The notes under the pieces were generated by a model. The model did no database searches and was not told the origin of the DNA. It saw nothing but the letters and a program-made list of their open reading frames with translations. 33,094 nucleotides of DNA from Sphaerochaetaceae bacterium. Its GTDB lineage: Bacteria > Spirochaetota > Spirochaetia > Sphaerochaetales > Sphaerochaetaceae. Shown here one piece after another: positions 1 through 33,094 of this stretch; the stretch's first letter is position 1, and every line of letters begins with the position of its first letter. The stretch covers positions 1-33,094 of the forward strand of contig JAFGUP010000004.1 of NCBI GenBank assembly GCA_016938475.1. Direction: 5' to 3'. The position numbers and the translations under genes were made by a program.

Positions 1-121
1 CGAGGAAGGCAGACTCTCACTGCAAGATATCGCAAAGATCGGCATGAAGGTTTCTGACACAAAGATCAGCGGCAAACAGGAACTGATCCAGAATATCATC
101 AACCAGTACATGTTTGGGTAA
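1..121 (+). CDS. 3' end of an unidentified gene, SAP/Rho_N-like tail
   Basis: The frame beginning at base 2 is open for 39 codons and stops with TAA at 119-121, so this is the C-terminus of a gene that starts before the window. The tail contains LSLQDIAKIGMKV and GKQELIQNII. This helix, loop and K-x-ELI pattern resembles the small SAP/Rho_N nucleic-acid-binding helical motif. That resemblance is weak over so short a stretch, and I do not name the protein. A strong intrinsic terminator follows 27 bases after the stop, which supports this as the true gene end. Confidence 0.55.
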   Translation, partial: EEGRLSLQDIAKIGMKVSDTKISGKQELIQNIINQYMFG

Positions 122-148
122 ATCCGGCAATACTGCCCCCACGCCTTT

Positions 149-180
149 GCCTCAGGAATCATCCTGAGGCCTTTTTTTTT
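149..180 (+). terminator. Rho-independent terminator
   Basis: A perfect 9-bp stem (GCCTCAGGA at 149-157 with TCCTGAGGC at 162-170) closes a 4-base loop and is followed by an uninterrupted run of nine T (172-180). It ends the transcript of the partial gene at the window start. Confidence 0.93.
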
Positions 181-262
181 CGTCTACCCGGCCCGTAGGC
201 AAACCATGGTCACCTTCACAGTACGCACTCTCAGGCAAAACCATGCCGGACATACAGCCGTG

Positions 263-343
263 TTGAACTTTCTGATACAACTAGTTATATTACCATTGAT
301 TATCTTCTCAGTGCAGGTTACTATTGAGCGTACTAGTTATAAT
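263..343 (+). promoter_or_regulatory. Promoter region of the acyl-CoA synthetase gene, two -10 boxes with a repeated site
   Basis: TTGAAC (263-268) and TATATT (286-291) are spaced by 17 bases and form a good sigma-70 promoter. A perfect TATAAT lies downstream at 338-343, without a good -35. Each -10 box is overlapped by the same 10-mer, ACTAGTTATA, at 280-289 and 332-341, 52 bases apart (about five helical turns). This could be a repeated operator, but chance is not excluded because the sequence is AT-rich. Confidence 0.55.
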
Positions 344-363
344 ATACCATGTAAGGATACATC

Positions 364-2061
364 ATGAGCGGCATCTATTATCAAACGGTCATGCCTGACG
401 GGCAGTGGCCATCTATCCCGGAAGTGTTCAACCAGTCGGCAGTTCGGTTTCCAGAGAGGACCGCCTTCAGCTGTTTCGAGGGAAGTGATAAACACACCTA
501 CACCTATCGGCAGATCGCAGATCAGATACGTATAGTCGGAATGTACCTGAAAGACAAAGGCGTGAAGGAGGGAGACAGGATCCTGCTTATCGGAAAGAAC
601 AGTCCTGCCTGGGCAACGGGGTATCTCTCCATTCAGGCAATCGGCGCCGTGGTAGTACCATTGGATGTGTTCAGCACACCCGAGAAAGTGAATGCCCTTG
701 GTCTGTTCAGCGAGGTCTCAGCAATGCTCGCAGATGAACAGTGGCTCGTGCGGATGAAAGGAACGCCCCTGTATGACACCCTTACCGTCAGGCTCTCCCT
801 GGAGAGCACGGTTGATGATGCACACTCTTTGTGGAATCTGCCAAATGGCGATACGAATGAACGATTACCTGCGATTGATTCTTCCAGTCTTGCAGCGATC
901 CTTTATACGAGCGGGACGACGGGTAATGAAAAGGGAGTGATGCTGACTCATGCAAACCTTATCAGTGATGCGTATCAGGCAAGTGACCCGCAGTTTCTCT
1001 CGCTTGATGAGACAGACGTATTCTACGGTCTCCTTCCCCTGCACCATTCCTACGCGATGACGGCTGTCTTCCTCGAATCGATCCTCCATGGCAGTGAACT
1101 CCTGTTCACTCCAAAGGTACTGATCTCCCGGAATATCACGGAAATGAGCGAGGGACATGTCACTAACATACTCGGCATCCCTCTTCTCTACAATAAGATA
1201 CGAGAAGGTGTCCTGAAGAAGGTCAAGGCGAAGGGGGCTGTTGCCTATACGGTGATCTCAGTTCTTCTGTTCCTTTCTCTGACACTGAGCAGGATCGGTA
1301 TACCGGCGGGAAGGAAATGGTTCTCTTCGATCCTTGCTCAGATAGGGTTCGCTGATAATCGTCTCGCTATCTGCGGTGGCGGTCCGCTTTCCCCCCAGGT
1401 AGTCAACTTCTACAGAGCACTGGGCATCACATTTCTTCAAGGCTATGGACTGACCGAGACATCCCCTATCATCACGCTCAATCCCCGAAGGAAGATACGC
1501 CCAGCCTCAGTCGGCATCCCCTTCCCTCTTGTTGACCTGAGGATATCGGATCCTGATCTGCTAGGAGTCGGGGAGATCCAGGTCAAAGGACCGAACATCA
1601 CCGGGGGATATTACAAGGATGAGACTGCCACGAGAGAACTGTTCACTGAAGACGGATATCTGAAGACCGGGGACCTGGGATCTATAGACCGAAAGGGATA
1701 CGTCTATATACAAGGGAGAGCAAAGAACCTCATCGTCACTGAGGGGGGTAAGAACGTCTACCCCGAACAGATAGAAGAACAGATACTGCTTCATGCAGAG
1801 ATTGAACAGGCTGTGGTTCGAATGTATGTGGGTAACAAAAGCACGAGAAGTGAACAGATTGAAGCTCTGATCTACTGTGATCCCCAGAACAACGTGAGCG
1901 AGCAGATGATACATAGTATCATAGATGAGGTGAACAGACGAGTTCACCCCTATGAACGCATCAGCAGGACGACCATACTGACCGAGCCGATGGAAATGAC
2001 CAGCACGCGAAAGATTAAGCGAACAAAGGTTCAAAGAACCCTTGATCGCCTGAAAGGTTGA
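364..2061 (+). CDS. AMP-forming acyl-CoA (or acyl-ACP) synthetase, long-chain type
   Basis: A 565-residue member of the ANL adenylating superfamily. It is predicted to activate a fatty acid to an acyl-adenylate and transfer it to CoA or ACP. Visible motifs, in order: phosphate-binding YTSGTTGNEKG (181-191), GYGLTETSP (360-368), GYLKTGDLG (431-439, whose Asp binds the ribose hydroxyls), GRAKNLIV...GKNVYPEQ (451-469), and a C-terminal loop TSTRKIKR where K550 is the likely adenylation lysine. A hydrophobic stretch at about 293-309 suggests membrane association, as in other long-chain synthetases. AAGGA (353-357) lies 6 bases before the ATG. The gene stands alone and meets fucU tail to tail with a 6-base gap and no visible terminator between them. 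Acyl-CoA versus acyl-ACP specificity cannot be read from the sequence. Confidence 0.9.
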   Translation: MSGIYYQTVMPDGQWPSIPEVFNQSAVRFPERTAFSCFEGSDKHTYTYRQIADQIRIVGMYLKDKGVKEGDRILLIGKNSPAWATGYLSIQAIGAVVVPLDVFSTPEKVNALGLFSEVSAMLADEQWLVRMKGTPLYDTLTVRLSLESTVDDAHSLWNLPNGDTNERLPAIDSSSLAAILYTSGTTGNEKGVMLTHANLISDAYQASDPQFLSLDETDVFYGLLPLHHSYAMTAVFLESILHGSELLFTPKVLISRNITEMSEGHVTNILGIPLLYNKIREGVLKKVKAKGAVAYTVISVLLFLSLTLSRIGIPAGRKWFSSILAQIGFADNRLAICGGGPLSPQVVNFYRALGITFLQGYGLTETSPIITLNPRRKIRPASVGIPFPLVDLRISDPDLLGVGEIQVKGPNITGGYYKDETATRELFTEDGYLKTGDLGSIDRKGYVYIQGRAKNLIVTEGGKNVYPEQIEEQILLHAEIEQAVVRMYVGNKSTRSEQIEALIYCDPQNNVSEQMIHSIIDEVNRRVHPYERISRTTILTEPMEMTSTRKIKRTKVQRTLDRLKG

Positions 2062-2067
2062 CCGGTA

Positions 2068-2493
2068 CTACTCAATTACCCCTTTCTTGAGGATGATATT
2101 GGCGTACAGAGCTGACTCGCCGGTAGCTATGACAGCGTACGCATGTTTCGCCCTCTCATAGAAAGCGAACCTCTCCACGAAATCGAATCCTTTAAAGTGG
2201 ACGTCCCCCTTGCTCGCTATTTCACGATATGTTTCCCAGATGGGAGTCTTTGTTTCGTCACCGGGGGTCTTTTCCATAAGAAAGGCATTTGCCTCGAACC
2301 TGTCCAGAGGGAATACCTGCAGAAGTGCGGTCAGGATTTCTGGTACACCATGACCGTCCAGTCTGACAAGACGCTGCCCATAGTTGGCTGCAGGGAAGTT
2401 GCCATCTCCGATGACGATCTCATCACCATGGCCCATCTCCATGAGGACTTTCAGAAGTTCCGGTGATAGAATGGAAGGGATATTCTTCAGCAT
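2068..2493 (-). CDS. fucU: L-fucose mutarotase
   Basis: 141 residues, matching the usual FucU length (about 140). It belongs to the RbsD/FucU family of cytosolic sugar mutarotases, which interconvert the alpha and beta anomers of L-fucose (or another pyranose) so that the isomerase receives its preferred form. The signature [16 protein letters not shown] (20-35) carries the conserved His22 and Asp30. The C-terminal [10 protein letters not shown] (130-139) holds the conserved Tyr and Asn of the sugar pocket. AGAGAGG lies upstream of the ATG on the minus strand. The divergent neighbour is fucI, which supports fucose over ribose as substrate. A possible -10 box for this strand is GATAAT (reverse complement at 2526-2531). 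Confidence 0.92.
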
Positions 2494-2521
2494 ATCAGAT
2501 ACCTCTCTTTAAAATTTTCAA

Positions 2522-2574
2522 TTGCATTATCCATGTGTGTATGCAATACTGTTTTTGTAATGTAAACGATTACA
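2522..2574 (+). promoter_or_regulatory. fucI promoter with LacI-type operator
   Basis: TTGCAT (2522-2527) and AATACT (2545-2550) are spaced by 17 bases and fit a promoter for fucI. TGTAAACGATTACA (2561-2574) lies just downstream. It is a palindrome with TGTAA/TTACA arms and a central CG step, the usual layout of LacI-family operators. A second inverted repeat, ATTGCAT (2521-2527) and ATGCAAT (2541-2547), spans the promoter boxes themselves. Binding at either site would block fucI. The regulator gene is not in the window. Confidence 0.65.
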
Positions 2575-2609
2575 ACAATCTAACACAATGGTACCACAGG
2601 AGGTTTCTG

Positions 2610-4436
2610 ATGGCAATCAAGAATATGAAGATTCGAACAGGCGAATCATGGTACGCAGGTTCTCTGCCGAAAATCGGGATCAGACCGACTATTGACGGAA
2701 GGATGCGCGGAGTAAGAGAATCTCTCGAGGATCAGACCATGAATATGGCTAAGGCCGCGGCCGCATTGATCAGCGAGCATATCAGGCATCCGAACGGACT
2801 CCCTGTTGAATGTGTCATCGCAGATTCCACGATCGGTGGTGTGCTTGAAGCAGCCCAATGTGCTGACAAGTTCAAAAAGGAACAGGTCGCCATAACCCTC
2901 ACCGTCACCCCCTGCTGGTGTTACGGAACAGAAACCTTCGACGATGACCCTCTCACCATAAAGGCCGTGTGGGGATTCAATGGCACCGAACGCCCCGGAG
3001 CCGTCTACCTCGCGGCTGTCCTTGCAGCTCATGCACAGAAGGGTCTTCCCGCCTTCGGTATCTACGGGCGTGATGTGCAGGACTCATCCGACAGATCCAT
3101 CCCTGAGGATGTCCAGGAGAAGATCCTCCGCTTCGCTCGGGCATCTCTCGCCGCTGCTACGATGCGTGGCAAGTCCTACCTTTCCATCGGCGGTATGTCG
3201 ATGGGGATAGCCGGCTCGATCGTCGATCAGGAGTTCCTTGCATCCTACCTTGGGATGAGGACAGAAGTCGTTGATATGAGTGAGATCGAAAGACGGGTTG
3301 AAGAGAACATGTATGATCCCGATGAATATGAAATGGCCAGAGCCTGGGTTGCTGAGAACATCATTGAAGCAGAAGACACGGAAAACCCTCCTGAATATCA
3401 GCGAGATGCAACCCAGCGTGAGAAGGACTGGGATTATGTGGTGAAGATGGTGATGATTGGCCGGGATCTGATGATCGGGAATGAGAAACTCAAGAAACTT
3501 GGCTTCGGCGAAGAGGCGATGGGTCACAATGCCATTGCAGCAGGCTTCCAGGGTCAGCGTCAATGGACTGACTTCCGTCCCAACGGAGATTTCATGGAGA
3601 CCATGCTTACCACAAGCTTTGACTGGAACGGAATCCGTGAGCCGATGATCATGGCCACTGAGAACGATCACCTGAACGGTATTTCCATGCTCTTCGGTAA
3701 ACTCCTGACCAATACCGCCCAGATTTTCTCCGACGTGAGGACCTACTGGTCTCCAGAGGCTATTGAGAGGGTGACTGGATGGAAACCAACAGGAAAAGCT
3801 GAGAACGGTTTCATCCACCTGATTAATTCAGGGGCTACTACCCTTGACGCTACCGGGGCGATGACAGATGAGAACGGGAATCCTGTCATGAAGAACTTCT
3901 GGAACATCACAGACGATGATGTGAATTCTGTCCTGGCCAACAGTACCTTCTCAGTCGGTGACGGCGGGTATTTCAGGGGAGGAGGTTACTCCTCCACCTT
4001 CCTCACACGGGGAGAGATGCCCGTGACCATGACCCGTCTCAATATCGTCAAAGGTCTTGGCCCCGTTCTGCAGCTTGCTGAAGGCTGGACCTGTGATATC
4101 CCTGACGAAGTTTTTGACACGATCAATGCACGTACCAATCCCACCTGGCCCACCACCTGGTTCGTTCCCCGCCTTGATGCGAACAACAGACCATTCAGGG
4201 ACGTCTACAGTGTGATGGCTGCCTGGGGAGCTAACCATGGTGCAATCAGCTATGGGCACATCGGCTGTGACCTCATCAGTCTCTGCTCGATCCTGCGCAT
4301 TCCGGTCAGCATGCACAATGTGAGTGAGGAAGATATTTTCCGACCGAACTCCTGGAATGCCTTCGGCAGTGATCCCGAGGGAGCTGATTACCGGGCATGT
4401 ACAACCTATGGCCCTCTGTATGGGCAATACAGATAA
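2610..4436 (+). CDS. fucI: L-fucose isomerase
   Basis: 608 residues (E. coli FucI has 591). It is a manganese-dependent cytosolic enzyme that converts L-fucose to L-fuculose, and often D-arabinose to D-ribulose. Similarity to E. coli FucI is evident throughout: [11 protein letters not shown] near the start, [12 protein letters not shown] (98-109), [16 protein letters not shown], and [10 protein letters not shown]. The metal and catalytic residues match: E351 (ATEND), D375 (SDVRTYW) and H543 (WGANHG). The reading frame extends 49 codons further upstream, but that part lies in the promoter region. AGGAGG (2598-2603) is 6 bases before the ATG at 2610, which decides the start. Fuculose kinase and aldolase genes are not nearby, so the rest of the pathway is encoded elsewhere. 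Confidence 0.96.
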
Positions 4437-4456
4437 CACCCGCAATTGAGTATCTG

Positions 4457-4478
4457 CAGGGCTGCTGCGGCAGCCCTG
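4457..4478 (+). terminator. Hairpin after fucI, probable weak terminator
   Basis: CAGGGCTGC (4457-4465) and GCAGCCCTG (4470-4478) form a perfect 9-bp GC-rich stem with a 4-base loop, 20 bases after the fucI stop. The downstream sequence is pyrimidine-rich but has no clean T run, so termination may be partial or Rho-assisted. Confidence 0.5.
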
Positions 4479-4562
4479 ATTCTCATCTCCCCTTCATATT
4501 CCTGCTGGAAAGAAACGTGTGAAGGTGATTACCCTGAGATGTAACGAACAGTTTTTTTCAAC

Positions 4563-4604
4563 TATACTGACCTTCATGCAATTTCTATGGTACAGTATTA
4601 TTTA
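4563..4604 (+). promoter_or_regulatory. Promoter of the methylthioadenosine salvage operon, possibly leaderless
   Basis: No Shine-Dalgarno sequence precedes the ATG at 4604; the upstream bases are TACAGTATTATTT. CTGACC (4567-4572), 18 bases and TACAGT (4591-4596) would start transcription at about 4603-4604, on the start codon itself. An alternative -10, TATACT (4563-4568), would leave a leader of about 29 bases, also without a ribosome site. Confidence 0.35.
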
Positions 4605-5905
4605 TGAAGATTCTTATTCAAGACGCTCGTATTCTTCCGATGACCGGTGAAGGTGATGAAGCGAGAGGGTCTATTGCCATAGAAGATGGTGTAATCTGCC
4701 AGATCGGGGAAGTGGATACCTCTTTCAAGGCTGACCTGGTCGTTGACGGCTCTTACCATGTGGCCCTACCCGGTCTCATCAATACCCACACTCATGCTGC
4801 GATGCAGTATTTCAAGAACTTCAACGACGCAGAGACAAACCTGCAGTCCTGGCTTCAATCGGTGTGGAGCTATGAAGCTGTCATGAGCGATGAGGATATC
4901 TACTGGGGTTCGCTTTCCGCGATAGCTGAGATGATAGCGGGCGGAACAACCTGTTTCAACGATATGTATTTCTCTGTGCCTGAAACAATCCGGGCCCTTC
5001 AGGAAACTCATATGAAAGGTACGGTCGGACTCACTCTCTTCGGTGATGAACAGGAAAGCAGAGAACGTATCGAGCGGTCACTGCACTCACTGCTGAACGT
5101 GAAGAGGGAAAGTAAAGGTCTCATAGACCTCACGATAGCCCCTCATGCCCCCTACACCTGCACCGATGGGACCTATCGCCTGGCAGCCGAGGTTGCCAGA
5201 GACCATGATCTGATGGTACACACTCACCTCAGTGAATCACTGTTCGAGGTGGAGGAATCAAAAAAAACTCTCGGGGAATCACCGGTAGCACACCTGAATT
5301 CTCTCGATTCTCTACACAGCAACACACTCTGTGCCCATGTCGTACATACAGACACTCACGATGTAGCCACCCTGAAAAAACAGAATGCCGCAGTCCTTCA
5401 CAACCCGTCGAGTAACTGCAAGCTATCCAACGGAATCGCACCTATCAGAAGATATATGGATGAAGGAATCAGAGTAGCCTTGGGCACTGATGGATCAAGC
5501 AGCAACAATACACTCGATATGTTTCGTGAAATGCGTCTAGCAGCCATGATAAGTGCATCACAGGGCACGCCGCTCTCACCCTATGAGATTGTTGAGATGG
5601 CAACGAAGACCGGAGCTCAGGTATTGGGACGGCTGGATACCTCAGGAACACTCGAGGTGGGAAAGGATGCCGATATCATCCTCGTTGACACGAGGGGCAT
5701 CCATACGACACCGATCAACAATCCCTACAGCGCTCTGGTCTTTACCCTTGCCTCCTGTGATGTTTCCTCTGTATTCATTCGGGGAAAGCTGGTGTATCAT
5801 TCGAAACAATTTACCGAGATCGATATCAACACAATCAGAGAACAGCTCTGTCTTCACTGGGAATCAATGAAACAGAGAGTTATTCGAAAAAGGAGAAGCA
5901 CATGA
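4604..5905 (+). CDS. mtaD: 5'-methylthioadenosine/S-adenosylhomocysteine deaminase
   Basis: 433 residues of the amidohydrolase superfamily (TM0936-like). The family hydrolytically deaminates methylthioadenosine to methylthioinosine and S-adenosylhomocysteine to S-inosylhomocysteine. The zinc ligands and catalytic residues line up: H62 and H64 (NTHTH), H208 and E211 (HTHLSE), H245 (LCAHVVH) and D296 (LGTDGSSSNN). A second small beta domain made from both termini is expected from GSIAIEDG and GKDADIILVD. The gene overlaps mtnA by ATGA. Pairing with mtnA strongly favours methylthioadenosine salvage over atrazine- or guanine-type deamination. No ribosome site precedes the ATG, so initiation may be leaderless. 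Confidence 0.88.
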   Translation: MKILIQDARILPMTGEGDEARGSIAIEDGVICQIGEVDTSFKADLVVDGSYHVALPGLINTHTHAAMQYFKNFNDAETNLQSWLQSVWSYEAVMSDEDIYWGSLSAIAEMIAGGTTCFNDMYFSVPETIRALQETHMKGTVGLTLFGDEQESRERIERSLHSLLNVKRESKGLIDLTIAPHAPYTCTDGTYRLAAEVARDHDLMVHTHLSESLFEVEESKKTLGESPVAHLNSLDSLHSNTLCAHVVHTDTHDVATLKKQNAAVLHNPSSNCKLSNGIAPIRRYMDEGIRVALGTDGSSSNNTLDMFREMRLAAMISASQGTPLSPYEIVEMATKTGAQVLGRLDTSGTLEVGKDADIILVDTRGIHTTPINNPYSALVFTLASCDVSSVFIRGKLVYHSKQFTEIDINTIREQLCLHWESMKQRVIRKRRST

Positions 5906-6957
5906 GTGATACTTTCTACACCTTGAGATTTGCTGACGAAACACTTTCCCTTATCGATCAGAGAGTGCTGCCCACCACAGTTGAGTACTTCACCTGTACA
6001 AACAGCTCCGATGTGGAATTTGCGATTCGCGACATGGTAGTACGCGGAGCACCAGCCATCGGTGCTACAGCTGCCTATGGAGTCTACTTCTCTGCGAAGG
6101 AATCTTCTTCCCTCTATGAATCGAGTTCCCCTGAGGAGTTTGAAAAGGCGTTCTATGCGACCAACAGATTCCTGTTTGACGCACGTCCGACCGCTGTAAA
6201 CCTCGGGTGGGCGATCGAGCGCATGGAGAAGGCCTACATTACCCTGAAGGGCAAACAGATAGAAGAAATTCTTTCTGAACTCCTCTCCCTTGCAGATTTC
6301 ATCACAGAGGAGGATGTGGCGATAAATAAGGCTATGGGTTCATTCGGTTCCGAGTTGATCCCTGAAGGGGCCACCATCCTTACCCACTGTAACACCGGAG
6401 CTCTTGCGACCGCTGGCTGGGGGACCGCTCTGGGAGTCATCAAGACTGCTCATCGTGCTGATCAGAGCATTTTCGTCTATGCAGATGAGACTCGACCCCG
6501 CCTGCAGGGTGCACGCCTGACGGCCTGGGAACTGAAAATGGCAGGGATCAACAGTGCACTCATAAGCGACTCGGTAGCTGCAACGCTCATCAGGGACGGA
6601 AAGATCGACCTTGTGATCCTCGGAGCTGACAGGGTAGCGGCCAACGGGGATGTGTGCAACAAGATTGGGACCTTTATGCTCAGTGCTCTTTGCAAGATGT
6701 ATCATGTACCGTTCTACAGTGCCTTTCCCGTCTCAACGATCGACTTTTCCCTCGCTACTGGTGAACAGATACCCATTGAAGAGCGTGATGCAGAGGAAGT
6801 TACCCATATTCAGGGCGTTCGGGTGGCACCGACAGGGATGAATGTATATAATCCTGCATTCGATGTCACTCCTCATGAACATGTCACGGCTCTTATAACG
6901 GAAAAAGGGGTACTCTACCCCCCCTTTGATACAGCGATTGCCGCTTTAAAACCATAA
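5902..6957 (+). CDS. mtnA: S-methyl-5-thioribose-1-phosphate isomerase
   Basis: 351 residues of the eIF2B-like aldose-ketose isomerase family. The enzyme converts 5-methylthioribose-1-phosphate to the ribulose isomer in methionine salvage; relatives also isomerise 5-deoxyribose-1-phosphate. Diagnostic blocks are VRGAPAIGATAAYG (47-60), THCNTGALATAGWGT with catalytic C163, ETRPRLQGARLTAWEL (196-211), and GADRVAANGDVCNKIGT with catalytic D243. The start codon overlaps the mtaD stop (ATGA), implying coupled translation. After deamination of methylthioadenosine a phosphorylase must make the sugar phosphate; no such gene lies here. mtnB, C, D and K homologues are also absent from the window, so salvage may end at an isomerised sugar. 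Confidence 0.93.
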   Translation: MSDTFYTLRFADETLSLIDQRVLPTTVEYFTCTNSSDVEFAIRDMVVRGAPAIGATAAYGVYFSAKESSSLYESSSPEEFEKAFYATNRFLFDARPTAVNLGWAIERMEKAYITLKGKQIEEILSELLSLADFITEEDVAINKAMGSFGSELIPEGATILTHCNTGALATAGWGTALGVIKTAHRADQSIFVYADETRPRLQGARLTAWELKMAGINSALISDSVAATLIRDGKIDLVILGADRVAANGDVCNKIGTFMLSALCKMYHVPFYSAFPVSTIDFSLATGEQIPIEERDAEEVTHIQGVRVAPTGMNVYNPAFDVTPHEHVTALITEKGVLYPPFDTAIAALKP

Positions 6958-6970
6958 AACAGGAAACCAG

Positions 6971-7909
6971 ATGGAACTATTTCTCACCTCTCTCGCCGTC
7001 GTACTCCCACTCGCTCTGAAACTCACCCTCGGCTACTCTATCAGACGGTTCGGTCTTCTTTCCAAAGAGGCGTTCAGAGAGGTGAACGGTCTCATCTTCT
7101 CGATCTTTCTGCCGGCTCTGCTGTTCAAGAACATCTATTCAAGCAATCTAAGTCGTGACTTCGATATCGGACTCATCCTCATGGCCTGTGGCGGCCTGAT
7201 CGTCATCTTCACCCTTGCGATGCTGATCATTCCGAGAATCGAGAAGGAGAATGCGAAACGAGGTGTTCTCGTCCAGGCAATAAGCCGGAGTAACTTCATC
7301 ATCTTCGGCTCTGCTGTCGTTCATAACCTATACGGAGATTCTGCCGATTCACTTACCGGTATCGTCGTATCCATCGCTGTACCGCTGATCAATATACTCT
7401 CAGTCATTGCACTTGAGTCGTTCAGGAATGCGACCTTCAGTCTGTTTAAAACACTCAGAGGCATCCTCATCAACCCGATCATCATGGCAGCCCTCAGTGC
7501 CTACCTGATCAAGATCAGCGGAATCATACTTCCCGGGTTTGCCTTTTCGTTCATCTCAGAAGTTGCTTCCATCGCAACCCCGCTTGCCATCATCGTCCTT
7601 GGTGGTTCAGTCAGTTACTCTCATGTAGAAAGAAACAAGATACAGCTCGTCATAGGGACGACGGGGAAACTGCTTATTGCCCCTCTGCTAGGAATCAGTG
7701 CTGCGGTTCTCCTGGGCTTCAGAAATGAGGGTCTTGTCATCATCATGTCGTTGTTCGCCTCCCCCACTGCTGTATCCTCGTTCCCCATGGCAATCAGGAT
7801 GAACGGCGATGGAGAGTTAGCCGGGCTTATCGTTGTATTCACCACCTTCCTGAGCATTTTCACACTCTTTATCATCACCTTTCTTCTGCTCATGTTCGGT
7901 TTTATCTGA
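6971..7909 (+). CDS. AEC-family membrane permease
   Basis: 312 very hydrophobic residues with about ten predicted membrane helices in two repeats of five, typical of the auxin efflux carrier/malate permease (AEC) family. The FASPTAVSSFPMA segment in the second half is the characteristic conserved loop of the family. AGGA lies 6 bases before the ATG and the gene starts 13 bases after mtnA stops, so it is the third gene of the same operon. AEC proteins carry organic anions or small solutes by proton-coupled or facilitated transport. The context suggests a product or precursor of methylthioadenosine breakdown as cargo. That is inference; the substrate cannot be read from the sequence. Confidence 0.85.
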   Translation: MELFLTSLAVVLPLALKLTLGYSIRRFGLLSKEAFREVNGLIFSIFLPALLFKNIYSSNLSRDFDIGLILMACGGLIVIFTLAMLIIPRIEKENAKRGVLVQAISRSNFIIFGSAVVHNLYGDSADSLTGIVVSIAVPLINILSVIALESFRNATFSLFKTLRGILINPIIMAALSAYLIKISGIILPGFAFSFISEVASIATPLAIIVLGGSVSYSHVERNKIQLVIGTTGKLLIAPLLGISAAVLLGFRNEGLVIIMSLFASPTAVSSFPMAIRMNGDGELAGLIVVFTTFLSIFTLFIITFLLLMFGFI

Positions 7910-7919
7910 TTTCCGTTCT

Positions 7920-7939
7920 GTCCTACCTGTGCGTAGGAC
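7920..7939 (+). terminator. Hairpin after the permease gene, weak terminator
   Basis: GTCCTAC (7920-7926) pairs with GTAGGAC (7933-7939) around a 6-base loop, 10 bases after the stop. No T run follows, so it is at best a weak or Rho-assisted terminator. Confidence 0.35.
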
Positions 7940-7957
7940 CTCATTCAAACCCTCCTG

Positions 7958-8019
7958 ATTGTATGAATATACAATAAATTTTACATTTATGTAATTTTTT
8001 GCAACAAAAACTCTATACT
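7958..8019 (+). promoter_or_regulatory. gdhA promoter with two palindromic sites
   Basis: ATTGTAT (7958-7964) and ATACAAT (7969-7975) form a 7-bp inverted repeat around GAAT. TTACATTTATGTAA (7981-7994) is a second palindrome 5 bases later. A TATACT -10 box (8014-8019) has no good -35 at the right distance; that position is occupied by the second palindrome. This layout suits a promoter that needs an activator, or one that is repressed, for example by nitrogen status. No regulator can be named. Confidence 0.5.
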
Positions 8020-8085
8020 TTCCTACCTGAATGTTGTTATTCTATGGGTCCAATCCCATCAAGGCAAACCAAGGAGGTAGACAGC

Positions 8086-9447
8086 ATGAAAGCTGCTACA
8101 CAGGCGATTCTCAATTCTGTCAAGCAACGCGACCCGAACCAGTACGAATTCCACCAGGCAGTGGAAGAGTTCCTCATGTCCATGGATGTGATCATCGACG
8201 ATCTTCCCCATGTGACCTACCACAAAGTCATAGAGCGAATGGTCGAGCCGGAACGAGCCCTTATGTTCCGCGTCCCCTGGATGGATGATGACGGAACGCT
8301 CCAGATCAACCGAGGATTCCGGGTTCAGATGAACTCAGCGCTGGGACCGTACAAAGGTGGGCTGAGATTTCATCCTTCGGTCAACCTGAGCATCATCAAG
8401 TTTCTGGCCTTCGAACAGGTCTTCAAAAACTCTCTTACCGGTCTTCAGATGGGAGGTGGTAAAGGCGGAAGTGATTTTGACCCGAAAGGGAAAAGTGATG
8501 CGGAAGTGATGCGCTTCGCACAGAGTTTCATGACGGAGCTGCAGCGCCATATCGGGGCGGACACTGATGTACCTGCCGGAGATATCGGCGTTGGTGGACG
8601 TGAAATAGGTTTTCTGTTTGGACAGTACAAGCGTTTGAGAAATGAGTTCTCCGGCGTACTCACCGGTAAAGGACCTGCCTGGGGTGGTTCCTATATCAGA
8701 CCTGAAGCAACCGGTTACGGGGTAGTCTATCTTGCAGGGGCAGCTCTTGAAGCAAAGGGACACAGTTTCGAAGGAAAGACCGCACTTGTAAGCGGTTCTG
8801 GTAATGTCGCTCAGTATACTGTTGAGAAGCTCCTTGCTCTGGGAGCAAAGACTGTCACCCTCAGTGACTCGAGCGGCTGCATCTATGATCCCGATGGCAT
8901 TGACGCTGATAAACTTGCCTTCGTCAAACAGCTCAAGAATGTCCAGCGGGGAAGAATCAGTGCGTACGTCGAGAAATATCCAACAGCCTCTTACACCCCG
9001 AGAAATGCTTCAAGTGAGACTAACCCGTTGTGGAGTTACAAGGCAGACCTCGCATTTCCGAGTGCGACTCAGAACGAAATCAACGATACAGATGCTCAGA
9101 ATCTCGTAGATAATGGAGTGATCCTCGTCGGAGAAGGGGCAAATATGCCCACTACTCTCGCAGGTGTCGAGATCTTCCAGAACAATGGTCTGATCTATCT
9201 TCCTGCAAAGGCAGCAAACGCCGGAGGTGTTGCAGTCAGTGGTCTTGAAATGGCCCAGAATGGTTCAAGACTCCAGTGGACGAGAGAGAAAGTTGACCAG
9301 GAACTTCATCAGATCATGAAAAATATCTATGCCACCATCTCGCAGACAGCGAAACAGTACGGACGTGAAGATAACTTCGTTGATGGAGCGAACATCGCCA
9401 GCTTCCTCAAAGTCTCGGGAGCCATGATCGATCAGGGATACGTATAA
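8086..9447 (+). CDS. gdhA: Glutamate dehydrogenase, hexameric type
   Basis: 453 residues, close to the 447 of E. coli GdhA. The enzyme interconverts 2-oxoglutarate plus ammonium and L-glutamate using NAD(P)H in the cytosol. Seen in the sequence: substrate-binding ALGPYKGGLRFHPSV (K90), catalytic lysine in QMGGGKGGSDFDPKG (K126), the VPAGDIGVGGREIGF segment with the catalytic Asp, and a Rossmann fingerprint SGSGNVAQY. The length and the strongly conserved PAWGGS block fit the small bacterial, often NADP-linked, class. An upstream in-frame ATG at 7999 lies within the promoter; AAGGAGG (8071-8077), 8 bases before 8086, fixes the start. Its last 16 bases overlap the convergent ABC ATPase gene. 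Confidence 0.96.
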   Translation: MKAATQAILNSVKQRDPNQYEFHQAVEEFLMSMDVIIDDLPHVTYHKVIERMVEPERALMFRVPWMDDDGTLQINRGFRVQMNSALGPYKGGLRFHPSVNLSIIKFLAFEQVFKNSLTGLQMGGGKGGSDFDPKGKSDAEVMRFAQSFMTELQRHIGADTDVPAGDIGVGGREIGFLFGQYKRLRNEFSGVLTGKGPAWGGSYIRPEATGYGVVYLAGAALEAKGHSFEGKTALVSGSGNVAQYTVEKLLALGAKTVTLSDSSGCIYDPDGIDADKLAFVKQLKNVQRGRISAYVEKYPTASYTPRNASSETNPLWSYKADLAFPSATQNEINDTDAQNLVDNGVILVGEGANMPTTLAGVEIFQNNGLIYLPAKAANAGGVAVSGLEMAQNGSRLQWTREKVDQELHQIMKNIYATISQTAKQYGREDNFVDGANIASFLKVSGAMIDQGYV

Positions 9448-10154
9448 GAAGGGGCAATCAGCGAAAGAAGAGAAGGATCCCGTAGAGACCTCTGTTCTCT
9501 CGGTATCTTGATCTCAGTTGATCCGATGATATTCATGGGGCGCTTTGAAAGCTGGACAACAGTATCGGCAAGTAGAAGTGCCTCCTGTATATCATGGGTA
9601 ACGAACAGAGTCGTTCTTCGGTGATCGTCATACAGCCGCGAAAACTCCTTGACAAGAGACCATCTCAGATCAGCATCGAGAGACTGAAAAGGTTCATCAA
9701 GCAGCATAGTATGGGATGGGTAGGCAAAGGAACGTGCAATGGCCGCCCTCTGACGCATACCGCCGGACAGCTGATGCGGATAGGCATTGCGGAATTCATA
9801 CAGGTCAACCAGAGAGAGAAACTCCAGTGCCTTCTCAAGGCGTTCCTGTTTCAACTGGAAATGACTTTTCAGAGGAATACTGATATTCTGTACCAGCGTA
9901 AACCAGGGAAGCAGACGCGGTTCCTGAAACAGATAACTGACGCTTCCTTCTCTTTCCTCACCCTGATACGTTATCGTGCCGCTCTCCTTCTGTTCAAGAG
10001 CACTTATAAGGCGAAGAAGTGTCGTCTTCCCACACCCGGAAGGTCCGACCAGTGCGACTATGCTGTCGACCTCGACAGTAAGAGAAAAATCCTTGAGCAC
10101 CTCGATTCTCTGTTCATCGTGGATGTACGATCTGGTCAGTCTGTCAATGATCAT
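9432..10154 (-). CDS. ABC transporter ATP-binding protein, SsuB/TauB-like
   Basis: 240 residues. A complete nucleotide-binding domain: Walker A GPSGCGKTT (37-45), Q-loop FQEPRLLPW (76-84), signature LSGGMRQR (129-136), Walker B MLLDEP (150-155), and switch His187 in FVTHD. The LFQEPRLLPW form of the Q-loop is typical of the nitrate/sulfonate/taurine importer subfamily. It energises the permease encoded immediately upstream, whose stop it overlaps by 11 bases. It is the last gene of the minus-strand operon and runs 16 bases into the end of gdhA with no visible terminator, so transcripts may collide there. Confidence 0.93.
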   Translation of the reverse strand: MIIDRLTRSYIHDEQRIEVLKDFSLTVEVDSIVALVGPSGCGKTTLLRLISALEQKESGTITYQGEEREGSVSYLFQEPRLLPWFTLVQNISIPLKSHFQLKQERLEKALEFLSLVDLYEFRNAYPHQLSGGMRQRAAIARSFAYPSHTMLLDEPFQSLDADLRWSLVKEFSRLYDDHRRTTLFVTHDIQEALLLADTVVQLSKRPMNIIGSTEIKIPREQRSLRDPSLLSLIAPSYTYP

Positions 10155-10935
10155 TCCATACTTCCTTATGCGAGGGACTGATGGTGATGAACCTCAGGAT
10201 AAGAGAGAACAGTATATCGCTGATTGCTGTGAGGATGATGGCTATAACCGTCCAGCTCATCACCTGTGCGGTTTCCAGATTGATCTGAGCTGAATGCATC
10301 CTGGCTCCCAATCCCAGTGATGGGCTGGTGAGCACTTCAGCTGCTATAACGACCTTCCAGATCAGAGAGAGGGAGCTTTTAGCTCCAGTGATGATATAGG
10401 GGGTAATAGAGGGAACCAGAAGGTAACGGAGCCGCGAATACCTGGAAAATCGGTACACCTTCGACATCTCTACCAGTTCCTTCGATACCTGATGGACACC
10501 GTTCTCAACGGTTGTGAACATCACGGGAAACGCCATGAGAAACGCACTGAAGATCGGCACGGTGTTACTGGTGAACCAGATAAACGCAAGAAGGATGATA
10601 GCCATAACAGGTGTAGCCTTGCTGATAACCAAGACAGGAGTGAGAAAAAATCCGACAATCGGGAACATCCCGCTGAGAAGGCCGAGTACGGTCGAAATCA
10701 GAAAGATAAGAAGAAAGCTCTCAAGACCCCGGAGTACTGTTGTTCCCACATGAATGAGGAAATCCTGGGACATGATCGTCGATACAAGAGCAGCACCGGT
10801 CTCGGCTGGCGTGGGGAGTATGATCGGGATATTCATCCTGATGCTCATCACATGCCATATGAGAATGAGCAGCAGGAGTGAAAGGGAAACCGCTGCTGCG
10901 GCTTTCGTTCTCTTATTCTGCGTAGAAAGCTTCAT
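10144..10935 (-). CDS. ABC transporter permease, SsuC-like
   Basis: 263 residues with about six membrane helices (first around 14-30, last around 228-250). The region from about 150 to 200 (ELVEMSKVYRFSRYSRLRYLLVPSITPYIITG) corresponds to the EAA loop that docks on the ATPase. It belongs to the BPD_transp_1 fold of nitrate/sulfonate/taurine/thiamine-precursor importers. The first 23 bases overlap the end of the binding-protein gene, and no clear ribosome site precedes the ATG, suggesting translational coupling. Confidence 0.9.
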   Translation of the reverse strand: MKLSTQNKRTKAAAAVSLSLLLLILIWHVMSIRMNIPIILPTPAETGAALVSTIMSQDFLIHVGTTVLRGLESFLLIFLISTVLGLLSGMFPIVGFFLTPVLVISKATPVMAIILLAFIWFTSNTVPIFSAFLMAFPVMFTTVENGVHQVSKELVEMSKVYRFSRYSRLRYLLVPSITPYIITGAKSSLSLIWKVVIAAEVLTSPSLGLGARMHSAQINLETAQVMSWTVIAIILTAISDILFSLILRFITISPSHKEVWNDH

Positions 10936-11911
10936 CCGGGATAGAGCCGCCTATTGATGTGCTGTCAAAGCCGTAGAGGACAGAGTAATACATATCAACA
11001 CCTTCAAATGCCTCAGAAGAGGGGATGAATGTGAGGTTCAGATTCGGGATGGACATACGGGCTATATCACTGCTCATCAGATCGAGATTCTCTATCACCT
11101 GAGAGGCCTCATCCACATGTTCTTGTACCCATGCTGCTGAGGCTTCCACTGCATCGAGGAATGAGTGATAGACAGCAGGATGTGAGTTCATGAAATCATT
11201 ATTCACCACGAGGACGGTCATCGGGTAGTTTTCAACTCCTGTAAGCGCACCCCAGATAGCCTGGTATTCGAGCAGCATGATCGAATCACTTCTCTTTGCC
11301 TTTGCAAGAGAGAGGAACGGCTCGGGAAGGACGACAATAGGAGTCTTACCTGCTATGTACATCTGCGTAAGCTGAGCGGGACTCGCAACCGAGTAGTCAA
11401 GATCAAGAAAGGTATCCGCATCCACGCCGAAGGCGGCAAAGATGATTTTCGTAAGCTGGTCGGGTGTACTGTTCTCACCGGGGACTCCGATGCGGACCCC
11501 TTCAAGATCGTCTATATATTCTACCGACTCATCAGTGGTGATCATCTGAAGCATCCCCTCACCTGTCACAGCAGCCATCGAAATAGGTGCTCCCTTCGTA
11601 TACAGATTCGCAGCAACATTACTTGGAAGGAAAGCGGCATCAAGTTCTCCGTTAACCATCTTGGCAATCACTTCCTGGGGTGAAGCGTGCACCTTGATAT
11701 CTATCAAAGCGTCAGCTGCTATGACTCCCTCGTCCAGAGCGATCTTTGCAACCGAGAATCCTGATGGACCCTTCATCACGCCGAGGTTCACCGTGAACTG
11801 TTCCGCATTGTCCTGATGGAGGTCTTGCATACCCTGACCGGGTAGCATGATAGTAGCTGTCACCATCATAAGCATGGCGAGAGCGAAAGTACGAACATGT
11901 TGGTATTTCAT
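10913..11911 (-). CDS. ABC transporter substrate-binding protein, NMT1/SsuA-like
   Basis: 332 residues. An N-terminal secretion signal (basic MKYQHVR, then ALAMLMMVTATIML) has no lipobox Cys, so the protein is predicted to be free in the periplasm. The mature part has the type II periplasmic-binding layout of NMT1/THI5-like proteins: VNLGVMKGPSGF, NGELDAAFLPSNVAANL, and LEGVRIGVPGENSTPD. Relatives bind sulfonates, nitrate, or thiamine and riboflavin precursors; the ligand is undetermined. The frame opens 8 codons earlier inside tyrS, but AGGAG (reverse complement at 11919-11923) is correctly spaced for 11911. It follows tyrS by 16 bases and precedes the permease and ATPase, giving a full importer. 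Confidence 0.88.
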   Translation of the reverse strand: MKYQHVRTFALAMLMMVTATIMLPGQGMQDLHQDNAEQFTVNLGVMKGPSGFSVAKIALDEGVIAADALIDIKVHASPQEVIAKMVNGELDAAFLPSNVAANLYTKGAPISMAAVTGEGMLQMITTDESVEYIDDLEGVRIGVPGENSTPDQLTKIIFAAFGVDADTFLDLDYSVASPAQLTQMYIAGKTPIVVLPEPFLSLAKAKRSDSIMLLEYQAIWGALTGVENYPMTVLVVNNDFMNSHPAVYHSFLDAVEASAAWVQEHVDEASQVIENLDLMSSDIARMSIPNLNLTFIPSSEAFEGVDMYYSVLYGFDSTSIGGSIPDEAFYAE

Positions 11912-11927
11912 ATCTGTTCTCCTGCGA

Positions 11928-13178
11928 TCATTCAACTATAACTTTGAAAAACCGTTTCTTTCCTGCTCTGAGAATGAGGACCGGATCATCGGCAAGATAG
12001 GATGAATCGATCACATCGTTGACATCTGAGATCTTCCGTTCCTGAACCACTGCCCCACCCTGCTGGATCAGGCGACGGGCATCACTGTTCGTCGTACACA
12101 GGTCCGTCATAGCAAAAAGCTGCATCGCGGGAATACCTGCTTCAAGAAGAGATCGTTCAATTGTAATAGAAGGAAGCGATTCTGTCGAGGCAGTCCCTGC
12201 AGAAGAAAACATTGCCCGTGCAGCGCTGAGAGCCTTCTCTGCCTCATCCTTTCCGTGAATGATGCTCGTCTGCTCATAGGCAAGTCGTTCTTTCGCTTCG
12301 TTTATGTTCCGTCCCTCTCTCTGATACTCAGCGATCTCACTGAGACTCATGAACGTAAACAGTTTCATGAATTTGATAGTATCCTCGTCATTGACATTTC
12401 GCCAGTACTGGAAGAAGTCGTACGGACTGAACATTTCAGGGTCAAGAAAGACAGCGCCCTTTTCACTCTTGCCCATCTTCTGTCCGTCCGAGCGGGTGAT
12501 GAGGTTGAATGTCAGGCCGTAGGAATCTCTGCCTTCGATCTTTCTGATCAGATCGATACCGCTTACAATGTTACCCCACTGATCGTCTCCCCCGATCTGG
12601 AGCTTCGCCCCATAGCGCTGATTGAGCACAAGAAAGTCGTATGACTGGAGGAGCTGATAGTTGAATTCGATGAAACTGAGACCGCGCTCAAGGCGCTGTT
12701 TGTAGCTTTCAAAGGTAAGCATCCGGTTGACGGAGAAGTGCCGGCCGATGTCTCGAAGGAACTCGATATAGTTGAGGGACCCGAGCCAATCATAGTTATT
12801 AAGCATGATTGCCTTCCCCTTCGAGGGGATCCCATGGTCCGAGAAATCCACTACTGTTCCCAGCTGATCTTTCAGGCTGGCACTGTTCTCGCGTATCTGT
12901 TCGACCGTGAGCATCTTCCTCAACTCGGTCTTACCACTGGGGTCACCGATCAGGGAAGTCCCGCCCCCGACGAGTGCAATGGGGTTATGTCCATGCTCCT
13001 GCAGGTGGTGCATGGCGAAGAAGGGTACCATATGTCCTATATGGATACTCCTGCCGGTAGGATCCACTCCAAGATAGAATGTCACCTTTTCGGTATCCAT
13101 CAGATTGCTGAGTTCCTCAATTCCAGTGCATTGCCGAATGAATCCACGGTCCTGTAATACTTGTAGTGCTGCATTCAT
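11928..13178 (-). CDS. tyrS: Tyrosyl-tRNA synthetase
   Basis: 416 residues, class I, cytosolic. It charges tRNA-Tyr with tyrosine. The HIGH motif is present as H46-I47-G48-H49, and the second signature is KMGKS (234-238), the usual TyrRS variant of KMSKS. The GGDDQWGN segment (197-204) and YQLLQSYDF match the tyrosine pocket of bacterial TyrRS. A C-terminal S4-like RNA-binding domain (about 345-405, SDARRLIQQGGAVV) is complete. It starts 9 bases after glyS stops, in an operon of three synthetases. Confidence 0.96.
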   Translation of the reverse strand: MNAALQVLQDRGFIRQCTGIEELSNLMDTEKVTFYLGVDPTGRSIHIGHMVPFFAMHHLQEHGHNPIALVGGGTSLIGDPSGKTELRKMLTVEQIRENSASLKDQLGTVVDFSDHGIPSKGKAIMLNNYDWLGSLNYIEFLRDIGRHFSVNRMLTFESYKQRLERGLSFIEFNYQLLQSYDFLVLNQRYGAKLQIGGDDQWGNIVSGIDLIRKIEGRDSYGLTFNLITRSDGQKMGKSEKGAVFLDPEMFSPYDFFQYWRNVNDEDTIKFMKLFTFMSLSEIAEYQREGRNINEAKERLAYEQTSIIHGKDEAEKALSAARAMFSSAGTASTESLPSITIERSLLEAGIPAMQLFAMTDLCTTNSDARRLIQQGGAVVQERKISDVNDVIDSSYLADDPVLILRAGKKRFFKVIVE

Positions 13179-13187
13179 ACTGTTTGA

Positions 13188-14513
13188 TCACCCTCTGTGG
13201 TACGAACGAATCCGCTTGTTCAATTCATCCACGATGGAAGCTGCATCGATTCTCACCTGTTCCATCGAATCTCTGTCACGTACCGTTACCGTTCCGTCTG
13301 TCAGCGTGTCGTAGTCAACTGTAATACAGAAGGGAGTGCCGATCTCATCCATCCTGCGGTACCTCCTCCCAATTGCACCTGACTGATCGTAGAAGGTTGC
13401 AAACGTTTCTCTGAGATTCTTCTCAAGCTCCTGAGCGTATTCACTGATACCATCCTTCTTCACAAGGGGAAGCACCGCTACGGTCACCGGAGCGATGGCA
13501 GGATGGAAATGAAGGACTGTCCTTACGTCCCCTCCCTCAAGCGTCTCCTCTTCATAGGCGTCTGAGAGCACCATCAGCACATTTCGGGTAAGACCCGCCG
13601 AGGTCTCCACTACATAAGGCACATACCGTTCCTTGGTCTCCTGATCAAGATAGGTCAGATCCTTCTTCGAGTGATTTTGATGTTGAGTGAGGTCGTAGTC
13701 GGTCCTGTTGTGCACTCCTTCGAGTTCCTGCCACCCCATGGGGAAGTTGAACTCGATGTCGTAGGCATCCTTGGCATAGAAAGCGAGCTCATCCTCTCCG
13801 TGCTGATGCCACCTGAGATTCTTTTCCCGTATTCCCATTTTGGAGTAGAACTTCATCCTCTCCCCTTTCCAGAAGTCGAACCATTTCTCATCCTCACCGG
13901 GAGCACAGAAGTACTGCATTTCCATCTGTTCAAACTCGCAGGACCTGAAAATGAAATTTTTCGTGGTGATTTCGTTCCTGAAGCTCTTGCCTACCTGTGC
14001 GATACCGAAGGGGATCTTCACTCTGCTTGACTGAACAACATTCTTGAAATCCGCATAGATGCCCTGGGCAGTCTCCGGTCTAAGATAGACGACCGAGGAA
14101 TCGTCCTTGACCGAACCCATATGGGTCTCGAACATCAGGTTGAAGTTTCTCGGTTCGGTGAACGTATCCTTTCCTCCGCACACGGGACAGGAGGCGGTGA
14201 GGTCAATCTGATCTGCACGAAAGCGACTCTTGCACTGTCTGCAGTCGACCATAGGGTCGGTGAAGTTCGACACATGACCACTGGCTACCCAGACATTGGG
14301 ATGCATCAGTATCGATGCATCGAGTCCCACGATATTATCATGGAGCTGAGTCATCTCCTTCCACCAGAAATCCCTGATATTGTTCTTCAGCTCCACTCCG
14401 AGCGGACCGTAGTCCCAGGCTCCGGTGAGACCACCATAGATCTCACTGGACTGAAATATAAAACCCCGTCTCTTGCACAGGGAAACGATCTTCTCCATTG
14501 TCGTATCACTCAT
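13188..14513 (-). CDS. glyS: Glycyl-tRNA synthetase, homodimeric type
   Basis: About 441 residues, class II. This is the eukaryote/archaea-like alpha2 enzyme also found in many bacteria, not the alpha2beta2 form. Features: GGLTGAWDYGPLG near the N-terminus, a zinc-ribbon-like pair CRQC and CPVCGG, YLRPETAQGIYADF (class II motif region), and FRSCEFEQMEMQYF (glycine-binding acidic patch). A C-terminal anticodon-binding domain begins near HPAIAPVTVAVLPL. The frame can also start at GTG 14525 or ATG 14516. GAGG, 6 bases before ATG 14513, favours the last. The gene overlaps the end of gltX by 8 bases. Confidence 0.94.
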   Translation of the reverse strand: MSDTTMEKIVSLCKRRGFIFQSSEIYGGLTGAWDYGPLGVELKNNIRDFWWKEMTQLHDNIVGLDASILMHPNVWVASGHVSNFTDPMVDCRQCKSRFRADQIDLTASCPVCGGKDTFTEPRNFNLMFETHMGSVKDDSSVVYLRPETAQGIYADFKNVVQSSRVKIPFGIAQVGKSFRNEITTKNFIFRSCEFEQMEMQYFCAPGEDEKWFDFWKGERMKFYSKMGIREKNLRWHQHGEDELAFYAKDAYDIEFNFPMGWQELEGVHNRTDYDLTQHQNHSKKDLTYLDQETKERYVPYVVETSAGLTRNVLMVLSDAYEEETLEGGDVRTVLHFHPAIAPVTVAVLPLVKKDGISEYAQELEKNLRETFATFYDQSGAIGRRYRRMDEIGTPFCITVDYDTLTDGTVTVRDRDSMEQVRIDAASIVDELNKRIRSYHRG

Positions 14514-15990
14514 CATCAACCTCACCTTCCAGCATCTTCACGCCGTCTTCTATTCTCTGTAGTGCTTTTTCCCAACCGAGGGCCCGGATCGAATCGAACA
14601 GGGGTGGAGAAACCTGGGAACCTGTCACCGCCACACGTATCGGCATGAACACGCCGTTCACCTTGAGACCGAGCTCCTTGGAGACCTCCACGAGCTGTTC
14701 TTCAAGGATCTCAACGGCTTCACCCGCATGTGCTTTCAGAATCTCATAAGCCCGTGCGAGTGCAACCGCCGTGTCTCCAAGACTCTGCTTCTTCGGCACG
14801 AATTCCTGAACATCCTCAACTGCGACCTCCTGATACAGAAATCGAGTCAGAGGTATCACATCACTGAGCACCTTCAGGCGCTCCTTGATAAGCGGCATGA
14901 TGGAAAGAAAGAACGAACTCTCCTGTTCACTAACCTGTGAACCGACAAAACCTGCTTCCTTAAGGTAGGGAAGCAGCAGAGCTGCGAGCTCTTCATCTCT
15001 CTTTTCCCTGATATAGATGCCGTTGTACCATTCAAGTTTCTTATAATCGAAGATCCCGGGGGCCTTGTTGATCTTTTCAAGACTGAAGAGTTCACAGAAC
15101 TCCTCCTTCGAAAAGAACTCTCGCTTGTCATCATAGGACCAGCCGACCATCGACACATAGTTCATCAGAGCTTCGGGCAGATACCCTTTCTCCCTGAAAT
15201 CCCTCACCGCTGTCGAACCGTGACGCTTTGAGAGTTTTTGACCGTCTTTTCCCATCACCATCGGCAGATGGCAGTATAACGGTGGAGTCCAGCCGAACGC
15301 CTCATACAGAAGTATGTGCAGCGGACCGCTGGGGATCCACTCCTGAGCCCTCATGATATGGGTGATACCCATCAGATGGTCATCAATGACATTCGCCAGG
15401 TGGTAGGTGGGGAAACCATCGCTCTTGAGAAGAACGGGGTCGGGATTGACATCTTTGTTTTTCCGGGTGATCGTCCCCATCAGGACATCTTCGAAGGAAG
15501 TCTTCCCTTCGGTGGGCACCTTGAGACGCACCACGTAGGGCATGTTCTGAGCAAGGTTATGCGCGATCTCTTCTTCACTGAGATTCCGGCAGTGCCTGTC
15601 GTACCCCTTCTCCTTGCTCTTCGTCTTTTCCTGCTCTTCTCTGAGGGCATCAAGACGTTCAGGGGTACAGAAGCAGCGATATGCCTTTCCGTCAGCTATC
15701 AGCTGATCTGCATACTGTGCGTACAGTCTGCTTCTCTCACTCTGGATGTAGGGACCGTACTCGCCACCCACTACAGGGCCTTCGTCCCATTCGATACCGA
15801 GCCAGTTGAGTGTATCATAGAGATCCTGGATAGACTCGTTGGTACTTCTCTCCCTGTCTGTATCCTCGATCCGAAGAATAAACGAACCCTTGTTCGCCCT
15901 TGCAAAGAAGTAATTGAATAATGCTGTACGGACTCCGCCGATATGCTGCAAGCCTGTCGGGCTCGGGGCATAGCGTACTCTGACACTCAT
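14506..15990 (-). CDS. gltX: Glutamyl-tRNA synthetase
   Basis: 494 residues, class I. It charges tRNA-Glu, and in many bacteria lacking GlnRS also tRNA-Gln for later amidation. The N-terminal VRYAPSPTGLQHIGG contains the HIGH equivalent (16-19), and KLSKRHG (252-258) is the second signature. CFC (106-108) and Cys134 resemble the zinc site of bacterial GluRS. The start at 15990 is supported by AGGCGGG 7 bases upstream; the longer frame from 16041 would begin inside the promoter. It is the first gene of the operon gltX-glyS-tyrS-importer. Confidence 0.95.
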   Translation of the reverse strand: MSVRVRYAPSPTGLQHIGGVRTALFNYFFARANKGSFILRIEDTDRERSTNESIQDLYDTLNWLGIEWDEGPVVGGEYGPYIQSERSRLYAQYADQLIADGKAYRCFCTPERLDALREEQEKTKSKEKGYDRHCRNLSEEEIAHNLAQNMPYVVRLKVPTEGKTSFEDVLMGTITRKNKDVNPDPVLLKSDGFPTYHLANVIDDHLMGITHIMRAQEWIPSGPLHILLYEAFGWTPPLYCHLPMVMGKDGQKLSKRHGSTAVRDFREKGYLPEALMNYVSMVGWSYDDKREFFSKEEFCELFSLEKINKAPGIFDYKKLEWYNGIYIREKRDEELAALLLPYLKEAGFVGSQVSEQESSFFLSIMPLIKERLKVLSDVIPLTRFLYQEVAVEDVQEFVPKKQSLGDTAVALARAYEILKAHAGEAVEILEEQLVEVSKELGLKVNGVFMPIRVAVTGSQVSPPLFDSIRALGWEKALQRIEDGVKMLEGEVDDE

Positions 15991-16012
15991 ATGAATACCC
16001 GCCTGTCGATAA

Positions 16013-16041
16013 AATATGTACTGAACATGGTCTACTGTCAA
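16013..16041 (-). promoter_or_regulatory. Promoter of the gltX operon
   Basis: On the minus strand a perfect TTGACA (complement 16036-16041) is followed after 17 bases by CATATT (complement 16013-16018). This places the transcript start about 15 bases upstream of the gltX start codon, with the ribosome site just inside. It probably drives all six genes down to 9432. Confidence 0.75.
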
Positions 16042-16183
16042 TTTGTACCGTAAATCAGTAAAAGTAGCAACAACTGAGCTGATTCATGATGAGGAATGCA
16101 GATATTTTCTCCTGTATGAACAAAGCTTCCTGACACAATCACCCTCCCCGGAGGGAGGACGATCAACGAAAAAGGGAGGGTTC

Positions 16184-16846
16184 CTATTTGAATGAGCGGA
16201 TCGGTCGAACGTTATTCAAAGTATCGTGGGTATCATACGTTCTTGTGCCGTCACTGAAATCGACGACTCTGGGAGACTCACTTGCTACGGAAGAACTCCA
16301 GTAACGATACACTATGTCACGGTCACCTATATGAGGAGATACATAATCCATTGGAAATGTTGTGATCGAATCGTATTCGTCACTAGTTATAAAGGTATAC
16401 AATGCTTTCAATTCTAATTCACTGGGAAGGAACCAGTCATCGTATTCGACCCCGCCGGATGTAACCGAATAGTTTGTGGCGTCGTTGGCAGCACTTTCAG
16501 CAAAAGACAAGAAAAGATGACTGGCAATCACCGTCGTATTAGCAGATCCAGAACCGATATCAGAAGGCAACGTTGCATTCTTAAGTTCATTCATCGCATT
16601 CTTTGTCGGATCAACCCAATAGATTCTTCTATCAGTATCCGTCGGCGCCAACTCAAGGTAGTCCCAATCCTCAAACTCACCATCTGCATCAATATAGAAG
16701 ATAAGTCCTCCAGCCGGTCCTTCATCTCCGATTTCATAGACCTGATTGTCTCCATCCATCGAATCATCAACACTGCAGCTCAGCAGGGCTGAACTCATCA
16801 CCCCAATAAGTATCAGGATAACTGATACTACCCACATGTTTCTCAT
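16184..16846 (-). CDS. Lipoprotein with DUF1566 (Lcl C-terminal-like) domain
   Basis: 220 residues. The signal peptide MRNMWVVSVILILIG...ALLSC ends in a lipobox with Cys24, so the protein is predicted to be lipid-anchored. The mature part has the DUF1566/Lcl C-terminal pattern: GGLIFYID, DDWFLPSELELKALY, YRYWSSSV, and a final NVRPIRSF. This fold is C-type-lectin-like and found on bacterial surface proteins, sometimes binding host or matrix ligands; no specific role is implied. The longer frame adds 11 residues, but AGAGGGG 6 bases before ATG 16846 gives this start. No canonical terminator follows. The gene is divergent from the AraC-type regulator. Confidence 0.8.
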   Translation of the reverse strand: MRNMWVVSVILILIGVMSSALLSCSVDDSMDGDNQVYEIGDEGPAGGLIFYIDADGEFEDWDYLELAPTDTDRRIYWVDPTKNAMNELKNATLPSDIGSGSANTTVIASHLFLSFAESAANDATNYSVTSGGVEYDDWFLPSELELKALYTFITSDEYDSITTFPMDYVSPHIGDRDIVYRYWSSSVASESPRVVDFSDGTRTYDTHDTLNNVRPIRSFK

Positions 16847-16872
16847 TGGTATCCCCTCTATTAAAAATGACT

Positions 16873-16899
16873 CTGACATGACGTATCTGTCAGTGTCAG
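16873..16899. repeat. CTGACA/TGTCAG repeat upstream of the DUF1566 lipoprotein gene
   Basis: CTGACA (16873-16878) is inverted against TGTCAG (16888-16893), which is immediately repeated as TGTCAG (16894-16899). The cluster lies 27 to 53 bases upstream of the lipoprotein start and inside the gap shared with the AraC-type gene, so it may be a binding site. The 274-base gap (16847-17120) otherwise shows no gene. Confidence 0.35.
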
Positions 16900-17082
16900 T
16901 CGAACCAAAGGATACCTGTTCACCATCTCAAAAAGAACCGCAGATGATGACAATGTGGTGGCAGATGGCGCCACAGACGATGGTTCATGACCGGTGAGAT
17001 AAGAGCATGGAAACTGCATGAAACACAGGAGCCATGTGATTCTTAGTTTGTTACGAACAGCCTTTCTTCTACTCGGCTGATA

Positions 17083-17112
17083 TTGTTTTCTATCTGCTGT
17101 ATCGTGTATCAT
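17083..17112 (+). promoter_or_regulatory. Possible promoter of the AraC-type regulator
   Basis: TTGTTT (17083-17088), 18 bases and TATCAT (17107-17112) would start transcription at about 17119, only 2 bases before the ATG at 17121. No Shine-Dalgarno sequence precedes that ATG, consistent with a leaderless message if the start codon is right. Confidence 0.35.
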
Positions 17113-17120
17113 AAACGGCT

Positions 17121-18074
17121 ATGAGAGAAACCTACTTCATCCAGCGAGGATACTTTTTCCTGCTGCAGGAGATCGGAGTGAACGTGCCTGCAGTACTCAA
17201 ACGATCCGGCCTGCCTGAGTCACTTTTCACCAAGGATCATTTTACGCTGTCTCAGGAGCACTACTGCAGATTATGGAAAGCGATTGAGGAAGAGAGCAGG
17301 CATAAGCCTTCCTGGGTTATCGACCTCCTTGACCGTTTTACCGCTGAAGTACTTGCCCCGCCGCTGTATGCTTCTCTGAGCAGTCAGAATCTGAAGACAG
17401 CCATACAGCGTATCGCTACATACAAATCCCTTATCGCTCCCATGCTCTTTTCATGCCGGTGGAACGATGAAAGCTTCACTCTGAGAATCGACTGGCACCA
17501 AAGCACAGAAACCCCTGCCGCCCTTGTTCTGTTCGAACTTCTCTTTGTGAAAAGGATCGCAGAAATCGGAACGAGGACCACGATTCTCCCGATGTCTCTC
17601 ACGGCGGTGAAAGCAGATGAGATAAACACTCACTACGGGTCGGTGCTCCAGAGTCCGGTTTTTGCGGGTCCGATCAACTCGATAACGTTCGCCCATGCTG
17701 ACGTTCTGCGCCCATTCGTCTCAGCGAATGATCTGCTCTGGAAGGTGTTCGAACCGGAATTACAAGCAGCGCTTTCGAGGGTTGACGGTGCAGTCACTAT
17801 GAGGGAGAGGGTCAAAGGGGCTCTCAGGCAGCTTATCCCTTCAGGACAGACAACGGTGGAAGCTGCCTCCATGAATTTGAATATATCCGTACGGACCCTT
17901 CAGAGGAAGCTTCAGGAAGAAGGGACATCGTTTCGTACCATTCTTTATGATTGCAGGGTCTCGCTTGCCCGCATGTACGGAAAAGAGAGTGGCTACACAC
18001 GAAAAGAGATCGCATACCTCCTCGGATATGCTGATACGAAGTCTCTTGACCGCCTGCTGCGTACTACCCGCTGA
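17121..18074 (+). CDS. AraC-family transcriptional regulator
   Basis: 317 residues. The N-terminal two thirds resemble the arabinose-binding-like sensory domain of OruR/ArgR-type AraC proteins (LPESLFTKDHFTLSQEHYCRLW is the usual opening). The C-terminal DNA-binding part is clear: TVEAASMNLNISVRTLQRKL is the first helix-turn-helix and YTRKEIAYLLGYADTKSLDR the second. The protein stops at RLLRTTR, about eight to ten residues short of the family's usual end (TG-x-SP-x-x-YR). It may be slightly truncated, or a variant lacking the last helix. Targets are unknown; the divergent lipoprotein gene is the obvious candidate. No ribosome site is seen. Confidence 0.85.
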   Translation: MRETYFIQRGYFFLLQEIGVNVPAVLKRSGLPESLFTKDHFTLSQEHYCRLWKAIEEESRHKPSWVIDLLDRFTAEVLAPPLYASLSSQNLKTAIQRIATYKSLIAPMLFSCRWNDESFTLRIDWHQSTETPAALVLFELLFVKRIAEIGTRTTILPMSLTAVKADEINTHYGSVLQSPVFAGPINSITFAHADVLRPFVSANDLLWKVFEPELQAALSRVDGAVTMRERVKGALRQLIPSGQTTVEAASMNLNISVRTLQRKLQEEGTSFRTILYDCRVSLARMYGKESGYTRKEIAYLLGYADTKSLDRLLRTTR

Positions 18075-18082
18075 ACGAACCT

Positions 18083-18115
18083 GCTGACGTGTTCCCCATG
18101 GCCATCACCGTCAGC
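18083..18115 (+). terminator. Hairpin after the AraC-type gene, weak
   Basis: GCTGACG (18083-18089) pairs with CGTCAGC (18109-18115) around a 19-base loop, 9 bases after the stop. No T run follows, so it is only a possible terminator. The rest of the 18075-18312 gap holds the degraded reading frame described separately. Confidence 0.25.
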
Positions 18116-18182
18116 TGTTACCCCGTCATCCGGAAATAAAGTCAATCTGGACAGGAAAAGGGAACAGGTAAGAACCAATCGC

Positions 18183-18330
18183 TCATGGAGTGCTGACGGC
18201 AGAAATCCGTACGACATGGCCACACCCGATGACAGAGCGCTCATAGCCGTGTTCTTCTTGAGAGTATGTATCTGTGCCCTCTTTTGGGACTATCTGGCCA
18301 GGTTCTGATGTATCAGCTGCTGAGAAAGAG
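18183..18330 (-). pseudogene. Possible remnant of a small zinc-ribbon/YjzC-like gene
   Basis: Downstream of the hydrolase, in another frame, the minus strand reads TSEPGQIVPKEGTDTY, then EEHGYERSV. This resembles the PGQ-x-(V/A)P-x-(S/K)G-x-Y opening of small bacterial YjzC-like and zinc-ribbon proteins. The frame then becomes unlike the family. A shift into another frame gives YGFLPSALHERLVL, which looks like the expected continuation. There is no good start codon of its own: the ATG at 18377 lies inside the hydrolase gene. This pattern fits a frameshifted, decayed gene, but the call is speculative. Confidence 0.3.
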
Positions 18331-19140
18331 CAGAGTCTCCTGCATCGCAAGATCTCTGGCCGCGTCATCCTTGTCATAGGGGATCAGGTGAGTTCCCCGC
18401 TCGAGATGAATCCATCGGTTGTTTTTTCCCTTCAATCCTTCCTGAATCAGAGGTCCGGTCTCTTGCGCGATCAGGGAATCCTCTCCTCCGGTGAACACGA
18501 GGGTATCGGTGAGGATGTGTGAGAGCTCAAGGAGCACCTGGCGCCTCAGCTTCTCCAGTGAAGCGATCTGTCTGAAGTACCGGTACGACCAGTACTCCTG
18601 TCCGAGGAACTGATCATCATCCTCGTCCCTCCTACCGTACAGCGGGTAGGACCGATCCCTTTGCCAGGAGACAGGTGAACGTTTCCTGAACAGGCTCATC
18701 AGCTCAAGCAGCTGAAGCGGTATCTTCTGCTGAAGCACAATGGCGGGAGCATAAAGAACCATGCGTTGCACAGGAAAAAGAGACGCCAGATGAGTGGCAA
18801 TCAGGCCTCCCATCGAGTGACCGATCAGGTATACCTGATCGTAGCGTTCCGTGAGTGTCTGATACGTATGCTGTGCACTGGCTACCCAATCTTTCATAGT
18901 CGTCTTCATGAAATCCTGTCCATTGGTCCCATGACCGGGGTAGCGCGGAGCATACACATCAAACCCTTCTTTGAAGAGAAGGTCAAGAGGAAGGAAGAGT
19001 TCCCCGGGATACCCGGTGTAGCCGTGCAGACCAAGAACAGCCTTGCTTACCTGCGTCCGGTGTTTCCTTTCAATCGGTCTTGCACAGGTCCGCACCGCAC
19101 TGTCAGTGTCTTTCATAAAACCGGAAGTCTCTGTTTTCAT
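18313..19140 (-). CDS. Alpha/beta hydrolase, carboxylesterase/monoacylglycerol lipase-like
   Basis: 275 residues. The oxyanion segment LGLHGYTGYP (36-45), nucleophile GHSMGG with S109, acid D221 (GGEDSLI) and H251 (RGTHLIPYD) complete a serine-hydrolase triad. The Est30/monoacylglycerol-lipase style HGYTG opening suggests an ester or acylglycerol substrate in the cytosol; there is no signal peptide. AGGAGGG (complement 19148-19154) lies 7 bases before the start, inside the end of the upstream LuxR-type gene. It is therefore the last gene of the operon that contains the RloAB-like pair. Confidence 0.85.
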   Translation of the reverse strand: MKTETSGFMKDTDSAVRTCARPIERKHRTQVSKAVLGLHGYTGYPGELFLPLDLLFKEGFDVYAPRYPGHGTNGQDFMKTTMKDWVASAQHTYQTLTERYDQVYLIGHSMGGLIATHLASLFPVQRMVLYAPAIVLQQKIPLQLLELMSLFRKRSPVSWQRDRSYPLYGRRDEDDDQFLGQEYWSYRYFRQIASLEKLRRQVLLELSHILTDTLVFTGGEDSLIAQETGPLIQEGLKGKNNRWIHLERGTHLIPYDKDDAARDLAMQETLLFLSS

Positions 19141-19143
19141 CTA

Positions 19144-20028
19144 TCATCCCTCCTTCTGCAGTAGATTCAGCAGGTCTATCCTGCTTCTGACATTCGTTTT
19201 GCTGAAAATATTCGCTACATGATTATTCACCGTATTTACCGATATGGTGAGCTCTTCAGCTATCTCTTTGTTGGTGTAGCCCTCTTTGATAAGGAGAATA
19301 ACCGAATATTCCCGTTCAGTTATCCGATACGCCTTCGCATCCTCCAAAGTGATCTCCTGGTGTGCATTCTGAGGCATCTTCCTGAAATAGATGAACAGAA
19401 AGACGATCATGATCACATTGAAAGCAAGATAGAAGGCCGCATAGAGGATATCAAGGAGAAACGGGAACATCAGCGTGATGATGAGAAGCGGAATCATCGA
19501 CAGGGTTACGATAAGCACCACCTTCGCCATGATTCGTGCCAGGTGGTTAGTGATGTCTTTTAGATTCCTCATAGGAAGTGAGAGAGCAAGAAAAAGGGAT
19601 AGAATGAAGATGACAGCACTGATCGGTCCGAACATTGTAATGGTCGGGAGCACAAGATCAAGGACACGTAACACGATGTATACTCCGCTGAGAATGTAGG
19701 AGATGAGTGCAAAGGGAGTACGCCAGGGTATGGCGAAGATCCAGGAGATGAAGTATGGGATGAAGACAATCAGGAAGGCAATATCAGCTATGATCACCGG
19801 CTCTATGATATAGGTGAACAACATCTTCACGAACTCGGAGGCAAAGACTCTCATGAAGACGATGAAGACATTCAGGCCGATGACCGCCAGGAGTGAACTC
19901 TCGAAAAGGAGAAGGTACTTGGTCCATTCCAGGTTTTCCCGAAGATGAAAAACCACTGAAAGGACCAGTGCCATACACCCGGCGGCGAATGCGAATATAT
20001 AGAGCAGCAGGATCAGTCCCTGAAACAT
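19144..20028 (-). CDS. Seven-helix membrane protein with C-terminal LuxR DNA-binding domain
   Basis: 294 residues. About seven hydrophobic helices occupy residues 4-215: near 4-27, 38-61, 68-92, 105-128, 130-152, 168-190 and 192-215. A cytosolic LuxR/GerE helix-turn-helix follows at 232-292: RITEREYSVILLIKEGYTNK, then EIAEELTISVNTVNNHVANI, then FSKTNVRSRIDLLNLL. All the usual GerE landmarks are present. It is predicted to be a one-component membrane-bound regulator that senses a signal in or across the membrane and binds DNA directly. No kinase or receiver domain is visible. It sits 13 bases after the RloB-like gene and 3 bases before the hydrolase gene. Confidence 0.87.
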   Translation of the reverse strand: MFQGLILLLYIFAFAAGCMALVLSVVFHLRENLEWTKYLLLFESSLLAVIGLNVFIVFMRVFASEFVKMLFTYIIEPVIIADIAFLIVFIPYFISWIFAIPWRTPFALISYILSGVYIVLRVLDLVLPTITMFGPISAVIFILSLFLALSLPMRNLKDITNHLARIMAKVVLIVTLSMIPLLIITLMFPFLLDILYAAFYLAFNVIMIVFLFIYFRKMPQNAHQEITLEDAKAYRITEREYSVILLIKEGYTNKEIAEELTISVNTVNNHVANIFSKTNVRSRIDLLNLLQKEG

Positions 20029-20041
20029 TATCGTGAACCCG

Positions 20042-20686
20042 TCAGCCGTTCTTCAGTCCGATAAGCTTCTGGTTATGACTCATATCTGCCGTGCCGCACA
20101 CCTGGGTAATATCATTAAGGAGTCTCGTCATCTGAACCGGCTGAAGTTTTCTTCCTCTCGATGCAGCCAGAGCATTATAGGTCGATGCATTAACCACTGC
20201 CTGGGCTTTAGCGTTGAAGAGTTTCAGGTGGATCGATGAGCCACCCTTCAGCAGATACTCCGCATCCGCTGAGAAACCGGGAAGGACACCGCGAAGAGCG
20301 CTGGTGATGACTGAGACATCCTGAATAGGTTCAGAGGGGATCTGCAGATGCAGCAGATACCACAGGGATACATCAGGTGCATTCCATGCCAGCTTCACCC
20401 TCTTCTTTTCTGCAAAGGCGGTAATCTCTTCTATATTCCGAGCATCCACGTTCATAGCCTGAGTAGAGAAGACACACCAGACGATATCATAATGCCCCTT
20501 CAATCGCTGTTTCGCAGCAAAGGTGATCTGTTCTTCAACCGTCTGTGCATCGAGTGCATGAAGCACAGTAAGATTCGTGTACCGACAGTCCTTCCGCATC
20601 TGGGAAAAGTAGAGAGCTTCAGCCTCGGTGGATGTGATAAGCAGGATCGTCTTTCGGGGAGTTTCTTTCATTCGTTTACGCTTCAT
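20042..20686 (-). CDS. RloB/AbiLii-like protein with altered active-site motif
   Basis: 214 residues. The layout follows the RloB family, which partners AAA15 ATPases in AbiL-type abortive infection. ITSTEAEALYF (17-27) corresponds to the usual EGE-x-TE-x-x-YF; YDIVWCVFSTQAMN (66-79) to YDEVWVVFD-x-D; and LAWNAPDVSLWYLLHL (99-114) to A-SNPCFELWLLLHF. The acidic D-x-D expected after VF is replaced by S-T-Q, and the SNP-x-FELW motif is partly lost. If family members are Toprim-like nucleases, this one may be inactive or have changed function. The start overlaps the ATPase stop by ATGA. The C-terminal half (120-214) is not recognisable. Assignment is from remembered motifs. Confidence 0.65.
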   Translation of the reverse strand: MKRKRMKETPRKTILLITSTEAEALYFSQMRKDCRYTNLTVLHALDAQTVEEQITFAAKQRLKGHYDIVWCVFSTQAMNVDARNIEEITAFAEKKRVKLAWNAPDVSLWYLLHLQIPSEPIQDVSVITSALRGVLPGFSADAEYLLKGGSSIHLKLFNAKAQAVVNASTYNALAASRGRKLQPVQMTRLLNDITQVCGTADMSHNQKLIGLKNG

Positions 20687-21924
20687 CGGTCTTCTCCTTT
20701 GACAGGTACTGCATTGAAAGAGTACTCACTGGTGATCGGAAGAGCTCCGTAGGAACCATTGATGTACAGTTGCCGAGCCATATCCTTCTTGCTTTTGGTG
20801 AAGCGGAAATCACTGAGGGAATAATACTCGGTGGCACTCACACTCGTTTTCTGTGCAAACCATACAGCGTCCCGCCGTAGCACTCCATCTTTGAGCAGTC
20901 CGGGATTACAATCAACCACGAGCATCTGAGAACTGATCCTGTTAGACCCTTCAAATACATTGACAAGATGCTCGAGAGCATCAGGATGAAGGAGCATTCC
21001 GAAGTCATCGATCACAAGGAACCGCTCACTGATAAAGCTCTCGAACATCGCTATCGCGATACTCGTAAGGCGTCTCAGCGAAAGAGACTCATTCGAGAAG
21101 TAGGAAGCATAGTGTTGTTTCACGTTTGTATGAACATAAATGAGCCTGTCTTCCTGTATCCTGAGATCTCGTATATCTGTGATATCGATTGACCAGAGGA
21201 AGTTGATCAGCTCAGCCTTCCACTCCGGATGAGCGGTCAGCTGGTCCACAATCTGTTTCTCACTGGTGGCAGAAAGCCCGAAGGGAAGGATATTCAAGGT
21301 CTCTTTGAACCAGGTGAACAGAGGATTGAGGGTAAGGGAATCTTTCGATGCCGCGATGGCAAGAAATGTCTGTCCCGGTAGAATCTTCTTCGAGACGCGT
21401 TTTTTCTCACCACGGTAATGTTTTCCCCATCTGAATGAGTAGGTAGACTCACCAGCTTCATCCACTGCTGTCAGTTTCCGTTCGAACATCATCTTGCGAG
21501 AACGTCCGACAAACAGGTAGTAGGACTCTTCGAATACCTTTTCACGGGTAGCAGCTAGCATATAGCGACCGGTGAGAGTCTTACCCGTCTCTTCGTCCTT
21601 TCCGAGGAGAATGGTCATGACGATCTGGGCAGGCTGACCCTTCTCTTCCGTGTAGGCGAATGCTGTGCCGGCAAGATACTGAACCGGACACTCCATCTCT
21701 ACAGGAGAGGTCACAATCGCCTTGAGCGCTTCCAGAGCCCGAATGAATGTACTTTTCCCCGCTCCATTGGGTCCGATAATAGCACACGTCTTGATCACAT
21801 TCAGTTTCTCATCCACCTCAACGACCTTATCACCAAGCAGCCGGTTGTCACGCACTGCTTCAAATGAGATGGTCTGCGGACTCTGAACCGAACGGAAATT
21901 GGAAATAGTCAGATCCAATATCAT
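20683..21924 (-). CDS. AAA15-family (RloA/AbiLi-like) ATPase with altered catalytic motifs
   Basis: 413 residues. The opening MILDLTISNFRSVQSPQTIS and Walker A GPNGAGKST (51-59) identify an ABC/SMC-like AAA15 ATPase. FLAIAAS, LVIDDFGMLLHPDALEHLVNVF and LRRDAVWFAQ, ATEYYSLSDF, YINGSYGALP follow the family closely to its end. Several usual catalytic residues differ. The Walker B glutamate is Asp (D306-D307). The signature ES-x-GT-x-RL reads ESLSLRRL (279-286). The switch TTHD is VVDC (336-339). ATP binding may persist while hydrolysis is weak or lost. GGAGG precedes the ATG. It is the second gene of the operon, 22 bases after the phosphatase gene. Confidence 0.82.
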   Translation of the reverse strand: MILDLTISNFRSVQSPQTISFEAVRDNRLLGDKVVEVDEKLNVIKTCAIIGPNGAGKSTFIRALEALKAIVTSPVEMECPVQYLAGTAFAYTEEKGQPAQIVMTILLGKDEETGKTLTGRYMLAATREKVFEESYYLFVGRSRKMMFERKLTAVDEAGESTYSFRWGKHYRGEKKRVSKKILPGQTFLAIAASKDSLTLNPLFTWFKETLNILPFGLSATSEKQIVDQLTAHPEWKAELINFLWSIDITDIRDLRIQEDRLIYVHTNVKQHYASYFSNESLSLRRLTSIAIAMFESFISERFLVIDDFGMLLHPDALEHLVNVFEGSNRISSQMLVVDCNPGLLKDGVLRRDAVWFAQKTSVSATEYYSLSDFRFTKSKKDMARQLYINGSYGALPITSEYSFNAVPVKGEDR

Positions 21925-21946
21925 ACAGTCCTCCCTCTTCTTTCGT

Positions 21947-22588
21947 TCATGCTATCGCAAATAAACGGTTCATGATACTCAGCACTCTCGGGTGCTCGGT
22001 CAGTGTTTGTGCAAGTAACGCCGGCACCTCAGGATTCCCGTGATTGTCTCCGGCTATGATGTCAATGAGGTCCCGCGAGAGATACTGATTGACCTCTCCA
22101 TTGTGGACCGCGGTACAGTTACTCTGGAAGAAGACACCCTGTTCCCTCAGTTTGTGTACAAGCGGATGGGTCGGACTCATCCATCGGTACCGCTCGATGT
22201 GAGCCAGAATAACAGCTCGACCCTGATCGATCTGCTCTCTGACGAACTTGATCAGATACATAGGTTCTATCATTGTCTCAACCTCGACAAGGATAAAACC
22301 ATGCAGGAAGGGGATCGCCTTCGGCTCTTTCGTGCTTCCGATAAAGGTCTCACTTCCAAGTTCAGCCTGTATACCTCGTTGTTCAGCTTCCTGAGCGAAC
22401 CAGGCGAACGTCGTCCTGATATCCTGTACGCGGGTCAACACGTTGGGATTATACAGATGAGGAGTTGCGACGATATGAGTAAACCCTGCCAGGGCATATG
22501 CATCAAGCATCGCGATAGAATCTTCCTGTGAAGCTACTCCATCATCAATACCCGGTAGCAGATGAGAGTGCATTTCAATGAAACCCAT
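21947..22588 (-). CDS. CpsB/CapC-like PHP-family phosphatase
   Basis: 213 residues of the PHP metal-dependent phosphoesterase fold, close to the CpsB/YwqE tyrosine-protein phosphatases. The metal and active-site residues are visible: MHSHLLPGIDDG (6-17), H44 in ATPH, E80 in GSE, H130 in AHIERY, and D181 and H183 in GDNHG. At 213 residues it is shorter than the usual 240-260. The capsule and exopolysaccharide genes that normally accompany cpsB are absent. It leads the operon with the RloAB-like pair, so its true substrate could be something else. AAGGA lies 6 bases before the ATG. Confidence 0.83.
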   Translation of the reverse strand: MGFIEMHSHLLPGIDDGVASQEDSIAMLDAYALAGFTHIVATPHLYNPNVLTRVQDIRTTFAWFAQEAEQRGIQAELGSETFIGSTKEPKAIPFLHGFILVEVETMIEPMYLIKFVREQIDQGRAVILAHIERYRWMSPTHPLVHKLREQGVFFQSNCTAVHNGEVNQYLSRDLIDIIAGDNHGNPEVPALLAQTLTEHPRVLSIMNRLFAIA

Positions 22589-22606
22589 GATGAATCCTTT
22601 TACGGC

Positions 22607-22635
22607 ATTATACCCTAAAGTAATCCTTTGGTACA
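22607..22635 (-). promoter_or_regulatory. Promoter of the phosphatase-RloAB-like-LuxR-hydrolase operon
   Basis: A perfect TATAAT on the minus strand (complement 22607-22612) is preceded after 17 bases by TGTACC (complement 22630-22635), a poor -35 with three of six matches. Transcription would start about a dozen bases before the phosphatase ATG at 22588. Confidence 0.55.
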
Positions 22636-22671
22636 GGTTTTTATCATCTAAAAGCAGGTTCAGGACGTATT

Positions 22672-23199
22672 TTAAAATTCAATACCCTGTTGAGGCGGGA
22701 TATGTTGCTGAAAGGGATGTTTCACCATCTCTATGGAACTCACGAGATCGCTCAGTTCAATAATTTCAGCTCGTGCGTTACGGCCGGTGATGGCTATATG
22801 GGGTCTGTTCTTCCTCTCCTTCACCTCAGACAGGTATTGCACGACTTCCGTTGTATCAAGATATCCGAGAGAGAGCGGATACGTGAATTCATCCAGAACC
22901 ACCAGGTCATACTCATCCGAATCTATCACCTGACGTGCGCGCTGAAACCCCTTCTCACTGCTCTCCCGGTTTTCTGCCTCGCTATGGTCCCAGGTGAAAC
23001 CTGCACCCCACTGTTCGAACAGGATATCGTGCGACGCGGCGAACCGTTTCTCTCCGGTATCCTGATCCTCGCTCTTGATGAACTGTATAACCGCAACCTT
23101 TCCATCATGTCCGAGAGTTCTCAGCATCATACCGAGGGCTGCGGTGGTCTTCCCCTTTCCGTTACCGGTAAAGGTGAGAATGAGTGGGTATCTGTTCAT
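22672..23199 (-). CDS. cobO: Cob(I)yrinic acid a,c-diamide adenosyltransferase, CobA/CobO/BtuR type
   Basis: 175 residues. It attaches the adenosyl group of ATP to the cobalt of corrinoids, for de novo cobalamin synthesis or salvage. The P-loop GNGKGKTT (12-19), AVIQFIK (35-41) and VVLDEFTYPLSLGYL, then ITGRNARAEIIELSDLVS and the C-terminal HPFQQHIPPQQGIEF, match the family closely. The start overlaps the lipoprotein stop by ATGA. No other cobalamin genes are present, which favours a salvage role (called btuR or cobA in other species). Confidence 0.95.
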   Translation of the reverse strand: MNRYPLILTFTGNGKGKTTAALGMMLRTLGHDGKVAVIQFIKSEDQDTGEKRFAASHDILFEQWGAGFTWDHSEAENRESSEKGFQRARQVIDSDEYDLVVLDEFTYPLSLGYLDTTEVVQYLSEVKERKNRPHIAITGRNARAEIIELSDLVSSIEMVKHPFQQHIPPQQGIEF

Positions 23200-24242
23200 A
23201 GCTGCCCCTGTGCTTCACTGTCGAGTGCGCCACGTTCCTTCATCGAACTGAGTAGACGGCTTATCTTGACATTGCCAGTATCTTTCCACCCTTCATCCAG
23301 GAGTTCTATCCCCTCGTCCCTGTCACCGAGGGCTTCCATGATCAGAGCCGCATTGTAGAGGGATGGAATATGATCCCGCCGTTTCCACTCTCTCAGAAAC
23401 GTATCGAGAGCTTCAACAAGATTCCCGTCCTTTGCAGCTTCGTAGGCATCTTCAGCCCTTCGGTTCTTCGGATCATTTTTCATGAGCGAGAACGAGACGT
23501 TTTTCACACTCGGTGCGATCTGGGAGAAGATACTGCTAGTGAAACGGCTGCCCATGTCACGCATAAGAGGGAGAACAGAGGGTGCAGACTGAACGGCATC
23601 TCCCGAAAGATCTATTTCTGTGGTCCTCGATGTTCTTCCCGAATACGTGTCTGAGGCGAGAAGAGCGTCGTTCCTGGAAGAACGTATCTCCCACGAGAAC
23701 GCGAGTCGCACCTCCTGGTCAATATAATAGACTAAGGCGGATTCTTCCACGAATATCGAGGGATCCACAGCTGAAGGCACCCTGTGTGTCTCTTCCTTCG
23801 CGTAGATGTATTCATCGATTTCCAGATCATCCGTCCACACTCTCATGTAGGCCTCATACCCCTGGTCGGCCAGCTGGGATGGTCTGTTGAGATATCTGTC
23901 AGCGACACCGCTTGAGGCCAGCGTGAAATAGGAAGTAGCCCTCGCCTCCTTCATGACCTGTTCATTGACGTAGGAGGCAAGCTGTTTTTCGATTCCTACT
24001 CTACTGCCTGAATACACAATGACAGGACTTGTCCCGCTCATATCCTCTATATAGGGAGAAGGAATCTCGAAAGGTCTGAATCGATACGGTTCTGCGGTCG
24101 CGATTGCCAGCGACCGATAGTTCGACATATCATGGGTTGCCGGAACCATGTAACTCATCGTGATCCGCGTTGCACAACCAGACAACACAAGAATAACAAT
24201 TGCCAGGACAACCACATACAGAAAAACTCTGTTCAGTTTCAT
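23196..24242 (-). CDS. Uncharacterised lipoprotein with C-terminal TPR-like region
   Basis: 348 residues, family not recognised. The signal peptide MKLNRVFLYV...LVLSGC has a perfect lipobox with Cys23, so the protein is predicted to be membrane-anchored. The middle (about 40-230) looks like a mixed alpha/beta globular domain: SYRSLAIATAEPYRF-type segments and VRLAFSWEIRSSRNDALLAS. The end (about 262-325) has alternating helices typical of tetratricopeptide repeats (AEDAYEAAKDGNLVEALDTF, SLYNAALIMEALGDRDEGIE). It is linked by ATGA overlaps to pdxA upstream and cobO downstream, so the three are co-translated. The overall plan resembles lipoproteins that carry a stress-response or envelope-assembly domain, but no function is claimed. 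Confidence 0.8.
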   Translation of the reverse strand: MKLNRVFLYVVVLAIVILVLSGCATRITMSYMVPATHDMSNYRSLAIATAEPYRFRPFEIPSPYIEDMSGTSPVIVYSGSRVGIEKQLASYVNEQVMKEARATSYFTLASSGVADRYLNRPSQLADQGYEAYMRVWTDDLEIDEYIYAKEETHRVPSAVDPSIFVEESALVYYIDQEVRLAFSWEIRSSRNDALLASDTYSGRTSRTTEIDLSGDAVQSAPSVLPLMRDMGSRFTSSIFSQIAPSVKNVSFSLMKNDPKNRRAEDAYEAAKDGNLVEALDTFLREWKRRDHIPSLYNAALIMEALGDRDEGIELLDEGWKDTGNVKISRLLSSMKERGALDSEAQGQL

Positions 24243-25264
24243 ACCTGTTTCTCCTTTCCTTCAAGATATCTGAAGGCTATCAGAATCGCTTCCACCATCG
24301 AGACAGCACTGGCGACATTCTTGCCTGCTATGTCAAATGCGGTTCCGTGGTCGACACTTGTACGGATGAACGGCAGATTCCAGGTGACACTGATCGTTCT
24401 CTCGAAATCCAACGTTTTCGAAGCAATATGTCCCTGATCATGGTACAGGCTCAATACAGCCTTGTACATGCCTATCTTTGCCTGGTGAAACACCGAATCA
24501 GCTCCGATCGGACCAACCACATGTATACCCTCTTTTCTTGCATCCATGACTGCAGGCTCTATATGTTCCATCTCTTCGGTACCGAACAGTCCGTGTTCTC
24601 CACCGTGAGGGTTGAGCGCTGCTACCGCAATGGGAAGCTCGTCGTTCAAAAAATGTTTTGAGGTGATGCTGTTCACCTCTCGAATACATGAGAGAACAGA
24701 TGATCGTGTGACAGCGTCACAGGCATCACGCAACGAAAGGTGACGGGTCATGAAAAAGATCGACAGACCTCGGGTCTCAAACATCGTAAGCGGGTGGGCA
24801 CTGCCGGTCATCTCCCCGAGAATCTCGGTGTGACCGATTGCTTTGATGCCCGCTGCCTTCAGTGCCTCCTTTTGTATACACGTTGTAGCAAGGGCATGAA
24901 CGATTCCCCGCTGTGCCAGTTCAACCGACATGCCGATTGCCCGGTAAGCCGCCTTCCCGCTGTTAGCAAGGATATCTCCGTACCTAAACACCTCAGGGTC
25001 GACCAGATCTTCACTGAAGAGGATCCGCGAAGCCCCACTATTCACCTCAGACTGGACCGAAAAGATGTCTGTCACGACCGAATCGAAGGGAAACGGGATT
25101 AAAAAGCGTTCACAAAACTGCCTGAACACCTTCTCATCGCCTGTTACGATGATACCTCTGTCTTTCAACTCATCATCGTGCAGTGCCTTGATGACGATCT
25201 CAGGACCGATCCCTGAAGGGTCACCCATAGGGACGGCAACATAGCTGCGAACCTCTTGTCTCAT
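24239..25264 (-). CDS. pdxA: 4-hydroxythreonine-4-phosphate dehydrogenase family protein
   Basis: 341 residues of the PdxA family (isocitrate-dehydrogenase-like fold). PdxA oxidises 4-phosphohydroxythreonine with NAD in pyridoxal phosphate synthesis; PdxA2 relatives act on 4-phospho-erythronate or threonate. MGDPSGIGPEI (13-23), GHTE (144-147), and metal-binding H175 (MTRHLSL), H220 (NPHGGE) and H275 (YHDQGH), plus TSVDHGTAFDIAGK (302-315), are intact. The usual GLIPLK after YHDQ is changed to GHIASK, so I hold the exact substrate open. The frame opens at 25300, but that lies in the promoter; AGAGAGG 5 bases before 25264 fixes the start. Confidence 0.87.
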   Translation of the reverse strand: MRQEVRSYVAVPMGDPSGIGPEIVIKALHDDELKDRGIIVTGDEKVFRQFCERFLIPFPFDSVVTDIFSVQSEVNSGASRILFSEDLVDPEVFRYGDILANSGKAAYRAIGMSVELAQRGIVHALATTCIQKEALKAAGIKAIGHTEILGEMTGSAHPLTMFETRGLSIFFMTRHLSLRDACDAVTRSSVLSCIREVNSITSKHFLNDELPIAVAALNPHGGEHGLFGTEEMEHIEPAVMDARKEGIHVVGPIGADSVFHQAKIGMYKAVLSLYHDQGHIASKTLDFERTISVTWNLPFIRTSVDHGTAFDIAGKNVASAVSMVEAILIAFRYLEGKEKQV

Positions 25265-25285
25265 ACCAACCTCTCTACTTGCAAG

Positions 25286-25315
25286 ACTATACCAAAGCAT
25301 TCACTCCCGAGGCAA
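25286..25315 (-). promoter_or_regulatory. Promoter of the pdxA-lipoprotein-cobO operon
   Basis: On the minus strand TTGCCT (complement 25310-25315), 18 bases and TATAGT (complement 25286-25291) form a reasonable sigma-70 promoter, with transcription starting about 15 bases before the pdxA ATG at 25264. Confidence 0.6.
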
Positions 25316-25470
25316 GCAGGAGTACGACCTTCAGATGCTTTCGTGTATGCTATACACCTTAGCATAGTTACCGAAAAAGGGGACACTGTATGATGAAAAT
25401 CTTATTGACAACTCAATTCTATCATCATACTGTTTACCTAGGATTAGAGATTCAACGGGGAGGAAATTCT

Positions 25471-25728
25471 ATGACATACCGTGATGATGAAGATTATGAA
25501 GAGGAATTCTTTGAAGATAACGATTCAGATGGATCGGAACAGATAGAAGATTACTTCGACCCCGATGAGTACCGGGAAGACGATGATTACGACGGGTTCG
25601 ATGACGAGAACGAGGATGACGATATAGATGATTTCTTCCTTGATGAGAGTGATGAGACCGAAGTCATCGATGAAGATGAGGACTTCTTCTTTGATGATGA
25701 TGAGGAAGATGACGATTTCGACTTCTAG
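25471..25728 (+). CDS. Very acidic small protein (59% Asp+Glu)
   Basis: 85 residues, of which 50 are Asp or Glu and only two (both Arg) are basic; there is no Lys, Cys or Trp. Aromatic residues (mostly Phe and Tyr) are interspersed. It has no recognisable domain and is probably disordered. GGGGAGGA (25457-25464) lies 6 bases before ATG 25471. The frame also opens 27 codons earlier at 25390, but that extension has a different, hydrophobic composition and no ribosome site. A strong terminator follows, so it is a single-gene unit. Possible roles seen for such proteins include DNA mimicry, divalent-cation buffering or chaperoning of basic proteins; none can be chosen from the sequence. Confidence 0.75.
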   Translation: MTYRDDEDYEEEFFEDNDSDGSEQIEDYFDPDEYREDDDYDGFDDENEDDDIDDFFLDESDETEVIDEDEDFFFDDDEEDDDFDF

Positions 25729-25758
25729 AAACTGTTTGTACTGTAGAACACCACTATG

Positions 25759-25788
25759 ATGCCTGATACAATGTCAGGCATTTTTTTT
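25759..25788 (+). terminator. Rho-independent terminator of the acidic protein gene
   Basis: TGCCTGA (25760-25766) pairs with TCAGGCA (25774-25780), extended by A25759-T25781, around a 7-base loop, and is followed by eight T (25781-25788). Confidence 0.93.
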
Positions 25789-26016
25789 GCATTTTTCTGA
25801 TACGTTCATTGTGTTAAATCAGTTGCTACCCGAAACGTTTAACCATATGCGCCACCGTTTCAGTTTTGCCATTCACCGCGACCTTCATCCATCCGTGTAA
25901 GATCTATCAGAGCACCTTCACCTACGAATGGAACTGAGTCAGTGCACAGTGGCGGACACAATACATGTACAATGGTATGCAGTGTCCCCTTCTGTTGAGC
26001 ATTCCAGCGAACAATA
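25789..26016. other. Gene-free stretch upstream of the tandem binding-protein genes
   Basis: No reading frame with a ribosome site is visible in this stretch on either strand, and no tRNA or insertion-sequence end. GGACAC (25954-25959) and GTGTCC (25982-25987) are inverted but could be chance. The operator pair and the promoter of the binding-protein operon begin immediately after. Confidence 0.5.
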
Positions 26017-26062
26017 GTTTCTATGTGTAGAAACATTTTCTCTTGTTTCTATTTACAGAAAC
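26017..26062. promoter_or_regulatory. Two copies of the palindrome GTTTCT-N6-AGAAAC
   Basis: GTTTCTATGTGTAGAAAC (26017-26034) and GTTTCTATTTACAGAAAC (26045-26062) have identical 6-base arms and 6-base centres and start 28 bases apart. The second contains the -35 box of the promoter below, so a bound dimer should repress. Two such matches so close together are unlikely by chance. The regulator is unknown. Confidence 0.75.
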
Positions 26063-26080
26063 ACCGCAATGCGATATAGT
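26052..26080 (+). promoter_or_regulatory. Promoter of the first binding-protein gene
   Basis: TTTACA (26052-26057), 17 bases and TATAGT (26075-26080). The predicted start at about 26087 leaves a leader of about 27 bases, too short for a T-box or riboswitch. Confidence 0.75.
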
Positions 26081-26113
26081 ACATCCATGACACGAAATCA
26101 GGGGAGAACACAC

Positions 26114-27103
26114 ATGAACAAGACAACAACACTACTTATTACAATTTTAATCACCCTCCTTGCCATGCCGCTGACGGCACAGGCCCACATGGAGACTCAG
26201 AATGAAGGCACTGTCAGGATCGGCATATCGAAGATAGTTGCCCACCCGGCACTTGATGCCATAGAACAAGGTATGAAGGACTATCTTGCAGAGCAGGGCT
26301 TCACGATCACCTACGACACCCAGAATGCCAATGGAGATATTTCCGCTGCTACCTCTATTGCTCAGAAATTCAAATCAGACAAAGTTGATCTCGCCGTCGG
26401 TATTGCAACTCCCACAGCACAGGCTCTTGCCAACGTCTTCGATGAGACTCCTGTTATCTTCGGCGGAGTGACCGATCCTCTCGAAGCAGGTCTCGTTCCC
26501 TCCTACGGACCGAATACGGGCAATGTCGGAGGCGCCAGTGACAAGAATCCCGTATATGAGCAGGTGAAGACCTTTGCTGAAATAACAGGAATCAGAAGTA
26601 TCGGCATCATCTATACCAGCGGTGAAGCAAACGGTGTTCAGCTCAAGGATATGGTACAGAATGCTGCTGAACAGCTCGGACTTTCCTTCCATGCCAGCGG
26701 CATCAGCAACTCGAGTGAAGTAAAATCAGCGGCCCTCGCGCTTGCACCTCGAGTGGATGGGTTCTATGTTGGAACTGACAATACGGTGGTTTCAGCAATC
26801 ACAGGCATCAGTGATGTAGCCTCACAGTACGGCATCCCGTTCTTTACCGCAGATCCCACCAGCGCAGAAGGACTTGATTACTTCATGGTGTGGGGTTTTG
26901 ATTATTACGTTCACGGGAGAAAGACCGGAGAGGCTGTTGCAGAGGTCCTCAGTGGTCGAAAGACAGCAGGAGAGGTCGGCACACTGTTCTCAACAGAACC
27001 CGACGAGTTTGAACTCTGGTTCAATCTGGATGTTGCAGAAAAACTCAACATAGACATTCCACAGGAATATCTGGACAGTGCGCTCGTACTCTACTCGGAA
27101 TAG
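26114..27103 (+). CDS. ABC transporter substrate-binding protein, TrpX-type (first copy)
   Basis: 329 residues of the PF04392/COG2984 family, whose characterised members include the tryptophan-binding TrpX of streptococci. The signal peptide ends LTAQA and has no lipobox, so the mature protein is periplasmic. VRIGISKIVAHPALDAIEQG opens the mature domain; GIATPTAQALANVF, TDNTVVSAI and WGFDYYVHGRKTGE follow. It is clearly paralogous to the next gene over its full length, but differs in the second-lobe loops that line the ligand cleft (GGASDKNPVYEQ, FTADPTSAEG), suggesting another ligand. GGGGAG precedes ATG 26114. The longer frame from 26069 runs through the promoter. Confidence 0.88.
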   Translation: MNKTTTLLITILITLLAMPLTAQAHMETQNEGTVRIGISKIVAHPALDAIEQGMKDYLAEQGFTITYDTQNANGDISAATSIAQKFKSDKVDLAVGIATPTAQALANVFDETPVIFGGVTDPLEAGLVPSYGPNTGNVGGASDKNPVYEQVKTFAEITGIRSIGIIYTSGEANGVQLKDMVQNAAEQLGLSFHASGISNSSEVKSAALALAPRVDGFYVGTDNTVVSAITGISDVASQYGIPFFTADPTSAEGLDYFMVWGFDYYVHGRKTGEAVAEVLSGRKTAGEVGTLFSTEPDEFELWFNLDVAEKLNIDIPQEYLDSALVLYSE

Positions 27104-27129
27104 AATCGAGAAAGTCGCGATATTGAATG

Positions 27130-27154
27130 AACGGTGCATGTTTATGCACCGTTT
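27130..27154 (+). terminator. Hairpin between the two binding-protein genes
   Basis: AACGGTGCAT (27130-27139) pairs with ATGCACCGTT (27144-27153) around a 4-base loop, 26 bases after the first gene's stop. Only T27152-T27154 follow directly. It probably attenuates transcription or protects the 3' end of the first message. Confidence 0.6.
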
Positions 27155-27166
27155 CGTATGTCCGTC

Positions 27167-27195
27167 TTTACAAGACAGCTCCTTCCCTCTATAGT
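27167..27195 (+). promoter_or_regulatory. Promoter of the second binding-protein gene
   Basis: TTTACA (27167-27172), 17 bases and TATAGT (27190-27195) use the same hexamers and spacing as the promoter of the first copy, but lack the GTTTCT/AGAAAC palindromes. The transporter genes can therefore be expressed independently of that operator. Confidence 0.7.
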
Positions 27196-27233
27196 TATTG
27201 AACGTAGACAACGCAATTTCACAGGAGTTCATC

Positions 27234-28235
27234 ATGAAAAAAACAATTCTCATCACCGTGCTTGCACTTTTCCTCATTACCACCACAGCTTTTGCTCAGG
27301 GGCAACAGGAATCATCATCGTCTGTGACAAAGATAGGTATCAGTAAGTTCCTTTCCCACCCTGCTCTCGATGCAACTGAACAGGGGATTCAGGATTATCT
27401 TTCCCAGAATGGATATGAGGTCACCTACGATTTTCAGAATGCGAACGCCGAAGTCTCCGCGGCAGCTCAGATAGCACAGAAGTTCAAGAGTGACAGGGTA
27501 GATATCGCCGTTGGTATCGCCACTCCGAATGCACAGGCACTGGCGAACGTTTTCAGCGATATTCCTGTCGTCTTCTCGGCGGTCACCGATCCTGTTGATG
27601 CGGGACTCGTTCCTACCTATGAACCAGGGTACTCGGTGAATGTTACCGGAGTTTCTGACATGAACCCCGTGGAAGCTCAGATTGCTCTCCTTGTCGACCT
27701 GACCGGTGCTGAGACTGTTGGGAATATCTATGCAAGCGGAGAAGCGAATGGGGTACTGCTCATGGAAAGTGCAAAGGCTGCATGTGAGAAACTCGGGGTA
27801 GATTTTATTCCTGCTGCAGTGAGCAACACCAGTGAAGTCATGCAGGCGGCTCAGTCCATAGCAGGACGGATTGATGCAATGTACATTGCTACCGATAACA
27901 CGGTCATCAGTGCACTGCCCTCTATTGATGATGTGTGTTCGAAGGCTGGTGTAGCTTTGATGGCCGCAGACCCTTCCGGGGTAGACGGGCTTAACTTCCT
28001 TGTGGCTATGGGGTTTGACTATTACAAGATCGGTATCGCGACCGGACGGGTGATAGCAGATGTCATCGACGGGAAGACTCCCGGAGAAATCGGCACGGTG
28101 TTCCTTGCTGAACCGAGTGACTTTGAACTCTGGCTGAACAAGGATGCTGCTGCTGACCTGGGTCTCACGATCCCTCAGTCGCTCATCGATGAAGCGGCCG
28201 TCTATTATGAAAACGGTCAGAAGATTGAAAACTAG
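27234..28235 (+). CDS. ABC transporter substrate-binding protein, TrpX-type (second copy)
   Basis: 333 residues, same family as the preceding gene. The signal peptide MKKTILITVLALFLI...AFA has no lipobox. VTKIGISKFLSHPALDATEQ, the QKFKSDRVDIAVGIATPNAQ stretch and MGFDYYKIGIATGRVIADVI align directly with the first copy. The cleft loops differ (GVSDMNPVEAQ, MAADPSGVDG). AGGAG (27223-27227) is 6 bases before ATG 27234. It is followed at 20 bases by the permease gene, so this copy is the resident partner of the importer and the first is a second specificity module or a duplicate. Confidence 0.9.
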   Translation: MKKTILITVLALFLITTTAFAQGQQESSSSVTKIGISKFLSHPALDATEQGIQDYLSQNGYEVTYDFQNANAEVSAAAQIAQKFKSDRVDIAVGIATPNAQALANVFSDIPVVFSAVTDPVDAGLVPTYEPGYSVNVTGVSDMNPVEAQIALLVDLTGAETVGNIYASGEANGVLLMESAKAACEKLGVDFIPAAVSNTSEVMQAAQSIAGRIDAMYIATDNTVISALPSIDDVCSKAGVALMAADPSGVDGLNFLVAMGFDYYKIGIATGRVIADVIDGKTPGEIGTVFLAEPSDFELWLNKDAAADLGLTIPQSLIDEAAVYYENGQKIEN

Positions 28236-28255
28236 ACAGATAGGTAACGAACTAC

Positions 28256-29212
28256 ATGATTGAAGGTATTTTTGTTGATGGATTGATCTTTTCCATCATG
28301 GTACTGGGTGTACTCATCACCTACAGAATTCTTGACTTCCCTGATCTGACGACAGACGGCTCCTTTGCAACAGGAGCCGCTGTTGCGACTATTTCGATAG
28401 TGAACGGGTTAGGTCTGTTCCCGGCTATCCTGCTTGCCACCCTTGCGGGTGCGGCTGCGGGGATAGTGACAGCAACGATCCATAACCATCTCAAAGTCCC
28501 CGGTCTCCTTGCCGGTATTCTCACCATGACTATGCTGTACTCTGTCAACATCAGAATCCTTGGCGGAAGGGCGAATGTTCCTCTGCTCAGGATAGAAACA
28601 TTGTACTCCAGAATGCCTGAACAGTTTTCCTTCCTCTCTGAACCATGGGCCCTCCTGGTGGGAACGCTCATCATCGTCATCATCGTCAAGTTGATCCTTG
28701 ATCTGTTCTTCAGGACAGACCTTGGAATTTCTATCGGTGCTTTAGGAAGCAATGAACAGATGATCGTATCGATGGGAATCAATCCTCGAGTTCTCAAGGT
28801 GATAGGCATTGCAGTGTCAAATGGACTGATAGCACTTTCAGGTGGACTGCTGGCTCAATATCAAGGATTCGCAGATGCGAACCTCGGTGTGGGCATGGTC
28901 GTCCAGGGCCTTGCTGCCATCATGATCGGTGAGTTCCTCTTCAACACCAACAAGATCTTCCTGATTTCCCTGCGGGTGATATTCGGAGCGATCATCTATA
29001 AGGGACTGATGTTCTTCGGCCGATACTATGGATACTATATCAATCTCACTCCGAGTGATCTTAAACTCCTCACCGGCATCCTTGTTATCGTATCTCTGGT
29101 GATTGCCAAGACGCGCAATGCGGCAAGCAGCGCAGATGCCCGCAAGAAGGCGATAAAGAAGAATCTGGCTTTGAGGGAACATGAAGAGAAGAAGGAGATA
29201 GAACATGCTTAA
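28256..29212 (+). CDS. ABC transporter permease, TrpY-type
   Basis: 318 residues with about eight membrane helices and a charged cytosolic tail (REHEEKKEIEHA). It belongs to the branched-chain-amino-acid-type permease fold used by the uncharacterised COG4120 importers, of which TrpY is one. DFPDLTTDGSFATGAAV near the N-terminus and ALGSNEQMIVSMGINPRVLK (an ATPase-docking loop) are typical. A single permease gene implies a homodimeric channel. It overlaps the ATPase start by 8 bases. Confidence 0.9.
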   Translation: MIEGIFVDGLIFSIMVLGVLITYRILDFPDLTTDGSFATGAAVATISIVNGLGLFPAILLATLAGAAAGIVTATIHNHLKVPGLLAGILTMTMLYSVNIRILGGRANVPLLRIETLYSRMPEQFSFLSEPWALLVGTLIIVIIVKLILDLFFRTDLGISIGALGSNEQMIVSMGINPRVLKVIGIAVSNGLIALSGGLLAQYQGFADANLGVGMVVQGLAAIMIGEFLFNTNKIFLISLRVIFGAIIYKGLMFFGRYYGYYINLTPSDLKLLTGILVIVSLVIAKTRNAASSADARKKAIKKNLALREHEEKKEIEHA

Positions 29213-29996
29213 GATAGAACAGGTATCGAAAGTGTTCTACCCGGGAACGGTGAATGAGAAGAGAGCTCTTGACTATGTGAACCTTGAGGTGTCCGATGGA
29301 GACTTTGTAACCGTAGTTGGATCCAACGGTTCAGGCAAATCGACTCTCTTTAATCTGATAGGAGGAACATTCCCTGTCACAGGAGGCAAGATCCTCCTCA
29401 ACGGTACTGATGTTACCGGCAAGCCTGAGTACAAGCGGGCATTCACCATCGGACGGATCTTCCAGGATCCCACCGTGGGTACAGCGGCCGCGATGAGTAT
29501 CGAAGACAACATGATCACAGCGTATAAGAAAGGGATGAAAGGGCTGAAGATCAGTCTGAATCATGTGAAGCGCGAGATGTTCAAGAATGAGCTCAAGCAG
29601 CTGTCCATGGGCCTTGAAGAACGTCTGAAGGATAATGTCGGACTGCTCAGCGGAGGCCAGCGTCAGGCACTCACCCTGCTTATGACAGTATTGAGCAGAC
29701 CAAAACTCCTCCTTCTTGATGAACACACGGCTGCTCTCGACCCGAGAAATGCCCAGATCGTCATGGATCTGACGACTCAGTTTATTAAGAAGTACCAACT
29801 CAGTGCACTGATGGTTACCCATAACATGCAGCACGCCATACAGTACGGCAACCGGCTGATCATGATGGATGAGGGAAATATTATTCTCGATCTGAAAGAG
29901 GAAGAGAAAAAGAACCTGACAGTCCCGAAACTTGTAGAGATGTTCAAGTCGATCAAGAACAAGGAGTATTCTTCGGATGAGGATCTTCTTTCCTGA
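29205..29996 (+). CDS. ABC transporter ATP-binding protein, TrpZ-type
   Basis: 263 residues, complete nucleotide-binding domain of COG1101. Walker A GSNGSGKST (39-47), Q-loop RIFQDPTVG (84-92), signature LSGGQRQ (148-154), Walker B LLLLDE (168-173) and switch H206 in VTHN are all intact. It powers the permease encoded just upstream. The acidic tail (SSDEDLLS) is unremarkable. The transcript can run on into the structured region beyond and end at the terminator at 30197-30228. Confidence 0.93.
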   Translation: MLKIEQVSKVFYPGTVNEKRALDYVNLEVSDGDFVTVVGSNGSGKSTLFNLIGGTFPVTGGKILLNGTDVTGKPEYKRAFTIGRIFQDPTVGTAAAMSIEDNMITAYKKGMKGLKISLNHVKREMFKNELKQLSMGLEERLKDNVGLLSGGQRQALTLLMTVLSRPKLLLLDEHTAALDPRNAQIVMDLTTQFIKKYQLSALMVTHNMQHAIQYGNRLIMMDEGNIILDLKEEEKKNLTVPKLVEMFKSIKNKEYSSDEDLLS

Positions 29997-30006
29997 CATC
30001 ATCTGA

Positions 30007-30193
30007 TCACACGCATCTCAGAGGCTTTACTAACTTGCTGTGTGAGTCTATCCTGCACCCCTCAACGGATTGAGGGAGGATGAGCTGCTGATATGTTCAT
30101 TGAGGAGAGGCCGTTGATGATGGGTGCAGACAATGGTGAAACACTGATGGCCCCAAGACACAAAGGTTTCAGGTGCTACCCTAAACCTTTGTG
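30007..30193 (+). ncRNA. Candidate structured RNA: four stems between the ATPase gene and rsfS
   Basis: Four foldable elements lie in about 190 bases without a gene. TCACACGCA (30007-30015) pairs with TGC-T-GTGTGA (30036-30045). CTGCACCC (30053-30060) pairs with GGGTGCAG (30122-30129), and inside it TCAACGG (30062-30068) pairs with CCGTTGA (30111-30117). CACAAAGGTTT (30159-30169) pairs perfectly with AAACCTTTGTG (30183-30193), with an inner GGT/ACC step. A terminator follows at 30197. I do not recognise it as tmRNA, SRP RNA, RNase P RNA, 6S RNA or a known riboswitch. A possible internal promoter is TTTACT (30026-30031), 17 bases, TATCCT (30049-30054). Strand is not certain, because stems fold on both; the terminator's T run favours plus. 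Confidence 0.45.
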
Positions 30194-30196
30194 CAT

Positions 30197-30228
30197 CTGA
30201 CAGGCAGAAATCAGCTGTCAGGCTTTTT
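30197..30228 (+). terminator. Rho-independent terminator overlapping the rsfS stop codon
   Basis: CTGACAG (30197-30203) pairs with CTGTCAG (30215-30221) around an 11-base loop; GC and five T (30224-30228) follow on the plus strand. It would end the transporter transcript or the candidate RNA. The convergent rsfS stop codon (30218-30220) lies inside the stem. Confidence 0.65.
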
Positions 30229-30589
30229 CAAGCTTATCGAGGAATTCAACCTTTTCCGCTGTCGACCACAGTTTCTCAAGATTATAGAACTCTCTCAGAT
30301 CACGTCCCATCAAATGGATGACGATGTCTCCGCAGTCAATCAGTTCCCAGCCATCATCACCAACCTGTTTATGACGATTGATGACGTGAACACCTTTCTC
30401 ATTCAGTACATCCCACAGCTCACGAGCAAGACCTCTGAGGTGTCCAAGTGAGTTCACTGTCGAGATGATGAAGGCATCAGCCCATCCACTTACTTCACTC
30501 ACATCCAGGACGACGGTATCTTCTCCCTTATGGTCTGTAATAAACCGTGCAATCTCCTGTATGATCTCTTGCCGTTCTTTCTCTATCAT
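30218..30589 (-). CDS. rsfS: Ribosomal silencing factor RsfS
   Basis: 123 residues of the Iojap/DUF143 family. RsfS binds protein L14 on the large ribosomal subunit and blocks subunit joining when nutrients are short. VVLDVSEVSGWADAFIISTV (26-45), the GDDGWELIDCGDIVIHLM stretch and REFYNLEKLW match the family from end to end. The start overlaps the preceding lipoprotein stop by ATGA. It sits at the end of the obg-nadD-yqeK group, as in many bacteria. Confidence 0.95.
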   Translation of the reverse strand: MIEKERQEIIQEIARFITDHKGEDTVVLDVSEVSGWADAFIISTVNSLGHLRGLARELWDVLNEKGVHVINRHKQVGDDGWELIDCGDIVIHLMGRDLREFYNLEKLWSTAEKVEFLDKLEKA

Positions 30590-31209
30590 CTATCAGTGCT
30601 CCTTAGCTCTATCTCTTGACGTGCACGTTTCAGCCACTCCCTGATGTTCCGCTCCAGGAGAGCGCTCTGGCCCCTTCCCGTAAAGAAAGTTTCCATCTGA
30701 TACACCCTCAGAACATACCGTGATTCCCTCATGAAACGCAAGAGGTCTTTCACCTCACCCGCTCTTTCTCCCTCTACGGAAAACCCCTTTACAGCAGAGA
30801 ACAGAGTGAGTTCCTCTGCGCTTTTCAGCACGTTAAGTCTTTCAGCAACTGAAAGAGGGTCTGAAAGGCCTATACCTTCCACAGTCTCTCCCGACAGAGA
30901 GAAGAGCATCTTCCACTGGTCAGGAGAAGCTGTAATCTGGATATCCGGCTCTACACCGCTCAACCTGCTCAGAGCATCAAAGACATCTGAGTGAATACCT
31001 TCTCTCATAAGGGTTCCTCGATAAGAGGCAAGAGCCTCATTCGGCATCACTGCAACGAGGATATATTCCTTCTGCTGATCGATAAGGACTATCGATGCAT
31101 TTTGGTCGCTGAGTACGAACAGCTGAGTTGAATCAATCTCTTCGGTGCAGCCGGATAACATCATGGTGATACACAGGATTACACACAGAAAACCGCCGGT
31201 CACACGCAT
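30586..31209 (-). CDS. Uncharacterised lipoprotein between yqeK and rsfS
   Basis: 207 residues, family not recognised. The signal peptide MRVTGGFLCVILCITMMLSGC has a lipobox at Cys21. The mature part begins TEEIDSTQLFVLSDQNASIV and has alternating hydrophobic strands, then an Arg/Glu-rich C-terminal helix (RNIREWLKRARQEIELR). In many bacteria a LytR-CpsA-Psr protein is encoded at this position; the hallmarks of that family are not seen here. The frame opens at 31320 inside yqeK, but CAGGTG 6 bases before ATG 31209 and the signal peptide fix the start. Confidence 0.78.
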   Translation of the reverse strand: MRVTGGFLCVILCITMMLSGCTEEIDSTQLFVLSDQNASIVLIDQQKEYILVAVMPNEALASYRGTLMREGIHSDVFDALSRLSGVEPDIQITASPDQWKMLFSLSGETVEGIGLSDPLSVAERLNVLKSAEELTLFSAVKGFSVEGERAGEVKDLLRFMRESRYVLRVYQMETFFTGRGQSALLERNIREWLKRARQEIELRSTDR

Positions 31210-31213
31210 GCTA

Positions 31214-31804
31214 TCACCTGAAACGCCCGCCCTGAATGATATAGCGATAGGTGTTGAACGTAGTTTCAGCAACATCACGTCTTTTCTTCTCTGAATGTTC
31301 GAAGTGATCTTCAAGAACACGTTTCACCAGATGCTCCAGACGTTTCGCATCAAGGAGAGATTTAACCTTCTTGTGTGTCATATACGTCCGTTCAAGCTCC
31401 ATGTAGTCTGCACAGTAGAGTACTGCACCCATCATTCCCATATCGGGAGAAGCCAGGGTATGCCATCTGATAGCGGTCACGATGGCACTGTCACTGAGAC
31501 ACGCATGGAAACCGGCATGATGGGCAGCCACGGGTGCATGAAGAAGACTGGGCCATTGCTGTTCTTCAGGTGTGAGGGGAATCGAGATCTCCTGAGTGTG
31601 CAAAAGAAGCTTCCTGATTGACACTTCACGATACATGTCATGGTAGAGAGCCGCAAGTTCTATCCGTGTTCGCTCGGACTCCTCAAGCAGACCGTAATGT
31701 TCGCAGATGTGAACAGCCATGGAGGCACAGCTCTTCGAGTGGGCATATCGCTTCTTCGATAGATTCTTTCTTCCCTGGGATTTAACCTTCTTTATACAGT
31801 TCAT
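31214..31804 (-). CDS. yqeK: HD-domain hydrolase YqeK
   Basis: 196 residues of the YqeK family, which symmetrically hydrolyses diadenosine tetraphosphate (Ap4A) to ADP. RYAHS (H22), ALYHDMYRE (H55-D56), LLHAPVAAHHA, IRWHT and YCADYMEL form the HD metal site. The longest frame starts at 31846, deep in nadD. Starting at ATG 31804 leaves 17 residues before SKKRYAHS, about as in relatives. No ribosome site is evident there, and the first 23 bases overlap the end of nadD, which suggests coupling; the exact start is uncertain. Confidence 0.9.
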   Translation of the reverse strand: MNCIKKVKSQGRKNLSKKRYAHSKSCASMAVHICEHYGLLEESERTRIELAALYHDMYREVSIRKLLLHTQEISIPLTPEEQQWPSLLHAPVAAHHAGFHACLSDSAIVTAIRWHTLASPDMGMMGAVLYCADYMELERTYMTHKKVKSLLDAKRLEHLVKRVLEDHFEHSEKKRRDVAETTFNTYRYIIQGGRFR

Positions 31805-32408
31805 GATCCAGTATATAGTCAAGAACGCCGTCACTGAGAAGTGCATGCAATTCCTGTATATCTCCTGCTGATGCGTACAGCAGCTCTCTGATATGTGATG
31901 AAGAGACTTTCAACGGGTCGACAACGATCCACTGACAATCAATTCCTTCAGGGAGTTCATCCCTTCCATCTATCTCATTTTCCCGGGTGATGACGAGGAA
32001 GTTCACAAGACTGATCAGCTTCTCAAAGCGGTACCAGGTGTGAAGGTCCTTTACCAGATCATCACCAACGACAACACCGAGTGTACCATCAATATCGTAT
32101 CTCTGATAGATATCGGTCACACTCATATAGGTGTAACTAGCAGCATCCCGTGTAAGCTCGCAGGTATCGACAACGATATCCATTTTTCTGTCTTGAGCAT
32201 AGTATCTGTGATAATCTTCTATTCCGCAGTATATCAGGTCAAGACGCTGTTCCTGAGTGACCTGTTCCCGGTAGGACTTGTGTACCGGCTCTCTGGCCGG
32301 CAGTAGAATCAACCGCTGATAGTCTGTCTGCTCTGCCAGAGTATGAATCAGATAGAGGTGCCCAAGGTGTATGGGATTGAATGTACCACCAAAGACAATT
32401 GTCTTCAC
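31782..32408 (-). CDS. nadD: Nicotinate-nucleotide adenylyltransferase
   Basis: 208 residues. It adenylates nicotinate mononucleotide to deamido-NAD in the last stages of NAD synthesis. GGTFNPIHLGH (7-17) is the nucleotidyltransferase signature with the T/HxGH motif, and SSSHIREL near the C-terminus is the second ATP-binding motif. The start codon is GTG, with AGGGG 6 bases upstream, 10 bases after obg ends. Its end overlaps yqeK. Confidence 0.95.
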   Translation of the reverse strand: MKTIVFGGTFNPIHLGHLYLIHTLAEQTDYQRLILLPAREPVHKSYREQVTQEQRLDLIYCGIEDYHRYYAQDRKMDIVVDTCELTRDAASYTYMSVTDIYQRYDIDGTLGVVVGDDLVKDLHTWYRFEKLISLVNFLVITRENEIDGRDELPEGIDCQWIVVDPLKVSSSHIRELLYASAGDIQELHALLSDGVLDYILDHELYKEG

Positions 32409-32418
32409 ACGTTACCCC

Positions 32419-33094
32419 TCACACCTCTTCCCTGTACTCTGCATCGGTCACCGGCGTTGTGGTAAAACCGGAGTCACTGTGCTGTTCGGGTTTCGCTGCT
32501 ATTTTCATAAAAGCCTCTTTGACCTCCTGAAGTCCCTCTCCGGTTATATTGGAAAGAGGAAGTATGGTGTTTTCCCTCAGTGTCTCCTGAAGTTTCACGA
32601 ATACTTCGTCAGTCTCAGGCATATCGATCTTTGTCGCTATGATGAGGTGAGGTTTCTGATTGAGCTCCGGAGCATAGGATTCCAGTTCATGCTGCAACGT
32701 CTGATAGTGAGAGAGGGCGTCTGCGTCGGAGAGGTCGATAAAGAATGCAAGGGCTGTTGTCCGGGATATATGACGAAGGAATTTGAATCCCATCCCCTTC
32801 CCTTCACTTGCACCTTCGATGATTCCCGGGATATCTGCAAGAACAATGTCCTTGTCTCCGTACCGGAGCATTCCAAGCTGTGGAATCTTTGTAGTGAAAG
32901 GATAACCGGCGACCTTGGTACGAGCATTGGTCAGGTTGTTGAGTAACGATGATTTTCCGGCATTCGGCAATCCTACGAAACCGATGTCTGCGATGATCAG
33001 CAGTTCTACCCCGATTCTCATCTCACTACCCTTCTCACCGGGTTGAGCGAAACGGGGAGTCTGTCTCGTGGAAGTTTTAAAATGCCAGTTTCCC
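32419..33094 (-). CDS. obg: GTPase Obg (CgtA), N-terminal part beyond the window
   Basis: The frame is open to the window edge; the visible 224 residues begin with GNWHFKTSTRQTPRFAQPGE, the end of the glycine-rich Obg fold, so the true start lies outside. The GTPase domain follows: G1 GLPNAGKSS, switch I YPFTT, G3 DIPGIIEGA, and G4 as TKID. Obg is essential in many bacteria and acts in 50S subunit assembly and stress control. The protein ends shortly after the GTPase domain (EEV), without the C-terminal OCT domain of some relatives. The ATG at 33019-33021 is internal, not the start. Confidence 0.95.
   Translation of the reverse strand, partial: GNWHFKTSTRQTPRFAQPGEKGSEMRIGVELLIIADIGFVGLPNAGKSSLLNNLTNARTKVAGYPFTTKIPQLGMLRYGDKDIVLADIPGIIEGASEGKGMGFKFLRHISRTTALAFFIDLSDADALSHYQTLQHELESYAPELNQKPHLIIATKIDMPETDEVFVKLQETLRENTILPLSNITGEGLQEVKEAFMKIAAKPEQHSDSGFTTTPVTDAEYREEV

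Follow-up and report, generated by a model that had tools for sequence, protein, structure and literature searches.

The gap between an amino-acid-type ABC importer operon and the convergent rsfS gene of this Sphaerochaetaceae genome is best read, with a probability that we put at roughly three in four, as a lineage-specific structured 3' untranslated region (3' UTR) that terminates and shields the importer mRNA and separates it from the rsfS operon on the opposite strand. The importer operon carries a T-tailed terminator on its own strand, directly at the end of rsfS, and the intervening sequence contains two strong hairpins, with no sequence homologue detected in the family genomes searched.

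The convergent locus and its predicted terminator

The window (the whole stretch of 33,094 nt that was analysed) represents contig C11 of a draft genome of 3.07 Mb in 395 contigs. The ABC importer ATP-binding protein gene (29205-29996; Pfam ABC_tran and open reading frame list) is the final gene of a plus-strand operon, in which it is preceded, in 5' to 3' order, by genes for two ABC_sub_bind proteins and a BPD_transp_2 permease (all Pfam assignments). The substrate-binding protein genes form a tandem (26069-28232, plus strand) ahead of the single permease and single ATPase genes, and an open reading frame of 112 aa at 25390-25728 on the same strand is extremely Asp/Glu-rich from about residue 30 to its end. 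On the minus strand lies rsfS (30218-30589; Pfam RsfS, 8.3e-26), and upstream of it on that strand are genes for a protein that matched no Pfam family, an HD-domain protein at the yqeK position and a nadD-like cytidylyltransferase, such that the importer and rsfS gene groups are convergent. The putative 3' UTR runs from the ATPase stop codon to the terminator (29997-30195, plus strand).

The initial annotation had claimed a plus-strand intrinsic terminator in the gap, and we confirmed a stable, G-C-paired hairpin with a U-tract directly behind it at 30196-30228. Its arms (TCTGACAG/CTGTCAGG) form a stem of 7-8 pairs, one of them G-U, with an 11-nt loop and a stem energy of -10.1 kcal/mol, followed by the tail CTTTTTC. 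The hairpin extends into the 3' end of rsfS, and its T-run falls within the last rsfS codons on the opposite strand. The 14-mer CTGTCAGGCTTTTT, which makes up the 3' half of the terminator, has exactly one further copy in the genome, and since that copy likewise forms the 3' half of a hairpin with a T-tail, the recurrence supports the terminator reading. Judged from these features, a plus-strand intrinsic terminator at this position is plausible. It does not look bidirectional, because no T-run was found behind any hairpin on the minus strand of the gap.

Under the 3' UTR reading, RNA polymerase leaving the ATPase gene would transcribe about 200 nt of the gap and stop at 30196-30228, and the terminator would restrict read-through into the opposing genes from rsfS to nadD. 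Intrinsic terminators are enriched between convergent gene pairs (PMC7566282), and the gap resembles them in its G-C hairpin and T-run at an operon 3' end that faces a gene, while it differs in its two strong upstream hairpins and its tail length of about 200 nt. Such a tail with its additional hairpins exceeds what termination needs and speaks against the reading; on the other hand, many bacterial 3' UTRs exceed the 40-50 nt that a terminator requires (PMC7821165).

Stems and competing folds in the gap

Of the stems described in the initial annotation, the two longest were recovered where it had placed them. Inverted-repeat and fold analysis located the perfect 11-bp stem at 30159-30193 (plus-strand coordinates), with arms CACAAAGGTTT (30159-30169) and AAACCTTTGTG (30183-30193) that are extended by three further pairs (AGG/CCT); this hairpin is strong on both strands. 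The two-part stem (30053-30129, plus strand) consists of an 8-bp part (CTGCACCC/GGGTGCAG; 30053-30060/30122-30129) and a 7-bp part (TCAACGG/CCGTTGA; 30062-30068/30111-30117). By contrast, a bulged 9-bp stem that had been proposed near 30009-30060 was not stable, the segment folding worse than the mean of its shuffles (z +0.6).

Perfect inverted repeats with seven-nucleotide arms and loops of up to 20 nt were found six times in the gap against 0.41 expected, a number reached in none of 1000 shuffles. On the plus strand, the sub-regions 30053-30129 (z -3.5) and 30150-30230 (z -3.6) folded better than all of 400 shuffled sequences each, although both were picked for their stems, so that these shuffle counts somewhat overstate the significance. 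Taken whole, the gap gave a z of -2.0 for the plus strand and -2.7 for the minus strand. Among 127 plus-strand segments of 234 nt from the window, nine lay below the plus-strand value of the gap (minimum -3.4), and the gap as a whole is therefore no sharp outlier and seems only mildly structured by this model. The 11-bp hairpin and the two-part stem are most readily accounted for as 3' end structure that would slow exonucleases, shielding the mRNA from attack at its 3' end, in keeping with the inhibition of PNPase by terminator hairpins (PMC7821165).

The TCAACGG segment had also been proposed to pair either over a distance or within a local hairpin (CCTCAA-CGGA-TTGAGG; 30060-30075). Both folds exist in the sequence and compete with one another, but not on equal terms: when 30053-30129 was folded alone, the long-range form (-30.3 kcal/mol) was favoured by about 4 kcal/mol over the local form (-26.2 kcal/mol), whereas the fold of the full-length plus-strand gap preferred the local hairpin, set within another long-range pairing. 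The model thus leaves the prevailing fold unfixed and a switch unproven, and a fold switch of TCAACGG is possible on paper. A species-specific regulatory RNA derived from the importer mRNA, in which this segment switches between the two folds, appears distinctly improbable to us. A riboswitch or attenuator is likewise unlikely, because the plus strand has no gene immediately beyond the gap to control, the next genes (rsfS and its neighbours) lying on the minus strand.

The gap could instead hold a small protein gene, either a 35-aa frame at 30093-30200 (plus strand; MFIEERPLMMGADNGETLMAPRHKGFRCYPKPLCI) preceded by GGGAGGA or a shorter product from an inner ATG (GAGGAGAGG). The frame is open and has Shine-Dalgarno-like stretches upstream; however, it passes through the 11-bp hairpin, and the best match in the 138 other family genomes covered 14 residues with an E-value of 0.028. 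We consider a coding function the least probable of the readings weighed.

Conservation and homologue searches

RsfS was present in 58 of 61 genomes, and the order of ATPase gene and convergent rsfS was kept in eight relatives (G001, G002, G003, G005, G007, G017, G019 and G032) among the loci read, two of the eight belonging to the same genus. The shortest syntenic gap, in G005, has about 20 nt and the longest, in G001, about 300 nt; most are near or under 100 nt. The initial annotation had looked to homologous gaps beside rsfS for support, and the eight collected here proved unrelated in sequence to the gap of the window. Six of them (G001, G002, G003, G007, G017 and G019) nevertheless contain a hairpin with a T-rich tail behind it, as read by eye and from folds, and share no common sequence; in G005 hardly any gap is left, and the strong hairpin of G032 lacks a T-run. 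The automatic terminator scan, run on the G001 locus only, did not list the G001 hairpin, the loop of which exceeds the limit set in the scan. With gene order kept in eight relatives and a hairpin and T-tail of its own in six, what is conserved appears to be termination between the convergent genes and not an RNA sequence.

A likeness between a G007 hairpin (GGTTTTGG...CCTAAACC) and the hairpin of the window was seen by eye and found no support from either the covariance model R2 (see below) or alignment A4. In the same-genus relative G001, the gap of about 300 nt holds a second long hairpin (AAAGATCAGGTT/AACCTGATCTTT; locus positions ~1400-1450) past the terminator-like one, and its sequence is unrelated to that of the window.

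A blastn search with the gap returned no homologue in the 138 other family genomes, including those of the genus and the relatives above, nor among plasmids and phages, and found the gap as a single copy in its own genome. The best matches were short; four that were inspected share about 28-46 nt, and by eye one of them (contig C70 of the same genome) is a terminator, while the other three (contig C334 of the same genome, G151 and G018) resemble coding sequence. Viral contigs scanned for shared 16-mers yielded four matches, a count attainable by chance alone. Single-sequence covariance models of 30040-30196 (R1) and 30156-30230 (R2), scanned with stricter filters against the whole family and 41 genomes, respectively, recovered only themselves, and neither matched the syntenic loci of the relatives. 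As far as the genomes searched show, the additional 130-200 nt of the gap thus appear lineage-specific. Published 3' UTRs behave similarly: across species, those of orthologous genes mostly differ in sequence and length, and conservation breaks off around the stop codon (PMC7821165). Fitting both this pattern and that of convergent terminators, the gap would be a new example of an ordinary type.

The gap might also be what is left of an insertion, either MITE-like or a transposase fragment, with CCTGACA at 29992 and TGTCAGG at 30216 as worn terminal repeats. These inverted 7-mers do flank the gap, the gap is longer than most of those in relatives, and a 29-nt stretch matches another family member at 90% identity in a region that we judged, by inspection and not by search, to resemble transposase-coding sequence. 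However, the gap is a single copy, the first repeat sits in the stop region of the ATPase gene, and the CCTGACA motif and its complement are present at 29915 and within the terminator as well. The 29-nt match has an E-value of 2.9e-4 per genome, to be read across 139 genomes, and translated frames of the gap had no significant match in the loci compared. Such a remnant is very improbable, and family and locus comparisons supported neither it nor the small open reading frame.

Transcription of the gap and its biological meaning

A scan of the gap with Rfam covariance models, which the initial annotation had called for, produced no family match at gathering or permissive thresholds. The best weak matches (V_AS7, DicF, sR3 and sR41), which scored 10-15 bits where the gathering scores are 41-90 and had E-values of 1.2-8.4, resemble one hairpin or stretch of the gap at chance level only. 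The gap was also considered as a 6S RNA and rejected, as it did not match RF00013; the only candidate in this genome, a probable 6S RNA, lies on another contig (C44, 9211-9399, minus strand) and scores 44.8 bits, slightly below the family cut-off of 46.4, so that searches run at the standard cut-off would not report this candidate.

A small RNA transcribed independently from a promoter at 30026-30054 had been suggested, and there is indeed a hexamer pair spaced 17 nt apart (TTTACT-17-TATCCT) with a terminator downstream. The pair matches only 4+4 of 12 consensus bases, a figure that pertains to sigma-70 and not to other sigma factors, and was not called as a promoter; two further plus-strand placements in the gap score equally, and no site in the gap exceeds 8/12. 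We regard this origin as highly doubtful. The claim of a structured RNA thus stood with respect to most of its stems and its terminator and found no support with respect to independence, given the lack of a convincing promoter, an Rfam match or a homologue, the unrelated gaps of the same genus and the missing same-strand gene to switch. The same-genus sample comprises three genomes including this one, which is too few to exclude a species-specific functional RNA.

The main rival to the 3' UTR reading is a 3'-UTR-derived small RNA, in which cleavage of the importer mRNA within the gap would release a terminator-bearing fragment (e.g., 30040-30230) that acts on other mRNAs. Small RNAs of this origin are known, and lack of conservation across species is frequent among functional 3' UTRs (PMC7821165). 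The gap is similar to them, and to long structured bacterial 3' UTRs, in its position behind an operon, its strong individual stems, its long tail with a 3' terminator and its lack of interspecies conservation. Counting against this alternative, neither blastn nor the single-sequence model R1 detected a homologue in the 139 family genomes, and Rfam yielded no match; we rate it as unlikely. A literature search on small RNAs of Sphaerochaeta found no paper.

The importance of the structured 3' UTR would lie mostly in annotation, as it locates the end of the importer operon opposite rsfS and illustrates that strong stems alone are not enough to turn a short stretch between genes into an RNA gene. 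Should a discrete RNA come to light here, it would be an unstudied small RNA of a spirochaete family.
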